Source of the DNA: Halorussus rarus
Lineage (GTDB): Archaea > Halobacteriota > Halobacteria > Halobacteriales > Haladaptataceae
NCBI RefSeq assembly: GCF_003369835.1
Contig: NZ_QPMJ01000002.1
Coordinates: 1,178,001 to 1,242,000 of the forward strand
Direction of reading: 5' to 3'
Length of the DNA stretch: 64,000 nucleotides
Shown here: positions 1-64,000 of the stretch, piece after piece
Layout: every line of letters begins with the position of its first letter
Position numbering within the stretch: the stretch's first letter is position 1
The notes under the pieces: model-generated
Databases searched by the model: none
The model's input: only the letters and a program-made list of their open reading frames with translations
What the model was told of the DNA's origin: nothing
Made by a program: the position numbers and the translations under genes

Positions 1-975
1 GAGCAGCACGTCGTCCTGGATGAGGCTGATGTTGTCGATGGACTTGAGCAGGGTGTTGACCGCGCGCTTGATGGCGGCGTGCTCGTCGCTCGCGCGGGTC
101 TTGGCCACGAAGTCGAACTCGTCCATGAACAGGATGCACGGCGAGAGCCGCTTGGCCACCTCGAACACCTTCTCGACGTTCTTGGCGGTCTCGCCGAGGT
201 ACTGGCTGGTGATCATCGACAGCTTGACCTCCACGAACGGGAGGTCGAGATCGTAGGCCAGCGCCCGGGCGGTCGAGGTCTTCCCGGTGCCCGGCGGGCC
301 GACGAACAGCAGCTTGCCGATCTCCCGCAGGCCGATCTCCGCGAGGTACTCGCGGTGCTCGATCGCCTTGACGATCTTGTGTATCTCGGCCTCCTGGTCC
401 TGGGTCAGTACCAGGTCGTCGAGCGTGGTCTCGATCTCCTCGGGCGCCCGGATGTCCACGAGGTCGAGCATCTCCTCCTCCTCCTCGTCGGCGAAGTACT
501 GGGCGAGCAGCCCGTCGATCCACGCCCGGTCGGCCTGCACCGGTCGGTTGGCGTCGCGGGCCGCCTCGTAGTCGGCGCCCTCGACCTCGTCCTCGAAGGC
601 GTCGGCCAGCACCGGGTTGTGGAGCACCCGGTCCTCGCCGCGCTGGAGGAACCACTCCTCGGCCATGTCGGGCTGGGTGAGCTCGAGCGACCCCGAGAAC
701 TCGTCGCGGTCGGTGAACATCAGCTCGGAGATGGCGCTCCAGGGGTTCTCGACCCCGGTCGCCCGGCGCGCGTTCTCGATCGTCGGGCGGATGGGGCGCT
801 CGATGCCCAGCGGCGAGTCGTCGCCGCCGGACCGGTCGGTCGCATCGGTCGCGCCGTCGGGCCAGAACACCTGCCGGTAGCGCGGGGGAAGGTCGTTCTC
901 GTCAAGCGCTCGGTTGTCGTTGTAGCGGCTCGCGGTGAGCAGAAATTCGACGACGTCCAGTGCCGCGTCGCTCAT
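1..975 (-). CDS. AAA+ ATPase, C-terminal part missing (runs off the window)
   Basis: The first 325 codons are inside the window and the frame is still open at base 1. An acidic N-terminal region of about 190 residues precedes an AAA+ core with Walker A GPPGTGKT (226-233) and Walker B ILFMDEFD (281-288), so it is an ATP-driven remodelling or translocating enzyme of the Cdc48/proteasome-activating type. The N-terminal region shows no OB or double-psi barrel motif that I recognise, so the substrate is unknown. The ATG at 973-975 is chosen because a TATA-like GCTTAAGC lies about 30 bp upstream, as expected for a leaderless haloarchaeal transcript. The next gene upstream runs in the same direction but ends 72 bp away, so this gene probably has its own promoter. 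Confidence 0.85.
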   Translation of the reverse strand, partial: MSDAALDVVEFLLTASRYNDNRALDENDLPPRYRQVFWPDGATDATDRSGGDDSPLGIERPIRPTIENARRATGVENPWSAISELMFTDRDEFSGSLELTQPDMAEEWFLQRGEDRVLHNPVLADAFEDEVEGADYEAARDANRPVQADRAWIDGLLAQYFADEEEEEMLDLVDIRAPEEIETTLDDLVLTQDQEAEIHKIVKAIEHREYLAEIGLREIGKLLFVGPPGTGKTSTARALAYDLDLPFVEVKLSMITSQYLGETAKNVEKVFEVAKRLSPCILFMDEFDFVAKTRASDEHAAIKRAVNTLLKSIDNISLIQDDVLL

Positions 976-1000
976 TCCCGGGAGTTTTGACGCCAAAGGT

Positions 1001-1008
1001 GCTTAAGC
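1001..1008 (-). promoter_or_regulatory. TATA-like box of the AAA+ ATPase gene
   Basis: GCTTAAGC is centred about 30 bp before the ATG at 975. It is the only AT-rich octamer in an otherwise GC-rich gap. Confidence 0.5.
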
Positions 1009-1047
1009 GCGTCGAAGCCGCCCCGGTCCGGGCGGGAGAGCAGTCGA

Positions 1048-2841
1048 TCACGTCGCGGTCGCGTTGCCGTCCACCGCGGTCTCGTCGACGTAGATGACCG
1101 TGCTGCTGATGACGCAGCCGCTGTCGTGGAGGTACCGCTGGACCTCGTAGCGGTGGTAGCCCGACATGTACTGGTCGATGTCGGCGGCGCTGTCGTACTC
1201 CTTCGCGCAGGAGTCGGCGTCGCCGAGCGCGATGACGACCGGGGGCTTGTCGCCCTCGAGCAGTGAGGCCCGCTTCACGCTGTCGGTCTCGGCGCCGTAC
1301 AGCTCCATGTACCACGCGAACGGTAGCCGGGCGAACCAGCCGTCGCCCGCCGGCGGTGCGGCGTGCGAGTCGGGGTTCGGCGCGTGGAGGTTGTCGCCGT
1401 CGAAGCCCGGGTCGTCGCCGTAGTACATCACGTCGATGCCCTCGTTCGACTGCGCGACATCCCGGATCTGGTCGAGGACGGGCTTCATCTCGCTGGAGGA
1501 CTGGGCGTACTGGACCAGTTCGTTGTCCGGGCTCTGGGAGTCGAGGTACGACGTGCTGACCGCGGTGGCGCCGACCTGTCCGGCGACGAGCAGCAGGACC
1601 AGCGCGGCCGCGGTCGCCGCGACAGCGTCGCCGTCCGCCACGCTCTCGAGGCCGAGGCGGGCGATGAGCGCGAGGCCGACCGCGGCCGGGACGACCAGCG
1701 GGACGATCATGTGGATGGTCTCCCACGGGAAGGGGTTGTCCACGATGACCGGGTAGCCGAGCACGCTGGCGAAGCCCCAGTAGGCGCCGAACGACACGAC
1801 GTCCCGGGGCAGGTCGTCGGCGTACCGGTCGACCACGAAGCCGATGACGGCGAGCGCGACCAGCGCGATGGCGCCCGCCCCCAGGATCACCATCAGCGGT
1901 TTGAACGCCGAGAGGTACGACCCCTCGTTGCCGGCGCCCCACTGGCCGACGAACGCGTTCCACGACCCGAAGATGGCCTCGTCGACGACGGCCGGCAGCA
2001 GCGTCGGGTTCCCGAGCGCCTCGTAGAGGCCGGGCGCGTCGGTGCCGAGCCGGTCGGGGTTGCGGGGCGCGTAGAAGAACACGAAGATGGCGAAGAACTC
2101 GAACACCGCCAGCGTGACGTGGGGCCACCAGTCGGCGAGGCCGCGGGCGGTCAGCTTGACGCGGTCCCAGACCGTCGCGAACAGGCCGCGCTCGCCCGCC
2201 CGTTCGACGAACAGCCGGTGGTCCCAGAGCAGGACGAGCGCGCCGAGCCAGCAGACCGGGTAGACCAGCGCGTTCTCCTTGGTGGTGAACGCGAGCGCGA
2301 ACGACGCGACCCCGGCGTAGAGGAACGCGGGCCGCCGGTGGTCGTACGCCCGGACGAGGAAGCCGAACGCCACCAGCATGAACCCCGCCAGCAGCAGGTC
2401 GTTGCGGTAGAACCGCGAGTAGTACAGCAGGAGCGGGTTGAACGCCAGCAGCAGCGCCATCGCCACGGTCTCGGAGTCGCGCAGCCGCTGGCGGAACAGC
2501 AGCGCCGACAGCGGGAACAGCCCGCCAAGCAGCGCGACCACGAACCGCATCGTGAAGTCCGACGCGCCGAACAGGTCGAACAGGTGGCCGTTCACGATGG
2601 TCAGGAACGGGCCGTGGACGATGGGACGGTACTCGTAGGCGCCGTTCTCCATGAACCGGTAGGCCCAGTAGGCGACCCGGGCCTCGTCCTGGTGGGCGAC
2701 GCGGGCGCCGAGGCTCACGAACCGGGCGAGCAGGGCGACCGCGGTGATGCCGACCACGACGAGTTGGGTCCGGGAGGCGAAGCCGGTCAGCGTCTCGCCG
2801 ACGTCCGCGGTCGACCGGGAGGTCTCAGTTTTCGATGCCAT
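1048..2841 (-). CDS. Agl23-like membrane glycosyltransferase (TIGR03663 family)
   Basis: 597 residues with about a dozen hydrophobic segments between residues 27 and 420, then a soluble acidic C-terminal domain. The first external loop carries the acidic HQDEARVAYW stretch, resembling the catalytic DE region of ArnT/PMT-type lipid-linked sugar transferases. The overall plan matches haloarchaeal proteins annotated as flippase-activity-associated Agl23 (TIGR03663), linked to dolichol-phosphate sugar handling in S-layer N-glycosylation. Start is the ATG at 2839-2841, followed at once by a short charged cytoplasmic tail. No glycosylation genes are adjacent, so the pathway role rests on family assignment only. 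The C-terminal domain contains DVMYYGDDPGFD-type acidic segments that may face the cell exterior. Confidence 0.8.
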   Translation of the reverse strand: MASKTETSRSTADVGETLTGFASRTQLVVVGITAVALLARFVSLGARVAHQDEARVAYWAYRFMENGAYEYRPIVHGPFLTIVNGHLFDLFGASDFTMRFVVALLGGLFPLSALLFRQRLRDSETVAMALLLAFNPLLLYYSRFYRNDLLLAGFMLVAFGFLVRAYDHRRPAFLYAGVASFALAFTTKENALVYPVCWLGALVLLWDHRLFVERAGERGLFATVWDRVKLTARGLADWWPHVTLAVFEFFAIFVFFYAPRNPDRLGTDAPGLYEALGNPTLLPAVVDEAIFGSWNAFVGQWGAGNEGSYLSAFKPLMVILGAGAIALVALAVIGFVVDRYADDLPRDVVSFGAYWGFASVLGYPVIVDNPFPWETIHMIVPLVVPAAVGLALIARLGLESVADGDAVAATAAALVLLLVAGQVGATAVSTSYLDSQSPDNELVQYAQSSSEMKPVLDQIRDVAQSNEGIDVMYYGDDPGFDGDNLHAPNPDSHAAPPAGDGWFARLPFAWYMELYGAETDSVKRASLLEGDKPPVVIALGDADSCAKEYDSAADIDQYMSGYHRYEVQRYLHDSGCVISSTVIYVDETAVDGNATAT

Positions 2842-3202
2842 GAGTGGGTTCTACGGCGTGTTTCGGAGGGGAGGGAGGGAGAGTCCGTGTGCGGGCGACG
2901 CGAGCCGAACGGGTCATTGCACAGTTATAGCTGCGGGTTCGGACAAATAGTTTCTGGACCGACGCGTCGAAGCGGGCGCTTACGTGTGGGTAGTCGAGGA
3001 ATCCCCGGAATCACGAGAGTATGGACGTCAGCTGTTAACTCGGTCGCAGCGTGAGAGACGGTAGAAGACCAGACAGCTGACTACTGCCGTCACAAATGAG
3101 TTACCGCGACCGCACAGCACCGCACCGCGACCGCGGGCCTCGCACCTCCCCAGCCTCCTCGCTCGCACCGGGAGACAAACCGCGTCTCCCGAGCCCTGTC
3201 GT

Positions 3203-3247
3203 CCGAAAATCGAAGATTTTCGGGATCACGAAAGGCGAAGCCTTTCG
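3203..3247. repeat. Twin hairpin repeat (two stem-loops with identical GAA loops)
   Basis: Stem CCGAAAATC, loop GAA, stem GATTTTCGG (3203-3223) is followed after five bases by stem CGAAAGGC, loop GAA, stem GCCTTTCG (3229-3247). Both arms are perfect. Similar paired AT-rich and GC-rich hairpins recur between genes in many haloarchaeal genomes, from general knowledge; copy number in this genome cannot be seen here. Confidence 0.7.
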
Positions 3248-3300
3248 AACGACTTCGCTTCACTCAGCAGGACTCCGCTCGCTTCGTCCCTCGCACGCTT

Positions 3301-3322
3301 GGCGCGGCACGGAGGCCGCGCC
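3301..3322. repeat. GC-rich inverted repeat
   Basis: GGCGCGGC (3301-3308) and GCCGCGCC (3315-3322) form a perfect 8-bp stem with a 6-base loop, 53 bp to the right of the twin hairpin. Confidence 0.5.
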
Positions 3323-3427
3323 AGCACGCGCCGGGTAGAAGGTCAGATAGGGAGTCCACACGACCCGACCGCCACCCACCTCCCGCCGTCCGGAAACTCC
3401 GAGCGACGAGCCGGGAGTTCTACTGTC

Positions 3428-3436
3428 ATTTAAGAC
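3428..3436 (+). promoter_or_regulatory. TATA-like box of the thiolase gene
   Basis: CATTTAAGA lies about 27 bp before the ATG at 3459, the usual spacing for a transcript with almost no leader. Confidence 0.5.
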
Positions 3437-3458
3437 CATAGAGAACGATTACCGGAGC

Positions 3459-4601
3459 ATGGGAGACGACACGACACCAGTCATCGCGAAGGCCGTCCGA
3501 ACGCCGCAGGGCAAGGAAGACGGCGTCTACGCCGACGTCCGGAGCGAGGACCTCTCGGTGCCGCTGATCGACACCATCCTCGAGGAGACCGGCCTCGACA
3601 GCGACCACATCGACGACCTGATGTGGGGCGTCGCCCAGCAGCGCGACGAGCAGGACAACAACGTCGCCCGGGTCATCGCGCTCCTCTCGGAGCTCGGCGA
3701 GGGCGTACCCGCCGCCTCGATCAACCGCTGGTGCGCCTCGTCGATGCAGGCGGTCATCAGCGCGAGCGACGCCGTCCGTGCCGGCCAGCGCGAGGCCATC
3801 ATCGCGGGCGGCGTCGAGAACATGAGCCGCGTGCCGATGGAGGGCGGCTACGACAGCGTCCACCCGCGGCTCGCGGAGATGTACAACGTCGGCGAGCTCC
3901 AGATGGGGATGACCGCCGAGAAGGTCGCCGAGGAGTACGGCATCAGCCGCGAGCAGCAGGACGAGTACGCGCTCCGGAGCCAGCAGCGCGCGGCCGAGGC
4001 CGCCGAGTCCGGCCGGTTCGACGACGAGATCGTCCCCATCGAGACCGACGAGGGCCTGGTCGAGACCGACGAGGGCATCCGGCCCGACACCAGCCTGGAG
4101 GCGCTCTCGCAGCTCCCGACCGTCTTCAAGGGCGACGGCACGGTCACGCCGGGCAACGCCTCCCAGATCTCCGACGGCGCGGCGGCGACGCTGGTCACCA
4201 GCGAGTCGTTCGCCGAGGACCACGGCCTCGACGTCCTGGCCTACGTCGGCGACAACAACGTCGCCGGCGTCGACCCGACCGTGATGGGCATCGGCCCGGT
4301 CCCGGCGACCCGGGGCCTGCTCGAGCGCACCGGCGAGTCCATCGACGAGTTCGACCTGGTGGAGCTCAACGAGGCGTTCGCCAGCCAGACGGTGTACTCC
4401 CGCGACGAACTCGGCGTCGACCCCGAGAAGTTCAACGTCAACGGCGGCGCCATCGCGCTGGGCCACCCGCTGGGCGCCTCCGGCGCCCGGCTGCCGGTGA
4501 CGCTCGTCCACGAGATGGAGAAGCGCGACGCCGAGAAGGGCCTGGCGACCCTCTGCGTCGGCTTCGGGCAGGGCGCGGCCATCACGTTCGAGCGGAAGTA
4601 G
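3459..4601 (+). CDS. Thiolase (acetyl-CoA C-acyltransferase)
   Basis: 380 residues, normal thiolase length. It condenses or cleaves beta-ketoacyl-CoA with CoA in the cytoplasm. The nucleophile motif [11 protein letters not shown] places Cys92; the second catalytic region is [10 protein letters not shown] (His near 336); the C-terminal CVGFGQGAA supplies the second catalytic cysteine. NEAFASQ is also present. The loop between domains is rich in Glu and Asp, as in halophilic proteins. It stands alone on this strand, with its own TATA-like box, so degradative (fatty acid) or biosynthetic (acetoacetyl-CoA) use cannot be separated. The acyl-CoA synthetase at 26.8 kb is the only other fatty-acid gene in the window. 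Confidence 0.92.
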
Positions 4602-4611
4602 GGTCGGCGGC

Positions 4612-4636
4612 CGTTCTTTTCATCGGCGTTTTGCAA
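4612..4636 (+). terminator. T-rich stretch after the thiolase gene
   Basis: Two T tracts (TTCTTTT and GTTTT) occur within 25 bp of the stop codon; oligo-T runs terminate archaeal transcription. No stem is required or seen. Confidence 0.35.
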
Positions 4637-4672
4637 GCGAGGGATAGCCGACGCGAGCGACCGAGCGCCGCC

Positions 4673-4861
4673 TCAGCCGTCGCCCTGCATGTCCTCCAGG
4701 AGTTCGCGGAGGTCGGGTATCTCGACCGCGTCGAAGCCGAACGCCGCGCCGTCCGGCCGGGTCAGCGCGTAGTCGAACTCCTCGCCCTCGTCGATGCGGA
4801 TGCCGTCCGGGTCGCCGACGATCGGATCCTCGCCGGGCTCGGTGTCTGGGTCCCGAGTCAT
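4673..4861 (-). CDS. Small acidic protein of unknown function
   Basis: 62 residues from the ATG at 4859-4861. Very acidic, with a central segment that reads like a short beta-rich fold and an amphipathic end (IPDLRELLEDMQGDG). It does not end in Gly-Gly, so it does not look like an archaeal SAMP/MoaD sulfur carrier, which is what one might expect beside a tungstopterin enzyme. It lies 106 bp downstream of the aldehyde oxidoreductase in the same direction and could be cotranscribed with it. I do not recognise the family. Haloarchaeal codon use supports it as a real gene. Confidence 0.55.
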   Translation of the reverse strand: MTRDPDTEPGEDPIVGDPDGIRIDEGEEFDYALTRPDGAAFGFDAVEIPDLRELLEDMQGDG

Positions 4862-4967
4862 AGCATCCAGTTGGGCGCGACGACCTTTAATCTCGGAGGC
4901 CGAGATCGCCTCGGGAGAGAATCGTCGTCCGGGGGCCGGCGGTCGGCCGGAGACCGCAGCGATAAAT

Positions 4968-6656
4968 TCAGTCGTCGGCGCTGACCGCGCCGGAGTCGCC
5001 CGAGACGTTCGCGTCGGGCACCGTCCCGTCCTCGTTCCAGCCCCGGACCGCGTAGTACTCGTCGAGCGCCTCCTCGATGCCGGGGATGTCGTAGGGCAGG
5101 CGGTCGGCGTCCCGGGCGATTCCCCGGCGGTTGTTGAAGTGGCGTTCGAGTTCCACAATTCGGTTGCCGATTTCGAGCAGGTCCTCGAAGTCGGCGTCGA
5201 ACAGCATCTCGTAGCGCTCGGGGCTCATGAAGTCCCGCGAGAACTTGCAGACGACGCCCGCGTCGTTGAGCGCCATCAGGTTCTCGCGCTCGACCAGCCG
5301 CTCTGGTTTCCCGTCGAGGCCGGTGGGCTCCATCGCCTCGTCCTTGCCGACGAGGGGGTACTCGACCGAGTAGAAGGTGGCGTACATGTGGTCGGCCCCG
5401 CGGTTGGCGACCGCGTAGCTCAGACCCTGGCCGTGGAGGATGCGGCCCTCGTGGGCGGCGAAGTCCATCCCCTTCACGGTCCAGTTCTCGACGCCCAGGT
5501 CGTCGTGGGCGCGGTCGATGCCCTCCGCGAGCAGGTCGCCGACGCCCTCTCGGTGGGCGATCTTCTCCACGAGGTCGAGGATGAGGTCCTCGTCGCCGAA
5601 GCGGTCCTCGCTGGCGAGGTACGCCGACACCGTGTTCCCGGTCGAGATGGTGTCGATGCCGTACCGGTCGCAGAGCTCGTTGGACTTCATCACGTCGACG
5701 ATGTCGTCGATGCCGGCGTTCGACCCGAACGCCATCGCGGTCTCGAACTCCGGTCCCTCGGTCTCGACGCCGGCCTCCTCGTCTCTGGTCGGGAGCTTGC
5801 AGGCGAACGCGCAGGCCGAGCAGGTGCCTTTCTTGTACTTCTTCTCGGCGACCGAGTCGCCGTTGATGCCGTCGGCGCCCTCGAACGACTGCTCGGAGAA
5901 GTAGTAGGAGGGCAGGCCGTCCATCTCGTTGGCGAGGTCCATCACCGAGACGGTCCCCTGCTCCTTCATGATGTGGTCGGTCGTGGCGGCCTCGCGGTGG
6001 ATGTCCATCTGGCCCGCGGGGATGTCGATGTCCGGCGGGGAGTCGCCGTCGAAGGTGACGGCCTTGACGTTCTTGGCGCCGAGCACCGCGCCGAGGCCGC
6101 CCCGGCCGAACGCGCGCTCCTCGGTCGTCATGATGGAGGCGAACCGGACGCGGTTCTCGCCCGCGGGGCCGATGCAGGCGACGTGCTCGGACTCCAGACC
6201 GTGCTCCTCGTCGAGGTACGCGCAGGTCTTGGGCACCGTCGCGCCTTCGAGGTCCGGCACCTCCTCGAACTCGATTCCCTCGTCGGTGACGTGAACGACG
6301 ACCAGGTCGTCGCTCTCGCCGGCGATCTCGACCGCGCTGTAGCCGGTGTCGGCGAAGTGCCGGGACATGAAGCCGCCCGCGTTCGACGAGAGCAGGCCGC
6401 CGGTCAGCGGCGAGACGCCCGTGACGTTCATCCGACCGGTGAAGCTCATCTGGGACATCTGCATCGGGCCGGTCGTGAAGAACAGGCTGTTGTCGGGGCC
6501 GAACGGGTCGGCGTCGAACGGGACGCGGTCGTGGGCCAGTTTCGTGCCGACGCCGCGGCCGCCGATGAACGATGCCAGCACGTCGTCGACGTCCTCGGTG
6601 CGGGTCTCGCGCTCGCCGACGTCGACGGTCAGGAGCGGACCTTTCGCGTGGTTCAT
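4968..6656 (-). CDS. Aldehyde ferredoxin oxidoreductase family protein (tungstopterin, 4Fe-4S)
   Basis: 562 residues, slightly shorter than hyperthermophile AORs. It oxidises an aldehyde to the acid with ferredoxin as acceptor in the cytoplasm. The N-terminal domain has the FIGGRGVGTKL and GPMQMSQMSFTGRMNVTGVS pterin-binding stretches; the cluster ligands are C279-x2-C282-x3-C286 and C470 (VVCKFSRD). An ATG two codons inside the longest frame is preferred over the upstream GTG because the TATA-like box is then 28 bp away. It sits beside the aldehyde-dehydrogenase locus but reads from its own promoter, so it may clear aldehydes from that pathway or serve another (inference). Confidence 0.9.
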   Translation of the reverse strand: MNHAKGPLLTVDVGERETRTEDVDDVLASFIGGRGVGTKLAHDRVPFDADPFGPDNSLFFTTGPMQMSQMSFTGRMNVTGVSPLTGGLLSSNAGGFMSRHFADTGYSAVEIAGESDDLVVVHVTDEGIEFEEVPDLEGATVPKTCAYLDEEHGLESEHVACIGPAGENRVRFASIMTTEERAFGRGGLGAVLGAKNVKAVTFDGDSPPDIDIPAGQMDIHREAATTDHIMKEQGTVSVMDLANEMDGLPSYYFSEQSFEGADGINGDSVAEKKYKKGTCSACAFACKLPTRDEEAGVETEGPEFETAMAFGSNAGIDDIVDVMKSNELCDRYGIDTISTGNTVSAYLASEDRFGDEDLILDLVEKIAHREGVGDLLAEGIDRAHDDLGVENWTVKGMDFAAHEGRILHGQGLSYAVANRGADHMYATFYSVEYPLVGKDEAMEPTGLDGKPERLVERENLMALNDAGVVCKFSRDFMSPERYEMLFDADFEDLLEIGNRIVELERHFNNRRGIARDADRLPYDIPGIEEALDEYYAVRGWNEDGTVPDANVSGDSGAVSADD

Positions 6657-6679
6657 GGTCACAGGTTTCGATTTCTGAG

Positions 6680-6687
6680 TAATAAAG
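6680..6687 (-). promoter_or_regulatory. TATA-like box of the aldehyde oxidoreductase gene
   Basis: The minus strand reads CTTTATTA here, about 28 bp before the ATG at 6656. It decides between that ATG and the GTG two codons earlier. Confidence 0.5.
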
Positions 6688-6730
6688 ATGTGTCACCCGA
6701 CTGCTCGGGGTGTCGTCGCCGTCGCCCGAC

Positions 6731-8224
6731 TCACTCCTCGGGCCAGCGCTCGATGTACACCGTCTCGTCGGTGTAGAACCGGATCATGTCGTCGCCCTGG
6801 GCGTGGAGGTCCCCGAAGAACGACGCCTTGCGCCCGCCGAAGTGGAAGAACGCCATCGGCGCGGCCGTCCCGATGTTCACGCCGAGGTTGCCCGCCTCGG
6901 CCTCGTGGCGGAACCGCTTGGCCTCGGCGCCGCGCTCGGTGAACAGGCTGGCGGCGTTGCCGTACTCGCTCCGGTTGAGCGTCGCGAGCGCGTCGTCGAA
7001 GTCGTCGGTCCGAATCAGCGAGAGCACCGGGCCGAAGATCTCGTCGCGCGCGACGGTCATCTCGGGGTCGACGTCGCCGAACACGGTCGGCGCGAGGTAG
7101 AACCCCTCGTCGGAGAGGTCGGCGTCGCGCTCCCGGCCGTCGAGCAGGAGCGTCGCGCCCTCCTCGACGCCGGTCTCGACGTACTCCCGGACGGTCGCCT
7201 CGTGGTCGTCCGTAATCAGTGGCCCCATCTCCGTGTCCTCATCGAGGCCCGCACCCACAGTCAGGCTCGCGGCCTCGTCGACCACGCGGTCGGCGAACTC
7301 GTCGTAGACGTCGTCGTGGACGACCGCGACCGGGTTGGCGAGGCAGCGCTGGCCGGAGTTGGCGAACGCCGAGGAGACCGTCTGCTCGGCCGCGAAGTCG
7401 AGGTCCGCCGAGTCCGAGACCAGGATGTGGTTCTTCGCGCCGCCCTGGGCCTGGACGCGCTTGCCGTGCTTCGCCGCGGTCTCGTAGACGTGCTCGGCGA
7501 CCGGCGTCGAGCCGACGAACGACGCGCCGACCACGTCGTCGTGGGCCAGCAGCGCGTTCACGGTGTCGGGCCCGCCGTGGACCAGGTTGACCACGCCGTC
7601 CGGGAAGCCCGCCTCGTCGATGAGTTCGAACAGCTTCCGGGCCGTGAACGGCGTGCGCTCGCTCGGCTTGAGGACGAAGGCGTTGCCCGACGCCACCGCG
7701 TAGGGCAGGAACCACAGCGGGATCATGCCGGGGAAGTTGAACGGCGTGACGGCGGTGAACACGCCGAGGGGCTGGCGGACCGCGGTCTCGTCGATGTCCG
7801 GCGCGGCGTTCGGGAGGTGGCCGGCCTGGAGCATCGACGGCATCCCGCAGGCGACCTCGACGTTCTCGATGCCGCGGCGGAGCTCGCCCTTCGCCTCCCC
7901 GAACGTCTTGCCGTGCTCCTCCACGAGCACTTCGGCGAGCTCGTCCTGCTGGTCTTCGAGGAGCTGCTTGAGCTCGAACAGCGGCTGGATGCGCTCCTCG
8001 ACCGGGCGGGCCGACCAGTCCTCGAACGCCTCGTTCGCTTCGGCGACCGCCTCGTCCACGTCGCCCTCGTCGCTGAACGGCGTGACGCCGACCCGCTCGC
8101 CGGTCGCGGAGTTCACCACGGCCTGCTCGCCGTCGCCGGCGGGGTCGCGCCACTCGCCCGCGACGTAGTTCCGGGCCCGCTCTACCTCGGTCGCCTCACC
8201 GGTCGACAGCGGCGTCTCGCTCAT
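6731..8224 (-). CDS. mmsA: Methylmalonate/malonate-semialdehyde dehydrogenase (CoA-acylating)
   Basis: 497 residues, normal for the CoA-acylating ALDH subfamily. It converts methylmalonate or malonate semialdehyde to propionyl- or acetyl-CoA with NAD and CoA. The signature of the subfamily is visible: HLPNAAPDIDETAVRQPLGV, TPFNFPGMIPLWFLPYA, GGAKNH, and the nucleophile in GQRCLA (Cys294). The C-terminal FHFGGRKASFFGD stretch also fits. It is the last gene of a tight three-gene unit: its ATG follows the stop of the saccharopine-dehydrogenase-like gene with one base between. In this setting malonate semialdehyde from beta-alanine is a plausible substrate, since polyamine breakdown can give beta-alanine (inference). 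Confidence 0.9.
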   Translation of the reverse strand: MSETPLSTGEATEVERARNYVAGEWRDPAGDGEQAVVNSATGERVGVTPFSDEGDVDEAVAEANEAFEDWSARPVEERIQPLFELKQLLEDQQDELAEVLVEEHGKTFGEAKGELRRGIENVEVACGMPSMLQAGHLPNAAPDIDETAVRQPLGVFTAVTPFNFPGMIPLWFLPYAVASGNAFVLKPSERTPFTARKLFELIDEAGFPDGVVNLVHGGPDTVNALLAHDDVVGASFVGSTPVAEHVYETAAKHGKRVQAQGGAKNHILVSDSADLDFAAEQTVSSAFANSGQRCLANPVAVVHDDVYDEFADRVVDEAASLTVGAGLDEDTEMGPLITDDHEATVREYVETGVEEGATLLLDGRERDADLSDEGFYLAPTVFGDVDPEMTVARDEIFGPVLSLIRTDDFDDALATLNRSEYGNAASLFTERGAEAKRFRHEAEAGNLGVNIGTAAPMAFFHFGGRKASFFGDLHAQGDDMIRFYTDETVYIERWPEE

Positions 8225-8225
8225 C

Positions 8226-9359
8226 TCACGCCACCCTCGTCTCGGTGAGTTCGATGCCGCGGTCGGCGAGCTCGGCCGCGAACTGCTCGGGGTCGAGCAG
8301 TTGCTCGGGCGGCTTGGCGCCGGTGTCGAGGGCCTCGCCCGCGCCGACGACCTGGGCCGCGACGCCCATCGGGACGCCGGTCCAGACCGCGGTGGCCTTC
8401 AGCCCCCAGTCGTCGAGCCGCGACTCGACGACCACGCTCGACCGATAGTGAGCCGGTTCGCCGTCCTCCTCGCCGGTCACGTCGACCTTGAACGACTTCC
8501 ATTCCTCGACCGCGCCGGGCTTGGGCTGGCGGTCGAGGTGCCAGTCGAGGAACTCCCGGGGGCTGAACTCCGCACCCTTGAACTCGACCCCCTCCTCGCT
8601 GGTGAGGTTCAGGCCGATGAGCACGTCGCAGATGTTCACGAGGTCCGGCGAGAACGCGACGCGGAAGTCGACCGTCTCGACGCCCTCGAAGGTGTAGGGC
8701 ATCGTCGCGAGCTCGGAGTGGATGCTGTGGAACCCCTCGACCTCGCCCACGGGGTCGGGCATCGTGTACGTCTCGCGGCCCGAGAGCGGGTCGAGTTCGC
8801 GGTACTCGCCGTCCTCCCAGACGATGGGGTTCATCGTGAGCTCGTCGAGGATGGTCTTCGCCGAGTAGGCGAACCCCTCGCCGCCGCCCTTCGCGCCGGT
8901 CCGGATGTGGATCTCGTCGACCCGGTCGAGGTGGGCCGCGCTCCGGGCGGTCGCGACGTTCGTGAGGCCCGGGCTCGCGCCGATTCCCAGGACGGCGGTC
9001 AGCCCCGCCTCGTCGAACCGCTCGTCGAGCTCGAGCTGGTCCTGGGTCGTGTGGTAGAGCCCGCCCAGGTCGAGGTAGTGGGCGTCGGCCTCGAGGCAGG
9101 CCTCCATCACGTCGACGTTGAACGCGTAGGGGAGCGCGTTCGCCACCACGTCCGCGTCCGAGAGGAGGTCGACGAGCGCCTCGTCGTCGGTGACGTCCAC
9201 GTCGGCGACCTCGACGTCGCCGGGGAGGTCGGCCGCGAGTTCCTCGGCCGACTCGACGTCGGCGTCGGCGATGGTCAGGTCGGCGTCGCTGTTCTCCGCG
9301 AGTTCGTGGGACGTGGCGCGACCCATCGCGCCGCATCCGCCGAGTGCGATTACGTGCAT
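8226..9359 (-). CDS. Saccharopine/lysine-6-dehydrogenase-like oxidoreductase
   Basis: 377 residues. The N-terminus carries a Rossmann motif (ALGGCGAMGRA) as in saccharopine dehydrogenase, carboxynorspermidine dehydrogenase and lysine 6-dehydrogenase; the family hallmark GASPGLTNV follows in the middle, and the C-terminal half is the substrate domain. The start is the ATG at 9357-9359, which shares one base with the TGA of the preceding aldehyde dehydrogenase, so translation is probably coupled. The partner suggests a product that is an amino-aldehyde: for example allysine made by lysine 6-dehydrogenase and oxidised by the coupled ALDH (inference). Carboxynorspermidine reduction is the main alternative. 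Confidence 0.75.
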   Translation of the reverse strand: MHVIALGGCGAMGRATSHELAENSDADLTIADADVESAEELAADLPGDVEVADVDVTDDEALVDLLSDADVVANALPYAFNVDVMEACLEADAHYLDLGGLYHTTQDQLELDERFDEAGLTAVLGIGASPGLTNVATARSAAHLDRVDEIHIRTGAKGGGEGFAYSAKTILDELTMNPIVWEDGEYRELDPLSGRETYTMPDPVGEVEGFHSIHSELATMPYTFEGVETVDFRVAFSPDLVNICDVLIGLNLTSEEGVEFKGAEFSPREFLDWHLDRQPKPGAVEEWKSFKVDVTGEEDGEPAHYRSSVVVESRLDDWGLKATAVWTGVPMGVAAQVVGAGEALDTGAKPPEQLLDPEQFAAELADRGIELTETRVA

Positions 9360-10783
9360 CAGTAGTCCTTGTAGTTCATCATGACCGCCTTCGTCTGGGT
9401 CATCGCTTCGAGGTGCCACTTGCTGCCGTACCGGCCGCCCGAGCCGCTCTCGCCGTAGCCGCCGAACGGGAGCAGTCGCTCCCAGTAGTTGTTGGTCTCG
9501 TTGACGAACACGCCGCCGGCCTTGAGCCGGTCGGCCGCGTCGTGGGCGCGTTCGAGCGAGTCGGTGAAGATGGCCGCCTGGAGGCCGTACTGCGACCGGT
9601 TCGCGATGTCGATGGCCTCGTCGTAGTCTCGCGCGGTGATGACCGGCGTCACCGGTCCGAACGTCTCCTCGCGGGCGACGTCCATCTCCTCGGTCACGCC
9701 GTCGAGCACCGCGGGGTCGTAGAACAGGCCGTCGGTGTCACCGCCGGTCAACAGCTCCGCGCCCCGCTCGACCGCGCCGTCGACGTGGTCGACGACCTTC
9801 CGCTGGATGCGCTCGCTCACCATCGGCCCGACGTCGGTCCCCTCCTCGAAGGGGTCGCCGAGTTCGAGGCCCTCGGTCTTCTCGACCACCGCGTCGACCA
9901 GGTCGTCGTGGACCCCCTCGGTCGCGATGACCCGCTCGGTGCCGCAGCAGACCTGGCCGGCGTTCCAGTTGCTGCCCGTCACGATGCTCTCGGCGGCGTG
10001 GTCGACGTCGGCGTCGTCGAGCACGAGGATGGGGTCCTTCCCGCCCATCTCCAGCAGGCACTGGGCGTTGCGCTCGGCCGCGGTCTTCGCGATCTGCTGG
10101 CCGACCTCGGTGCTACCGGTGAACGCGATGAGCCGGACGTCCCGGTGTTCGACCAGCGCCTGCCCGGTCTCGCCCGCGCCCGTGACGAGGTTGAACGCGC
10201 CGTCCGGGAGGCTCGACTGGTCGAACGCCTCCGCGATGTGGTAGGCGGTCAGCGGCGTCTCCTCGGCGGGCTTGAACACCACGGGGTTCGCGGTGGCGAT
10301 GGCCGAGTAGATGGAGCCGCCCGGCACCTCCAGCGGGAAGTTCCACGGGCTGATGACCGCACAGGGGCCGTAGGGCTCGCGCTGGGTGTAGGCGAACCGG
10401 CCGCGGAACTCCGAGGGCACCACGTCGCCGAACAGCCGGATGGCGTCGTGGGCGTAGTCGTCGCTGGACTCGATGACGTACTCGGTCTCGTCGTAGGACT
10501 CGTGGAGCGGCTTGCCCTCCTCGCGGGTGATGCCCTCCGCGATCTCGTCCTCGTTGGCCTCGAAGTAGTCGGTCACCTCGTCGAGCACCGCCGCCCGCTC
10601 GAAGGCGGTCATCGCCTCGAGATCGCGTTGGGCGCGGCGGGCCGCCTCGACCGCCTTCCGGACGTCCTGTCCGGAGCCGGCCGGGACGGTGTCGATGACC
10701 TCCCCGTCGACGGGCGAGTCGACCTCGATGCCCTCGCTGGCCTCGGCGTCGACCCACTCGCCGTCTATGTAGAGCTGTCTCAT
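9359..10783 (-). CDS. NAD(P)-dependent aldehyde dehydrogenase (semialdehyde type)
   Basis: 474 residues, canonical ALDH fold: SPWNFPLEVP in the coenzyme loop, FTGSTEVGQ, catalytic Glu in LEMGGKDP, nucleophile in GQVCCGTE (Cys279), and ETFGPVTPV. Length and motifs fit succinate-semialdehyde, glutarate-semialdehyde or allysine dehydrogenases. First gene of the unit 9359-8226-6731, with a one-base stop/start overlap to the next gene. Upstream 10784-11031 is non-coding and holds the likely promoter with an AAATCTTT/AAAGATTT inverted pair. Substrate cannot be fixed by sequence reading; the coupled saccharopine-type dehydrogenase makes allysine an attractive candidate. Confidence 0.85.
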   Translation of the reverse strand: MRQLYIDGEWVDAEASEGIEVDSPVDGEVIDTVPAGSGQDVRKAVEAARRAQRDLEAMTAFERAAVLDEVTDYFEANEDEIAEGITREEGKPLHESYDETEYVIESSDDYAHDAIRLFGDVVPSEFRGRFAYTQREPYGPCAVISPWNFPLEVPGGSIYSAIATANPVVFKPAEETPLTAYHIAEAFDQSSLPDGAFNLVTGAGETGQALVEHRDVRLIAFTGSTEVGQQIAKTAAERNAQCLLEMGGKDPILVLDDADVDHAAESIVTGSNWNAGQVCCGTERVIATEGVHDDLVDAVVEKTEGLELGDPFEEGTDVGPMVSERIQRKVVDHVDGAVERGAELLTGGDTDGLFYDPAVLDGVTEEMDVAREETFGPVTPVITARDYDEAIDIANRSQYGLQAAIFTDSLERAHDAADRLKAGGVFVNETNNYWERLLPFGGYGESGSGGRYGSKWHLEAMTQTKAVMMNYKDY

Positions 10784-10819
10784 GCGTGAGTCACTCTATC
10801 GAATGGCGACGCGGGCCAA

Positions 10820-10858
10820 AAATCTTTCTGAAAAACCGGGTGTTATCCGCAAAGATTT
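10820..10858. promoter_or_regulatory. AAATCTTT...AAAGATTT inverted pair in the ALDH promoter region
   Basis: Perfect 8-bp arms at 10820-10827 and 10851-10858, 37-75 bp upstream of the aldehyde dehydrogenase start at 10783. The right-arm octamer AAAGATTT recurs before the aminotransferase gene at 19442-19449. Confidence 0.35.
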
Positions 10859-11031
10859 CGGCGGCGGTCGCGTCGGCTCGGTTTCAGCAGCGTCGAGGTG
10901 ACGGTGCACCGCGTCGGGGACTCGCCGCGCTCGGCCGATCGCGTCGGACGCTGCGGTGGCCGTGTGCCGAGGCCGGCGTTCGATAAAACCACTGCGGAGC
11001 GAGAAGCGAGTGGAAGAACCTTCGGCGCCCG

Positions 11032-12543
11032 TCAGAGCGACGGGTCGTCGAGCGCCAGGTTGACCGACTTGCTCTGCGTGTACTCCGAGAGCGCCTCCTT
11101 CCCGCACTCCCGGCCGATGCCCGACTGCTTGAACCCGCCGAACGGGGTGCCGGGGACGGTGCCGAAGTACTGGTTCACCCAGATGCTCCCGGCCTCGACG
11201 TCGGCGGCGGCCCGGTGGGCCCGGGAGGCGTCGCTCGTGAAGACGCCGGCGGTCAGCCCGTAGGTCACGTCGTTGGCGATCTCGATGGCCTCCTCGTACG
11301 TCGAGTAGGTCGTGACGAACTGGACCGGCCCGAACACCTCCTCCCGGGCGATGCGCATCTCGGGGTCGACGTCGCCGAAGACAGTGGGTTCGACGTAGTA
11401 GCCGTCGGCGAGTTCGTCGTCGTCCGGTCGGCCGCCGCCGGTCAGGACCGTCGCGCCCTCCTCCCTGCCGAGGTCGAGGTACTCCTCGACCTTCTCGCGG
11501 TGGGCCGCGTAGCAGAGCGGCCCCTGGTTGGCGTCCTGCAGCGGGTCGCCCACCGACCGGGACTCGACCGCGTCGAGGTAGCGGTCGAGGAACTCGTCCT
11601 CGATGTCCTCGTGGACGAGGATACGGGTCCCAGAGTCGCACGACTGGCCGTTGTTGTAGAGGCCCGCGACCGCCGCGGTCTCGGCCGCCGACTCGAGGTC
11701 GGCGTCCGGGAACACCACGAACGGGTTCTTCCCGCCGAGTTCGAGCGTGACCGGCGTCACGTCGGCCGCGGCCGCCCGCATGACCTCCCGGCCGACCGGG
11801 ACCGACCCCGTGAACGACACCTTGCGGATGCGGTCGTGGCCCGCGACGGCCGCACCGGCCTCGTCGCCGAAGCCGGGAACGACGTTCAGCACGCCGTCGG
11901 GCAGGATGCCCTCGGCCAGCTGGGCCGCCCGGACCACCGCGAGCGGGGCCTGCTCGGCGGGCTTGGTGACGGAGGTGTTGCCGGTCGCGAGCGCCGCGCC
12001 GACCTTCCACCCCATCAGGAGGACGGGGTAGTTCCACGGGAGGATCTGGCCGGTCGCGCCGTACGGTTCGCGCCGGACGTACGCGAACGAGTCGTCGCCG
12101 ACGTCGGGCACCGACCCCTCCTCGCCGACCGCCGCCGCGGCGTAGTACTCGAAGAAGTCGATGCCGGTCTCCGCGTCGGCCTTCGCGGCGTAGAGGGGCT
12201 TGCCGACCTCCAGCGTCTCGAGGAGCGCGAGCTCGTCGAGGTGGTCCCGGAGGACGCTCGCCCACTCCCGGATGCGGTCGCCCCGCTCCGTCGCGGTCAA
12301 CTCGGCCCACTCGCCGTCGGCGGCGGCCTCGGCTGCCGCCACCGCGGCGTCGACGTCGGCCCCGCGCCCGCGGGCCACCTCGGCGATGGGGGCGCCGACC
12401 GCCGGGTCCTCGGGCGCGAACGTCTCGCCGCCGGCCGCCGCGGCGGTCTCGCCGTCGACGACGAGGCCGAACTCGACGCCGTCGGTCGCTGCTTCGATTG
12501 CCGATTCGTGATTCGCCTGGAGTGAGTCGTCGTACGCTGTCAT
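11032..12543 (-). CDS. Betaine/aminobutyraldehyde-type aldehyde dehydrogenase
   Basis: 503 residues. ALDH motifs in order: LPWNYPVLLMGWK, FTGSVPVGRE, LELGGKNP, nucleophile in NNGQSCDSGTR (Cys302), EVFGPVQFV, and GGFKQSGIGRECGKEAL near the end. This set is typical of the betaine-aldehyde/4-aminobutyraldehyde/4-trimethylaminobutyraldehyde group, which oxidises amino-aldehydes produced from putrescine and related amines. It lies 118 bp downstream of potA on the same strand, so it may be read with the importer; the gap contains short tandem repeats. A second promoter within that gap cannot be excluded. Oxidation of an amino-aldehyde derived from the imported substrate is the best guess. Confidence 0.85.
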   Translation of the reverse strand: MTAYDDSLQANHESAIEAATDGVEFGLVVDGETAAAAGGETFAPEDPAVGAPIAEVARGRGADVDAAVAAAEAAADGEWAELTATERGDRIREWASVLRDHLDELALLETLEVGKPLYAAKADAETGIDFFEYYAAAAVGEEGSVPDVGDDSFAYVRREPYGATGQILPWNYPVLLMGWKVGAALATGNTSVTKPAEQAPLAVVRAAQLAEGILPDGVLNVVPGFGDEAGAAVAGHDRIRKVSFTGSVPVGREVMRAAAADVTPVTLELGGKNPFVVFPDADLESAAETAAVAGLYNNGQSCDSGTRILVHEDIEDEFLDRYLDAVESRSVGDPLQDANQGPLCYAAHREKVEEYLDLGREEGATVLTGGGRPDDDELADGYYVEPTVFGDVDPEMRIAREEVFGPVQFVTTYSTYEEAIEIANDVTYGLTAGVFTSDASRAHRAAADVEAGSIWVNQYFGTVPGTPFGGFKQSGIGRECGKEALSEYTQSKSVNLALDDPSL

Positions 12544-12570
12544 GGGAATGCTGTCGTCGGGAAAAGTTTC

Positions 12571-12650
12571 GTGCGGTCGGGGTGCTTCGAGTGCTGTGCG
12601 GTTGGTTGGGGGTGCTTCGATCGGTGTGCGGTCGGGGTGGTTCGAGCGCT
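12571..12650. repeat. Three imperfect tandem repeats between potA and an aldehyde dehydrogenase gene
   Basis: Units starting GTGCGGT occur at 12571, 12596 and 12626 (25, 30 and 25 bp), each ending in a TTCGA-containing segment. The first and third differ at only a few positions. The gap is otherwise featureless. Confidence 0.6.
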
Positions 12651-12661
12651 GCGCGTCGGTC

Positions 12662-13864
12662 TCACTTCGTCAGCACGACCACGTTGTCGGTCGTCCAGCC
12701 GACCGTCACGGTCCGGCCGGTCGAGAGGTAGTCGCCGCGGTCGGTTATCTGCATGTCGACTGTGAGCATCTGGCCGTTGTCGAGCCGCACCTCGAACTTC
12801 CCGAAGTTGCCCTTGTAGATCTCGTCGACGACCTCGGCCTCGAACTCGTTGGCCAGGCCGCCGGCCTCGGGGCCGAGCCGGATCTTCTCGGGTCTGACCG
12901 CGAACGAGACCTCGCCCGACGCCTCGGGCTCGGACGGGACCCGGAACTCGAGGCCGTCGCGCTCGACGACCGCCCCGTCGTTCGTCTCGGCGTAGTCGCC
13001 CCGGACCAGGTTGGTCTCGCCGATGAAGTCGGCGACGAACTCGGTCTCGGGCTCCTCGTAGATCTCGGTCGCCGACCCGAGCTGTTCGAGCTGGCCGTCG
13101 TTCATCACGGCGATCTCGTCGCTCATCGTCAGCGCCTCCTCCTGGTCGTGGGTGACGTAGACGAAGGTCGTCCCCAGCTCCTCCTGGAGGTTCTTCAGCT
13201 CGACCTGCATGTTCTTCCGGAGCTTGAGGTCGAGCGCACCGAGCGGCTCGTCGAGCAGCAGTACGGTCGGTTCGGTGACCAGCGCCCGCGCGAGCGCGAC
13301 CCGCTGCTGCTGGCCGCCCGACAGCTCCGAGATGTCCCGGTCCTGGAAGCCGGGGAGCTCGACGAGTTCGAGCACCTCGGCCACCCGGGCCTCGATCTCC
13401 TCGCCGCCGGTCCGGCTGACCAGCCGGCCGAGCGCGCCGCGCACGCCGCTCCGGCTCGCGGTCGCGGTCCCGCCGTCGGGCGCCGTCGCCCGGGCGTCGC
13501 CGTCCGCGTCCGCGCCGGCCCGCGTCGCGTTGCGCTCCTCGGGGAGCCCCTGCATCTGGAGGCCGAACGCGACGTTCTCGCCCACGGTCATGTGGGGGAA
13601 CAGCGCGTACGACTGGAACACCATGCTGGTGTCGCGCTCGAACGGCGGGACGTCGTTGACCCGCTCGCCGCGGATGGACACCTCGCCCTCGGTGGGGGTC
13701 TCGAACCCGTCGATGCACCGGAGCAGCGTCGTCTTGCCGCAGCCCGAGGGGCCGAGCAGGGTGAGGAACTTCCCCTCCTCGATGTCGATGCTCACGTCGT
13801 CCACGGCGACCACGTCGCCGAACCGCTTGGTGACGCCGTCGAGCCGAACGTCGTAGTCAGTCAT
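12662..13864 (-). CDS. potA: ABC transporter ATP-binding protein, polyamine type (PotA)
   Basis: 400 residues. It powers the importer formed with the two permeases and the lipoprotein. Walker A GPSGCGKT (38-45), Q-loop FQSYALFPHM, signature LSGGQQQR, Walker B LLLDEPLGALD, H-loop THDQ, then a C-terminal TOBE-like regulatory domain (about 290-400). An Ala/Thr/Asp-rich insertion of roughly 40 residues sits in the helical domain (about 107-150) between Q-loop and signature, absent from typical PotA proteins. The ATG at 13862-13864 follows the stop of the binding-protein gene by three bases. Last transport gene of the operon potB-potC-potD-potA. Confidence 0.92.
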   Translation of the reverse strand: MTDYDVRLDGVTKRFGDVVAVDDVSIDIEEGKFLTLLGPSGCGKTTLLRCIDGFETPTEGEVSIRGERVNDVPPFERDTSMVFQSYALFPHMTVGENVAFGLQMQGLPEERNATRAGADADGDARATAPDGGTATASRSGVRGALGRLVSRTGGEEIEARVAEVLELVELPGFQDRDISELSGGQQQRVALARALVTEPTVLLLDEPLGALDLKLRKNMQVELKNLQEELGTTFVYVTHDQEEALTMSDEIAVMNDGQLEQLGSATEIYEEPETEFVADFIGETNLVRGDYAETNDGAVVERDGLEFRVPSEPEASGEVSFAVRPEKIRLGPEAGGLANEFEAEVVDEIYKGNFGKFEVRLDNGQMLTVDMQITDRGDYLSTGRTVTVGWTTDNVVVLTK

Positions 13865-13867
13865 CGG

Positions 13868-15088
13868 TCAGGCGTTCTGGATCTCGGTCCACGCCCGACT
13901 GTATATCTGGGTGGCCTGTCCGATGTTCTGGATGTACTCGAGCTGGTCCATCGTCTGGTCGTCGGGGTAGATGCTCTCGTTGTCGAGGATGTCCCCGCTG
14001 ATGTGCTGCTCGGCCGCCTGGTTGGGGCTGCCGTAGTACGTCCAGTTGGTGATGGCCGCGCCGACCTGGGCGTTGAGGTAGTAGTTCATGAACGCGTGGG
14101 CCGCGTTCGGGTTCTTCGCCTGCTTGGTGAGCGCCCCGTTGTCCACCCAGATGACGCCGCCCTCGTCGGGGACGACGTAGTTGATGGGCGAGGAGCCGTC
14201 GCTGTACGTCTCCCAGTACGCCTGGAACGCGGCGCCGGACCAGGCGTGGACCGGGCTGGCCTGCTCGTTGATGAGGTTGACGGTGGTGTTCGAGGAGTCG
14301 TAGGTCTTCAGCAGGTCCTTCTGCTCGATGAGCAGCTCCTTGGCCTCCTCGATCTTGGCCTCGTCTTTGGTGTTGAGCGAGTAGCCGAGCCGCTTGAGGG
14401 TCGCGCCGATGGTCTCGCGCATGTCGTTGAGCATCGTCATCTGGCCCTTCCACTCGCTGTTCCACATCGCCTCCCACGAGTTGATGGAGACGTCCCCGCC
14501 CAGCATGTTGGCGTTGTACGCGATGCCGCTGGTCCCCCACTGGTAGGGGACCGAGTACAGGCCGGGGTCCGGGTCGTACGGCGTCCCCGTAAACTGGTCC
14601 GAGAGGTTGCCGAGGTTCGGAATCTTCGCCTCGTCGATCTGCTGGACCATATCCTGGCTCACCAGGACGTTTATCATGTAGTCGCTCGGGAAGATCAGGT
14701 CGTACTGGCTCGTCCCGCCCGCCTTCAGCTTGTTGAACATCTCCTCGTTGGAGGCGTAGTTCGAGACGTTGACCTTCACGCCGTAGGCCTGCTCGAAGTC
14801 CTGGACCGTGCCGTCGGGCCAGTAGTCGCCCCACTGGAAGATGTTGAGCTGGTTCTCGAGCTCGTAGTCGAGCTCCTGCAGGCCGTACTTCTCGCGCGGG
14901 TTCGACGACCCCGCCGTCGTGGTGTCCGACCCGGCAGTCGTGGTGTCGGCCTCGGTCGTGGTCGTCGACTGCCCCTCGCCGTCGCCGCCCGTGCAGCCCG
15001 CGAGCCCGGTCAGTCCGACCGCGGCCAGCGAGCCGGTCGTCTTGAGGAACCGCCGTCTGTCGCCTTGGTTGGAATTTTGCTTGCCCAT
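13868..15088 (-). CDS. potD: Polyamine-type ABC transporter substrate-binding lipoprotein (PotD)
   Basis: 406 residues from the internal ATG at 15086-15088, nine codons inside the longest frame, which puts the Tat motif DRRRFLK near the N-terminus and the lipobox LAGC about 20 residues later. After the Cys comes a Thr-rich tether, then a type-I/II periplasmic-binding fold with the PotD-like stretches YWPDGT, FEQAYGVKV and PYQWGTSGIAYN. The ligand is probably a polyamine or related cationic compound, but specificity cannot be read directly. Exported folded by Tat and anchored by lipid outside the membrane. Gene lies 82 bp after potC; the gap has an AT-rich stretch and may carry an internal promoter. 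Confidence 0.9.
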   Translation of the reverse strand: MGKQNSNQGDRRRFLKTTGSLAAVGLTGLAGCTGGDGEGQSTTTTEADTTTAGSDTTTAGSSNPREKYGLQELDYELENQLNIFQWGDYWPDGTVQDFEQAYGVKVNVSNYASNEEMFNKLKAGGTSQYDLIFPSDYMINVLVSQDMVQQIDEAKIPNLGNLSDQFTGTPYDPDPGLYSVPYQWGTSGIAYNANMLGGDVSINSWEAMWNSEWKGQMTMLNDMRETIGATLKRLGYSLNTKDEAKIEEAKELLIEQKDLLKTYDSSNTTVNLINEQASPVHAWSGAAFQAYWETYSDGSSPINYVVPDEGGVIWVDNGALTKQAKNPNAAHAFMNYYLNAQVGAAITNWTYYGSPNQAAEQHISGDILDNESIYPDDQTMDQLEYIQNIGQATQIYSRAWTEIQNA

Positions 15089-15170
15089 CTGTATCACACC
15101 ATCTCTTTCGGTCAAAGGCGGGTCTTTGACATAAAGATTGTGGAGAAATACGACCGAATCCGAAATTTTT

Positions 15171-16019
15171 CTACCAGATGGGGCCCTCGAACCATTGGGC
15201 GACCGCCACGATACCCATTGTGACCACGATGATGAGCGCGGCGACGACGTTCACGCCGGGCGTGATGCCCTGCCGGACCATCGAGAAGAAGAAGATCGGC
15301 AGGGTGTTCTGGTTGCCGATGATGAAGAACGTCACCACGAAGTCGTCGAAGCTCATCGCGAACGCCAGCAGCGCGCCGGCCATGATGCCGGGCTTGAGCA
15401 GCGGAAGGGTGACGTACCGGAACGTCTCGAGCTCGTTCGCCCCGAGGTCCTTGGCGGCCTCCTCGAGGGTCTCGTCGAAGCTCTGGAGCCGCGCGAGCAC
15501 CACGATGGTCACGAAGCTGATGTCGAACGCGATGTGACCGATGGCCGCGGTGTGGAGCCCGAGCGACATCCCGACGATGTTGAAGAACAGCAGCAGCGAG
15601 ATGCCCATCACGATGCTGGGGATGATGATGGGCATGTAGACGACGCCCGTGAACAGCCCCTTGCCCGGGAACTCGTAGCGGTTCAGCGCGAACGCCAGCA
15701 TCGTCCCGAAGACGACGCTCACGACGACGGTGACCACCGCGATCTCGACCGAGTGGACAAGCGCCGAGAACGCGGCGTCGGGGTTGACCCGCGCGACCGT
15801 GTTGCCGGCGAGCAGGTCGGCGTACCACTCGGTCGTGAACCCCTGCCAGACCAGCGCGTACCGCGAGTCGTTGAACGACAGCGCGATGAGGACCGCGATG
15901 GGGACGTAGAGGAACAGGTAGACCAGCGCCGCCTCCAGCGCGAGCAGCGGTCCGCTCCAGTCGAACACCCGCGACCGGAGCCGGGCGAGCAGGCCCCGGT
16001 TGTCGGTTCCGACGCTCAC
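15171..16019 (-). CDS. potC: ABC transporter permease, polyamine type (PotC)
   Basis: 282 residues with six predicted membrane helices and the EAA loop LEEAAKDLGANELETFRYVTLPLL that contacts PotA. GTG start at 16017-16019 overlaps the potB stop in a GTGA arrangement, a strong sign of translational coupling. Forms the channel with PotB in the cytoplasmic membrane. Confidence 0.9.
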   Translation of the reverse strand: MSVGTDNRGLLARLRSRVFDWSGPLLALEAALVYLFLYVPIAVLIALSFNDSRYALVWQGFTTEWYADLLAGNTVARVNPDAAFSALVHSVEIAVVTVVVSVVFGTMLAFALNRYEFPGKGLFTGVVYMPIIIPSIVMGISLLLFFNIVGMSLGLHTAAIGHIAFDISFVTIVVLARLQSFDETLEEAAKDLGANELETFRYVTLPLLKPGIMAGALLAFAMSFDDFVVTFFIIGNQNTLPIFFFSMVRQGITPGVNVVAALIIVVTMGIVAVAQWFEGPIW

Positions 16020-17035
16020 GCGATATCAGCGCTCCCGTAGCGCTGGTAGACCGCGATGGCCAGCAGCATGATGCCCATCAGCGTGAACGACCCGGCCGCG
16101 CCCAGCGGCCAGTTGCCCGCGGCGCCGAACTGGTTGGCGATGAAGTTGCCGATCATCTGGCTGTTCGGTCCGCCGAGCAGGCCCGGGATGACGTAGGCGC
16201 CCGTGCTGGGGATGAACACCAGCAGGCTCCCGGCGATCACGCCGGGCATCGACAGCGGGAACACCACCCGCCGGAACGCCTGGAACTGGGTCGCGCCGAG
16301 GTCCATCGCGGCCTCCCGGAGCGTGAAGTCGATCTCCTCGATGCTCGCGTACACGGGCAGTATCATGAACGGGATCCAGATGTACACCAGCCCGACCATC
16401 ACCGCGAACCGGGAGTTCATCAGCGAGTCGCCCGCCGCGAACCACGGCAGGAATCCGAGCATGTTGGTGAGGATGCTGTTGCCCGACAGCAGGATCTGGA
16501 TGGCGTAGATGCGCACAAGGAAGGAGGCCCAGAACGGAAGGATGATGAGCACCAGCAGCAGGTCCTGGTACTCGTCGGGCGCGACCCGGCCCACGAAGTA
16601 CGCGACCGGGTAGCCGACGACGAACGAGATCACGGTCGCCAGCGCCCCGAAGCCGATGCTCTTTATGGTGAGCTGGACGTACGGCGTCGGCTCGCCCGCG
16701 GCCAGCTGGAACGACCCGGGGACGAAGGCTTCGATCGCCCACGCGACCGTCCACCAGGCCGCCTGGAGCACCGAGGCGTCGTCCGGGACGAAGAAGAGCC
16801 GGTACTGTTGGAGCCCGAGGTACTCGGGCGCGATGAGGACTTCTCCGAACGCGCCGCGCTGGCCGAAGCTGTAGTAGAACATCACGGCCAGGGGCACGAG
16901 GAAGAAGACGAGCAGCCAGAGCGCGCTCGGACCGGCGTTCAGGACCAGTCCGGTCCAGCGATTCCGTCGTAACCGCCGGAGGAGCGACGACCCGGACTCT
17001 CCCTCCCGCTCGCGGGTAGTGTGTTCGCTTGCCAT
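16016..17035 (-). CDS. potB: ABC transporter permease, polyamine type (PotB)
   Basis: 339 residues, charged N-terminal tail then six predicted membrane helices, and the EAA loop LREAAMDLGATQFQAFRRVVFPL. Periplasmic loop after the first helix is longer than in bacterial PotB. It is the first gene of the importer operon and faces the nitrilase gene divergently. The 132-bp gap holds a minus-strand CTTATTT box about 36 bp before this start and a short inverted repeat TCGGA-N5-TCCGA (17086-17100) that could bind a shared regulator, such as the Lrp-type protein encoded 1 kb away. Confidence 0.9.
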   Translation of the reverse strand: MASEHTTREREGESGSSLLRRLRRNRWTGLVLNAGPSALWLLVFFLVPLAVMFYYSFGQRGAFGEVLIAPEYLGLQQYRLFFVPDDASVLQAAWWTVAWAIEAFVPGSFQLAAGEPTPYVQLTIKSIGFGALATVISFVVGYPVAYFVGRVAPDEYQDLLLVLIILPFWASFLVRIYAIQILLSGNSILTNMLGFLPWFAAGDSLMNSRFAVMVGLVYIWIPFMILPVYASIEEIDFTLREAAMDLGATQFQAFRRVVFPLSMPGVIAGSLLVFIPSTGAYVIPGLLGGPNSQMIGNFIANQFGAAGNWPLGAAGSFTLMGIMLLAIAVYQRYGSADIA

Positions 17036-17085
17036 GCGTTCCTGTCACGCATCGTCGGCGCGTCCCGAAATAAGTTTTGCCCTAT

Positions 17086-17100
17086 TCGGAGATTGTCCGA
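17086..17100. promoter_or_regulatory. Inverted repeat in the potB/nitrilase divergent promoter region
   Basis: TCGGA and TCCGA arms with a 5-base spacer lie midway between the two divergent starts. Size and AT-rich flanks are compatible with an Lrp/AsnC half-site pair, but this is only a guess. Confidence 0.3.
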
Positions 17101-17167
17101 TGATCTTACCCTCGATAGCCGGAATCCAGACAAAGTTTTTGTTGCCGAGGCCAGTAGGTCCAGCAGG

Positions 17168-17998
17168 ATGAGCGCGGACCCCGGGACGTTCGAGGTGGCA
17201 CTGTGCCAGTACGAGTTCGCCGACGTCGAGTCGGTCGACGCCCTCCGTCGGCGCGTCGAGCGGCTGTTCGACCGGGCGGGCGCGGCCGACTGCTACGTCC
17301 TGCCGGAGCTGTTCGCCAGCGACTGTCTCCCCGCCGGCGGCGAACTCGCGACCCTCGACTCGGCCCGGCGGGCCGCGCTCCACGACGCGCTCGCCGACGC
17401 GGCCGCCGACCGAGAGGCCGTCGTCGTCGGCGGGTCGTACAACGTCGCCGAGGACGGGGCGGTGTACAATCGGTGTCCCGTCGCGACGCCGGACGGGGGC
17501 GTCGAGACCTACGACAAGCGCCACCTCATCCCCGAGGAGCGAGCGGCGGGCAAGCGCGCGGGCGAGACCGACCCGCCGGTGATCGAGCATCGCGGGGTCG
17601 GCGTGGGCGTCGCGGTCTGCTACGACGTGGAGTTTCCCGAACTGGTCCGGGGGCTCGCCGACCGCGGCGCCGAGGTCGTCGCGGTCCCGTCGTGGACGGG
17701 CGAGGAGGCCGGATTCCAACGGGTCCGGCGGTGCGCGGCCGCCAGAGCGGTCGAGAACCAGTGCTACGTCGCGCAGGTCAGCGTCGTCGGCGAGCGGTCG
17801 GCGGACCTGCGCGGCACTGGCCGGTCGGCGGTGTTCGCACCGTGCGACGACGTCGTCGGCCCGCGGGGCACCCGGCTCTCGCTGCCGCGCGACGAGGCGG
17901 CGGCCGGAACGTGCTCGGTGGACGTGCGTGCACTTCGACGATCGCGGTCGGACGCGTCGGTGCGACCCTACACCGACGCCGCGGGACGCGAGGAGTGA
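17168..17998 (+). CDS. Nitrilase-family carbon-nitrogen hydrolase (omega-amidase / N-carbamoyl-amine amidohydrolase type)
   Basis: 276 residues from the ATG at 17168. The Glu-Lys-Cys triad is clear: E47 in LPELF, K117 in TYDKRHLIPEE, C151 in AVCYDVEFPEL. The family hydrolyses amides such as N-carbamoylputrescine, N-carbamoyl-beta-alanine or omega-amides. It reads divergently from the importer operon and heads a rightward series (amidohydrolase, Lrp regulator, dimethylargininase-like protein, aminotransferase, FAD oxidase). With a putrescine-type importer next door, carbamoyl- or amide-nitrogen release from an imported amine is reasonable, but the motifs do not separate the subfamilies. Earlier in-frame starts exist but would add a tail not seen in the family. 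Confidence 0.85.
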   Translation: MSADPGTFEVALCQYEFADVESVDALRRRVERLFDRAGAADCYVLPELFASDCLPAGGELATLDSARRAALHDALADAAADREAVVVGGSYNVAEDGAVYNRCPVATPDGGVETYDKRHLIPEERAAGKRAGETDPPVIEHRGVGVGVAVCYDVEFPELVRGLADRGAEVVAVPSWTGEEAGFQRVRRCAAARAVENQCYVAQVSVVGERSADLRGTGRSAVFAPCDDVVGPRGTRLSLPRDEAAAGTCSVDVRALRRSRSDASVRPYTDAAGREE

Positions 17999-18049
17999 AA
18001 TATGGACAGAAGCAGAACGAATACGGGAACGCGGAGAGAACCCACGGAT

Positions 18050-18502
18050 ATGAGCATCGACGAGATTGACGCGAAGATACTGAAAATTTTACAGGCGGAC
18101 GGCCGGACCGCCCTGTCGGAGATCGCCCGGCGGCTCGACATGGGGAGCGCCACGATCCACGAGCGGGTCAACACCCTGGAGGAGGAGGGGTACATCCAGG
18201 ACTACCGGGCGGTGCTCGACGCCGAACTGCTCGGCCTCGACAAGGTGGCGTTCATCCGGGTCGAGACCCGGGCCGGGCGGTTCTCGGAGGTGGCCGAGCG
18301 GCTCGCCGAGGAGGGCGCCATCCAGGAGATCCACGAGCTCACCGGCGAGGCCGACCTGCTGTTGAAGGTCCGGGTCGGCGACCGGGAGGACCTGACCGAC
18401 TTCCTGAGCCGCATCGGCAAGTACGAGGGCGTCGTCTCGACCACGACCGACGTGGCCCTCCGGAGCGTCAAGGAAGAGAACCGGCTGAACATCCCCGACT
18501 GA
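18050..18502 (+). CDS. Lrp/AsnC family transcriptional regulator
   Basis: 150 residues from the ATG at 18050. Winged helix-turn-helix at residues 3-60 (IDAKILKILQADGR, ARRLDMGSATIHERVNTLEEEGYI), then an alpha/beta RAM ligand-binding domain ending with a TTTDVALRSVKEENRL strand. Such proteins sense amino acids and control nearby catabolic or transport genes. Its TGA shares a base with the ATG of the dimethylargininase-like gene (TGATG), so the two are translated together. It is the obvious candidate regulator for the whole 9-22 kb locus. Confidence 0.92.
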   Translation: MSIDEIDAKILKILQADGRTALSEIARRLDMGSATIHERVNTLEEEGYIQDYRAVLDAELLGLDKVAFIRVETRAGRFSEVAERLAEEGAIQEIHELTGEADLLLKVRVGDREDLTDFLSRIGKYEGVVSTTTDVALRSVKEENRLNIPD

Positions 18503-19377
18503 TGACCGGATGGGACCTCTCGCCGTCGGTCCGGAGCGAGGTCGGCCGGCTTGAGCGCGCGCTGGTCCACGAGCCCGGCCCGGAGTTCTCGACCGTGGTC
18601 GACCCGGACGCGTGGAGCTGGGACGGGCTCCCCCGCCAGGAGACCGCGGCCGAGGAACACCGGGCGCTGGTCGAGCAACTGGAGGACAGCGGCGTGACGG
18701 TCCACCGCCTCGACGGCGCGCGCGAGGGGCTGGCCGAGTCGCTGTTCGTCCGGGACGTGGGCCTCGCGGTCGAGGGCGGCCTCGTCGTCGGGAAGATGGT
18801 CGAGGAGACGCGCCACGGCGAGGAGCGCCGGGTCGCCGAGCGGGCGCTCGACCTGGGAATTCCGATCTACCACACGGTCCACGGCCCCGGCGGGTTCGAG
18901 GCCGGCAACGTGGTGTGGATCGACGAGGAGACCGTCGCCGTCGGCCGGTCCCAGACCACCAACGCCGAGGGCATCCGGCAGGTCCGGACCGTGCTCGAGA
19001 CCTACGACATCGACGTCGTGGAGGTACCCATCTTCGGGAGCACCGAGAGCACCGGCCAGACCCACCTCGCGCTGGTGTTCGGGATGGTGGCCGAGGACCT
19101 CGCACTGGTCTACCCCCAGGCGGTCCCCCCGGAGTTCCTCGAACTCCTGCACGACCGCGGGATCGAGACGGTGAAGGTCCCGATGCGCGAGCAGCGGAAC
19201 CGCGCGACCAGCACGGTCGTCGTCGAACCCGGTCGGGTGCTGCTCCCCTCCGGCAACCCCCGCGTGCGGGAGTCGCTCGCCGAGCGGGGCATCGACGTGG
19301 TCGAACTCGACCTCAGAGAGATCCGGAAGACGGGCGGCGGGCTGAAAGGGCTGGTCCTCCCCCTGGAGCGGAGCTGA
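18502..19377 (+). CDS. Dimethylargininase/arginine-deiminase-fold protein lacking the catalytic cysteine
   Basis: 291 residues with the full five-bladed guanidine-modifying fold by motif order: LVHEPGPE (22-29), FVRD (82-85), GFEAGNVVWI (131-140), QTTNAEGI (151-158), THL (187-189) and a C-terminal KTGGGL-KGLVLPLER. In active family members the last motif is GGGxHCxxxPL; here the His-Cys pair is Lys-Gly (282-283), and the protein contains no cysteine at all. The Asp after the catalytic HL is Ala190, and EGGD is EAGN. Asp85, Glu133 and His188 remain. So classical Cys-mediated guanidine hydrolysis is not possible; it may bind a guanidine compound, act as a sensor with the coupled Lrp protein, or catalyse something else. 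One-base overlap with the Lrp gene. Confidence 0.85.
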   Translation: MTGWDLSPSVRSEVGRLERALVHEPGPEFSTVVDPDAWSWDGLPRQETAAEEHRALVEQLEDSGVTVHRLDGAREGLAESLFVRDVGLAVEGGLVVGKMVEETRHGEERRVAERALDLGIPIYHTVHGPGGFEAGNVVWIDEETVAVGRSQTTNAEGIRQVRTVLETYDIDVVEVPIFGSTESTGQTHLALVFGMVAEDLALVYPQAVPPEFLELLHDRGIETVKVPMREQRNRATSTVVVEPGRVLLPSGNPRVRESLAERGIDVVELDLREIRKTGGGLKGLVLPLERS

Positions 19378-19441
19378 CCGGGCGCTTTTCCCCGCATCCG
19401 GATAGAAGCCGTATCATTTTCGTGTTTTTCACGTTTTTGCC

Positions 19442-19452
19442 AAAGATTTATT
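19442..19452 (+). promoter_or_regulatory. AT-rich promoter element of the aminotransferase gene
   Basis: AAAGATTTATT lies 26-36 bp before the ATG at 19478 at TATA distance; the leading octamer also occurs in the ALDH promoter at 10851-10858. A small CGTG-T5-CACG inverted repeat lies just upstream, near 19421-19433. Confidence 0.4.
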
Positions 19453-19477
19453 GAGAGCGGTTCCGTCGTGTGTGACG

Positions 19478-20869
19478 ATGAGTCTCGGTGACAAAGAGCA
19501 AGAGCGGGACCACGCAGAGCGACTCCGCGAGCGGACGGGCAAGAGCGAGCAGTTCTTCGAGCGGGCCAAGCGGACCACGCCCCTCGGCGTCGAGTCGAAC
19601 GTCCGCGCGTTCGACCCCTACCCCTTCTACGTGGAAGAGGCGGACGGCTCGTACCTGTACGACGTGGACGGCAACGAGTACCTGGACTTCCTGCTGGCAC
19701 TCGGCCCGATCATCCTCGGGCACGGCCACCCGGAGGTCCGGGAGGCGGTAAAGGCGCAGGTCGACAAGTGCGACCTGACAGCCACGCCACAGCCGATCGC
19801 GATCGAGTTCATGGAGAAGGTCGCGGAGATGACCCCCAGCATCGAGAAGGTCCGACTGGCCAACTCCGGGAGCGAGGCGACCATGCACGCGATGCGGGTC
19901 GCCCGGTCGTACACCGGCCGGGACAAGATCGCCAAGCCCGAGGGCGGCTACGCCGGCGCGCACGACTACGCCCTCCAGAGCGTCTACGCCAGCGAGGACG
20001 CCCTGGGACCGGCCGACGCGCCCAACACGGTCTCGTACGGGACGGGCATCCCCGAGGCGGTCTCGGACACCGTGGTTCCGTTCCCGTACAACGACAAGGA
20101 AGCGACCGAGGAGATCCTCCGCGAGCAGGCCGACGACGTCGCGGCGGTCATCATCGAGCCGGTGATGTTCTCCTGCGGCTGTCTCAAGCCCCGGGACGGC
20201 TACCACGAGTTCCTCCGTGACCTGACGGAGGAACTGGGCATCGTCCTCATCTGGGACGAGGTGATGACGGGGTTCCGGCTCGGCCCGCAGAGCGCGCAGG
20301 GCCGGTTCGGCGTCACGCCCGACATGACCACCTTCGCGAAGGCCGCGGGCGGCGGCTACCAGATGGCCGGCTTCGGCGGGAAGGCCGAGATCATGGACGA
20401 GATCGCGCCGCCCGAGAAGAAGGAAGACGAGAAGTGGCACGCCTCGGCCTTCCACGGCGGTACTTACAACGGCCACCCGGTCTCGGCCGCCGCGGGCCTC
20501 AAGACCCTGGAGATCCTCGACGAGCGCGACGTGTACGAGCACATCGAGGAGATGGGCGACCGGCTGTTCACGGGCCTCCAGGAGGTCGCCGACGACGTGG
20601 GCATCGCCGCGAACGTCCAGCACATCGGGTCGATGGGCCAGGTGTACATGACCGACCACGACATCCACAGCTACCGGGACACCTGGCACGCCAACGAGGA
20701 GCAGTTCGCCGACTGGTGGCTCGAGGCCGCCGGCGACGGCGTGCTGTTCGGCAACCCGATGCAGGGCGAGCGGTTCTTCACCACCTACACCCACACCGAC
20801 GAGGAGATAGACCGGGCGCTGGAGACCGCCGAGGACGCCTTCCGCGCGGTCGACCACGAGTACGAGTGA
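19478..20869 (+). CDS. Class-III pyridoxal-phosphate aminotransferase (glutamate-1-semialdehyde-aminomutase-like)
   Basis: 463 residues from the ATG at 19478, supported by the AT-rich box about 30 bp before it. Family motifs: NSGSEATMHAMRVARSYTGR, the PLP-contacting IIEP, WDEVMTGFR, and the Schiff-base lysine K288 in TFAKAAGGG. It resembles glutamate-1-semialdehyde aminomutase more than omega-amine transaminases of the PuuE type, but its place in a catabolic locus argues against haem biosynthesis. It would move an amino group to or from an omega-amino acid or amino-aldehyde, feeding the aldehyde dehydrogenases. The FAD oxidase starts 13 bp after its stop, so the two form an operon. Confidence 0.88.
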   Translation: MSLGDKEQERDHAERLRERTGKSEQFFERAKRTTPLGVESNVRAFDPYPFYVEEADGSYLYDVDGNEYLDFLLALGPIILGHGHPEVREAVKAQVDKCDLTATPQPIAIEFMEKVAEMTPSIEKVRLANSGSEATMHAMRVARSYTGRDKIAKPEGGYAGAHDYALQSVYASEDALGPADAPNTVSYGTGIPEAVSDTVVPFPYNDKEATEEILREQADDVAAVIIEPVMFSCGCLKPRDGYHEFLRDLTEELGIVLIWDEVMTGFRLGPQSAQGRFGVTPDMTTFAKAAGGGYQMAGFGGKAEIMDEIAPPEKKEDEKWHASAFHGGTYNGHPVSAAAGLKTLEILDERDVYEHIEEMGDRLFTGLQEVADDVGIAANVQHIGSMGQVYMTDHDIHSYRDTWHANEEQFADWWLEAAGDGVLFGNPMQGERFFTTYTHTDEEIDRALETAEDAFRAVDHEYE

Positions 20870-20882
20870 GCTCGACCGAGAG

Positions 20883-22103
20883 ATGATGAACGAACAGGAA
20901 TCGCGTTCCGGAGAGAGTTCGACCGAGGGCCGACGCGGGGCGAAGGACCGCCCTCGCGGGAGCTACGACGTCATCGTCGTCGGCGGCGGGGTCGTCGGCT
21001 GCGCCGTCGCCCGCGAACTCGCGGCCGACCGCGAGGTGCTGGTCGTCGAGCGCGGCCAGATCGCCGGCGAAGCCACCGCGCTCGCGGCCGGCGAGATCAC
21101 CATGTCGCCGTCGTACACCGACGAGCCCGGCATCGCCGACCACGCCAACGAGTTCTTCCGGGCCTACGACGGCACCGGCGAGTTCTCGTTCGCCGAGCGA
21201 CACAGCGTCGAACTCGTCCCGCCCGACCGGGAGGGCGAGGCCCGCAGGCGCGTCGAGCGGCTCGCCGACCGGGGCGTCGCCGTCGAGTTCCTCGAACCCG
21301 GGGCGGTCGAGCGCCGGCACTCGCGGTTCGACCTGTCGAGGTTCGCCGGGGCGGTCCGCCACGAGGACACCGGGTTCGTCGACCCCTACACCTTCGCGGT
21401 CACGCTCAAGGAGGACGCCGAGGCCCGCGGCGCGACGATTCTGACCGACACCGAGGTCGCGGGACTGGTGACCGATGGAACCGGTATCGCGGGCGTCGAG
21501 ACCGACGCCGGCGCGTTCGAGGCGCCACAAGTGGTCGTCGCCGCGGGGTGGCGGACCGAGCCGTTCCTCCGCGACCGGCTCGAGCTCCCGGTCCGGCCGT
21601 ACCGGACCCAGTGCGTGGTGCTGGACCCCGACGAGGCGCTCGACGAGGACTTCCCGATGGGCTGGGTGCCCGGCGAGCACGTCTACTTCCGGCCCGAGCG
21701 CAACGGCGACCTGCTGGTCGGGGGCTGGTCGTTCGCCGAGGACGACCCCGAGGGCGCGAGCGACCGGGAGGACGAGGCGTTCCGCGACCACGTCGCCGAC
21801 CTGGTCCCGGGCTTCCTCCGGGCGTTCGACCGCGCCCGGTTCGTCAACGGCTGGGCCGGCGTGGACGGCGCGACCCCGGACACCCGCCCCGTCGTCGACG
21901 CGCCCGCCGAGGCCCCCGACGGACTGGTCGTCGCCACGGGGTTCCACGGCCGCGGGGTGATGACCGCGCCCGTCGCGGCGACCGCGGTGCGCGAGCTGGT
22001 CGGCGGCGAGCCGGCGCCGTTCCCGCTGTCGCCGTTCGCGCTCGACAGGTTCGAGTCGCGGAGCCGGGACTTCGAGTTCTTCAGCATCAGCGCGGGCGAC
22101 TGA
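20883..22103 (+). CDS. FAD-dependent amino-acid/amine oxidoreductase (DadA/glycine-oxidase family)
   Basis: 406 residues. After a disordered acidic N-terminus comes the dinucleotide-binding strand YDVIVVGGGVVGCAVARELA (GGGVVG at 34-39), then the DAO-family middle domain and the C-terminal flavin motif GVDGATPDTRPVVD...GLVVATGFHGRGVMTAP. The family oxidises secondary or primary amines (sarcosine, glycine, D-amino acids, N-alkyl amines) to imines, which hydrolyse to aldehydes. Directly downstream of the aminotransferase with a 13-bp gap, and followed by the HalOD1 gene 33 bp later. Role in this locus: oxidative deamination or N-dealkylation of the imported amine (inference). Confidence 0.85.
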   Translation: MMNEQESRSGESSTEGRRGAKDRPRGSYDVIVVGGGVVGCAVARELAADREVLVVERGQIAGEATALAAGEITMSPSYTDEPGIADHANEFFRAYDGTGEFSFAERHSVELVPPDREGEARRRVERLADRGVAVEFLEPGAVERRHSRFDLSRFAGAVRHEDTGFVDPYTFAVTLKEDAEARGATILTDTEVAGLVTDGTGIAGVETDAGAFEAPQVVVAAGWRTEPFLRDRLELPVRPYRTQCVVLDPDEALDEDFPMGWVPGEHVYFRPERNGDLLVGGWSFAEDDPEGASDREDEAFRDHVADLVPGFLRAFDRARFVNGWAGVDGATPDTRPVVDAPAEAPDGLVVATGFHGRGVMTAPVAATAVRELVGGEPAPFPLSPFALDRFESRSRDFEFFSISAGD

Positions 22104-22136
22104 GCGAGAGAGATCTCTCACAGCACACTACCAACC

Positions 22137-22454
22137 ATGACAAACGCGAACCGAGACGCGAACGGACGCCCGGAGAACGCCATCTACCGCAGCGCGGACC
22201 ACCCCGCCGAAGGACAGTCGGTGAGTCGAACGGTGGTCGAGGCCGTCGCGACCCTCGAAGACGCGGACGAAACCGAGCTACCCGCTCTCGCAGCGTTCGT
22301 CGACCCCGACGCCCTGAACAGCCTCTTCGGGGCGCGGTTCGACGGACGCCGGCGGGCGGTCGAGGGACGAGTCGAGTTCGAGTACGCCGGCTACCGGGTC
22401 GCCGTCGAGTCCGACGGCGCGCTCACCGTCAGTCGAACCCCGGCCGACGAGTAG
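22137..22454 (+). CDS. HalOD1 output-domain protein
   Basis: 105 residues. The middle and C-terminal part match the haloarchaeal HalOD1 output domain: a VVEAVATLEDADETELPALAAFVDP segment followed by ALNSLF and the beta strands VEFEYAGYRVAVESDGALTV. HalOD1 usually sits at the end of signal proteins; here it stands alone, as in many haloarchaeal genomes. Function unknown beyond a presumed regulatory role. It follows the FAD oxidase by 33 bp and may end the same transcript. Confidence 0.8.
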   Translation: MTNANRDANGRPENAIYRSADHPAEGQSVSRTVVEAVATLEDADETELPALAAFVDPDALNSLFGARFDGRRRAVEGRVEFEYAGYRVAVESDGALTVSRTPADE

Positions 22455-22466
22455 CGCGCCGGCGGG

Positions 22467-24335
22467 TCACTCGTGGGGGTGACACCGCTCGATGGCCTCC
22501 CAGACCGACTCCTTGCGGCCGAGGAAGGTGATGTGGTCGCCGCTCTGGAGGGTGAAGTTCTCGTCGGGCACCTCGGTCTCGCCGTCCCTGCCGACCAGCG
22601 CGATGAGCACGCCGTTCGGGAGCTCGTCGTCGAGCTCCGCGATGGTCTTGCCGACGAGGTCCTCCGCGGTGACCTCGATCTCCTGGACGTCGCCGGTCCG
22701 ACCGAGCTCGGTCATCCAGTTCGAGAGCGCGGGCCGCTCGATGACGTTGTCGATGGCCCACGCGGTCGCCGACGAGGCGTCGATGGTCCGCACCCCGAGG
22801 TCCTCGAAGGCGTCGACGTTGTCGGGGTTGTTGGCCCGCGCGATGATGGTCTCGGCGTCGAACTTCGAGTCGGCCAGCTGGGCGACCAGCAGGTTGGCGT
22901 CGTCGTCGCCGGTCGCGGCCACGACGATCTTGGCGTTGTCCGCGCCCGCGCTCCGGAGCACTTCGGTGTCGGTGCCGTCGCCGTGGTGGACGGTGAAGTT
23001 CTCGGATCGGGCCATCTGTACCATCTCCTGGTCTCGCTCGATGATGACCACGTTCTCGCCGCGGTCTTCGAGGCGTTCGGCGAGCGACCGGCCCACCTTC
23101 CCGCCTCCGATGATGATTACACGCATGGGTATCACGTTCAGGTACTCGGCGATCTGTCGGGCGAACCCGCCCTCGAACACGACCGTCGTCAGGATGACGA
23201 GGAAGACGGTCCCGACGAGGACGTTGGCCGCCCCAGGCATGTTGGCGTTCTGCAACTGAACCGCGAACAGGGTGGCGACCGACGCGGGGATGATGCCCCG
23301 CGGACCGACCGAGCTCATGAAGATGCGCTCCTCGAACGTGTAGCGGTCGCCGGTCGACGACAGCAGCACGGCCGCCGGTCGGATGATCGCCGCCACGGCC
23401 ACGACGACCACGAGCCCCTCGGGACCGAGCGCGAGGAGGTCCTCGAACTCGAGCAGGGCCGCCAGCGCGATGAACACGAACGACAGCACCAGCAGGGTGA
23501 TGTCGCCCTTGAACGCCGCGATGTCCTCCTCGTAGGGGACGTCGAGGTTCCCGAGCAGGATGCCGGCGGTGGCGACCGCCGCGATGCCCGACTCGGTCGC
23601 GAGCTCGTTTGCGGCGCCGAAGGCGATGAGCGCGCCGGCCAGCGTGATGAGCCGGGCGTTCTGCGGAGCGTTGGCCGGCGAGAGGTCGACGTAGCGGAGC
23701 AGGTACCAGACCACGCCCGCGACGACGATGCCGACCACCACGCCGATTCCGAGCCGGCGCGCGAAGTCGGAGACGATGAAGCCGACCGTCGGCTCCGGCT
23801 CCAGCACGACCTCGAAGGCGACCACCGCCAGGATGGCGGCGGTCACGTCGTTGACGACGCCCTCGGTCTCCAGCGCGATTGCCACCCGGTCGCGGACGGG
23901 CACCACCTCTAGGATGGGCGTGATGACGGTCGGGCCGGTGGCGACCAGCAGCGCGCCGACGAGCATCGAGACGTCCCACGGCTGGTCGAGCGCGTACTTG
24001 ACCACGACCGAGGTGCCGACGAGCGCGATGGCTGCGCCGAGGGTGACGAGCTTGAGCGTCGCCGACGGCGCCTCCCGGAGCTTCTCGACGGTGAGGTGGA
24101 ACGCGCCCTCGAAGACGATGATGGCCACCGAGAGGCCGACGATGGCCGACAGCGCGCCGCCGAACGCCTCGGGAGTGATGAGCTGGAGCCCCTCGGGACC
24201 GACGACGATGCCCGACAGGATGAGAAACAGCACGCTGGGCACCTGGAAGCGGTCGGCCAGCACCTGGGCTCCCACGCCGAGGCCGATGATCGCGGCGACG
24301 ATGGGGACGAGGGATGCGCCACCTTCTGCTGCCAC
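22467..24335 (-). CDS. Cation/proton antiporter with C-terminal TrkA-N and TrkA-C domains
   Basis: 622 residues. Residues 1 to about 400 form a CPA-type exchanger with about 12 membrane helices, including EGVVNDVTAAIL (the Asn-Asp of the CPA1 group) and SVGPRGIIPASVA. A TrkA-N domain follows (VIIIGGGKVGRSLAERL, NAD-type Rossmann), then a TrkA-C domain to the end. It would exchange K+ or Na+ for protons under nucleotide control, useful for salt-in osmoadaptation. No ATG fits; the GTG at 24333-24335 has a strong Shine-Dalgarno GGAGGT nine bases upstream, and the frame upstream of it is a non-homologous antisense extension. It converges with the HalOD1 gene, 12 bp apart. Confidence 0.88.
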   Translation of the reverse strand: MAAEGGASLVPIVAAIIGLGVGAQVLADRFQVPSVLFLILSGIVVGPEGLQLITPEAFGGALSAIVGLSVAIIVFEGAFHLTVEKLREAPSATLKLVTLGAAIALVGTSVVVKYALDQPWDVSMLVGALLVATGPTVITPILEVVPVRDRVAIALETEGVVNDVTAAILAVVAFEVVLEPEPTVGFIVSDFARRLGIGVVVGIVVAGVVWYLLRYVDLSPANAPQNARLITLAGALIAFGAANELATESGIAAVATAGILLGNLDVPYEEDIAAFKGDITLLVLSFVFIALAALLEFEDLLALGPEGLVVVVAVAAIIRPAAVLLSSTGDRYTFEERIFMSSVGPRGIIPASVATLFAVQLQNANMPGAANVLVGTVFLVILTTVVFEGGFARQIAEYLNVIPMRVIIIGGGKVGRSLAERLEDRGENVVIIERDQEMVQMARSENFTVHHGDGTDTEVLRSAGADNAKIVVAATGDDDANLLVAQLADSKFDAETIIARANNPDNVDAFEDLGVRTIDASSATAWAIDNVIERPALSNWMTELGRTGDVQEIEVTAEDLVGKTIAELDDELPNGVLIALVGRDGETEVPDENFTLQSGDHITFLGRKESVWEAIERCHPHE

Positions 24336-24344
24336 TCTTGTGAG

Positions 24345-24350
24345 ACCTCC
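24345..24350 (-). promoter_or_regulatory. Strong ribosome-binding site that fixes the antiporter GTG start
   Basis: GGAGGT on the minus strand is nine bases before the GTG at 24335; this is unusual among the largely leaderless genes of this window and selects a non-ATG start. Confidence 0.65.
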
Positions 24351-24487
24351 GTGTCCGAACCGAATGGGGTAGGGACGTTTAAAATGGTCGAAAACGGTCA
24401 GGAGTTGGTGGTTGCGTGGCTTTATCAGCATGGGCTGTGAATGGTCCGGGTCGGAGCCGAAGACATCGGCACCGAGGGGACGCGCAC

Positions 24488-24513
24488 CGGGCCGCGGCAA
24501 CGCCTTGCCGCGG
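24488..24513. repeat. Perfect 11-bp stem hairpin upstream of the methylase gene
   Basis: GGCCGCGGCAA (24488-24498), loop CGCC, TTGCCGCGGCC (24503-24513). It lies in the divergent gap 81 bp before the methylase GTG. Around it, the segment CGGAGCCGAA occurs twice, near 24454 and 24542. Confidence 0.6.
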
Positions 24514-24559
24514 CCGACAACAGCCCGGCGTCGGACCGGCCCGGAGCCGAAACAACAGC

Positions 24560-24566
24560 TAATTAA
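24560..24566 (+). promoter_or_regulatory. TATA-like box of the DNA methylase gene
   Basis: TAATTAA is centred 31 bp before the GTG at 24594, supporting that start and a leaderless transcript. Confidence 0.5.
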
Positions 24567-24593
24567 CCGCCTCGCGTCCACCGGGGAACCACC

Positions 24594-26807
24594 GTGGAGT
24601 CCGACCGCGCCGCCGTCGACCGCTGGGGCCGCGAGAGCCCGACGTACCGGGCGTTCAGCGAGACCGCCCGCGACCTGCTGGCGACCGACGACCGCTTCCG
24701 GGCGGCCCGCTCGGCGTGGGCCGAGTTTTTCGCCGCCAGCCACGGCGACGCGTTCGCCGAGGTGGACGCAGAGAACCCCGAGGACCGGCTGTTCGTCGAC
24801 GCGCTGTACTACGACTTCGTGGTCGACCGCTTCGTCGACGCCGTCGAGCGGGCGGTCGGCATCGCCGTCGTCAACCGGGATCCGCGGGCGAACACCGACG
24901 CGCTGTCGGTCGACTTCCGCGCGCTCCACCGCCGCGTCGCCGAGGCTGCGGGAATCGCCGACGCGAAGTCGTCGGTTTCTGCCGAGGACCTCCGACGGGC
25001 CGACACCGCCTTTCTCCGGGAGCTGTACGAGGGAGTCGTCTCCCGGGAGCTCCGGCTGGCGCTCGGCGAGTACTACACCCCGAGGGGCGTCGCCGAACTC
25101 GCGGTCGACGCCCTCGACGTCGCGGACGTCCGGTCGGCCGCGTTCCTCGACCCCGGGTGCGGGTCGGGCGTCTTCCTCGCGGTCTGCGTCGACCGCAAGG
25201 TCGCGGCGATGCGCGAGGACGGCGCGACGCCCGCGGAGATCGTCGAAACGGTCACGGAGACCGCGTTCGGCGTCGACCTCAACCCGGTCGCGGTCAAGAG
25301 CGCGAAGCTGAGCTACCTGCTCGCGCTGCTGCCCGTCCTCGACGACGCCGACGTCGACGCGGTCGAGCTCCCCGTGTTCCTGACCGACGCGGTGGGGCTG
25401 ACCCGCGAGGACGCCCTCCGGTTCCGGGACGAGCCGTTCGAGCCGACCGTCGACTACCTGGTCGGCAACCCGCCGTGGATCCCGTGGAGCCGACTCTCGG
25501 AGGAACTGAAGGCGGGCTGGCGCGAGGCCGACGCCGACCTCGGGCTGCTCCCCCACGACGGGGCGGCCTCCCGGCTGGGCCACGCCAACGACGACGTGTC
25601 GCTGCCGTTCGTCTGGCGGTGCATCGACCGCTACCTGGCGCCGGGCGGCGGCGCGAGCTTCGTCCTGAAGCGCGACGCGCTGACCGGTCCGGCCGGGAAG
25701 CTGCTCCGGACGCTGACCGTCGGCGACCGCCCGCTCGCGGTCGAGCACGTCCACGACTTCGGCGGCCTCCGGCCCTTCGGCGACCAGGTCGGCGCCGACG
25801 CCGCGGTGTACGCCTTCCGGGCCGACGCCGACCGCTCGTTCCCGGTCGACGCCACCGCGTGGACCGCCGGCGACGGGGACCGCGAGCCCGACTATGCGAC
25901 CGCAGATGCGGTTCGAGAAACGCTGACCGCCGAGTCCACCGGCTTCGTCCCGGTCGACCCGGACGACGAGACGTCGGCCTGGATCCGGGCGGACGCCGAA
26001 CGCGCCGCGCTCGGGGAATGCACCCACGATATCCGTCACGGCGTGAAGGACGACGCCAACGACGTGTTCGGCGTCGGGCGCGAGCAGTTGGCCGACCTCG
26101 AACCCGACCTGGTGTACCCGTACCTCAAGTCGCGTCACATCGTCAAGTACGGCCTGTTCGGCCACGACCTCCGGCTCGTCCCGCTCCGGAAGGCCGACGA
26201 GGACAACGAGGAGGAGCTACGGAGTCGGTATCCGGAGACCTACGCCTACCTCCGGCGCCACCGCGAGGCGCTGGCCGACCGGTCGTCGTCGTGGCTCGAC
26301 CGGGGACCGTTCTACAACGTCTTCGGCCTGGGCGAGTACACCTGGAGCGAGTACAAGGTGGTGTGGTGCCGGCTGGGCTTCAAGCCCCACTTCGCGGTCG
26401 TCTCGACGGTCGACGACCCGGACCTGGGCGAGAAGCCGGTCGTACCGGGCGACCACTGCATGTTCGTCGGGACCGACAGCGAGCGCGAGGCCCACTTCCT
26501 CTGCGCGCTGCTCAACTCGGCGGTCTACCAGCGGTCGCTCCGCCACGTCGCCCCGGAGGGGAAGGCCAGCCTCTCGAAGGCGACCGTCTCGAACCTCGAC
26601 CTACCGCCGTACCGCGGCGGGGACGAACAGCGGCGGCTGGCCGACCTCTCGATGCGGGCCCACGACGTCGTGCCCGAGCACGCGGACACCTCCAAGCGAG
26701 CGTACAACGCCAAGACGATACCCAAACTGGAGGCCGTGCAGGCCGACATCGACCGCATCGTCGAAGGGATGCTGGCGGACGGAACGCCGAAAATGGACCC
26801 ACGGTGA
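24594..26807 (+). CDS. Eco57I-type N6-adenine DNA methylase, solitary
   Basis: 737 residues from a GTG start. The catalytic core has the LALGEYYTPRGVAEL entry motif, SAM motif I DPGCGSG (186-192), a FGVDLNPVAV motif II and catalytic NPPW (292-295) for amino-methylation of adenine. The C-terminal 300 residues look like the target-recognition part of Eco57I/type IIG or PglX-like enzymes, including a DIRHGVKDDANDVF segment and LNSAVYQ. The N-terminal 140 residues carry no PD-ExK nuclease motif that I can see. No restriction subunit, BREX or DISARM gene is adjacent: neighbours are an ion antiporter and an acyl-CoA synthetase. So either an orphan methylase with a regulatory role or a remnant of a restriction-modification system. 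Confidence 0.85.
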   Translation: MESDRAAVDRWGRESPTYRAFSETARDLLATDDRFRAARSAWAEFFAASHGDAFAEVDAENPEDRLFVDALYYDFVVDRFVDAVERAVGIAVVNRDPRANTDALSVDFRALHRRVAEAAGIADAKSSVSAEDLRRADTAFLRELYEGVVSRELRLALGEYYTPRGVAELAVDALDVADVRSAAFLDPGCGSGVFLAVCVDRKVAAMREDGATPAEIVETVTETAFGVDLNPVAVKSAKLSYLLALLPVLDDADVDAVELPVFLTDAVGLTREDALRFRDEPFEPTVDYLVGNPPWIPWSRLSEELKAGWREADADLGLLPHDGAASRLGHANDDVSLPFVWRCIDRYLAPGGGASFVLKRDALTGPAGKLLRTLTVGDRPLAVEHVHDFGGLRPFGDQVGADAAVYAFRADADRSFPVDATAWTAGDGDREPDYATADAVRETLTAESTGFVPVDPDDETSAWIRADAERAALGECTHDIRHGVKDDANDVFGVGREQLADLEPDLVYPYLKSRHIVKYGLFGHDLRLVPLRKADEDNEEELRSRYPETYAYLRRHREALADRSSSWLDRGPFYNVFGLGEYTWSEYKVVWCRLGFKPHFAVVSTVDDPDLGEKPVVPGDHCMFVGTDSEREAHFLCALLNSAVYQRSLRHVAPEGKASLSKATVSNLDLPPYRGGDEQRRLADLSMRAHDVVPEHADTSKRAYNAKTIPKLEAVQADIDRIVEGMLADGTPKMDPR

Positions 26808-26822
26808 CGGGGCGAGCGCCCG

Positions 26823-28793
26823 TCAGGCCGCCTCGTACTCGCGCTCGTAGATGGCGTCAATCTGGTCGGCGAACCGGTCGAGGATGTTGCGCCGCTTCTT
26901 CTTCATGGTGGGGGTGAGCAGGTCGTTGTCCTCGGTGAACTCCTCGCCGACCACCCGGAACTGCTTGATCCGCTCGTGGGACTCGAACTGCTCGTTGACC
27001 CGGTCGACCTCCGCCTCCAGCCACTCCCGAACTCGGTCGTCGCGCCGGAGCGCCTCGTCGTCGGCGGGCAGGTCGACGCCCTCGCGGCCGGCCCGGTCGC
27101 GGACCCCCTCGACGTTCGGGACGACCAGCGCGGAGACGAACTTGTGGCCGTCGCCGACCACCATGACCTGCTCGACGACGTCGCTCGACGCGAAGGCGTC
27201 CTCGATGGGCCCGGGCGCGACGTTCTTGCCGGTCGAGAGCACCAGTAGCTCCTTGGCGCGCTCCTCGAACGCGACGTAGCCGTCGGGCCGGAGCTCCACG
27301 ATGTCGCCGGTCCGGAACCAACCGTCTTCGGTGAAGGCGCGCTCGGTCGCCTCGGGCATCTCCCAGTAGCCGTCGGTGACGTTCGGGCCCTTCACGAGGA
27401 GCTCGCCGATCTCGCCCTCGGCGCCCTCGAAGATGTCCTGGGAGACCGCCGAGCTGTCGACCTTGACCCGCTCGTCGACGACCGGCGGGCCGATGGTGCC
27501 GACCTTCGGCTCCTCGGGCGGGTTCACCGCGACGACGGGCGCGGTCTCGGTCAGGCCGTACCCCTCGAGGATGGGCAGGCCCATCCCGTGGTAGAGCGCG
27601 CAGAGCTCGGCCGAGAGGCTGCCGCCGCCGGAGATGAAGAAGTCGATGTTGCCCCCGAGGCCGTTCCGGACCTTCCGGAAGACGAGCGCGTCGGCGACCG
27701 CGCGCTTCGCCCGGAGCGACAGGCCCGGGTCGTCGGTCTCGAAGTACTCCCGGCCGACCTCGGTCGCCCACGCGAACAGGCGCTCGCCGACCGACGACGA
27801 CTCGGCCTGCTCGCGGATGGCGTCGTACATCCGCTCGTACACCCGGGGGACGCTGGTGCCGGTCGTGGGCTCGACCGCCTGGAAGTCCTCCTGGATGGTG
27901 TCGGGGCTCTCGGCGTAGGCGACGCTCGCGCCGCTGGCGAACTGGAGGAAGTGGCCCGCGAGCCGCTCGAAGACGTGAGCCAGCGGCAGGAACGACACCG
28001 ACCGGGAGGTCTCGTCGATGACCGGCAGGTCGCCCTTGTCGGGCCGGGGCCCGAACCGCTTGCGGACCTGGTTGACGTTCGCCCGGAAGTTGGCGTGGGT
28101 CAGCTTGACCCCCTTGGGCTTGCCCGTCGTGCCGGAGGTGTAGATGAGCGTCGCCAGGTCCTCCGGCTCGCGGGCGTCGACCCACGACTCGTACTCGTCG
28201 CGGTCGAAGGCCTCGCTCCCCCGCTCGTAGAGTTCGCCCATCGTCAGCACCTCGAAGTCGGCCTCGTCGGCGAGGTCGGCCTCGCCGCCCAGGTCGTCCA
28301 TCACCACCGCGAACTCCAGGTCGAGACCGTCCTGGACAGCGAGCACGCGGTCGAGCAGTTCGGCGCTCTCGACGACCACGCCGTCGGCGTCCGGGTCGCC
28401 CAGCAGGTACTCGACCTGGTTGGGCGACGACCCGCGGTACACCGTGGTCACGACCGCGCCCGCCGCCAGCAGGCCGAAGTCTGCCTGGGCCCACTCCATC
28501 CGGGTGTCGGCGAAGATGCCCACGCGGTCGTCGGCCGCGACGCCCAGGTCGCGGAACCCGGCCGCGAGCGACCGGACGACCTCGCGCATCTCTGCGTACG
28601 AGAGCGGGCGGAACTCCCCGTCGGTCGCCGCCGGGTACGCGCTGCCCGCCATCGACCGGTCGTAGACGCCGCCCTTGTAGTGCTGGGCCGGGCGGTTCTC
28701 GTGCCGGGCCGCGCTGTCCTCGAACATCCGGGCCAGCGTCGAGTCCCCGGTGACCTCGTCCTCGTAGTCCCGTTCGGCGTCTCGCCACTCCAT
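26823..28793 (-). CDS. Long-chain acyl-CoA synthetase (AMP-forming)
   Basis: 656 residues, a typical length for FadD/FACS15-like enzymes. Adenylation motifs: YTSGTTGKPKGVKLTHANF (ATP P-loop), GYGLTETAPVV, and the hinge GWFRTGDIVELRPDGYVAFEERAKEL with downstream catalytic lysine region. Activates fatty acids to acyl-CoA with ATP in the cytoplasm. It converges on the methylase gene with 15 bp between stops. A minus-strand GCTTAATG box 29 bp before the ATG supports the start and a leaderless transcript. Confidence 0.9.
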   Translation of the reverse strand: MEWRDAERDYEDEVTGDSTLARMFEDSAARHENRPAQHYKGGVYDRSMAGSAYPAATDGEFRPLSYAEMREVVRSLAAGFRDLGVAADDRVGIFADTRMEWAQADFGLLAAGAVVTTVYRGSSPNQVEYLLGDPDADGVVVESAELLDRVLAVQDGLDLEFAVVMDDLGGEADLADEADFEVLTMGELYERGSEAFDRDEYESWVDAREPEDLATLIYTSGTTGKPKGVKLTHANFRANVNQVRKRFGPRPDKGDLPVIDETSRSVSFLPLAHVFERLAGHFLQFASGASVAYAESPDTIQEDFQAVEPTTGTSVPRVYERMYDAIREQAESSSVGERLFAWATEVGREYFETDDPGLSLRAKRAVADALVFRKVRNGLGGNIDFFISGGGSLSAELCALYHGMGLPILEGYGLTETAPVVAVNPPEEPKVGTIGPPVVDERVKVDSSAVSQDIFEGAEGEIGELLVKGPNVTDGYWEMPEATERAFTEDGWFRTGDIVELRPDGYVAFEERAKELLVLSTGKNVAPGPIEDAFASSDVVEQVMVVGDGHKFVSALVVPNVEGVRDRAGREGVDLPADDEALRRDDRVREWLEAEVDRVNEQFESHERIKQFRVVGEEFTEDNDLLTPTMKKKRRNILDRFADQIDAIYEREYEAA

Positions 28794-28817
28794 ACCGTCG
28801 TATCATAACCCCGGGGC

Positions 28818-28825
28818 ATTAAGCT
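28818..28825 (-). promoter_or_regulatory. TATA-like box of the acyl-CoA synthetase gene
   Basis: The minus strand reads GCTTAATG, about 29 bp before the ATG at 28793. Upstream, CCCGAAC occurs twice nine bases apart (28829 and 28838), with a GAACGTTC palindrome beside it, a possible operator. Confidence 0.4.
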
Positions 28826-28911
28826 ACTCCCGAACTTCCCGAACGTTCATCCGGGTTTATTCGGAGGGCGCGGCGACGTCGGGCGTCAGTCGCCGGCCTC
28901 GTCGACCAGCG

Positions 28912-30108
28912 TCACTCGCCGGCCTCCCCGTCCTCGACGATCTCCTCGCGGGTCACCTCCCGTCCGAGTTCAGCCGACCGGTAGATGCCCTCCAGTACCG
29001 CCATCGACTCCAGCGCGAGGTCGGCGGTCGGCAGGGGGTCGCGGCGGCCGGTCAGCGACTCGACCCAGTGGTACAGCGGGTCGGCCCAGATGCCGGCGTC
29101 GAACGCCGCCCGGCCGCGCTCGCCGTCGAGGTACTGTCGGCGGAACAGGTACTCCTCGAGGTCGGCGCTGGCCCGCATCTCCACGTCGGCGACCGTCGAG
29201 AAGTACTCGAAGGGGTCGAGCGTGAGGCCGCCCTCGGTGCCGACGAGCGAACTCGGCTCGCCGTCGTGGTAGCGCGACCAGCTGGTCCGGACCGAGAGCA
29301 CCGACCCGTCCGCGAACGTGACGAACGCCGCGCTCACGTCCTCGACGTCGTAGCCGCTCTCGGCGATGCGGTCGGCGTATCGGGAGTCGTCGGCGACCCG
29401 GTCGGGGACGGTCCGGAACGTCTCGCCCCGCACGCGCTCGACGGTCGGGAGGTCCAGCAGGTAGAGCAGTTGCCCGACGGTGTAGCTCCCGAGGTCGAGG
29501 ACGACCCCGCCGCCCGCGCTCTCCTCGCGGACGAACGCCGGCGACCCGTAGCCGTCGACGTAGGGCGTCCCCCGTCGGCGCGCGCCCAACGGAGTATCTG
29601 CGGGGTCGCCGTCGCCGCTGAACGCGAACCCCGACGACCGGGCGGCGACGCCGTGGTAGACGTCGCCGAGTTCGCCGGCGTCGACCAGCGCCCGGGCGGC
29701 CCTGGTCTCGACGGTGTAGAGTAGCTGGTTCTGGACCGCGAGCCAGGCGCCGGACCGGTCGGCCGCGTCGGCCATCCGGCGGGCGTCGGCGTAGCTCCCG
29801 GCCATCGGCTTCTCGCAGAAGGTGTGGACGTCCGCCTCCAGGAGGTCGACCGCGATGTCGGCGTGGAGGGTGGCGTGGACGCAGACGTTCGCGGCGTCGA
29901 GGTCGGCCGCCTCGAGCATCGACTCGTGGTCGGGGTAGCTCTCGACGCCCCGCTGCTCGGCGAGCGCCCGGGCCTTCGGCTCGTCGACGTCGGCGACCGC
30001 GACGACCTCCGCCCCGGGAATCCGGTCGTAGCGCGACGCGTGGTTCCGGCCGCGGTTGCCCGCCCCGACGATGCCGATTCGCACCGGCTCGGTGAGTTCC
30101 GTTCCCAT
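28912..30108 (-). CDS. Gfo/Idh/MocA family oxidoreductase
   Basis: 398 residues from the ATG at 30106-30108. N-terminal Rossmann domain (RIGIVGAGNRGRNHASRY), the family EKP motif in HTFCEKPMAG that holds the nicotinamide, then an alpha/beta C-terminal domain with GGVVLDLGSY. Members oxidise or reduce a sugar, inositol or related keto group with NAD(P). No sugar-catabolic neighbours, so the substrate is open. A minus-strand GGTTTATCG about 30 bp before the start supports the ATG. The stop codon lies in a 17-bp near-perfect direct repeat whose second copy is 26 bp further downstream. Confidence 0.85.
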   Translation of the reverse strand: MGTELTEPVRIGIVGAGNRGRNHASRYDRIPGAEVVAVADVDEPKARALAEQRGVESYPDHESMLEAADLDAANVCVHATLHADIAVDLLEADVHTFCEKPMAGSYADARRMADAADRSGAWLAVQNQLLYTVETRAARALVDAGELGDVYHGVAARSSGFAFSGDGDPADTPLGARRRGTPYVDGYGSPAFVREESAGGGVVLDLGSYTVGQLLYLLDLPTVERVRGETFRTVPDRVADDSRYADRIAESGYDVEDVSAAFVTFADGSVLSVRTSWSRYHDGEPSSLVGTEGGLTLDPFEYFSTVADVEMRASADLEEYLFRRQYLDGERGRAAFDAGIWADPLYHWVESLTGRRDPLPTADLALESMAVLEGIYRSAELGREVTREEIVEDGEAGE

Positions 30109-30239
30109 CAGAATCAGCAAGTGGGACGGCCTCACACGATAAACCGCTGACGGCTGTGGCGACGCCGCGACGCGGGAAGTCGAACGACCGCGAGCGCCGT
30201 CGGCCGAAGTGTCTTCCGGCGCGGCAGAGTACGTCAGTC

Positions 30240-30494
30240 GTGGACGAACAGACCGACCTCGACGTGGAACCGGCGGGGCACACGTACCTGGTCGCCGCCA
30301 AGTGCGAGAGCCCGGACGGCGACGTGACCAAGGAGTACGGGTTCGTCGACGCTGACACACCGGACGAGGCCGCGGCCGTCGCTCGGAGCGTCTGGAAGAG
30401 CGACGACAAGACACCGGTCGGCGAAATCTACGTCGCCGACTTCACCGAGTCGTTCGAGGTGTCGGCGGTCGACCTCGGGGACGGGTCGGAGTAG
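30240..30494 (+). CDS. Small conserved-looking acidic protein, function unknown
   Basis: 84 residues from the GTG at 30240. Predicted beta-strand GHTYLVAAKCESPDGDVTKEYGFVDADT, a helix DEAAAVARSVW, then a second strand pair. Single domain, no signal peptide, no metal motif. It is divergent from the Gfo/Idh/MocA gene and convergent with the MBL hydrolase. I do not recognise the family; regular alternation of strands and helix and haloarchaeal codon use support a real gene. A longer frame begins 28 codons earlier, but that extension is Arg-rich and unlike the rest. Confidence 0.55.
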   Translation: MDEQTDLDVEPAGHTYLVAAKCESPDGDVTKEYGFVDADTPDEAAAVARSVWKSDDKTPVGEIYVADFTESFEVSAVDLGDGSE

Positions 30495-30576
30495 CCGCGA
30501 CCGACCGTTGGTTCGACCGGGCGGGCGTCTCGCCACGTCGGCCGCAGTCGAGTCGCTCCGGACCGGACTCGCTCGG

Positions 30577-31491
30577 CTACTCCTCGCGGTGGTCCAGATA
30601 CCCCACGACACCTCGGGAGTTGAGCCGTTCCTCCTCGCGGGCCTTGCGCTCGCCCCAGACGTCGATCATGTCGGCGTGTTCGGCGAAGTAGTCCGCGACC
30701 GCCTCCCGATCGCCGAGTTCCTCGTACTTGGCCTCGACCGCCTCGACCCACTCGGTGAGCACGTCGGCGTACTCGTCCATCAGCTTCGGCTCGTACTCGA
30801 CCGGCCCGAAGTGGGGGTAGAGCAGCGCCTCGGGCCGGAGGTCCCGGATGGTCTCGACGTCGGCCAGACACTGTTCGAGGTCGAAGTTCGAGGGCGGCGA
30901 GGTCGGGCGGAGCGTTTCGGTCTGGGGCACCCAGATGCCGGCCGCGTCGGCGACGAACACCGCGTCGTCGTCGCGGTCGTGGAAGATGACCTGGTGGGGC
31001 GCGTGGCCCGGCGCGTGGTAGACGTCGAGGCTGTGGTCGCCGAGTTCGATGGTGTCGCCGCCGCTGAGTTCGACGATGCGGTCCTCGGGGACGGGGTCGG
31101 GCTCGACGTAGAACTCCCACTGGTCGCCGACCGCCGCCTTCGTGCCGACGACGAGCCGCGAGGGGTCGACCAGGTGGGGCGCGCCGATCTCGTGGACCAT
31201 CACCTCGGCGTTGGGGCAAGCCTCGGCGAGGAACCCCGCGCCGCCGGCGTGGTCGAGATGGACGTGGGTCGGCGCGATGACTGCCACGTCCTCCCGGGCG
31301 ATGTCGAGTTCGTCGAGCGCGTCGAGAATCTGCTCGTAGTGGGTCCCGATACCGGTGTCGACGATGGCGGGCCGGGCGGCGTCGTAGATGTAGACGGCGC
31401 CGTACTCGTCGGTGTCGTACATCCCGGTGTCGAGACAGTAGAGGTCCGAGCAGTCGCCCGCCGCGACTTCCCGGAGGTCGCCTCGTGCCAT
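30577..31491 (-). CDS. MBL-fold metallo-hydrolase
   Basis: 304 residues. Metal site THVHLDHAGG (HxHxDH), second-shell His in HAPGHAPHQ, Asp in FVADAAG and a late His in YPHFGPVEY. These are the ligands of a two-metal beta-lactamase-fold hydrolase; after it an acidic helical tail of about 70 residues. Likely thioester, lactone or related hydrolase; no close subfamily motif is clear. Probable minus-strand TATA CTTTTAC about 27 bp before the ATG. Confidence 0.85.
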   Translation of the reverse strand: MARGDLREVAAGDCSDLYCLDTGMYDTDEYGAVYIYDAARPAIVDTGIGTHYEQILDALDELDIAREDVAVIAPTHVHLDHAGGAGFLAEACPNAEVMVHEIGAPHLVDPSRLVVGTKAAVGDQWEFYVEPDPVPEDRIVELSGGDTIELGDHSLDVYHAPGHAPHQVIFHDRDDDAVFVADAAGIWVPQTETLRPTSPPSNFDLEQCLADVETIRDLRPEALLYPHFGPVEYEPKLMDEYADVLTEWVEAVEAKYEELGDREAVADYFAEHADMIDVWGERKAREEERLNSRGVVGYLDHREE

Positions 31492-31685
31492 GTGCCCGAG
31501 TGGGTCGCGCCGGGGTAAAAGCGGTTCGCCCTCGGAAATTTAGTCGAGTCGGTGGAATTACGCAGGAAGCCGGTTCCCGTCGGCGCGGCGCCACGGAAGG
31601 CGACGATTCGCGAGTCGTAACCCTGCCAACCCCTGCCCCACGAACGATACGGTTTTTTGCCGGGAGGGGATTGTGGAGAGTAGGA

Positions 31686-33044
31686 ATGCTGGACCGGAAC
31701 TACATCCGCGAGAACCCCGACGAGGTCCGGGAGGGCCTCCGCAAGCGGGGGACCGACGACGTGGACCTCGACGCGATCATGGAGAAGGACGAGGAGTGGC
31801 GCGACCTCAAGGCCCGCGGCGACGACCTGCGCCACGAGCGCAACCAGGTCAGCGACCGCATCGGGGAGCTCAAGCAGGCCGGCGAGCACGAGGAGGCCGA
31901 GGACTCCATCGAGCGCAGCCAGGAGCTCAAGGCCGAGATCGAGGAGGTCGAGGAGCGCGCCGACGAGCTCGAGGAGGAACTGGAGGAGGCGCTCCTGCGG
32001 GTCCCGCAGGTGCCCCACGAGAGCGTCCCCGAGGGCGACGACGAGGACGACAACGTCGAGACCCGCCGCGAGGGGTTCGACGACCTCCGGGACCTGCCCG
32101 ACGAGGTGACGCCCCACTACGACCTCGGCGAGGAGCTCGACATCATCGACGAGGCGCGGGCCGCCAAGACCACCGGGAGCGGCTACTACTTCCTGAAGGG
32201 CGAGGGGAGCCAGCTCGAACACGCCCTGATGCAGTTCATGATGGACGTCCACCGCGAGCAGGGCTACCAGGAGATATTCCCGCCCATCCCCATCGACAGC
32301 GAGTCGATGACCGGGACCGGTCAGCTCCCGAAGTTCGCCGATGACGCCTACAAGCTGGAGGGCGAGGACCTCTGGCTCTGCCCGACCGCGGAGGTTCCGG
32401 TCACCAACATGTACCGCGACGACATCCTGCTGAAGGACGACCTCCCGCTGAAGCACCAGGCCTACACCCCGAACTTCCGGCGGGAGGCCGGCGAGCACGG
32501 CACCGAGACCCGGGGCATCGTCCGCGTCCACCAGTTCAACAAGGTCGAGATGGTCAACTTCGTCGAGCCCGAGGGGAGCTACGACCGGCTCCACGCCCTG
32601 CTGGATGAGGCCGAGGAGGTGCTCCGGCGGCTCGACCTCCCCTACCGCGTGCTCGAGCTCTGCACCGGCGACCTCGGGTTCAAGGCCGCCAAGCAGATCG
32701 ACCTCGAGGTGTGGGCGCCCGGCGACGACATGGACGACGGCCCCGAGCGGGGCGGCCGCTGGCTGGAGGTCTCGACCGCCTCGAACTTCGAGGACTTCCA
32801 GGCCCGGCGCGCCGGCCTGCGCTACCGGCCCGAGCGCCACGAGTCGACCGAGTACCTCCACACGCTCAACGCCTCGGGGCTGGCCCTGCCCCGCGTGATG
32901 GTCGCCGTCCTCGAGTACTACCAGAACGACGACGGCACCGTCACGGTGCCCGAGGCGCTCCGGCCTTACATGGGCAACAAGGAGGTCATCGAGGGCCACG
33001 AACCGGTCGGCGAGAGCGCGCTCGGCGCCGGCGAGAAGGAGTAG
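31686..33044 (+). CDS. serS: Seryl-tRNA synthetase
   Basis: 452 residues from the ATG at 31686; in-frame sequence upstream is not SerRS. N-terminal long antiparallel coiled coil (about 28-110, Glu-rich) that grips the tRNA-Ser variable arm, then the class II catalytic core with motif 2 FRREAGEHGTETRGIVRVHQFNKVEMV and motif 3 LNASGLALPRVMVAVLEYYQ. Bacterial-type (common) SerRS rather than the rare methanogen type. Charges tRNA-Ser with serine in the cytoplasm. GGAGAG a few bases upstream is a moderate ribosome site. Confidence 0.97.
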   Translation: MLDRNYIRENPDEVREGLRKRGTDDVDLDAIMEKDEEWRDLKARGDDLRHERNQVSDRIGELKQAGEHEEAEDSIERSQELKAEIEEVEERADELEEELEEALLRVPQVPHESVPEGDDEDDNVETRREGFDDLRDLPDEVTPHYDLGEELDIIDEARAAKTTGSGYYFLKGEGSQLEHALMQFMMDVHREQGYQEIFPPIPIDSESMTGTGQLPKFADDAYKLEGEDLWLCPTAEVPVTNMYRDDILLKDDLPLKHQAYTPNFRREAGEHGTETRGIVRVHQFNKVEMVNFVEPEGSYDRLHALLDEAEEVLRRLDLPYRVLELCTGDLGFKAAKQIDLEVWAPGDDMDDGPERGGRWLEVSTASNFEDFQARRAGLRYRPERHESTEYLHTLNASGLALPRVMVAVLEYYQNDDGTVTVPEALRPYMGNKEVIEGHEPVGESALGAGEKE

Positions 33045-33084
33045 GTCGACGTCGGAAGACGGGGTCCGACGGCGGCGAGAAAGA

Positions 33085-33498
33085 TTAGCTCGTCGTCAGC
33101 CAGACCCCGACGGCCGCCAGCACGATGCCGACGGCCTTCTTCGCGGTCAGCGCGTCGTTCAGGAACACGACGCCGAGCAGCGAACTACCGACGAGGAACA
33201 TGCCGAAGATGGGGACCACGACGCTGACCGGCCCCGACCCCAGCGCCTGGTAGTACGCCAGAATGCCGACGCTGAGGAAGACGCCGGCGGCGTACATGTA
33301 CACCGCGTTCTCGCCCGCGAGGTACGGGACCACCGACTCGTCCCGGAGGACGATGACGGCGGCCGCCGACACCGCGAGCATGCTGTTGGCCACCAGCGCG
33401 ACGACGGTGCTCGGAATCTGGTCGGTCGCCAGGCTCGCCAGCGGCGTGAACACGGAGTAGCCGACGAGCGCGAGGACCGCCCACGCGACGTAGTTCAT
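33085..33498 (-). CDS. Half-size EamA/DMT-type membrane protein
   Basis: 137 residues with four to five hydrophobic helices, ending GVVFLNDALTAKKAVGIVLAAVGVWL, the classical EamA C-terminal signature. Full DMT transporters have two such halves; single-domain forms work as dimers. Substrate unknown. It converges on serS with 40 bp between. Confidence 0.85.
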   Translation of the reverse strand: MNYVAWAVLALVGYSVFTPLASLATDQIPSTVVALVANSMLAVSAAAVIVLRDESVVPYLAGENAVYMYAAGVFLSVGILAYYQALGSGPVSVVVPIFGMFLVGSSLLGVVFLNDALTAKKAVGIVLAAVGVWLTTS

Positions 33499-33661
33499 GC
33501 CGGAACGTAGGAAACTGCCACGGGTATCGGTTGGGATTCCGGAGAGCGCCGCGCCGAACGACGTCCCGGCGACGTTGCGCCGACCAGCGACGGACCGGCG
33601 ACCAGCGACTGACTGGCGATTCGGGACGCATCGGTGGCTGGCGACCCGACGGCGACCGACG

Positions 33662-33835
33662 TCACTCGCTCAGCGACGCCACGTCGGAACTCCCGCACTC
33701 CGAACACGTCTCCCTGTCGGCGAAGAACCGTTCGCCGCAGTCCCGGCACTCGTGAGTCGCGTCCTCGGACGCCACGGCGTTCGACGCCTGCTTGAACTCC
33801 TCGACCTTCTTCCCGAGATCTCTGAAAATGCCCAT
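33662..33835 (-). CDS. Small zinc-ribbon protein
   Basis: 57 residues from the ATG at 33833-33835. An amphipathic N-terminal helix (GIFRDLGKKVEEFKQ) precedes a rubredoxin-like zinc ribbon with CRDCG and CSECG pairs. Such mini-proteins are abundant in Haloarchaea and often have no known function. Shorter than most annotation cut-offs, but both CxxC pairs and the start spacing are good. Confidence 0.75.
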   Translation of the reverse strand: MGIFRDLGKKVEEFKQASNAVASEDATHECRDCGERFFADRETCSECGSSDVASLSE

Positions 33836-33926
33836 AGTCGGTAGAGAGGTAAGCGAGGGATAAGTCTTGGCAGGCGAGCGGAGTTGGTAGCCGTGGGGAA
33901 GTCGATAGCGACCGGCGAGTCGGTCC

Positions 33927-34370
33927 TTACTGCGTGTAGGTTCGGATCCGTGTGATCCTCGGGCGCTCGTCGCTCTCACCCCCGTCGGTCCGGCCCGACC
34001 CGTTCTCGACGTCGAAGACGTCCACGAACGCGAACATCGGCGAGCCCTCGGCGTCGCGCAGGCGGCCGCGGACCGCCACCTCGTCAGCGTCGCTCACCCC
34101 GTCGGTGTCGCCCGCGGAGCCCGCGTTGGCCGAGCCATCTGCATCACCCGCGGCGCTCCTGTCGCCGCGATAGACCGCCTCGACGTCGTGGGCGGTGTTC
34201 TTGTTCGGCCGGTCGTCGCGCATGAATCTCACGAGCGTCTCGCGGCCCTCGATGGTACGGTCGGGGCGCTCGTGGACGACGTCGGGCGCGAGCAGGTCGG
34301 CGAACCGGTCGTAGTCGCCCGCGTCGATGGCCTCGTAGTAGGCCCGCGCGAGGTCGGTCGCCTCGGTCAT
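33927..34370 (-). CDS. SnoaL/NTF2-like protein
   Basis: 147 residues from the ATG at 34368-34370. The N-terminal half matches the SnoaL-like cone fold (ATDLARAYYEAIDAGDYDRFADLLAPDVVHERP, then ETLVRFMRD). A Gly/Asp/Ala/Ser-rich stretch (about residues 78-100) interrupts the beta sheet and looks like a surface loop typical of halophiles. Role unknown (ketosteroid-isomerase-like folds bind small hydrophobic molecules). It is divergent from priL; an alternative start 12 codons upstream would run into the priL promoter. Confidence 0.75.
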   Translation of the reverse strand: MTEATDLARAYYEAIDAGDYDRFADLLAPDVVHERPDRTIEGRETLVRFMRDDRPNKNTAHDVEAVYRGDRSAAGDADGSANAGSAGDTDGVSDADEVAVRGRLRDAEGSPMFAFVDVFDVENGSGRTDGGESDERPRITRIRTYTQ

Positions 34371-34418
34371 GTCGTGGTCCACGGGCGGGCGCCCCATCAA
34401 CCCCACCGGATTCGCCGC

Positions 34419-34425
34419 GTTTATC
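34419..34425 (+). promoter_or_regulatory. TATA-like box of priL
   Basis: GTTTATC is centred 28 bp before the ATG at 34450. Confidence 0.55.
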
Positions 34426-34449
34426 GGGGTCGCCCGAAATGGGGGCTGT

Positions 34450-35535
34450 ATGGACCCGTTTCACGCGAACTATCCGTTTCTCGACGCTTCCCGGGAGGCG
34501 GTCCGAGAGGCGGACGTCGGCCTCGCAGAGATAATCACTTCAGACGGGGCCAGCGGAACTCGCCATCCGGCAGTCGAAAGAGGCGTACAACGGGTCAAGC
34601 GTGCACTCCTGGACGGAACTATTGATATCCCCGAAGACGACCGGCACCCAGGTGTCCAAGCTGAACTTCTCTCGTACCCGGTTGCACGCGTCCTCGTGTC
34701 GCTCCTCGACGCTCCGGGAGCGATCAAGAAATACGCAAGTGCCGAAGCTCGAACGGCCTTCAACCGATTTACTGACGACTTCGAGGAACTGAACCAAGAC
34801 CAGGAACTGCCTGAGAACGGGAAAGTCCCGCTGGGGTTCTTCCTCCACGAGTTCGACCTCGCAAGTCACGTTGAATCCAACCGGCCTGGATTTCGAATAG
34901 CAGTGGGCCGGTATCTTCTGCTCTCGTCCTCGTTTGATGCCGAGAAGTGGCGACTTGTCAATCGGAGTCTAGCTGACGGGATGGTCACCATTTCGGACGC
35001 CGAACTCCGCGAGCTCCTCCGGGAGGCGGTCCGCCAGCGCGTCGCCGCGGGGCTACCGACGAGCGTCCCCGACGAGATCCGCGAGGGGCTGGTCGACGAG
35101 GTGGCCGAGCTCGAAGACACCTTCTCGGAGGTCGACGTCTCGCGGGACATCGACGTGCTCGCGCCCGACTGCTTCCCCCCGTGCGTCGCGTCGCTGGTCG
35201 GGCGAGCCCAGTCCGGCGAGAATCTCTCGGACCCCGCGGAGTTCGCGCTCGTGGCCTTCCTGACCAGCGCCAACGCCGACACCGACGAGCTGCTGGCGCT
35301 CTGCGGCGTGGACACCAACACCCGCGAGAAGGCGGTCGGCTACCGGGCCGACCGCGTCGGCGACGAGTCGGGCGCCCAGTACGCGCCGCCGTCGTGCGAG
35401 ACGATGGCGGCCTACGGCGAGTGCCCGGTCGCCGACGACGAGGACCCGACCGACGACCCGCGCTGCCGCTCCATCGCTCATCCCCTGGGCTACTACGAGG
35501 CGGCGCTGGCCGACGCCGAACGCGCCGGCGAGTAG
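34450..35535 (+). CDS. priL: DNA primase large subunit (PriL)
   Basis: 361 residues. Partner of the catalytic PriS subunit in making RNA/DNA primers at the fork. The N-terminal domain begins YPFLDASREAVREADVGL as in haloarchaeal PriL; the C-terminal Fe-S domain shows cysteines in LAPDCFPPCVASL, SCETMAAYGECP and DPRCRSIAHPLGYY. The 5' half is visibly poorer in GC than the rest: by hand count 32 of 60 bases are G or C in 34741-34800 against 45 of 60 in 35041-35100. Codons such as AGA, ATA, ATT, GAA, CAA and CTA cluster between about 34527 and 34990, although the frame is intact throughout. See the findings for the mosaic interpretation. Confidence 0.93.
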   Translation: MDPFHANYPFLDASREAVREADVGLAEIITSDGASGTRHPAVERGVQRVKRALLDGTIDIPEDDRHPGVQAELLSYPVARVLVSLLDAPGAIKKYASAEARTAFNRFTDDFEELNQDQELPENGKVPLGFFLHEFDLASHVESNRPGFRIAVGRYLLLSSSFDAEKWRLVNRSLADGMVTISDAELRELLREAVRQRVAAGLPTSVPDEIREGLVDEVAELEDTFSEVDVSRDIDVLAPDCFPPCVASLVGRAQSGENLSDPAEFALVAFLTSANADTDELLALCGVDTNTREKAVGYRADRVGDESGAQYAPPSCETMAAYGECPVADDEDPTDDPRCRSIAHPLGYYEAALADAERAGE

Positions 35536-35673
35536 AACACCGAGAACCCCAGCTGTCGGCGAGAAACAGCGATGCGTGTGTCCACGAAAACGAACGACAC
35601 CAGTTCGTGAGACGCGCCGAGCGCGAACCCGACGGAGTTGCGGTCCCGGTGCCAGTGCCGGTGAGCTCGCGGT

Positions 35674-35877
35674 TCAGTACTGCCGGGACATCCAGTAGCC
35701 GACGCCGCTCATCAGTACCACGAAGGCGGCGATGACGGCCACGACTGCCAGGGCACCCGTCTCGTTCAGGCCGTTGTCGCTGTACGTCACGCCGACCCCC
35801 ATCAACAGCGCGACGAACACGACGACGGACCCCACGCCGACGAGTATCTCGCGGCGCGTCTCTTTGTCGATTTCCAT
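35674..35877 (-). CDS. Small two-helix membrane protein
   Basis: 67 residues: short basic/acidic N-terminus (MEIDKETRREI), hydrophobic helix (about 13-32), short loop with SDNGLNE, second hydrophobic helix (about 43-62) and a WMSRQY end. Of the kind often given a bare DUF number in Haloarchaea. Function unknown. The ATG at 35875-35877 begins right before the first helix. Confidence 0.65.
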   Translation of the reverse strand: MEIDKETRREILVGVGSVVVFVALLMGVGVTYSDNGLNETGALAVVAVIAAFVVLMSGVGYWMSRQY

Positions 35878-36270
35878 GCAGATGGCTTCCGAAGGTACCG
35901 GCAAAAGGGCTTCGGAACGACCTACGACCGACTGCCGAGCGCCGGACGGAGTCGGCGGCCACGCCCGCGGTCGTAATGGCGGCCGTCTCCAGTCCGACTA
36001 CTCGACCGCCCGGCGGTACGCCGTCGTTTCCAGTCGGCACCGTCGATTGATGCCTTATCCTAGCTACCATACAGTTCTCATCCCCCCGAATTACGGCACT
36101 AGACCCGGTCAATCACCCGTTTATCGCATTCTCCTTGCACTGACAGGTGCAAGACTTAGGGGTGTCCGGCACCTACCCAATCGTACGCGGAATCGACCGC
36201 AAGCGCGACGACTGGGGGGAGACGCTGGTTCTGGCGTCGGACGGTCGACCGCACACACAGAGGGAAGCCT
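35878..36270. other. 393-bp gap before the SWIM gene, right part AT-richer
   Basis: No gene is supported. The segment from about 36040 to 36170 is distinctly less GC-rich than its surroundings and contains the inverted repeat CTTGCAC-N6-GTGCAAG at 36134-36153. It separates a minus-strand from a plus-strand gene, so it must hold two promoters. Confidence 0.5.
36134..36153. repeat. 7-bp inverted repeat upstream of the SWIM gene
   Basis: CTTGCAC, spacer TGACAG, GTGCAAG. The inner 13 bases (36137-36149) recur exactly at 49092-49104 between tbp and trmG10. Confidence 0.5.
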
Positions 36271-36951
36271 ATGGCAAACACAACAGCTTCCGAACGAACG
36301 CGCGTATCGCTCCCGCCGGCGACCGGAGTGGACGACATCCGGGCCCAGCGGGCCCGCATGGAGCGGATGGCGGTCACGCCGCTCGGCGGCGGGGTCTACG
36401 AGGTCGAGAGCCAGAGCGGGAACACCTACTCCGTGGACCTGCCCGGCGGGCGCTGCACCTGCCCGGACCACAGCTTCCGGGGCGTGCGGTGCAAGCACCT
36501 CCGGCGGGTCGCCATGGAGGTCACCGAGGGCCGGGTCCCGCCGCCCGGTTGGGAGGTCGCGGCGTGTCGCAACTGCGGCGAGGAGCTGTTCGTCGACGAG
36601 CGCAGCGAGGGGCCGCACTTCTGCGAGGAGTGCGAGCTCTCGCCCGGCGAGACCGTGGTGGACCGCGAGACCGGCGACGTACTGGTCGTGGTTCGGACGA
36701 CGCCGCGCCGGGCCGACCAGGTGACCATCGCCGACCGCGACTGCACGGTCGCGGCCTACCCGAACAACGCGGCGTACCGCGCCGACGACGTGGTGGTCGA
36801 GGCGGTGTACCCGGTACCAGCGGGGCTCGGCTCGGACGACCTCCGGCCCCACCACCTGCGCCGGTACTCGTTCCCGCGGGGTCGGCTCGCTCGCCGCGGA
36901 GCGGTCGACGAGGACCAGTCGGAGCTCGCCGACTTCGCGGTCGCCGAGTAG
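36271..36951 (+). CDS. SWIM zinc-finger protein with a second zinc ribbon
   Basis: 226 residues. SWIM domain at about 40-80, with the zinc ligands CTCPDH...VRCKHL (CxC-x-CxH), usually a nucleic-acid or protein-binding module. A separate treble-clef/ribbon CRNCGEE...HFCEEC follows at about 96-120, then an acidic beta-rich tail. SWIM proteins are found with recombination and helicase functions, and the Holliday-junction resolvase hjc lies next on the right, though on the opposite strand. The gene sits between two AT-richer non-coding gaps, which may mark an acquired block. Confidence 0.8.
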   Translation: MANTTASERTRVSLPPATGVDDIRAQRARMERMAVTPLGGGVYEVESQSGNTYSVDLPGGRCTCPDHSFRGVRCKHLRRVAMEVTEGRVPPPGWEVAACRNCGEELFVDERSEGPHFCEECELSPGETVVDRETGDVLVVVRTTPRRADQVTIADRDCTVAAYPNNAAYRADDVVVEAVYPVPAGLGSDDLRPHHLRRYSFPRGRLARRGAVDEDQSELADFAVAE

Positions 36952-37353
36952 CCGGCGGACGCTCGGCCGTCGAGCAGTCCGCCTTCTGCGGAGCTGTTCC
37001 GCCCCACGAACGACCCTCGTCGCCGAGTCGCGGCGCTCCTGTTCACAGGAATTGGTAGTACGGTTCTGTTCAGATGCAATCAGAGACAGAATAGGAGGAC
37101 TCGTTGGGTACGCACTGCGAACTACTCCTGACTCCTGGTTGCTGGGTTCTGCACCACCGGGACGGAGCCGGGACAAACGGGCATGGACTGGGAACTCATC
37201 CTTCCTGAACTGACTCTGGGTGAGTCAATCCTGTACTGTCCACGCCCGGCATTGTCTTTTGGTATCAACCCACAAAGTAATTTCGACCGCACGATGGAGC
37301 ATAGCGGAATCACCGCGAGCCCCTGGGCCCGGATAGAGCAGTCGTGCTGCCAT
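36952..37353. other. 402-bp AT-richer gap between the SWIM and hjc genes
   Basis: About 37050 to 37330 is distinctly lower in GC than the flanking genes. It carries an inverted repeat TGACTC-N5-GAGTCA (37211-37227). Open frames here do not resemble known proteins. A worn mobile-element remnant is possible, but no transposase fragment or clean terminal repeat is visible. Confidence 0.5.
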
Positions 37354-37851
37354 CTACGGTTCGAGTATCGACGCCGCCTCGTCGGGCGAGAGCACGCCCT
37401 GCTCGACCGCCCGGAGCACGTCCCCGACGTCGTGGCCGTCGTCGTCAGCCTCGTCGTCGCCGGTCGCCCGGAGGGCGTCCATCGGCTCGCCGTCCTCGAG
37501 GGCGGTCTCCTTCTTCACCCGGTAGTTGCCGCCGTCGGTCTGGTGGACGTCCGCGGGGTGGAAGAAGTACCAGTCCTCGCGGTCGAACCGCACGCCGATC
37601 TTCGGCTTGGCGCCGAAGTTCTGGCTGAAGTAGACCAGCGCCTCGACCTCCTCGCCGGTGAGGTAGATGGGGTCGCCCGAGCTCGACTTGGCCTCGACGG
37701 CGTAGAAGACGTCGCCGTCGCCCGCCAGCACGTCCGGGAGCTCGCGCTCGGTGGCGCTCCCGCTGGCCGGCGCGCGCATGACCGCGAACCCGGCCTCGTC
37801 GAGCCGGTTGACGAGTTCGCGCTCCCGGCGGTCCCCCTTGGCGTTAGACAT
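37354..37851 (-). CDS. hjc: Holliday junction resolvase (Hjc)
   Basis: 165 residues. Archaeal Hjc nuclease core in the first 100 residues: [30 protein letters not shown] (first catalytic Glu and the Arg/Ser contacts), [21 protein letters not shown] (Asp and the ExK pair). It cuts four-way junctions in recombination and fork restart. The C-terminal acidic extension of about 45 residues ([23 protein letters not shown]) is helical and common in halophile versions. Start is the ATG at 37849-37851; the frame further upstream is only the antisense of the neighbouring transporter. Confidence 0.92.
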
Positions 37852-37974
37852 ACCGGGAACTGTTCTCCTTCTCCGTGTTAAGTCCCCCGCAAGCGCGGCG
37901 GAAGTGAAACCGCCGGGTCGAGGACGGTCGGGATGCCTGTCAGGCGGCCAGACACCTTTTGCGAGAGAAGTCCG

Positions 37975-38829
37975 ATGTTTCCCGTTGTGTCGAAGGAAGA
38001 GCTCGACGAGCGCGTCAGAACCGAGCCGGAGGCGGCGGGGGAGGGTCAGCTGGACAAGCAGGAGATCCTCGCCCAGGAGATCCAGGAGGGACTGGAGGAG
38101 CTCGAACGGCCGGCGGACGGGCTGTTTCTCTCCGGGCTCTCGGCCGGGCTCGACATCGGGTTCGGCCCGCTGTTCATGGCAGTGCTGCTCACCGTCGTCG
38201 GCGGGTCGTGGGGCGACCCCCTGACCCGCATCGTCGTCGCCAACGCCTACGCGGTCGGGTTCATCTTCGTCATCGCCGGCCGGTCGGAGCTGTTCACCGA
38301 GCACACGTCGCGAGCCGCCCTGCCGGTGCTCGACGGCCGGGCCAGCGTCGGCCAGCTCGCCCGGCTCTGGGGGCTCGTCTACGCCGGCAACGTCCTCGGC
38401 GGCGCCGCCTTCGCCGTCGCGATGGTCTGGTTCGCCCCCGCCTACGGCATCGTCGAGCCCTCGGCGTTCACCGACATCGCCTCGCACCTCACGGAAAACG
38501 GGCCGGGACTCGTGTTGGCCGGGGCCGTCGTGGCCGGGTGGCTGATGGGTCTGCTGTCGTGGCTCCTCACCGCCGCCCAGGAGAGCATCTCGCGCCTCGC
38601 GGTCGTCTGGCTCGTCACGACCGGCATCGGTCTCGCGCACCTGCCCCACTGCATCGCGGGGAACGTCGAGGTGCTGGCGGGAGCGCTCGTCTCGCCGTCC
38701 ATCACGCTCGGCCAGTACGCCGGGTTCATGGCGCTCGCCACGGTCGGCAACGCCGTCGGCGGCAGCGTCTTCGTCGCCCTGCTGAAGTACGGCCACGTGG
38801 TCCGGGGCGGAGAGGAGTCGGACGACTGA
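37975..38829 (+). CDS. Formate/nitrite transporter family protein
   Basis: 284 residues. After a soluble acidic N-terminus of about 50 residues come six hydrophobic helices with the FNT features: [31 protein letters not shown], a [12 protein letters not shown] region and [15 protein letters not shown]. It would let formate, nitrite, acetate or a related monovalent anion through the membrane. No nitrite- or formate-metabolising gene is adjacent. A GTG four codons downstream (37987) is an alternative start. Confidence 0.88.
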
Positions 38830-38842
38830 GGTCTCGGGTCGA

Positions 38843-39238
38843 CTACTCCGCGTCAGCCACCCGAGCCACCGCCTCAACTTCCACCAGCATCTCGGTGTCG
38901 ATGAGTCGCTCGACCTGCACCATGCTGGTCGCGGGCTCGACGTCGCCGAACGCCTCGGCGTGAGCGCGTCCGACCGCCTCCCACTGGTCGATGTCGGTGA
39001 CGTAGATGCGGGTCCGGACCACGTCGTCGACGCTCGCCCCCGCTCGCGCCAGCGCCGTCTCGACGTTCGCGAGCGCCTGCTCGGCCTGGGCGTAGGGGTC
39101 GCCCTCGCCGACGAGGTCGCCGGCTTCGTCGGTCGCGGTCGTGCCCGAGACGTGGACCTCGCGGCCCGTTCGGACCGCCCGCGCGTAGCCGACCGCCGAC
39201 TCCCACTCTGTACCGGACGAGACGGTTCGCCGTTCCAT
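38843..39238 (-). CDS. RidA-family protein
   Basis: 131 residues from the ATG at 39236-39238. YjgF/RidA fold: [19 protein letters not shown], a [22 protein letters not shown] helix, and RTRIYVTDI. The catalytic Arg that binds the substrate carboxylate is present in VVRTRIYV. Classic RidA hydrolyses the enamine/imine intermediates left by PLP enzymes; a threonine-synthase-type PLP gene lies at 45.6 kb. It faces the FNT gene convergently, 13 bp apart, and the alpha/beta hydrolase lies 25 bp upstream. Confidence 0.88.
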
Positions 39239-39263
39239 GGCCGACCCCACGCGCGGCCGGGCC

Positions 39264-40226
39264 TTAGGCGTCACCGTCGGCGCCGATCTCGCCGGCGAGG
39301 AACCGCACCGCCGGTTCGGTCGCGTCGTCGTCGGGTTCGAGCCACGGCATGTGGCCGTGGTCGTGGAGCGTCACGAAGTCGGCGTTGGCCATCGCGCCGG
39401 CGACCGGTCGGCCCACAGAGGGCGGCCAGAAGTAGTCCTCGGTGCCCCAGACGAACCGGGTCGGCGCCTCGACGCGCCGGACGTCGTCGCGGATGTCGAA
39501 CTGGGGTCTCATCCCCCGGAGCGTACCCAGGGTCTCCATCAGCGACCGGAGGCTCTCGCGCTGGCCGGGCAGGTCCTCGCCGACGATGCCGGGCCGGAAG
39601 TAGACGTCGGGCAGCGCCGCGTCGTCGGTGACGTTCATCTGGCGGTAGGCCCGCCGGGCGTCGGCGACAGTTTCGGCCTTGAAGTAGTCGAACAGCCAGT
39701 CGCCGACCGCCGGCAGGTCGAACAGCCGGAGGAACGTCGGAATCGACCGCGAGAGACCGGCGGGCGCGCCGATGGCGCAGAGCCGGGTCACGCGCTCGGG
39801 GCGGTCGACTGTCAGCGCGAGCGACTGGAACCCGCCGAGCGAGTTGCCCATCACGGCGGTCTCCTCGACGTCGAGCGCGTCGAGGAGGTCGACGACGTAC
39901 TCGACGCCGAACTCCCGGAACCCGGTCTCGCGGTAGTCGACCGCGGTCGAGAGCCCCCGGCCCGGCCGGTCGGGCGCGTAGACGGTGAACCGGTCGGTCA
40001 GCGCGTCGAACATCGGCACCCACGAGGTCGACGTGGTGCCGAGTCCGTGGAGCAGAAGCAGGGGCGGGCCATCGCCCGCGGTCAGGTAGTGGACGCGGTC
40101 GGCGGGGGCCGCGAGGTCGGCGTACCGCGACTCGGCGTCGGCGCCGTAGTGGTCGCAGACCGCTTCGAGCGCGTCGAGGTAGGGCCTCGCCGTCTCGCTC
40201 GGCTCGGCGGCGTGGTCGAGGGGCAT
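39264..40226 (-). CDS. Alpha/beta-hydrolase fold protein
   Basis: 320 residues. Oxyanion [10 protein letters not shown], nucleophile elbow [13 protein letters not shown] (Ser), late Asp in [10 protein letters not shown] and His in [10 protein letters not shown]. These form a complete catalytic triad. The N-terminal 35 residues precede the core. Substrate unknown: esterase, lipase or haloalkane/epoxide type. It lies 42 bp downstream of the SAH hydrolase and 25 bp upstream of RidA, all on the minus strand, so the three may be cotranscribed. Confidence 0.85.
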
Positions 40227-40268
40227 GCCCGGAGGTTGGCTCGTCCGGGAGAAAAGCGTTTGTTCCGC

Positions 40269-41552
40269 CTACGTCCCGTGCTGCCAGCTGTCCATGTACT
40301 CGGCCTGCTCGTCGGTCAGCTCGTCGTACTCGACGCCCTCCGCGTCGAGCTTGATCTCCGCGATTTCGCGGTCGAGGTCGTCGGGCACCTCGTGGACCCC
40401 GGCGTCGTACTCGGCGGCGTTCTCGACCAGTTCGCGGACCGACGCGGCCTGGACGCCGAAGCTCTGGTCCATGACCTCGACCGGGTGGCCCAGCGCGATG
40501 GGGCTGGCGAGATTGACGAGCCGGCCCTCCGCCAGCACGTTGATGCGCCGGCCGTCGTCCAGCTCGTACTCCCGGACGCCCTCGCGGGCGTCGCGCTCGC
40601 TCACTGCCAGCTCCGAGAGCTGGTCGAGGTTGATCTCGATGTCGAAGTGGCCGGCGTTGGCCAGCACCACGCCGTCGTTCATTTTCTCGAAGTGCTCCTC
40701 GGTGATGACGTCGCGGTTGCCCGTGGTCGTGAGGAACACGTCGCCGAACTCGGCCGCCTCGGCCATCGGCATCACGTCGTACCCCTCCATGTGGGCCTCC
40801 AGCGCGCGCCGGGGCTCGACCTCGGTCACGACCACGTTGGCGTTCTGGCCCGCGGCCTTCTTGGCGACGCCCTTCCCGCAGTAGCCGTAGCCCGCGACGA
40901 CGACGTCCTTGCCCGCCCACGAGAGGTTGGTCGTCATGGCGATGTTGGCCAGCGACGACTCGCCGGTGCCGTGGACGTTGTCGAACAGCCGCTTCATCGG
41001 CGTGTCGTTCACGGCGAACACGGGGTACTTCAGGGCGCCGTCCTCGTCCATCGCGCGCAGCCGGTGGACGCCCGTGGTGGTCTCCTCGCACCCGCCGACG
41101 ATGGAGTCGATGAGCTCGGGGTAGTCCTCGTGGATGGCCGCGACGAGGTCCATCCCGTCGTCGACCGTGACGGTCGGCTCGTGGGAGATGACCGCCTCGA
41201 TGGCGGCGTAGTACTCCTCGTCGTCGACCTCGCGCTTGGCGTAGGAGGTGATGTTCGCGTGCTCGTCGAGCGCGGCGCTCACGTCGTCGTGGGTCGACAG
41301 CGGGTTGCAGCCGGTGATGGCGACCTCCGCGCCGCCCTCGGCGAGCGTCTCGACCAGCACCGCCGTCTTGGCCTCGACGTGCATCGCCATGCCGATGCGC
41401 TGGCCCTCGAGCGGTCGGTCCTCGTCGAACTCCGCCTGGACCGCCGAGAGGATCGGCATGTGCTCGCGCGCCCAGTCCATCTTGCGATGGCCCTCGGTGC
41501 GAGCGGTCGCCACGTCGTCGACCTGCTCGCTTATCGTCGGGTAGTCTGCCAT
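40269..41552 (-). CDS. ahcY: S-adenosyl-L-homocysteine hydrolase
   Basis: 427 residues from the ATG at 41550-41552. Splits SAH to adenosine and homocysteine with bound NAD, recycling the by-product of methylation. Motifs: HVEAKTAVLVETLAEGGAEVAITGCNPLSTHDD, DDGMDL, GGCEETTTGVHRL, the NAD loop VAGYGYCGKGVAKKA, and the HPVEVMDQSF region near the end. Like other archaeal forms it lacks the long insert of eukaryotic enzymes. An MTA/SAH-deaminase-like amidohydrolase is encoded 1.4 kb away on the same strand. Confidence 0.95.
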   Translation of the reverse strand: MADYPTISEQVDDVATARTEGHRKMDWAREHMPILSAVQAEFDEDRPLEGQRIGMAMHVEAKTAVLVETLAEGGAEVAITGCNPLSTHDDVSAALDEHANITSYAKREVDDEEYYAAIEAVISHEPTVTVDDGMDLVAAIHEDYPELIDSIVGGCEETTTGVHRLRAMDEDGALKYPVFAVNDTPMKRLFDNVHGTGESSLANIAMTTNLSWAGKDVVVAGYGYCGKGVAKKAAGQNANVVVTEVEPRRALEAHMEGYDVMPMAEAAEFGDVFLTTTGNRDVITEEHFEKMNDGVVLANAGHFDIEINLDQLSELAVSERDAREGVREYELDDGRRINVLAEGRLVNLASPIALGHPVEVMDQSFGVQAASVRELVENAAEYDAGVHEVPDDLDREIAEIKLDAEGVEYDELTDEQAEYMDSWQHGT

Positions 41553-41677
41553 ACGCCGGAGAAGGGGAACCGCGCCCAAAACGCTACCGAAGCCGATGCG
41601 ACTCGCAAACGCGGTGTCTCGCGGCGCAGACCGTATTCGGCCGAGAAATAGCGGAAATCGCTCGCTGCGCGAACTAC

Positions 41678-42784
41678 CTACCGGCCCTTGCCGTGGCCGT
41701 TGCCGTTCCCGTTGTTGCCCTTCTCCTCGTCGCTCCGCTTGCCGTCTCCGCCGTCGTTCTCCCGCTTCGTGTCGTCCGTGTCGTTCTCCTCGTCGTCACC
41801 GGCGTTCTCGGGCGGGCCCTGCGGGCCGTCGTCGGTCGCGTTCCCGGCGGTCTCGTTGTCCGCGGTCCGGTTCTGCGGGCCGACGTCCTCGGGCTTGCCG
41901 GCGTCCGCAGGCTTGCCGGTCTCGTTAGGCTTGCCAGCGTCGGCCGGCTTGCCGGTGGCGTTCGGCTTGCCGGCGCGGTCGGGGCGCTTCTCGGAGGCGT
42001 TCCCGGGGTTGTTCGCGGTCACGAACTCCGAGATGGCCTGACCGATGGGGCCGCCGTCGCCGCCGGCCGACAGCATCTCGTGGACGAACGAGGAGACGAG
42101 GTTGCCGAACGTCCCCTCGCCGGCGGTCTCGTTCCCGCCGGTCGCGGTCAGCGTCGCGGTCGCGCTGCCGGTGGCGTTGTCCTTCTCGGCGGTCACCTCG
42201 ACGGTGACGTTCTCCTCGGGCGCGGGCAGCTCCACCGCGCCGCTCTCGTCGGTGGTGTAGTCGCCGGCGCCCGCGTACGTGGCGTTGTCGTCGGTGACAC
42301 CCACCGTGACGGCGGCGCCGTCGACCGCCGAATCGTTGTGCGTGACCGACACCGTCGCGCCGTCGTCGGCGGTCGAGACGTCGACGCCGAGCGACCCCGA
42401 CAGCGACTCGTCCTCGGGGGCGACGAGTGTCGCGGTCGTCGCGGCGGTCGCGTTGTCCACCGACGCGGCGACCGAGACCGTCACGTTCTCCTCGGGCGCC
42501 GCCAGTTCGACCGTCCCGTTCTCGTCGGTGGTGTAGTCGCCGGCGCCCGCGTACGTGGCGTTGTCGTCGGTGACGCTGACCGTCACGTTCGCGTCGGCGA
42601 CCGCCGAGCCGTTCCGCGCGACGGTGACCGTCGCGCTCCCGTCGTCGGCCTGGTCGACGCCGACCGAGAGCGCGTCGGTGGTGGTTGTTCCGCCCGCTGC
42701 ACTTACCGTGCCCGCGGCCGCCACGGCGGACAGGACGAGCAGTCCGGCGAGCGCGACCGAGAGGGCAGTTGTCTTCGAGCTCAT
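41678..42784 (-). CDS. Secreted protein with two Ig-like repeats and a Gly-Lys-Pro tail
   Basis: 368 residues. N-terminal Sec signal (about 1-29: SVALAGLLVLSAVAAAGTVSAA), then two tandem domains of about 85 residues, both with the line VTDDNATYAGAGDYTTDE and an ENVTV strand, so the gene has an internal duplication that is also visible in the DNA. Many NxS/T sites suggest N-glycosylation. Then a short alpha region (FGNLVSSFVHEML) and a low-complexity tail with GKPNATGKPADAGKPNETGKP repeats, ending KGNNGNGNGHGKGR. No PGF-CTERM is seen, so it may be released or held by charge. A TATA-like box lies 30 bp before the ATG. Confidence 0.8.
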   Translation of the reverse strand: MSSKTTALSVALAGLLVLSAVAAAGTVSAAGGTTTTDALSVGVDQADDGSATVTVARNGSAVADANVTVSVTDDNATYAGAGDYTTDENGTVELAAPEENVTVSVAASVDNATAATTATLVAPEDESLSGSLGVDVSTADDGATVSVTHNDSAVDGAAVTVGVTDDNATYAGAGDYTTDESGAVELPAPEENVTVEVTAEKDNATGSATATLTATGGNETAGEGTFGNLVSSFVHEMLSAGGDGGPIGQAISEFVTANNPGNASEKRPDRAGKPNATGKPADAGKPNETGKPADAGKPEDVGPQNRTADNETAGNATDDGPQGPPENAGDDEENDTDDTKRENDGGDGKRSDEEKGNNGNGNGHGKGR

Positions 42785-42810
42785 GCACTCGGTCGTAGGG
42801 GAAATGGTAG

Positions 42811-42818
42811 ATTAAACC
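42811..42818 (-). promoter_or_regulatory. TATA-like box of the secreted repeat protein
   Basis: The minus strand reads GGTTTAAT about 30 bp before the ATG at 42784. Confidence 0.55.
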
Positions 42819-42881
42819 CCGCTCGCCGTCCAATTCGTTTTCGTAGTTTGCTATCGGAGAAATAAAGACTCAAAACCAGCT

Positions 42882-42937
42882 AGAACGTTTAATAATCGTT
42901 CTGACTGTTCAATCCGAAACGTTCAACGTGACGTTTC
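42882..42937. repeat. Two AT-rich inverted repeats between the amidohydrolase and the secreted protein
   Basis: AGAACG-N9-CGTTCT (42882-42902) and GAAACGT-N8-ACGTTTC (42916-42937) sit in the 193-bp gap, upstream of the TATA box at 42811 and just after the amidohydrolase stop. They may be operators or terminator structures. Confidence 0.45.
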
Positions 42938-42977
42938 CGGCCGCAGAATCGCACCGAGGTGCCCGACAGTTGCCACA

Positions 42978-44276
42978 TCACTCCGCGCGCTCGACGACCG
43001 CCGCTGCCCGCTCCTCGGCGCGGTCCCGGACCGCCGCCGCGTCGAGAGTCAGCACCTCGCGGTCCCGCATCAGGACCGCGCCGTCGCAGATGGTGTGGCG
43101 CACGTCCGACCCGCGGGCCGCGTAGACGAGGTGGCTCACGAGGTCGTGGTGCGGCGTCAAGTGGGCGGCGTCGAGGTCGACCACGGCGAGGTCGGCGTTT
43201 GCGCCCGCCTCGATGCGGCCGCTGTCGAAGCCCAGCGCGGCGGCGCTCCCTTCGGTCGCCATCCGGACGACCGCCTCGGCCGGGACCGCGCTGGCGTCGT
43301 CCGCGGCGAGTTTGCCGACCATCGCGGCGTCGCGCATCTCGTCGAACACGTCGAGGTCGTTGTTCGAGGCCGCGCCGTCGGTTCCCAGGCCGACCGTGAC
43401 GCCGGCGTCGAGCAGCTCCTGGACCGGGGCCATCCCGCTGGCGAGCTTCATGTTCGACGCCGGGCAGTGGACGACGCTCGTGCCGGTCTCGGCCAGCAGG
43501 TCGACTTCGGTCTCGTCGACGTGGACGCCGTGGGCCACGAAGTCCGCGTCGCCGGTCATGTCGAGGTCGCGGGCGTATTCGAGCGGGCGCTCGCTCCGTT
43601 CCTCGACGATGGGGTCGACCTCGTCGTCGGTCTCGTTGGCGTGGTAGTGGAGCGGGATACCGTCCTCGCGGGCCTCCGCGACGTACTTCCGGAGGTACTC
43701 CTCGCCGACCGTGGTGAGGCTGTGGGGCATGAACGCGGTCTTCACCCGGCCGTCGGCCGCGCCGTCGAACTCGCGGGCGACCCGGAGGCTCTGCTCGCAG
43801 TCCTCGCGGGCGCCGTCCTCGTCCTTCCCGACCGTGACGACGCCGTATCCCAGGCGGGCGCGCAGGCCGGCGTCCTCGACCGCGTCGACGACTTCCTCCT
43901 CGTGGAAGTACATGTCCGCGAACGCGGTAGTGCCCGAGCGGATCATCTCCAGCAGGCCGAGGTCGGTTCCGGCCCGGACGTCCTCGGGGGTGAGTTCGGC
44001 CTCGACCGGCCAGATGTCCTCCTGAAGCCAGGCGTCGAGTTCCTTGTCGTCGGCGTACCCGCGCAGTAGCGTCATGGCGGCGTGGGTGTGGGCGTTGACC
44101 AGCCCCGGCATCACCAGCGAGTCCTCGGCGTCGAGCGTCTCGTCGGCCTCGGGCACGTCGGCGGGGTCGCCGACCGCGACGATGTCGCCGGACTCGGAGT
44201 CGACCACCACGTCGGCGCGCTCGACGGTCGCGTCGGGGCCCAGCACCTGACCGCCCGCGATTCGGAGCGTCGTCAT
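42978..44276 (-). CDS. Amidohydrolase, 5'-methylthioadenosine/S-adenosylhomocysteine deaminase type
   Basis: 432 residues from the ATG at 44274-44276. Metal ligands NAHTHAAMTLLRGYADD (HxH), HYHANE, HGVHVDE and GLGTDGAASNNDLDVFDEMRDA; the TDGAASNN motif is characteristic of the MtaD/SsnA group. It would deaminate MTA, SAH or adenosine to the inosine form. With ahcY nearby it provides a second way to clear SAH or its adenosine. Guanine deaminase and chlorohydrolase types are alternatives of lower likelihood. Confidence 0.85.
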   Translation of the reverse strand: MTTLRIAGGQVLGPDATVERADVVVDSESGDIVAVGDPADVPEADETLDAEDSLVMPGLVNAHTHAAMTLLRGYADDKELDAWLQEDIWPVEAELTPEDVRAGTDLGLLEMIRSGTTAFADMYFHEEEVVDAVEDAGLRARLGYGVVTVGKDEDGAREDCEQSLRVAREFDGAADGRVKTAFMPHSLTTVGEEYLRKYVAEAREDGIPLHYHANETDDEVDPIVEERSERPLEYARDLDMTGDADFVAHGVHVDETEVDLLAETGTSVVHCPASNMKLASGMAPVQELLDAGVTVGLGTDGAASNNDLDVFDEMRDAAMVGKLAADDASAVPAEAVVRMATEGSAAALGFDSGRIEAGANADLAVVDLDAAHLTPHHDLVSHLVYAARGSDVRHTICDGAVLMRDREVLTLDAAAVRDRAEERAAAVVERAE

Positions 44277-44373
44277 GCCACCGAGTTCTCGCGCCCGGCG
44301 TGTCAATCCATCGGGTTCGGCCGAGGAGTGCGGGCGAATCCGGGGGCGTTCGCCGGATTCGGCGACCCTCCGG

Positions 44374-45516
44374 TTACTCACCCGACCGGCCCCAGAGCCG
44401 GTCGAGGCGCGCGCCGAGCGAGGGTCGCATCAGGAGGAGGCTCCGGAGCCGGCCGGACTCGTAGGAGACCTGGTGCTCGTCGGCGAGGGTTTCGAGCGTC
44501 TCGACGTAGGTCTCGGTGCCGACGCGCTCGACCGCGTAGTCGTCCGCGGCGAAGACGAGTCGCCTGCCGAGCCACAGGACCGCGACCGCGAGAACGACGA
44601 TGAGGGCGGTCAGTACGCCCGGATCGAGTCCGGAGACTGCCTGGAGTTCCCCGGTTGCGAGCGCGAGAATCGGGCCGAAGACCAAGAGCACCGCGCCGAA
44701 CTTCGCCTCCCGGTACCAGTACGTCGCGCGGCCGGTCTTGCTGGCCACCACGGCCGCGGCCGCGTCGTCGTCCAGATCGGCGAGCAGGTCGCCGGTGACC
44801 AGCAGGTGGCGGCGGCGCGGCAGGCCGGCGATTACGGCCGTGGCGACCCGGTTCGCGTCGAGTTCGAGGACGCGGATCTCGCGGGGCGACAGCCCCGCGG
44901 TCTCGCAGAGCCGGGCGATGCGCTCGCGTTCGGCGGCGGTCGGGTCGCGAACGTCGTTCAAGAGGGCGAGGATGCGGGGCTGGAGCGCCGCGAGGACGAC
45001 GACGACCGCGACCAGAAATGCCAGTACCGACAGCGACGAGGCGAGCGCGCCCTCGGGGAGCAGGTTCATCGCGCCGAGGACCGCGACCAGTAGAGCGAAG
45101 AAGAGGCCCACGAACTTCGCGACGCCCGCCGCGGCGCTCGCGGCCGACGTGTCCAGTTCCCGAATCTCCCGGACGGTCGGGAAGGCGCCGAGGTAGCCGG
45201 CCACGATCGCGACCGTGATGCCGGCCAGCGTCGGCACCCACGCCAGCACGGCCCCGCCCGGCGAGTCGGCCAGCGCCGGACTCGCGGCGGCGAGCGCCGA
45301 CTCGGTCAGGTCGAGTGCGTCGGTGAGCACGAGCGCGAACAGCGAGAGGAGGCCGGTCAGCGGCAGGCCGACGCCGAGCGCGAGGCGAATCCGGCGCATC
45401 GCGGTCTTCGGCGGCTCCTTCGCGGCGCGCCAGGCGTAGAGTCTGAGCGACCCGAACGCAAGCAGCGAGACGACTGCGACCGCAAGGACGGGGGCGAGCG
45501 GGGCGGGGAGCGCCAT
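44374..45516 (-). CDS. M48-peptidase-like integral membrane protein with a destroyed HExxH site
   Basis: 380 residues. Six or so membrane helices, with the layout of HtpX/M48: the stretch GLPRRRHLLVTGDLLADLDDDAAAAVVA is the sequence that leads into the metalloprotease helix AHExGH. Here the helix reads A-S-K-T-G-R-A (258-264), so H, E and H are replaced by Ser259, Lys260 and Arg263. The downstream ADDYAVE, where the third ligand normally lies, remains. A catalytically dead member of a protease family, in an intact frame with normal codon use, therefore probably functional in another way. It overlaps no neighbour; 97 bp to the amidohydrolase. Confidence 0.75.
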   Translation of the reverse strand: MALPAPLAPVLAVAVVSLLAFGSLRLYAWRAAKEPPKTAMRRIRLALGVGLPLTGLLSLFALVLTDALDLTESALAAASPALADSPGGAVLAWVPTLAGITVAIVAGYLGAFPTVREIRELDTSAASAAAGVAKFVGLFFALLVAVLGAMNLLPEGALASSLSVLAFLVAVVVVLAALQPRILALLNDVRDPTAAERERIARLCETAGLSPREIRVLELDANRVATAVIAGLPRRRHLLVTGDLLADLDDDAAAAVVASKTGRATYWYREAKFGAVLLVFGPILALATGELQAVSGLDPGVLTALIVVLAVAVLWLGRRLVFAADDYAVERVGTETYVETLETLADEHQVSYESGRLRSLLLMRPSLGARLDRLWGRSGE

Positions 45517-45574
45517 GCGGCGAACTGCTTACCCCACCGACATATCCGTTTTCACTCGGTCGCGGCAGGTCCGC

Positions 45575-46852
45575 TCAGTCGAGCGCGAAGGGAACCGCGT
45601 CGGCGACGGCGTCCAGCGAGGGGTCGACCGTCGGGGATTCGCCCACTGCGCCGACCGTCTTGTCGGGCCACGCGACCCCGGCGCCGGTGCCGACCGCGAC
45701 GACCGTGTCGCCTTCACCGACGACGCCGTCGGCGAACGCCTGAGAGACGACTGCCGGCGCGAGCGCGGAGGCGGGTTCGAGGAAGACGCCGTCCTCGCCC
45801 GCTGCCCGGATGGTCGCCTCGACGCTCTCCCGGTCGGCCGCGTAGGCCGCGCCGCCGGAGGCCCGGACCGCCCCGAGCGCGTGGTCGCCCGAGGTGGCGC
45901 CCATCGTGGAGGTGCTGAGCGGTTCGGGGCCCTCGTCGCGACCGACCGACTCGGCGTCGGTCTCGAAGGCGGCCGCGAGCGGGTGACGCTCGGCCGACTC
46001 GGCGCTCACCATCCGTGGCGTTCCGGAGATAACGCCGCGAGCCGCGAGCTCGCGGAACCCCTTCCAGACGCCGTAGAACCCGTCACCTGCGCCGACCGGG
46101 ACGACCACCGCGTCGGGCACGCTTTCGGACTGCTCGACGATCTCGTACGCGATGGTCTTGTAGCCCTCGTAGACGTAGGGCTGGCCGGTGTAGTGGCCAG
46201 AGAGATTGTACGCGACGAACCACCCTCGGTCGGCGAGGTCGCGGAGGAGTCGCTTGCGCTCGCCGTAGTCGGTGAGCCGGACGGCTTCCGCCCCGTAGGC
46301 CCGGCTCTGGCGGTGGTGGGGCGGTTCGCTCGACGGCGAGAGGAACGCGAGGACGCGCTCGACGCCCGCACGCGAGGCGTAGGCCGCGACCGCGGCGGCG
46401 TGGTTGCCGGTCGAGGCGGTGGCGATGCGGTCGGCGCCCCCGGACGAGTCGCCATCCCCGCCACCATCGGCGACCGCGTGGGGAACGACGACCGACGCGA
46501 GGCGGTCCTTCCAGGACCACGTCGGGTTGGTCGTCTCGTTCTTCACGAGCACGTCCGGTCCCTCCGCATCGAAGTCGGCCGCCGCGGTCGCCGAGAGCGT
46601 CGGGGCCTCGACCAGCGGCGTCCAGCCCTCGCCCATCGCGGAAGCGGGGGCGCCGCCATCTGCGAGGTCGATGCCTTCGGTCGGGAGCCAGTCGGCGTAG
46701 CGCCAGAGGTCGGTCCGTTCCGAGTCGGGGAGCGCGTCGGGGAGGTCGGCGCGGGCGACTTCGAGGCGTCCGCCGCAGTCGGGGCAGTCGGCGGGCCGGT
46801 CGTCGGGGTCGGCGGTCGCGCCGCACGAGAGGCACTCGAAGACGTACGTCAT
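45575..46852 (-). CDS. Threonine synthase-type PLP enzyme
   Basis: 425 residues. N-terminal zinc ribbon (C7-x2-C10 and C23-x2-C26), then the fold-type II PLP domain: TTNPTWSWKDRLAS with Schiff-base K115, STGNHAAAVAAYA, VPVGAGDGFYGVWKGF, GTGAGVAWPDKT. Threonine synthases convert O-phosphohomoserine to threonine; cystathionine/cysteate synthases of the same fold are alternatives. The acidic insert around residues 127-137 is a halophile loop. It lies 58 bp before the M48-like gene on the same strand. Confidence 0.85.
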   Translation of the reverse strand: MTYVFECLSCGATADPDDRPADCPDCGGRLEVARADLPDALPDSERTDLWRYADWLPTEGIDLADGGAPASAMGEGWTPLVEAPTLSATAAADFDAEGPDVLVKNETTNPTWSWKDRLASVVVPHAVADGGGDGDSSGGADRIATASTGNHAAAVAAYASRAGVERVLAFLSPSSEPPHHRQSRAYGAEAVRLTDYGERKRLLRDLADRGWFVAYNLSGHYTGQPYVYEGYKTIAYEIVEQSESVPDAVVVPVGAGDGFYGVWKGFRELAARGVISGTPRMVSAESAERHPLAAAFETDAESVGRDEGPEPLSTSTMGATSGDHALGAVRASGGAAYAADRESVEATIRAAGEDGVFLEPASALAPAVVSQAFADGVVGEGDTVVAVGTGAGVAWPDKTVGAVGESPTVDPSLDAVADAVPFALD

Positions 46853-47148
46853 TGCCGAGGGTTGGATTCCCGCGAGGATAGTGGTTGGGGAGTCGGCGGA
46901 GAGCGGTAGAATCGGGCCGTCAGGGCTAGCTGGCGGCGCGCAGGTGGCGGACGCCGGAACGCCGCGCGCCGCGCGACCGCGGTCGCGTCCCGGCCGGCCT
47001 CAGGTCACGGGCGGGGTTCGTCCCGCCTTCGCACTTGAACGTTCGGACGGGTCGAGCGGTTCGACGTCCGCGGTCGCGAGAGCGAGTATCGGCGAGCGTT
47101 GCGGGATGGAAAGGTAGTTCCGCGACGAGCGCCAACCTCCACCAATCC
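46853..47148. other. 296-bp gap between threonine synthase and hisG
   Basis: Two divergent genes start here. A GGCGGG-N6-CCCGCC hairpin (47010-47027) resembles a tRNA T-arm, but no other arms or acceptor stem are present. The only frame (46881-47117) has no recognisable features. Confidence 0.4.
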
Positions 47149-48015
47149 ATGCGAATCGCCGTCCCGAACAAGGGCCGACTCCACGACCCGGCGATGGAAC
47201 TGCTCGAGAGCGCCGGCCTCCACGCCGTCGACGGCGCCGACCGCAAGCTGTACGCCGACACGGTCGATCCCGAGGTCACGCTGCTGTTCGCGCGTGCCGC
47301 CGACATCCCCGAGTACGTCAGCGACGGCGCGGCCGAGGTGGGTATCACCGGCCTCGACCAGGTCCGGGAGGCCGACCCCGGCAACGTCGCGGAGCTGCTC
47401 GACCTCGAGTTCGGCCAGTGTCGACTCGTCCTCGCGGCCCCCGAGGACGGCGACATCCGGAGCGTCGCCGACGTGGCGGGCAAGACGGTGGCCACGGAGT
47501 TCCCCCACATCACCCGGCAGTACTTCGAGCAGCAGGACGTGGAGGTCGACGTCGTGGAGGTCAGCGGCGCGACCGAGCTCACGCCCCACGTCGAGATGGC
47601 CGACGCCATCGTCGACATCACCAGCACGGGGACGACGCTGCAGGTCAACCGGCTCGCGGTCGTCGACGAGGTGCTGTCGAGCTCCGTCCGGCTGTTCGCC
47701 CGCGACGACGCGACCGACGACGAGAAGGTCCAGCAGGTCGTGATGGCCCTGGAGTCGGTGCTGTCGGCCGACGGCAAGCGCTACCTGATGATGAACGCGC
47801 CCCAGGACCGACTCGGCGAGGTCCGGGACGTGATTCCCGGTCTCGGCGGCCCGACCGTGATGAACGTCGAGAGCGACGAGGACGGGAACGGGGACGGAAT
47901 GGTCGCGGTCCACGCCGTCGTGGACGAGCGCAACGTGTTCGAGACCATCAACGAACTCAAGTCGGTCGGCGCGAGCGGCATCCTCGTGACCGAGATCGAG
48001 CGGCTGGTGGAGTAA
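47149..48015 (+). CDS. hisG: ATP phosphoribosyltransferase, long form (HisG)
   Basis: 288 residues from the ATG at 47149. First step of histidine synthesis, joining ATP and [23 protein letters not shown] at the start, the [18 protein letters not shown] loop, and a C-terminal ACT-like regulatory domain (about 210-288) typical of the long, HisZ-independent form that is feedback-inhibited by histidine. The rest of the his genes are not in the window. Its stop directly abuts the stop of the convergent membrane-protein gene. Confidence 0.95.
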
Positions 48016-48360
48016 TCAGACCGGCGCGGTCGAGAGCAGTCGCACCAGATTGAATATCGTGATGCCGACCAGCGCGGCCACGGTGTAGTGGGCCAGCGCG
48101 ACCACGGCCGCCGTCCTGTACTTCAGCCGGTACACCGCCCGGATCACGAAGAAGTCGGCGCTAGCGCTCAGGGCGATGACCACCGCCGGGCCGTAGGCCT
48201 GGAGCGCGAACGAGATGATCGCCGGCACGACGCCGACCGCGAAGGCGCGTTTCACCGGCACGTCGCCGAGGACGTACCGCGCGGCGATGTGGGCGGTGAC
48301 GCCGTAGAACACCACCGCGAGCAGGAACGTGCCGACCAGCGCGACGACGGGGACTGCCAT
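48016..48360 (-). CDS. Small haloarchaeal membrane protein, function unknown
   Basis: 114 residues from the ATG at 48358-48360. Three to four hydrophobic helices; second half has the motif SADFFVIRAVYRLKYRTA with two positive charges at a helix edge. No family signature that I recognise. Stop codons of this gene and hisG are adjacent with no gap. Confidence 0.7.
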   Translation of the reverse strand: MAVPVVALVGTFLLAVVFYGVTAHIAARYVLGDVPVKRAFAVGVVPAIISFALQAYGPAVVIALSASADFFVIRAVYRLKYRTAAVVALAHYTVAALVGITIFNLVRLLSTAPV

Positions 48361-48484
48361 GCGTCGGTCTCGGGAGGCGCGCGCCAAGGAAGTAGCGGTT
48401 TGCCGGCGGCGCGGACGCTGCGGGCCGTCGCGCTGGTGTGGTGCGAAATCCGAAAGAGAGTCGCCGCCGGGCGTTCTGTCGGGC

Positions 48485-49045
48485 TTACTCCAGCAGGCCG
48501 AGCTCCTCGAGCCGGGAGACGATCTTGTCGACCGCCTGCTCGGCGTCCTCGGGCTTCTTGCCGCCGGTGATGACGAGCTTGCCCGAGCCGAACAGCAGCG
48601 CGACGACCTCGGGCTCGTCGAGGCGGTAGACGAGCCCGGGGAACTGCTCGGGCTCGTACTCGATGTTCTCGAGGCCCAGGCCGATGGCGATGGCGTTGAG
48701 GTTGAGGTTCCGGCCGAGGTCGGCCGAGGTGACGATGTTCTGGACGACGATCTCGGGGTCCTCGTTCACGTCGATCTGGAGCTCGCGGAGCTTGTCGAAG
48801 ACGATCTCGAGGCTCTCGTGGACGTCGGCCGTGCTCTTGGCGCCGGTGCAGACGATCTTGCCCGACCGGAAGATGAGCGCCGCGGACTTGGGGTTCTGGG
48901 TCCGGTAGACGAGACCGGGGAACTGCTCGGGGTCGTAATCGGCCCCTTCCAGGTCCATCGCCACGCTCTGGAGGTCGAGTTCCTGCCCGATTCCGGTGGA
49001 GGCGACCACGTTTTCAATGTTGATGGTCTCCTTTGGGTCGGTCAT
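48485..49045 (-). CDS. tbp: TATA-box-binding protein
   Basis: 186 residues, two direct repeats of the saddle fold (about 8-90 and 98-180), each with the FPGLVYR line; NVVAST and NIVTSA are the DNA-contact strands. Sits on the TATA box and, with TFB, starts transcription. Haloarchaea often have several tbp genes; this one ends in an acidic EELGLLE tail. Its own promoter has a TATA box and a 19-bp palindrome right between it and the ATG (see findings), suggesting self-repression. The transcript is probably leaderless. Confidence 0.97.
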   Translation of the reverse strand: MTDPKETINIENVVASTGIGQELDLQSVAMDLEGADYDPEQFPGLVYRTQNPKSAALIFRSGKIVCTGAKSTADVHESLEIVFDKLRELQIDVNEDPEIVVQNIVTSADLGRNLNLNAIAIGLGLENIEYEPEQFPGLVYRLDEPEVVALLFGSGKLVITGGKKPEDAEQAVDKIVSRLEELGLLE

Positions 49046-49051
49046 GTGCGA

Positions 49052-49079
49052 CTTAAATGTCGTATTTAAGGTTTATAAA
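49052..49079 (-). promoter_or_regulatory. tbp promoter: TATA box and overlapping palindrome
   Basis: TTTATAAA at 49072-49079 is about 30 bp before the ATG at 49045. Between them the sequence CTTAAAT-N5-ATTTAAG (49052-49070) is a perfect inverted repeat that would cover the transcription start. Confidence 0.7.
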
Positions 49080-49114
49080 GGTTGGTACTCCGCACTGACA
49101 GGTGGAATCGCGGG

Positions 49115-49120
49115 TTTATA
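49115..49120 (+). promoter_or_regulatory. TATA-like box on the trmG10 side of the gap
   Basis: TTTATA with the usual GGG/CC flanks. It would start transcripts near 49140, leaving an 80-base leader before the trmG10 GTG. The 13-bp sequence at 49092-49104 just upstream also occurs in the SWIM promoter region. Confidence 0.45.
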
Positions 49121-49220
49121 CCACCCGGACCCCCTGCCATGGCCGGGTTTGCGGCGCGAACCGCCGTGCGAGCGGCCTGCAGACGAAACCCCCAAGAGCG
49201 ACCGCCGAGTCCGGTAGACC

Positions 49221-50321
49221 GTGTACGCGCTCGAACTCGCCGGCGAGGACGACCGGTTCGCGGCCGCGGAGGCAGCGAGCGCCGCGACCGGGATCGCGGT
49301 CGTCGCCCCCGGCCTCGCCACCGCGACCGCCCTCACCGACCGCGTCCGGAATCTGGCCTACACTCGTCGGGCCAGCGAACTCGTCGGCGAGACCGACGCC
49401 AGCGCCGAGTCGGCCCGCGTCCTGCTGGAGGCCGCGGGCGTCGACCGCGAGGGGACCGTGGCGGTCCGGGCCCGCGACGTCCGGGACACCGCCGGCATCG
49501 ACACCCAGCGCGTCGAGCGCGAACTCGGCCAGGTTCTGGTCGACCGGGGGTTCGCGGTCGACCTCGACGACCCCGACCACGAACTCCGGGCGCTGTTCTC
49601 GCGCGAGCCGCCTCGAGGCTCTGAACGGTCGAGTAGCGCGGAGCGTCGCTCCGCGGACAGTCGAGCGGCAGAGCCGCGAGACGACGGCGAAACGCCGCGA
49701 GACGGCACCTGCCTGCTGGGCTGGCTCGAAACCGAGAGCGTGCGTGACTACGGCGCCCGCAAGCCCACCGACCGGCCGTTCTTCCAGCCGGGCGGGATGG
49801 ACCCGCTGCTGGCCAGGGCGCTGGTCAACCTCGCGGGCGCCCGGCCCGGCGCGATCCTGCTCGACCCGATGTGCGGGACCGGCGGCGTCCTCGTCGAGGC
49901 CGGCCTGGTCGGCGCGACCGTCTGCGGCGCGGACGCCCAGGCGAAGATGGCCCGCGGCGCGGGCGAGAACCTGGCCGAATACCTCGATGCGGACGACCGC
50001 GCGACCGGCGGGTGGGCCACCCTCCAGGGCGACGCGACTCACCTCCCGTTCGCGGACGATTCAATCGACGCCGTGGTGTTCGACGCGCCCTACGGCCGCC
50101 AGTCGAAGATCGCCAACCTCGACCTCGACGACCTGGTCGAAGGCGCGCTCGCGGAAGCCCGCCGTGTCGCCGACCGGACGGTCGTCGTCGGCGACCGGTC
50201 GTGGAGCGACGCGGCCCGCGAGGTCGGCTGGACCGTCGAGAACGAGTTCGAGCGTCGGGTCCACCGGTCGCTGGTGCGGTACGTTTCGGTGCTGGACGAG
50301 GCGGACGCCGGCCGGAGCTAG
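49221..50321 (+). CDS. tRNA (guanine-10,N2) dimethyltransferase (TrmG10) with a hairpin-rich insert
   Basis: 366 residues from a GTG start. N-terminal THUMP domain (about 1-130), then the Rossmann methyltransferase: RPFFQPGGMDPLLARALVNL, SAM motif LLDPMCGTGGVLVEA, and catalytic VVFDAPYGRQSKI. Modifies G10 of archaeal tRNAs in the nucleotide-bound cytoplasmic form. Between the domains a Ser/Arg/Glu-rich insert of about 30 residues (roughly 134-163) is encoded by three consecutive hairpins (49637-49697); it keeps the frame. Its stop overlaps that of the convergent thioesterase gene by four bases. Confidence 0.9.
   Translation: MYALELAGEDDRFAAAEAASAATGIAVVAPGLATATALTDRVRNLAYTRRASELVGETDASAESARVLLEAAGVDREGTVAVRARDVRDTAGIDTQRVERELGQVLVDRGFAVDLDDPDHELRALFSREPPRGSERSSSAERRSADSRAAEPRDDGETPRDGTCLLGWLETESVRDYGARKPTDRPFFQPGGMDPLLARALVNLAGARPGAILLDPMCGTGGVLVEAGLVGATVCGADAQAKMARGAGENLAEYLDADDRATGGWATLQGDATHLPFADDSIDAVVFDAPYGRQSKIANLDLDDLVEGALAEARRVADRTVVVGDRSWSDAAREVGWTVENEFERRVHRSLVRYVSVLDEADAGRS
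49637..49697. repeat. Three consecutive hairpins inside trmG10
   Basis: CGCGGAGCG-T-CGCTCCGCG (49637-49655), GCGGC-AGA-GCCGC (49665-49677) and CGGCG-AAA-CGCCG (49685-49697). All stems are perfect. Such palindromic units occur between genes in Haloarchaea; this one is inside a coding frame. Confidence 0.7.
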
Positions 50322-50755
50322 CTCTCGGCGTCGAGCGCCTCCCGCTGCAGTCGTTTCCCTTCGTCGGACTCGACGGTCAGCTCCGGCACGGTCACCGGGG
50401 TCCCCTGGTCCTCGACGGCGACGAAGGTGAAGCTCGACCCCGTGGTGCGCTCGGTCTCGCCGGTCCGGGGGTCCTCGCTCCACGCCCGGAGCCGGACCTT
50501 CACGCTCGTGCGGCCTGCCTCGTAGACGTAGGCGTCCACGAGGGCGGTGTTGCCGAGCGGGATGGGTCGGTGAAAGGAGAGGTCGTCGACGCCCGCGGTG
50601 ACGCAGGTCTCGCCCGAGAAGCGCATCGCCGACATCGCGCCGAGTTCGTCCATCCACTTCATCAGGTTGCCGCCGTGGAGCGTCTCGACGTTGTTGGCGT
50701 CGTTCGGTTGCACCCGGAAGCGGTTCTCGAGGTAGGTGTCGGACAGGCTGGGCAC
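50318..50755 (-). CDS. Acyl-CoA thioesterase (hot-dog fold)
   Basis: 145 residues from a GTG at 50753-50755 (no ATG fits before the fold begins). Hot-dog features: VQPNDANNVETLHGGNLMKWMDELGAMSA, the helix and catalytic region of YciA/BACH-type thioesterases (N/D near the loop), and later GSSFTFVAVEDQG. It hydrolyses medium or short acyl-CoA. Fatty-acid CoA synthetase and thiolase genes elsewhere in the window fit, but they are not linked to it. Confidence 0.85.
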   Translation of the reverse strand: MPSLSDTYLENRFRVQPNDANNVETLHGGNLMKWMDELGAMSAMRFSGETCVTAGVDDLSFHRPIPLGNTALVDAYVYEAGRTSVKVRLRAWSEDPRTGETERTTGSSFTFVAVEDQGTPVTVPELTVESDEGKRLQREALDAES

Positions 50756-50796
50756 GGCCCGTGGTTCGCGGGCGAGGACAAAGAGTTCGGGGTGCG

Positions 50797-51174
50797 TTAC
50801 TCCGCGGCGGGGGTCAGCCGCCGGAACCGGACGCGAGCGACCAGGGCGCCGACGCCGACCGCGACGAGCCACCAGCCGACCCCGAGGACCGGATCGGCTG
50901 CCGCACGGACGCCGACGAGCGGGCCGAGTGCGGCGACGGCGTAGCTCGCGAGCGAGAACTTCCACAGCTGGTGGTAGCTGACCCCGAGACGGCCGGTCGC
51001 CACGAGGAGGCCGGCGAGGGCGCCGGGGAGGAGCCACAGGGCCGCGGGCGACGCCGGCGTCCCGCCGACGCCGTTGGTTAGCCAAGGGAGGGCGCTCGTC
51101 GGCAGCGCCAGCAGCAGCGCGCTGCCGACGACGATGCCGATCCGTTCGAGGGTGTCGGGGAGGGCCATCGCCAT
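50797..51174 (-). CDS. Membrane protein of unknown function
   Basis: 125 residues with four hydrophobic helices and short loops; ends ARVRFRRLTPAAE. Two possible starts, at 51174 and at 51168 (second Met). No recognisable family. It lies 41 bp before the thioesterase start, same strand, and could be cotranscribed with it. Confidence 0.65.
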   Translation of the reverse strand: MAMALPDTLERIGIVVGSALLLALPTSALPWLTNGVGGTPASPAALWLLPGALAGLLVATGRLGVSYHQLWKFSLASYAVAALGPLVGVRAAADPVLGVGWWLVAVGVGALVARVRFRRLTPAAE

Positions 51175-51256
51175 TCTGTTGGAACTCCAAGGTAAAACGA
51201 TTTCGTGTCGGCCAGTCCATCCCCTCGCTCGACGGGTCGGTTAGTCGCCGCGCTCG

Positions 51257-52330
51257 CTACGCCTCGCTCTCCGCACCCAGCTCAGCGAGCAGGTGGCCGA
51301 GCTGGACCCGGTCGCTCGACCCCTCGGCGAGCCCCATGTCGATCTCGCCGGCGAGCCGGGTCAGCTCGGCGAGTTCCGTCTCGCGACCCGTGTACCGGTT
51401 GGAGTTGCGCGCAACCTCCAGCACCTTCCGGAGCACCTCCTGGCCGTTGTACCCCTCGTCGACCAGCAGGTCGTCGAGGGTCTTGCGGGCGTCGGAGAAC
51501 TCGCCGGCCTCGGCGTCGTCGAGCATCTCCTCGATGCGTCCCCGGATGCCGATCTCCCGGACGGTCTGGACCGTCTCGCGGGTGATCTCGCCCTCCTTCT
51601 CGTGGAGCGTCTGGGCGCTCAGGATGGCCTCGCGGAGGTTGCCCTCCGCGTAGCCGGCCACCAGCCGGAGCCCCATCTCGTCGTACTCGACGCCCTCGGT
51701 CTCGGCGATGGACTGCAGGATGTCGACGATCTCGTCGTTCGTCGGCGCCCGGACCGCCACCGGGAAGCACCGCGACTTGATGGGCGGGATGAGCTTGGTG
51801 GGCTGGCGGGTGGTGACGACGAACTGGGTCGTCTCGTGGAACTGCTCCATCGTCCGGCGCAGCGACTGCTGGAAGTCCTCGCGGATGTCCTCGGCGTTGT
51901 CGAGCACCAGGGTCCGGTACCCCCCCGAGGAGGGCGCGTAGCCCGCGTACTCCTTGAGGATGTGGTTGATCATGTCGCGCTTCGACCACTGGCGCTTGTA
52001 CTGCTTGCGCTGGTCGGACCCCCGCCGGAACTGCTTGGAGAACTCGGTCTCGCCCTGGAGGAACTGCTCGAACCGCGGGTCGTTCCGTATCTCCTTCTTC
52101 GTCCGGTCGAAGAAGTCCGCGACGTTGAGTATCGTCAGGTCGTTGTCCGGGTCGGCGTGGGCCTCGCGGGCCAGCGCCCGGACCGCGGCGGTCTTGCCGG
52201 CGCCGGGCGGGCCGTGGAGGACGAGGTTGATCGGGTCGTCCACGGCCCGCTGGAGGTACTCGCGGACGTCCGACTGGGGCAGGTCGGCCAGGTCGGGCGC
52301 GTAGCGTTCGGTCCACAGCGGCGCGTCCAT
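51257..52330 (-). CDS. rfcC: Replication factor C small subunit paralogue (RfcC type)
   Basis: 357 residues from the ATG at 52328-52330; the GTG directly before it only adds one residue. Clamp-loader AAA+ module: LWTERYAPDLADLPQ, Walker A GPPGAGKT (40-47), an insert of about 40 residues with the line FSKQFRRGSDQRKQYKRQW, Walker B region LVLDNAED (normally DEAD/DEAE), sensor-1 TTRQPTKLIPPIKSRC with the SRC arginine finger, then the collar domain. Haloarchaea have two small-subunit paralogues; the altered Walker B and insert point to the divergent one, known as RfcC in Haloferax. It loads PCNA with RfcA/RfcB. Confidence 0.88.
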   Translation of the reverse strand: MDAPLWTERYAPDLADLPQSDVREYLQRAVDDPINLVLHGPPGAGKTAAVRALAREAHADPDNDLTILNVADFFDRTKKEIRNDPRFEQFLQGETEFSKQFRRGSDQRKQYKRQWSKRDMINHILKEYAGYAPSSGGYRTLVLDNAEDIREDFQQSLRRTMEQFHETTQFVVTTRQPTKLIPPIKSRCFPVAVRAPTNDEIVDILQSIAETEGVEYDEMGLRLVAGYAEGNLREAILSAQTLHEKEGEITRETVQTVREIGIRGRIEEMLDDAEAGEFSDARKTLDDLLVDEGYNGQEVLRKVLEVARNSNRYTGRETELAELTRLAGEIDMGLAEGSSDRVQLGHLLAELGAESEA

Positions 52331-52475
52331 CACCGGGAACTACGCAGTCGGCGGGTAAGAATCGGTCGGTCCGCGCCGCGGGTCGGGAACCCCCGACGCC
52401 CGCGGCGGTGGGAATCGGCCCGTCGAACGCGGCGGTGATCGACCCATCGAAGCCGGACTCGCGCCTGCGTCGCGG

Positions 52476-53537
52476 TCAGTTACCCCCGCTCTCGTCGTCG
52501 CTCTCGCGCTCGGACCGGAACGTCCGTTCGAGTTCCGCCGACCCGTTCTCGGTCTCGACCTCGACTTCGAGTTCGTCCGCGTCGGGCACCGCGAGCGTCA
52601 GGTTCCCGTCGGCGCCCGTGTTCCCCGCGACCGCTCCGTTCACCGAGACGGTCGCGTTCGCCACGCCGGTCCCGTTCCGGGTGACCGAGACGGTCGCGTT
52701 CCCGCCGCGGGTGACGTTCCCGACGAGGGTGGCGTTCAGCGCCGTCTCGTGTTCCGGCGCGGACTCGTCGCTCGCAGCTTTCTCGTCGTCCTCGCCCTTC
52801 TCGTTCTTCTCGTCCCTCTCATCGTCGTCCCCGTCCTTCGCGTCGCCTTTCTCCGCTTCACCGTCGGGTCGCTCGTCGTCGACGCTCTCTATCTCCTTGT
52901 CGGTCCCGGACTCGCCGATGACGGGCTTGAGGATGTACTTCCCGCTCTTGCCCGCCTCGAACACCGAGATGTCGAAGACGTAGTCGACCGATTCGTTCGC
53001 GCCCACCGCGAACGTCCGGTGGATCTGGAGCTTCCGACTCGGGAGTTTCACCCTGACCTGCTCGCCGCCCGTTAGGGTCCCGTTCACCTCGGCGACGTGG
53101 ACGAAGACCGTCTCGTAGGTCCCGTTCTCGACGGGAACCGTGCCGAGCCGCGTCGCGTTCGCACCCCGGAGCCGGGTCAGGTCCACGACGCGCTGGTCCA
53201 CCTCGTGCGTGGTCCAGCCGCCGCCGGCCCGCTGCAGGCCGATTTCGGAGACGGTGACGTTCAGGTGCGCGAAGTCGCCCATCGCGTTCTGCTCGTCGCT
53301 CAGGTAGAAGTTCACCGCGGTCGCGCTCTCGCCGGAGCCGGACGTCCCCGTGCCGGCGGGGGTCGGTCCCGCGTCAGTCGTCGCGGCGGACGACTCCGTG
53401 CCGGTGGTCGTCGTCTCCACCTCGGTCGTCGTTTCGGCGTCGCCGGAATCGGGCGACGCGGTCGGTCCTCCCTGCCCGCCGACGCAACCGGCGAGCAGCA
53501 GTGCGACCGCGAGACAGACGGCAGCGTATCGTCCCAT
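52476..53537 (-). CDS. DUF4382 lipoprotein with acidic linker and Ig-like end
   Basis: 353 residues from the ATG at 53535-53537. Signal AAVCLAVALLLAGC with lipobox at residue about 18 (Sec type, no twin Arg), Thr/Ser-rich tether, a DUF4382 domain (about 65-185; VNFYLSDEQNAMGDFAHLNVTVSEIGL... DVSVF-like ending VDYVFDISVFEAGKSGKYILKPVIGE), then a very charged stretch (EKGDAKDGDDDERDEKNEKGEDDEK) and a C-terminal Ig-like domain with NATVSVNGAVAGNTGADG. Surface-anchored, function unknown. It shares the NxTVSV/GADG style with the secreted protein at 41.7 kb, and both are minus strand. Confidence 0.82.
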   Translation of the reverse strand: MGRYAAVCLAVALLLAGCVGGQGGPTASPDSGDAETTTEVETTTTGTESSAATTDAGPTPAGTGTSGSGESATAVNFYLSDEQNAMGDFAHLNVTVSEIGLQRAGGGWTTHEVDQRVVDLTRLRGANATRLGTVPVENGTYETVFVHVAEVNGTLTGGEQVRVKLPSRKLQIHRTFAVGANESVDYVFDISVFEAGKSGKYILKPVIGESGTDKEIESVDDERPDGEAEKGDAKDGDDDERDEKNEKGEDDEKAASDESAPEHETALNATLVGNVTRGGNATVSVTRNGTGVANATVSVNGAVAGNTGADGNLTLAVPDADELEVEVETENGSAELERTFRSERESDDESGGN

Positions 53538-53683
53538 GTCGGTTCGGCGCAACTCGGCTCCGATTGATAAATGGTCGTTTTCGTTCGCGCCCGTTCGCGA
53601 CCCGCCGTCCTCGGGCTATTAAACGGTCTCGGATCGCCGAAAAAGAGGAAGTTTCCGCTTCCGGAGTTTGCTCCGCGTCGGCG

Positions 53684-55651
53684 TTACGCCTCGGTCGTCG
53701 TCTCCTCGACTACCTGGGTCGTCTCGCCGTTCGCGGGCGTCTCGGTCGCCTCGGGCGTCTCTGTCTCCTCGGGCGTCTCTGTCTCGACCGCGGTGGTCGT
53801 CTCCGCGCTCGGTTCCTCGATCACGATGACCGCGAGCTCACCGAAGTCGCGGGTGTACACCCCGTGGATGTACTGGCCGCCGGGCACGCCCTCGGTATCG
53901 ATCTCGAAGGTCACGGTGGTCTGCTCACCGGCGTCGAGGGTGACCGTCTGGCGCGCGATGGCGGTGCCCTCGAGCCGGAAGACGACCTCCTGGGTCGCCT
54001 GCTGGTCGTTCAGGTTCGAGACGGTGGCGCTCACCTCGATGGTGTCGCCGGCCGACGCGTCCTCGGGTGCATCGAGGTTCGAGACCTCGAACGACTGGAG
54101 GTCGGCCGCCGCGGTCGTCGTCTCCTCGACCGCTTCAGTCGTCGTCTCTTCGACTTCTTCAGTCGTCTCTACGGGTTCTTCGGTCGTCGTCTCCTCAACT
54201 CCCTCAGTTGTCTCTACGGGTTCTTCAGTGGTGGTCTCCTCGACGACCTCGGTCGTCTCTACGGGTTCTTCGGTCGTCGTCTCTTCGATCTCTTCAGTCG
54301 TCTCTACGGGTTCTTCGGTCGTCGTCTCTTCGATCTCTTCAGTCGTCTCTACGGGTTCTTCGGTCGTCGTGGTCTCCTCGACCGCTTCGGTCGTGGTTAC
54401 CTCGACCACCTCGGTCGTGGTCTCCTCACCCGGCTCCGCCGGGGTCGTGGTCATCATCGGCGGCTCCGGAAGCTCAACGCCCTCCGGGGCCGTGATGACG
54501 AACGTCACGTTCTCGACCTGGACGTTCTGGATGACGTACCGGACGGTCGGGATGTCCTGCGAGAGGTTCTGCTCGATCATCTGCTCGACCTGCTCGGGAC
54601 TATGCGTCGTCACGGGCGGCGCCTGTTGCTGGGCGGCCGCGCTCTGGCGGAGGATTTCAGAGAGGTTCAGGACGACCCGCCGGTCCTGGATGGTGAGGTT
54701 CCCGACGGTCTCGGTCCGGTCGGGCGTCTCCTCGTCGCCGATGACGAAGGACCACCGGTCGATGTTCATCTGTTCGACCTTGAAGACCATCTGGCGCATC
54801 TCGTCGGCTTCGGCCGTCGTGGTCGTGGTCTCCTCGACTTCCTCGGTCGTGGTCTCCTCGACCGCCTCGGTCGTGGTCTCCTCGACCGCCTCGGTCGTCG
54901 TCTCTTCGATCTCTTCGGTCGTCGTCTCTTCGATCTCTTCGGTCGTCGTCTCTTCGATCTCTTCGGTCGTCTCTACGACTTCCTCAGTGGTGGTCTCCTC
55001 GACGACCTCGGTCGTCTCGACGGCTTCCTCGGTCGTGGTCTCCTCGACCGCCTCGGTCGTCGTGGTCGTCTCCTGCGCGACGCTCACGTTCGCCTCGTTG
55101 ACCAGAATCTCGTTGTCGACGGTGTACGGACCGTCGAGATTCCCGGTCGAGAGGACGAAGTCGTACACCTGGTTGTCGTTGGTGTCCAGGTGGGGCATGG
55201 CGATGAGCGTCTGGGTCTCGGTGATAGGCCGGGCGAGCGTGATAGTCACGTCCTCGTGGGTCCCGGGTTCGAGATACACGGAGTTGCCGAGCACGCTCGC
55301 CAGCGGAGCGTCCTGGACCGAGCTGTCGTGGATGGCGATGAAGCCGCCCTCCGGCAGGGTCGCCGACTCGATGACGACCTGCTCGCCGTCAGATTCCTGT
55401 TCGTTGAGGGTGACGCTCGCCTCGTCCTGCTGGGCCGGTTCGTCAGCTTCTCGCGTCGTCTCCGCGGCGCCGTCGGCCGCGGTCGTCTCCTCGCCGTCCG
55501 CCGCCGTGGTGGTCTCCTGCACGCCGACCGCGTTCGTCCCGGCGTCGGATGGCGAACTACTCGTCACCGCGAGCGATACTGCCGTCCCGCTCGCTAAAAT
55601 CAACAGTACCGCCATGAAGACGGCACTAAGTGTCCTTGTGTCACGTGTCAT
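53684..55651 (-). CDS. Surface protein with DUF7282 and CARDB-like domains and Thr/Glu repeats
   Basis: 655 residues from the internal ATG at 55649-55651, which leaves a clean signal sequence (TLSAVFMAVLLILASGTAVSLA). First globular part (about 75-175) is a DUF7282-like beta domain (EGGFIAIHDSSVQDAPLASVLG). Then comes an EETTT-repeat rod, a second globular part, a longer repeat rod with perfect 15-residue units (VETTEEIEETTTEEP), and a CARDB-like domain (about 530-610). It ends in a third Thr/Glu tail without a sorting motif. The dense Thr is a likely O-glycosylation target; the rods would hold the domains away from the cell. Confidence 0.85.
   Translation of the reverse strand: MTRDTRTLSAVFMAVLLILASGTAVSLAVTSSSPSDAGTNAVGVQETTTAADGEETTAADGAAETTREADEPAQQDEASVTLNEQESDGEQVVIESATLPEGGFIAIHDSSVQDAPLASVLGNSVYLEPGTHEDVTITLARPITETQTLIAMPHLDTNDNQVYDFVLSTGNLDGPYTVDNEILVNEANVSVAQETTTTTEAVEETTTEEAVETTEVVEETTTEEVVETTEEIEETTTEEIEETTTEEIEETTTEAVEETTTEAVEETTTEEVEETTTTTAEADEMRQMVFKVEQMNIDRWSFVIGDEETPDRTETVGNLTIQDRRVVLNLSEILRQSAAAQQQAPPVTTHSPEQVEQMIEQNLSQDIPTVRYVIQNVQVENVTFVITAPEGVELPEPPMMTTTPAEPGEETTTEVVEVTTTEAVEETTTTEEPVETTEEIEETTTEEPVETTEEIEETTTEEPVETTEVVEETTTEEPVETTEGVEETTTEEPVETTEEVEETTTEAVEETTTAAADLQSFEVSNLDAPEDASAGDTIEVSATVSNLNDQQATQEVVFRLEGTAIARQTVTLDAGEQTTVTFEIDTEGVPGGQYIHGVYTRDFGELAVIVIEEPSAETTTAVETETPEETETPEATETPANGETTQVVEETTTEA
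54115..54420. repeat. 45-bp tandem repeats in the surface-protein gene
   Basis: Three perfect steps of 45 bp are visible (TCTCTACGGG at 54256, 54301 and 54346), with degenerate units on both sides. Each unit encodes 15 residues. Such arrays expand and shrink by slippage. Confidence 0.8.
54820..55075. repeat. 24-bp tandem repeats in the surface-protein gene
   Basis: Units repeat at 54901, 54925 and 54949 (24 bp), each encoding EEIEETTT; similar degenerate units surround them. Confidence 0.75.
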
Positions 55652-55897
55652 GTGTAACCCCCATTCCGCAACGAATCGGACGACGAGTCCGCGAATAAAC
55701 GGACGCGACCGTTCACGCACGTAACAACCAGATACATCTGATTAGGCCGGGACTATCCGGCGATTCGCCCGGCGGTGTCCCTGTCGTAACCGGCTATTTC
55801 CGTCGGGGTAATTTCGCGTACCTCGCGCTCTATCTGAGGCACCCGACCGCTCGTTTCGAAGGCGCTTTCCCGCGGGGACCCCGACGTACGTCCGAGG

Positions 55898-56824
55898 ATG
55901 TCGATGCGCGTGACCTTTCTCGGAACCGGCGGGGCAGTGCCGACGACAGAGCGGAATCCGAGCTCGGTGCTGGTCAACCGGGAGGGCGACCGGTTGCTGT
56001 TCGACGCGGGCGAGGGCACCCAGCGACAGATGATGCGCTTCGGGACCGGCTTCACCATCTCCGACATCTTCCTCACCCACCTCCACGGCGACCACGTGCT
56101 CGGACTGCCGGGCCTCGTCCAGACCCTCGACTTCAACGACCGCGAGCGGGCGCTCTCGGTCTACACCCCCGCCGGCACCGAGGAGGACGTCGACGCGCTC
56201 ATCCGCGCCGCCGACAATCGGCCGTCGTTCCCGGTCCACGTCTACGGCGTCGGGCCCGACGAGGCCGCGGTCCGGCGCGACGACTACGCGGTCCGGACGT
56301 TCCGGACCGACCACGACACCAACGCGGTGGGGTACGCGCTGGTCGAGGACGACCGCAAGGGCCGGTTCGACCGCGACCGAGCCGAGGAACTGGGCGTCCC
56401 GGTCGGGCCGAAGTTCTCGCAGCTCCACGAGGGCGACCCGGTCGAACTGGAGGACGGCACGGTCGTCGAACCCGACCAGGTGGTCGGCGACCCTCGGCCC
56501 GGGCGCAAGGTCGTCTACACCGGCGACACTCGACCGAGCGACCGCGTCGCCGAAGTCGCCGAGGGAGCCGACCTGCTGATCCACGACGCCACCTTCGCCG
56601 ACGACCGCGCCGACCGCGCCGGCGACACCGGCCACTCGACCGCGCACCAGGCCGGCGAGATCGCGAGCCGGTCCGGCGCCGAGCGCCTCGCGCTGACCCA
56701 CGTCTCCTCGCGGTACGCCGGCGACGTCTCCGCCCACCTCGCGGAGGCCCGCGAGGCGTTCGACGGCGAGACGTTCCTGCCCGACGACGGGCTGACCCGC
56801 GAGATCCCGTACCCCGACGAGTAG
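55898..56824 (+). CDS. rnz: RNase Z (tRNA 3' endonuclease)
   Basis: 308 residues. Zinc-dependent beta-lactamase fold: FLGTGGAVPT, HLHGDHVLGLPGL (61-66 are the HxHxDH ligands), FRTDHDTNAVGYAL, VVYTGDTRPSD, GHSTAHQAGEIA and LTHVSSRY. It cuts tRNA precursors at the 3' end before CCA addition. Start at the ATG at 55898; an in-frame ATG two codons later (55904) is equally good by family alignment. The gap before it holds a small CAGAT-AC-ATCTG palindrome (55729-55740). Confidence 0.95.
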   Translation: MSMRVTFLGTGGAVPTTERNPSSVLVNREGDRLLFDAGEGTQRQMMRFGTGFTISDIFLTHLHGDHVLGLPGLVQTLDFNDRERALSVYTPAGTEEDVDALIRAADNRPSFPVHVYGVGPDEAAVRRDDYAVRTFRTDHDTNAVGYALVEDDRKGRFDRDRAEELGVPVGPKFSQLHEGDPVELEDGTVVEPDQVVGDPRPGRKVVYTGDTRPSDRVAEVAEGADLLIHDATFADDRADRAGDTGHSTAHQAGEIASRSGAERLALTHVSSRYAGDVSAHLAEAREAFDGETFLPDDGLTREIPYPDE

Positions 56825-56972
56825 CGCGGAGCGAGCGCCCGAAACGGGCGTCGCCGCGGCGGCGACCGCCACGCCACGACCGGTCATCCGCCGACAGTTC
56901 TCGGTTGGACACGCGGTAATAATTTAATCTATTACTGTGATATTATTTGTCGTGGGGTAGGAAAATTGGCAG

Positions 56973-56979
56973 GTTTTAT
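56973..56979 (+). promoter_or_regulatory. TATA-like box of the 5'-nucleotidase gene
   Basis: TTTTATC is centred 31 bp before the ATG at 57007. A 33-bp AT-rich block (56917-56949) lies directly upstream. Confidence 0.5.
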
Positions 56980-57006
56980 CACAGCCATCTGCTACCTCTC
57001 GACTGC

Positions 57007-59112
57007 ATGCGCAGACACACATCGCTGCTACTGGTTCTCTGTCTCGTCGTCGCGGGCGCGGTCCCGCCGGCGGCGGCGCAGGCGACGAGTCCGAGTGACG
57101 CGGAGACGACCGCTCGCGACGCGGCCACGTCCGCGCCCGGACTCGCGCCGACCGCGGCGGAGACCCCGCAGAACAACTCCACGACGCTCACGATACTGTC
57201 GTACAACGACGTCCAGACCGCGGCGGCCGAGAACGGCACGCTGCCGCGGTTGGTGACGCTGATAGGGCAGCGACGGGCCGCCCACGACAACCCCACCGTG
57301 GTCGTCGGCGGCGGCGACCAGGTCAGCCCCCACTCGCTGTCGCCGCTCAGCCAGTGGCGGGTGCCGGTGAAGGCGCTGAACGTCGTCGACCCGGCCGCCG
57401 AGGTCGTCGGGAACCACGACCTCGACTACGGTTTCGGCGCGGTCGCGAACTACAGCAACGCCTCGGACTTCCCGTGGCTGATGGCCAACATCGTCGACGA
57501 GAGCACGGGCGAGCCGATCCCCGGCGCCGAGCCCTACACCGTGGTCGAGCGCCAGGGCGTGAAGGTCGGCATCGTCGGGGTGGCCGACGAGAAGATCAAG
57601 TCCAAGACCGCGGTCGACTTCGACGAGGCGGGCTACGAGCTGCAGAACTACTCGGAGGTCGCCGGCGAGTACGCCACGATGCTCAAGCAGGAGCGGAACG
57701 TCGACGTGGTGGTCGTCTCGGCCCACCTCGGCGTGCCCGTGGCCAAGGAGCTGGCCAACGAGACCGAGCACGTCGACGCCATCGTTGTCGGCGACGACGA
57801 GGTCGAGTACCCGCCCGCGGAGACCGGCGGCGCGGTCATCGTGGAGGCCGAGGCCCGCGCCGAGCACCTCGCGGAGCTCAACCTCACCGTCGAGAACGGC
57901 GAGGTGACGGCGTGGAACGGCCGGCTGCTCGACGTGACCGAGAACGTGACCAAGAACGAGACGGTTGCGAACGCCATCACCGAGGCCCGCTCGGCGGAGC
58001 TCTCGAAGGTCGCCGGGAGGACCGACGTCGAGCTCGACGCCCGCTTCTCCCCGAACTACCACGACGAGACCGCGCTGGGCAATCTCATCGGCGACTCGTT
58101 CCTCGCCCAGACCGGCGCGGACGTGGCCATCACCAACGCGGGCGGCATCCGGTCGAACAGCGTCTACGGCCCCGGCAATCTGTCGGTCGGCGACGTGTAC
58201 AACGTCCTGCCGTTCCAGAACACGCTGGTCACGGTCGAGCTGACCGGCACCCAGATCGAGCGGCTGCTCGCCAGCCAGGTCGTCACGCTCGAGAGCGAGA
58301 CCGGCCAGCAGTACGGCGCCGAGGCCCAGCTCCAGGTCGGCGGCATCTCCTACGAGTGGGTCGGCCACAACGACACGGACGAGCAGATTCGCGACGCGTG
58401 GGTCGGCGGCGAGCCCCTGCGCGAGGACGAGACCTACGAGGTCACGGTCAACTCCTACATGGCGGGCTGGGACGACTCGGTGCTCGAGAACGCCACCGTG
58501 GTCAGCGAGTCCCACACGCTCTACGGGACGGCCCTGCTGAACTACGTCCGGGAGAACAGCCCGGTCTCGCCGACGGACGCCAACCGCATCCGGCGTGTCG
58601 ACGCCGAGGTCGCGACCGAGTCCGTCGAGGTCTCGGAGGGCACCGTCGCCGTCTCGCTGGCCGCCCCGAACGGCACCCAGAACGTCAGCGACGGCTTCTA
58701 CGCGGCTACGGGTAACGCGAGCCAGCGCCTCGCGGCCGAGTCGACGACGCTCGACGCGGACACCGTGACGGTCGCGTTCGACCTCGCGGACCTCCGCGCG
58801 ATGGCGGACGGCGACGCCGTCCAGATCTACGGCGGCTACAACACCTCCGCGTACCAGCGCGTCTACTTCGAGAACTCGGTGCTGAACGCCGAGCTCTCGG
58901 CCGACGAGTTCGCCGCGGAGACGACCGCGGCGACCACCTCGAAGCCGGCGACCACGGTCGACACCACCACGGTGACGACGCAGGAGGCCCCGGTCGAGGA
59001 CGCGACCGAGACGACGACCGTCGACGGCGAGTCCGACATCCCCGGTTTCACCCCGGTGATCGCCGTCGTCGCGCTGCTCGCGGCCGCCCTCGTGGCGATG
59101 CGTCGGGCCTGA
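57007..59112 (+). CDS. Cell-surface 5'-nucleotidase/metallophosphatase with PGF-CTERM anchor
   Basis: 701 residues from the ATG at 57007. Sec signal (RRHTSLLLVLCLVVAGAVPPAAA), metallophosphatase domain (about 60-330: SYNDVQTAAAENG, VVVGGGDQVSP, VVGNHDLDYG), the 5'-nucleotidase substrate domain with TNAGGIRSNSVYGPGNLS and QNTLVTVELTG, a beta-rich region, a Thr-rich stalk and finally PGFTPVIAVVALLAAALVAMRRA, which is a PGF-CTERM signal for archaeosortase A and lipid attachment. It releases phosphate from nucleotides outside the cell. The metal-binding Asp-His pair normally written NDxHG is NDVQ here, a deviation from the family. Confidence 0.9.
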   Translation: MRRHTSLLLVLCLVVAGAVPPAAAQATSPSDAETTARDAATSAPGLAPTAAETPQNNSTTLTILSYNDVQTAAAENGTLPRLVTLIGQRRAAHDNPTVVVGGGDQVSPHSLSPLSQWRVPVKALNVVDPAAEVVGNHDLDYGFGAVANYSNASDFPWLMANIVDESTGEPIPGAEPYTVVERQGVKVGIVGVADEKIKSKTAVDFDEAGYELQNYSEVAGEYATMLKQERNVDVVVVSAHLGVPVAKELANETEHVDAIVVGDDEVEYPPAETGGAVIVEAEARAEHLAELNLTVENGEVTAWNGRLLDVTENVTKNETVANAITEARSAELSKVAGRTDVELDARFSPNYHDETALGNLIGDSFLAQTGADVAITNAGGIRSNSVYGPGNLSVGDVYNVLPFQNTLVTVELTGTQIERLLASQVVTLESETGQQYGAEAQLQVGGISYEWVGHNDTDEQIRDAWVGGEPLREDETYEVTVNSYMAGWDDSVLENATVVSESHTLYGTALLNYVRENSPVSPTDANRIRRVDAEVATESVEVSEGTVAVSLAAPNGTQNVSDGFYAATGNASQRLAAESTTLDADTVTVAFDLADLRAMADGDAVQIYGGYNTSAYQRVYFENSVLNAELSADEFAAETTAATTSKPATTVDTTTVTTQEAPVEDATETTTVDGESDIPGFTPVIAVVALLAAALVAMRRA

Positions 59113-59116
59113 CCGA

Positions 59117-59140
59117 CGCGCGGTTTCCCTTTTTCTCGCG
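59117..59140 (+). terminator. T-rich stretch after the 5'-nucleotidase gene
   Basis: GTTTCCCTTTTTCTC lies a few bases after the stop codon; five consecutive Ts on the coding strand fit an archaeal terminator. Confidence 0.45.
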
Positions 59141-59210
59141 CCAGGTCGATGGACATCTCGGACAGCTCCCGGCGCCACCTCGTACCGCGGAATCGGGACC
59201 CCGCGTCGGA

Positions 59211-59217
59211 TTTATAT
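59211..59217 (+). promoter_or_regulatory. TATA-like box of the DUF460 gene
   Basis: TTTATAT is centred 27 bp before the GTG at 59241, supporting that start. Confidence 0.6.
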
Positions 59218-59240
59218 CCGCCCGCACCCTACGGCCGGCC

Positions 59241-61247
59241 GTGAACGCCCGCACGAGTGCCCTCGACACGCTCGTCTTCGGCGTGGACGTCCAGAGCGGG
59301 GACGTCCGCGGCGACGCACCCTCCTACGCGGTCGTCGCGTTCGACGGCGAGAACGTCGACCGCGACGTGGTCTCCCACCGCAAGCTCCGCCGGCTCATCG
59401 ACCGGGAGGAGCCGGCGCTCGTGGCGACCGACAACATGTACGAGCTGGCGTCGGACAAGGACGCCCTCGTCCACTTCCTGCGCGAGCTTCCGGACGGGAC
59501 CCGGCTGGTGCAGGTCACGGGCGCCGAGCGGCCCGAACCCCTCTCGCGGGTCGCCTCGCGCCACGGCGTCCCCTACGGCAAGAAGCCGATGAAGGAGGCC
59601 GAGGCTGCCGCCCGGCTCGCGGCCGGCAACGTCGGCTACGAGGTGTCGGCCTTCACGAACACCACCGAAGTCAAGGTCTCGCGGGGGCGCTCGACCGGCA
59701 AGGGCGGGTGGAGCGAGGACCGCTACACCCGGCGCATCCACGGGTCGGTCAAGAGCAAGACCCGCGAGATAGAGAGCGACCTCGACGGGGCGGGCCTCGA
59801 CTACGAGCGCGACGCGACAGAGAAGTACGGCGGCTTCTCGAACGCCGTCTTCGAGGTCGAAGGTCGGCCCGAGGACATCCCGGTGTCGAACGGGCGCTCG
59901 GGCGACGTCCGGGTCGAGGTCGAGCGCCAGCGCCGGGACGGCATCGAGTTCGAGCCCCTCGCCAAGCGCCGCGACCACGTGCTGGTCGGCATCGACCCCG
60001 GCACGACCACCGCGGTCGCGGTGGCGGACCTCGACGGGACCGTGCTCGACGTGCTCAGCACGCGGACCGCCGACACCGCCGAGGTCATCGAGTGGATCAT
60101 CGAGCGCGGCCGGCCGGTCGTGGTCGCGGCCGACGTCGAGCCCATGCCCGAGACCGTCGAGAAGATCCGCCGGAGCTTCGACGCGGCGGGGTGGATTCCC
60201 CGGTCGGACCTCCCGGTCGACGAGAAGCAGCACCGCACGCGCGAGCACGACTACGACAACGACCACGAGCGCGACGCGATGGCGGCGGCCCTGTACGCCT
60301 TCGACGACCACGAGGACCAGTTCGAGCGCATCGCCGAGAAGGTGCCCCCGCGGATGGACCGCGGGGAGGTCACCGCGCGCGTGGTCGCGGGCGAGGACTC
60401 GGTCGAGACCGCACTGGCCGCCCTGTCGGACGACGACGAGTCCGACGAGGAGGAGACCGAGCACACGCCCCGCGAACTGACCGACGAGGAGAAGCGCATC
60501 AAGCAGCTCGAGTCGCAGGTCGAGCGCCTCGAGAGCCACGTCGAGGACCTCGAGGACACCATCGAGAGCAAGGAGGGCCGCATCGGCCAGCTGAAGGGCG
60601 ACCTCGAGAAGGCCAGGAGCGAGGAGCGCAAGGAGGTCCGCGAGCGCCGCGAGGTCTCCCGGCTCGAACGCGAGAACAGCCGGCTCGAGCGCGAACTCGA
60701 CGAGCGCGACGAGCGCATCGAGGAGCTGGAGGGCAAGCTCGCCCGGCTCAAGGAGCTGTGGAAGCTCGACCACTCGAACTTCAGCGACGTCTCCGAGAAG
60801 AAGGCCGGGCTCACGCCGGTCAAGCCCGTCGAGAAGTTCACCAGGGGCGCCATCGACGCCGCCCACGAGAGCTTCGGGCTGGCGACCGGCGACGTGGTGT
60901 ACCTCCGGGACGCCTCGGGCGCGGGCCGGTCGACCGCCGAGCGGCTCGCCGAGGTCGACCCGAAGCTCGTGCTGGTCGGCGACGGCGGCCTCTCGGACGC
61001 GGCCGACAGCATCCTCTTCGAGAGCGAGATCCCGGTCGGCCCGGCCGACGACGTGACCATCCAGGAGGTCGACGAGCTGGCGGTCACCCGCGAGGCCGAG
61101 GTCGAGGCCGTCATCGAGGACTGGGAGGAGCGGGCGGCCGAGCGGCGGAAGGAGCAGAAGGCCGAGCAGCTCGACCGGCTCATCAGCGAGCACCGGGCCG
61201 ACCGCAAGTACGACTCGGGGTCGGAGGCCAGCGGGCAGAGCCCCTGA
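59241..61247 (+). CDS. DUF460 protein: RNase H-like nuclease domains with a long coiled coil
   Basis: 668 residues from a GTG start with a TATA box 27 bp upstream. Two RNase H-like segments: an N-terminal one starting VFGVDVQSGD and a central one with HVLVGIDPGTTTAVAVADLDG, IIERGRPVVVAADVEP and NDHERDAMAAALYAF (the acidic residues of a RuvC-type active site). From about 405 to 520 the protein is a Glu/Arg-rich coiled coil (LESQVERLESHVEDLEDTIE and so on), followed by a C-terminal domain. The family is archaeal with unknown function; nuclease activity is suspected from the acidic residues only. tyrS follows 130 bp later. Confidence 0.85.
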   Translation: MNARTSALDTLVFGVDVQSGDVRGDAPSYAVVAFDGENVDRDVVSHRKLRRLIDREEPALVATDNMYELASDKDALVHFLRELPDGTRLVQVTGAERPEPLSRVASRHGVPYGKKPMKEAEAAARLAAGNVGYEVSAFTNTTEVKVSRGRSTGKGGWSEDRYTRRIHGSVKSKTREIESDLDGAGLDYERDATEKYGGFSNAVFEVEGRPEDIPVSNGRSGDVRVEVERQRRDGIEFEPLAKRRDHVLVGIDPGTTTAVAVADLDGTVLDVLSTRTADTAEVIEWIIERGRPVVVAADVEPMPETVEKIRRSFDAAGWIPRSDLPVDEKQHRTREHDYDNDHERDAMAAALYAFDDHEDQFERIAEKVPPRMDRGEVTARVVAGEDSVETALAALSDDDESDEEETEHTPRELTDEEKRIKQLESQVERLESHVEDLEDTIESKEGRIGQLKGDLEKARSEERKEVRERREVSRLERENSRLERELDERDERIEELEGKLARLKELWKLDHSNFSDVSEKKAGLTPVKPVEKFTRGAIDAAHESFGLATGDVVYLRDASGAGRSTAERLAEVDPKLVLVGDGGLSDAADSILFESEIPVGPADDVTIQEVDELAVTREAEVEAVIEDWEERAAERRKEQKAEQLDRLISEHRADRKYDSGSEASGQSP

Positions 61248-61346
61248 GGAGAGGGAAGATCCCGAGTAATCTCCACGTCTCACCGCTCGGAGAACCGACC
61301 CGCGAGGCGCCGACGGGCCGCCGAACCGTTGGCACGGTCCCGGAAC

Positions 61347-61353
61347 CCTAAAG
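61347..61353 (+). promoter_or_regulatory. TATA-like box of tyrS
   Basis: CCTAAAG is centred 28 bp before the ATG at 61378. Confidence 0.4.
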
Positions 61354-61377
61354 CACGGCGCGGGACACACACCGCGT

Positions 61378-62358
61378 ATGGACGCCTACGAGTTGATTTC
61401 GCGGAACGTCGAGGAAGCGGTGACCGAGGAGGAGGTGCGGGCCCTCGCCGAGGACCCCGAGGGCAAGCGCGCCTACGTCGGCTACGAGCCGTCGGGGGTG
61501 CTCCACATCGGGCACATGCTCACCGCCAACAAGCTCATCGACCTGCAGGACGCGGGCATGGAGGTCGTCATCCTGCTGGCCGACGTCCACGCCTACCTCA
61601 ACGGGAAGGGCACCTTCGAGGAGATCGAGGCGACCGCCGAGAAGATGCGCAAGCAGTTCCTCGCCTACGGCCTCGACGAGGACAGCACCGAGTTCGTCTA
61701 CGGCTCGGAGTACCAGCTCGACGACGATTACGCGCTCGACCTCCACAAGCTGGAGCTCGACACGACTCTCAACCGGGCCCAGCGCGCGATGGCCGAGATC
61801 CAGGGCGACGAGACCGCGAAGGTCAGCCACGTGGTCTACCCCCTGATGCAGGCGCTCGACATCGAGTACCTCGACCTCGACCTCGCGGTCGGCGGGCTGG
61901 ACCAGCGCAAGGTCCACATGCTGATGCGCGAGGAGCTTCCGGAGATCGGCTACGAGGCCCGGCCCTGCCTCCACACGCCCATCCTGGCCGACCTCGGCAC
62001 CGGCGAGGGAAAGATGTCCTCCAGTCAGGGCGTCACCATCTCGATGGAGGACTCGACGGAGGACATCGAGGAGAAGGTCAACTCGGCGTTCTGCCCGCCG
62101 ACCCGCGACCCGGAGGACGATCTGGAGAATCCCGTTCTGGAGATCTTCCAGTACCACGTCTTCCCGCGGTTCGAGGAGGTCGTGGTCGAGCGCCCCGACG
62201 AGTACGGCGGCGACCTGGAGTACGACGACTACGAGGCCCTCGCTTCGGACCTGGAGAGCGGCGAGCTCCACCCCGCGGACGCCAAGTCCGCGCTGGCGAC
62301 GTACCTCGACGAACTGGTCGCACCGGGGCGGGAGAAGCTGCGGGAGCTTGAGGGGTAG
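61378..62358 (+). CDS. tyrS: Tyrosyl-tRNA synthetase (archaeal type)
   Basis: 326 residues, the short archaeal/eukaryotic form without a C-terminal S4 domain. HIGH motif H43-I-G-H46 (VLHIGHMLTANK), the KMSSS loop K212-S216, and AVGGLDQRKVHML in between. Adds tyrosine to its tRNA using ATP. Own TATA-like box; ends before the palindrome pair of the CPBP gene. Confidence 0.96.
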   Translation: MDAYELISRNVEEAVTEEEVRALAEDPEGKRAYVGYEPSGVLHIGHMLTANKLIDLQDAGMEVVILLADVHAYLNGKGTFEEIEATAEKMRKQFLAYGLDEDSTEFVYGSEYQLDDDYALDLHKLELDTTLNRAQRAMAEIQGDETAKVSHVVYPLMQALDIEYLDLDLAVGGLDQRKVHMLMREELPEIGYEARPCLHTPILADLGTGEGKMSSSQGVTISMEDSTEDIEEKVNSAFCPPTRDPEDDLENPVLEIFQYHVFPRFEEVVVERPDEYGGDLEYDDYEALASDLESGELHPADAKSALATYLDELVAPGREKLRELEG

Positions 62359-62395
62359 GCCGGACGACCGGCGCGCACCGTTTCCGGGACGGCAC

Positions 62396-62454
62396 TGTAC
62401 GCTCGTACACCCGGTCGCCCGCGAATCCGGCGTCGTCGGTGTACGTCCGTACAC
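62396..62454. promoter_or_regulatory. Two palindromes 44 bp apart upstream of the CPBP protease gene
   Basis: TGTACG-CT-CGTACA (62396-62409) and GTGTACG-TC-CGTACAC (62439-62454). The cores are the same and their centres are 44 bp apart, about four DNA turns. Both lie upstream of the TATA-like box. Confidence 0.65.
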
Positions 62455-62485
62455 GGGCTAAAACTGGCGCGAACCGTCGCACCGT

Positions 62486-62492
62486 CTTATAT
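62486..62492 (+). promoter_or_regulatory. TATA-like box of the CPBP protease gene
   Basis: CTTATAT is centred 31 bp before the ATG at 62520. Confidence 0.5.
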
Positions 62493-62519
62493 CGGACGTT
62501 GCCCACTGTCCGGTCGGAC

Positions 62520-63275
62520 ATGACGGCGATACGTCGACGCGTTTCGCTCGAATCGAAATCGGAAACGACCCTCGTCGCACTCGCGGTCACGCTCCTCGGG
62601 TCGTTCGCGGGGCTGTTGGGTGCCGCCGTCCCCGGGATGGTCGGGTTGGTAGCGACGACGACTCCCGATGCGGTCTACATCGTGACCAGTCGCGGCGTCC
62701 AACTCGGGTTCGGCGCGTTCGCGCTCGGGTACCTGTTCTACACGGGGGAGTGGGACCGGTACGTTCGCTTTCGACGACCGGGGCTCCGAGACGTCGGTGC
62801 GATCTTCGGCGCGTTCGTCGCGCTCGTCGCGGTCGGGTACGCGATAAACGCGGTCGTCGGGGTGCTCGGCCTGCCACACGAGATCACCACGGGGACCGTC
62901 GAACACGACCTGGCGCTTCACGCCCAGCCGCGACTGTGGCCCGTCGCGTTCCTGGCGTGGTTCGCGTTCGCGGCGCCCGCCGAAGAGCTGTTCTACCGCG
63001 GCCTCGTCCAGACGCGGCTGCGCGACGCGTTCCCCGCCGCGGCCGTCGTCGTCCTGGCCGCGGCCTGTTTCTCGCTGTCGCACGCGACCTTCGCCGCGCT
63101 CAGCGGGGCGAGCGGTGCCGCGCTCGCGACGACCTTCATCGAGCTGCTCGGCGCCGGGCTCGTGTTCAGTGGACTCTACGAGGCGACTGACAACCTCGCG
63201 ACCGTCGCGGTCTTCCACGGACTGACGTGGCTCGAACCCCTCCACGCCGTCGAACACCTAATCGGCGTGTTGTGA
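62520..63275 (+). CDS. CPBP family intramembrane metalloprotease (Abi/CAAX type)
   Basis: 251 residues from the ATG at 62520, chosen by the TATA-like box; the longer frame would begin inside the right-hand palindrome. About seven membrane helices. Motif 1 PAEELFYRGLVQTRL (E155-E156, R160) and motif 2 SLSHATFAAL are the catalytic residues of the CPBP/Rce1 group, and a third GLYEATDNLATVAVFHGLTW gives the late His. In prokaryotes such proteins act on membrane peptides, bacteriocin immunity or unknown substrates. Twin palindromes upstream indicate tight control. Confidence 0.88.
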   Translation: MTAIRRRVSLESKSETTLVALAVTLLGSFAGLLGAAVPGMVGLVATTTPDAVYIVTSRGVQLGFGAFALGYLFYTGEWDRYVRFRRPGLRDVGAIFGAFVALVAVGYAINAVVGVLGLPHEITTGTVEHDLALHAQPRLWPVAFLAWFAFAAPAEELFYRGLVQTRLRDAFPAAAVVVLAAACFSLSHATFAALSGASGAALATTFIELLGAGLVFSGLYEATDNLATVAVFHGLTWLEPLHAVEHLIGVL

Positions 63276-63305
63276 ATCGCGCCGAACGCCGTCGCAGAGC
63301 GGGAA

Positions 63306-64000
63306 CTACAGCTCCTCCCACGCACGGCGGATGCGCTCGCCGGGACGGCGCAGCCGGTCGAGGACGCTCCCGAGCGCGCCGGCGGGGTCCCGACGCAGCG
63401 CCCGGAGCCCCGGGAGGACGTCGTGCTTCAGCGCCTGCGCGGCCTTGATCAGGAAGACCCCCGCGAGGGCCGCGACGACCACGAGCGAACACAGGTAGAC
63501 CAGCACGGCGGCGGCCGCACTCGTGCCGAGGAGGTCGCCCGACGTCGTCGAGTCGACGAGCAGGGTCACGAACAGCGGGACGGTGGCGCTCGCCGTCAGC
63601 TTCAGGAGCCCGTCCGCTCGCTCGTCCCACCGGTTCCCCTCGAACTGCTCGCTGACCGACGCCCTCGTCTCGCGGCGTATCTCGGACTCCGTCCGCAGTT
63701 CGACGTCGTCGAGACTCCGCAGGTCGCTCGACTCGGCGGTCAGGTCGTCGGCCCGGTCGCGCGCCCGCAATCGAACGCTCTCGCGGTCCAGGTCCTCCAG
63801 TTCCCGTACTCGCTCGAGAACCAGCGTCGCGTCCGCGAGCGCCGCCCGGAGTTCGTCCTCCGGGAGCTCCTCCACGGCGAGTTCGTACTGGGCGTCCGGA
63901 TACGCGGCGAGCACCCGGAAGTCGAGCAGTCCGGCCGCGAGACGCTCGCGTATCTGTCGCTCGTCCCGACGGCGCTTCTGCTCGTCCAGGTCGGCGAACT
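63306..64000 (-). CDS. Membrane protein, start outside the window
   Basis: The frame is open to base 64000; 231 codons plus stop are visible. The visible part begins with Glu/Arg/Leu-rich amphipathic sequence (DEQKRRRDERQIRERLAAG), then an acidic helical region (to about residue 128 of the visible part), two hydrophobic helices with a short loop (LTASATVPLFVTLLV and VLVYLCSLVVVAALAGVFL) and a basic C-terminal tail. An internal GTG at 63914 could be taken as a start, but coding-like sequence clearly continues upstream. Family not recognised. Confidence 0.6.
   Translation of the reverse strand, partial: FADLDEQKRRRDERQIRERLAAGLLDFRVLAAYPDAQYELAVEELPEDELRAALADATLVLERVRELEDLDRESVRLRARDRADDLTAESSDLRSLDDVELRTESEIRRETRASVSEQFEGNRWDERADGLLKLTASATVPLFVTLLVDSTTSGDLLGTSAAAAVLVYLCSLVVVAALAGVFLIKAAQALKHDVLPGLRALRRDPAGALGSVLDRLRRPGERIRRAWEEL

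Follow-up and report, generated by a model that had tools for sequence, protein, structure and literature searches.

A conserved cysteine-less branch of the ADI/DDAH fold in haloarchaea, encoded beside an Lrp-family regulator in a polyamine-type gene cluster

The DNA analyzed here (the window) is a 64,000-nt stretch of Halorussus rarus (assembly GCF_003369835.1, contig NZ_QPMJ01000002.1, positions 1,178,001-1,242,000, forward strand). The genes of the locus are as follows, in window coordinates:

6731-8224, minus strand: CoA-acylating enzyme of the methylmalonate/malonate-semialdehyde dehydrogenase family
8226-9419, minus strand: saccharopine-dehydrogenase-like protein, best PDB match carboxyspermidine dehydrogenase (8deb)
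9359-10783, minus strand: second aldehyde dehydrogenase (ALDH_2)
11032-12543, minus strand: BetB-like aldehyde dehydrogenase
12662-13864, minus strand: PotA-like ATPase
13868-15115, minus strand: PotD-like solute-binding protein
15171-16019, minus strand: PotC-like permease
16016-17035, minus strand: PotB-like permease
17021-17998, plus strand: carbon-nitrogen hydrolase (nitrilase family), present only in the clusters of the nearest relatives
18050-18502, plus strand: Lrp/AsnC-family regulator with HTH and RAM ligand domains, its stop overlapping the next ATG
18502-19377, plus strand: protein of the DDAH/ADI fold, 291 aa, with Gly283 for the nucleophile Cys, Lys282 preceding it, and Asp85, Glu133 and His188 retained
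19478-20869, plus strand: class-III aminotransferase, GSAM-like (AT3)
20883-22103, plus strand: FAD-dependent amine/amino-acid oxidoreductase (DAO family)

The ORF at 18502-19377 is intact and encodes a deiminase-like protein with the motifs FVRD (residues 82-85), FEAGN (132-136), THLA (187-190) and GGGLKG (278-283), the last at the site where relatives show GG-x-x-C. These ordered motifs, and the Lys-Gly that stands in place of His-Cys, are as described in a sequence-only reading of this DNA, which proposed a dimethylargininase/arginine-deiminase fold. Structure prediction agrees with that fold (mean pLDDT 80, pTM 0.83), with low confidence at residues 180-186; the best structure matches of the model are AGAT, NnhA, DDAH and ADI (E ~1e-17 to 1e-14), with TM values of ~0.75-0.82 against DDAH, ADI and NnhA. 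The protein exceeds the cut-offs of Pfam ADI (PF02274, 65.3 bits) and DDAH_eukar (60.5 bits) and matches DDAH/ADI chains of the PDB by sequence. These matches and the predicted alpha/beta-propeller place the protein in the ADI/DDAH branch of the guanidino-group-modifying (pentein) superfamily. By curated standards it is neither ADI nor dimethylargininase, because its NCBIfam scores fall far under the cut-offs (83-87 bits vs. 414-489 for the ADI equivalogs, and 77 bits vs. 340 for the dimethylargininase equivalog).

A family search and 391 genomes of the class yielded 22 orthologs of 66-94% identity, which together with the window protein form a set of 23 (identities of 66-100%; those from the class sample span 12 haloarchaeal genera); within the class sample the protein occurs in 18 of the 391 genomes. 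The nucleophile position of catalytic ADI/DDAH enzymes is Gly in all 23 aligned orthologs, and it is preceded by Lys in 22 of them and by Gln in the remaining one, such that the Lys-Gly substitution flagged from the single sequence extends across the family. Outside the clade every aligned relative retains Cys at this site, including haloarchaeal sequences and bacterial ones from Thermomicrobium (36.5% identical), Ensifer, Kozakia, Shinella, Rhizobium and Streptomyces. A 43-sequence tree separates the Cys-less orthologs from 20 Cys-bearing relatives by a branch supported at 100/98; some of its outgroup branches are long and it does not resolve the sister group of the clade. Because the Cys-less group is one clade, a single loss of the nucleophile suffices as explanation. 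A pattern scan of genome contigs relied on K-G motif patterns, to which Cys-bearing relatives are invisible.

Two further observations of the sequence-only reading were borne out in part. The window protein has no Cys, as stated, but the family does not share this complete absence: of the 23 orthologs, 14 are Cys-free and nine carry one to three Cys, always away from the nucleophile position. With Cys at a frequency of 0.57% in the window, ~1.65 Cys are expected and the probability of none is ~0.19; 14 of 50 window ORFs lack Cys altogether. Total Cys absence is, thus, rejected as a signal, being at chance level in Cys-poor proteins and not conserved among orthologs. The Asp that ADI carries two residues past the catalytic His is indeed replaced, by Ala190 in 22 of the 23 orthologs and by Thr in one; as a sign of lost activity the replacement fails, since Lys occupies this site in active DDAHs (PMC11659421).

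A frameshift, assembly error or decaying gene, the first two of which the earlier reading had named as possibly hiding a Cys-containing end, is refuted and retains practically no probability. No point in favor of such an artifact was found, and the same open frame and residues recur in 23 genomes under strong purifying selection (pairwise dN/dS 0.07-0.16). A missing nucleophile could otherwise be supplied in a mixed oligomer by a Cys-bearing ADI/DDAH paralog, and many superfamily members do form oligomers. Genome content makes this very improbable: the deiminase-like protein is the sole protein above the Pfam ADI cut-off in 17 of the 18 genomes, a count on which a Cys-bearing partner is rejected for ADI-family proteins, and in the window's genome it matches only itself and there is no agmatine-deiminase family protein.

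The pocket was mapped by sequence alignment to the substrate-binding and catalytic residues of ADI and DDAH, at 13 positions chosen from known ADI/DDAH structures. Ten of the 13 are invariant in the 23 orthologs, compared to 110 of the 291 residues of the whole protein (hypergeometric P = 0.004). The invariant residues include Asp85, Arg104 and the catalytic Glu133 and His188 of the superfamily; further pocket positions hold the invariant Glu79 and the likewise kept Arg84. Other positions are changed yet fixed in the clade, namely Gly283 for Cys, Asn136 for Asp and Thr152 for the Arg that binds the alpha-carboxylate of the substrate (taken here to be ADI Arg243 and DDAH Arg132), while Ala190 and Lys282 are nearly fixed. 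Since the acidic cation pocket is kept and the carboxylate-binding Arg is an invariant Thr, the residue pattern suggests an amine-like ligand rather than arginine.

The locus has the same general order in all 22 other genomes whose loci were inspected: Pot genes, a divergent Lrp gene, the deiminase-like gene, the aminotransferase and the FAD oxidoreductase. An aldehyde-oxidizing enzyme stands beside the Pot genes in every locus examined, in keeping with the setting of amine import and aldehyde oxidation noted from the window. Four other genomes have an aldehyde ferredoxin oxidoreductase where the BetB-like dehydrogenase would stand, implying that aldehydes are oxidized at this step. The exchange (window 11032-12543; loci L048, L051, L053, L056 and L059) is a non-orthologous replacement. 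Variable partners of the cluster are the saccharopine-dehydrogenase-like protein, further aldehyde dehydrogenases and, in the nearest relatives, the nitrilase; the saccharopine-dehydrogenase-like protein (8226-9419), whose closest solved relative is carboxyspermidine dehydrogenase, sits in a catabolic setting. In locus L062 (genome G044), at ~8700-9165 in the oriented locus, the Pot genes are apparently deleted with a PotA fragment left, and the Lrp, deiminase-like, aminotransferase and FAD oxidoreductase genes are kept. An extra FAD oxidoreductase lies between the deiminase-like gene and the main aminotransferase gene in G065 and Haloferax marinum, joined in the latter by another aminotransferase; loci L048/L059 and L058 have a second FAD oxidoreductase in the same interval.

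The aminotransferase resembles glutamate-1-semialdehyde aminomutase (GSAM) and has matches to GSAM and GntE models; it passes one broad NCBIfam model, PRK00062, but does not reach the equivalog cut-offs of hemL and GntE. Judged from its gene context it is probably a polyamine- or GABA-type enzyme, and the GSAM labels on its orthologs may be wrong. Its relatives in Natrialba and Natronorubrum adjoin glutamine-synthetase-like and glutamine-amidotransferase-like genes; because these are gene sets of gamma-glutamyl-polyamine breakdown, the cluster is of polyamine type, and polyamine catabolism is the best reading of its role from gene content. The way archaea use polyamines has been called complex and unexplored, and GlnA-2 of Haloferax mediterranei has glutamate-putrescine ligase activity (PMC8394153).

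The main rival to a sensory role is that the protein would be a catalyst that dispenses with Cys: the Glu133-His188 pair would activate water, or transfer a proton, acting directly on a cationic substrate and forming no covalent intermediate. The substrate could be an imine, cyclic imine or aminoaldehyde released by the neighboring aminotransferase or FAD oxidoreductase. The invariance of Asp85, Glu133, His188, Arg104 and Glu79, the low dN/dS and the constant amine-to-aldehyde neighbors (aminotransferase, FAD oxidoreductase and aldehyde-oxidizing enzyme) are all consistent with such an enzyme, which is unlikely on the sequence comparisons but a serious contender. Weighing against it, the characterized superfamily enzymes named in the surveyed literature all use Cys, and changing the nucleophile Cys of NnhA to Ala or Ser abolishes activity (PMC11659421). 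The aminotransferase and Pot transporter, moreover, exist without the deiminase-like protein. Lys282, a candidate Schiff-base residue, is naturally Gln in one ortholog and, hence, is not an essential catalytic residue. The narrower proposal, that the haloarchaeal branch would catalyze a polyamine-breakdown reaction by the retained Glu-His-Asp alone, free of Cys and covalent intermediate, is rather doubtful.

The gene immediately upstream encodes a protein that scores above cut-off for both PF13404 (HTH) and PF01037 (RAM), as is diagnostic of the Lrp/AsnC family. The Lrp ORF is open from 18002, with the start at 18050 likelier by homology; the RefSeq Haladaptatus ortholog is 453 nt. Its stop codon overlaps the deiminase-like ATG as TGATG, the coupling pointed out from the window alone, and in all 23 loci the Lrp stop overlaps or abuts the deiminase-like start, never more than a few bases away from it. 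The Lrp ortholog (E <= 1e-50, at least 67% identity) and the deiminase-like protein have identical distributions, each being present in the same 18 genomes out of 391. The Lrp linkage is conserved alongside the loss of the nucleophile. The adjacent aminotransferase occurs in 29 of the 391, comprising all 18 with the pair and 11 with neither Lrp nor deiminase-like protein. On a plasmid of Natronorubrum aibiense (L070, 9421-15395) the pair is absent, and the Pot genes directly adjoin the gene of an 85%-identical aminotransferase. Because the two genes are absent together while Pot and aminotransferase genes persist, the pair appears to come and go as one module. IclR-type regulators are found near the N. 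aibiense Pot and aminotransferase genes. The co-occurrence is support for, not proof of, a partnership, as linkage of adjacent genes contributes to it. The PotB-Lrp gap was inspected for a conserved Lrp operator; no clear inverted repeat is apparent, and the alignment shows AT-rich promoter-like stretches.

The same distribution bears on an alternative in which the protein is a non-catalytic subunit that stabilizes or regulates the aminotransferase or FAD oxidoreductase rather than acting with Lrp. Such a subunit would account for the aminotransferase being present in all 18 genomes that have the deiminase-like protein and for the gene order shared by most loci; it is, however, improbable, given that aminotransferases up to 85% identical do without the protein in 11 genomes and that a gene intervenes before the aminotransferase in two lineages (L048/L059; L058).

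The most likely reading, held with middling confidence from comparative sequence data, is that the deiminase-like protein is a ligand-binding pseudoenzyme paired with Lrp. Three features favor it: the module can be separated from the pathway enzymes, it goes with a single regulator, and the residue essential in NnhA is missing from it. In the proposed scenario, the nucleophile would have been lost once, in the ancestor of one haloarchaeal clade, and the protein then kept as a ligand binder. The retained pocket (Asp85, Glu79, Glu133, His188 and Arg104) would most likely bind a small cationic intermediate of polyamine breakdown, both the binding and the ligand being features that we infer. A signal would then pass to the Lrp protein through a putative contact, and the pair would control the divergent PotABCD, aminotransferase, FAD oxidoreductase and aldehyde dehydrogenase genes, in a direction of regulation that is likewise conjectural.

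The uniform Gly with one origin, low dN/dS, invariant pocket, and Lrp gene contact and co-occurrence all argue for the pseudoenzyme paired with Lrp. A member of the same superfamily, eIF-6, does not modify guanidines (PMC11659421), and in the MocR regulators GabR and EnuR an enzyme fold is reported to sense compounds of amine catabolism (PMC6917764, PMC8739950). Several points run the other way. The Lrp protein has a full RAM ligand domain and proteins of this family need no partner; co-occurrence of adjacent genes is partly explained by linkage; and the Glu-His base and acidic pocket are also what an enzyme would require. In one ortholog the RefSeq start is 27 nt downstream, which would turn the overlap into a short gap. 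The pair might, in addition, replace a catalytic step, as PuuA-like glutamine-synthetase relatives occur in 7 of 11 genomes without the pair vs. 5 of 18 with it, a weak trend. Strict mutual exclusion between the pair and PuuA-like enzymes is rejected by the five genomes that have both.

The conserved Cys-less clade represents one of two things: a former enzyme turned sensor, or an enzyme whose chemistry is unknown. The branch is well defined, with its pocket retained, its regulator partner constant and its setting a polyamine cluster, and it makes the choice between sensor and Cys-free chemistry testable within this fold, some of the host organisms (for example in Halorubrum and Haladaptatus, and Haloferax marinum) being culturable. 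If true, Cys-free catalysis would bring a new chemistry to this fold, in which the enzymes studied so far depend on Cys. At least one recent survey, the NnhA phylogeny, left such sequences out, its authors having removed those without the conserved Cys (PMC11659421). No study of the clade was found in the literature searched, largely open-access papers, and its novelty is provisional.

Among known systems, ADI (ArcA; PF02274) shares the fold, the F-x-R-D motif, the catalytic Glu and His and an REQ-x-N-like C-terminal motif, and RefSeq names the orthologs 'arginine deiminase family protein'. By contrast, the deiminase-like protein is without the Cys nucleophile and the Asp two residues past the His, has Thr at the carboxylate-binding Arg position and is shorter (291 vs. 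~410 aa). DDAH is similar in fold and length, has equivalents of the retained residues (Asp66, Glu114 and His162) and also lacks the Asp after the His; it differs in that its Cys249, Arg132 and Glu65 are Gly, Thr and Arg, respectively, in the deiminase-like protein. NnhA, a 2-nitroimidazole nitrohydrolase of the same superfamily, matches at the C-terminus and is among the structure hits of the model, with a Foldseek E of 3.9e-17; NnhA requires its Cys357 (PMC11659421). eIF-6 is a superfamily precedent for service in translation instead of guanidine modification (PMC11659421), although the deiminase-like protein is far closer to ADI/DDAH and retains their Glu, His and Asp. The MocR regulators GabR and EnuR, as reported, resemble the proposed system in using an enzyme fold as sensor within an amine-catabolism cluster (PMC6917764, PMC8739950); in these regulators an aminotransferase fold is fused to the HTH, whereas the haloarchaeal pair consists of separate genes and a different fold.
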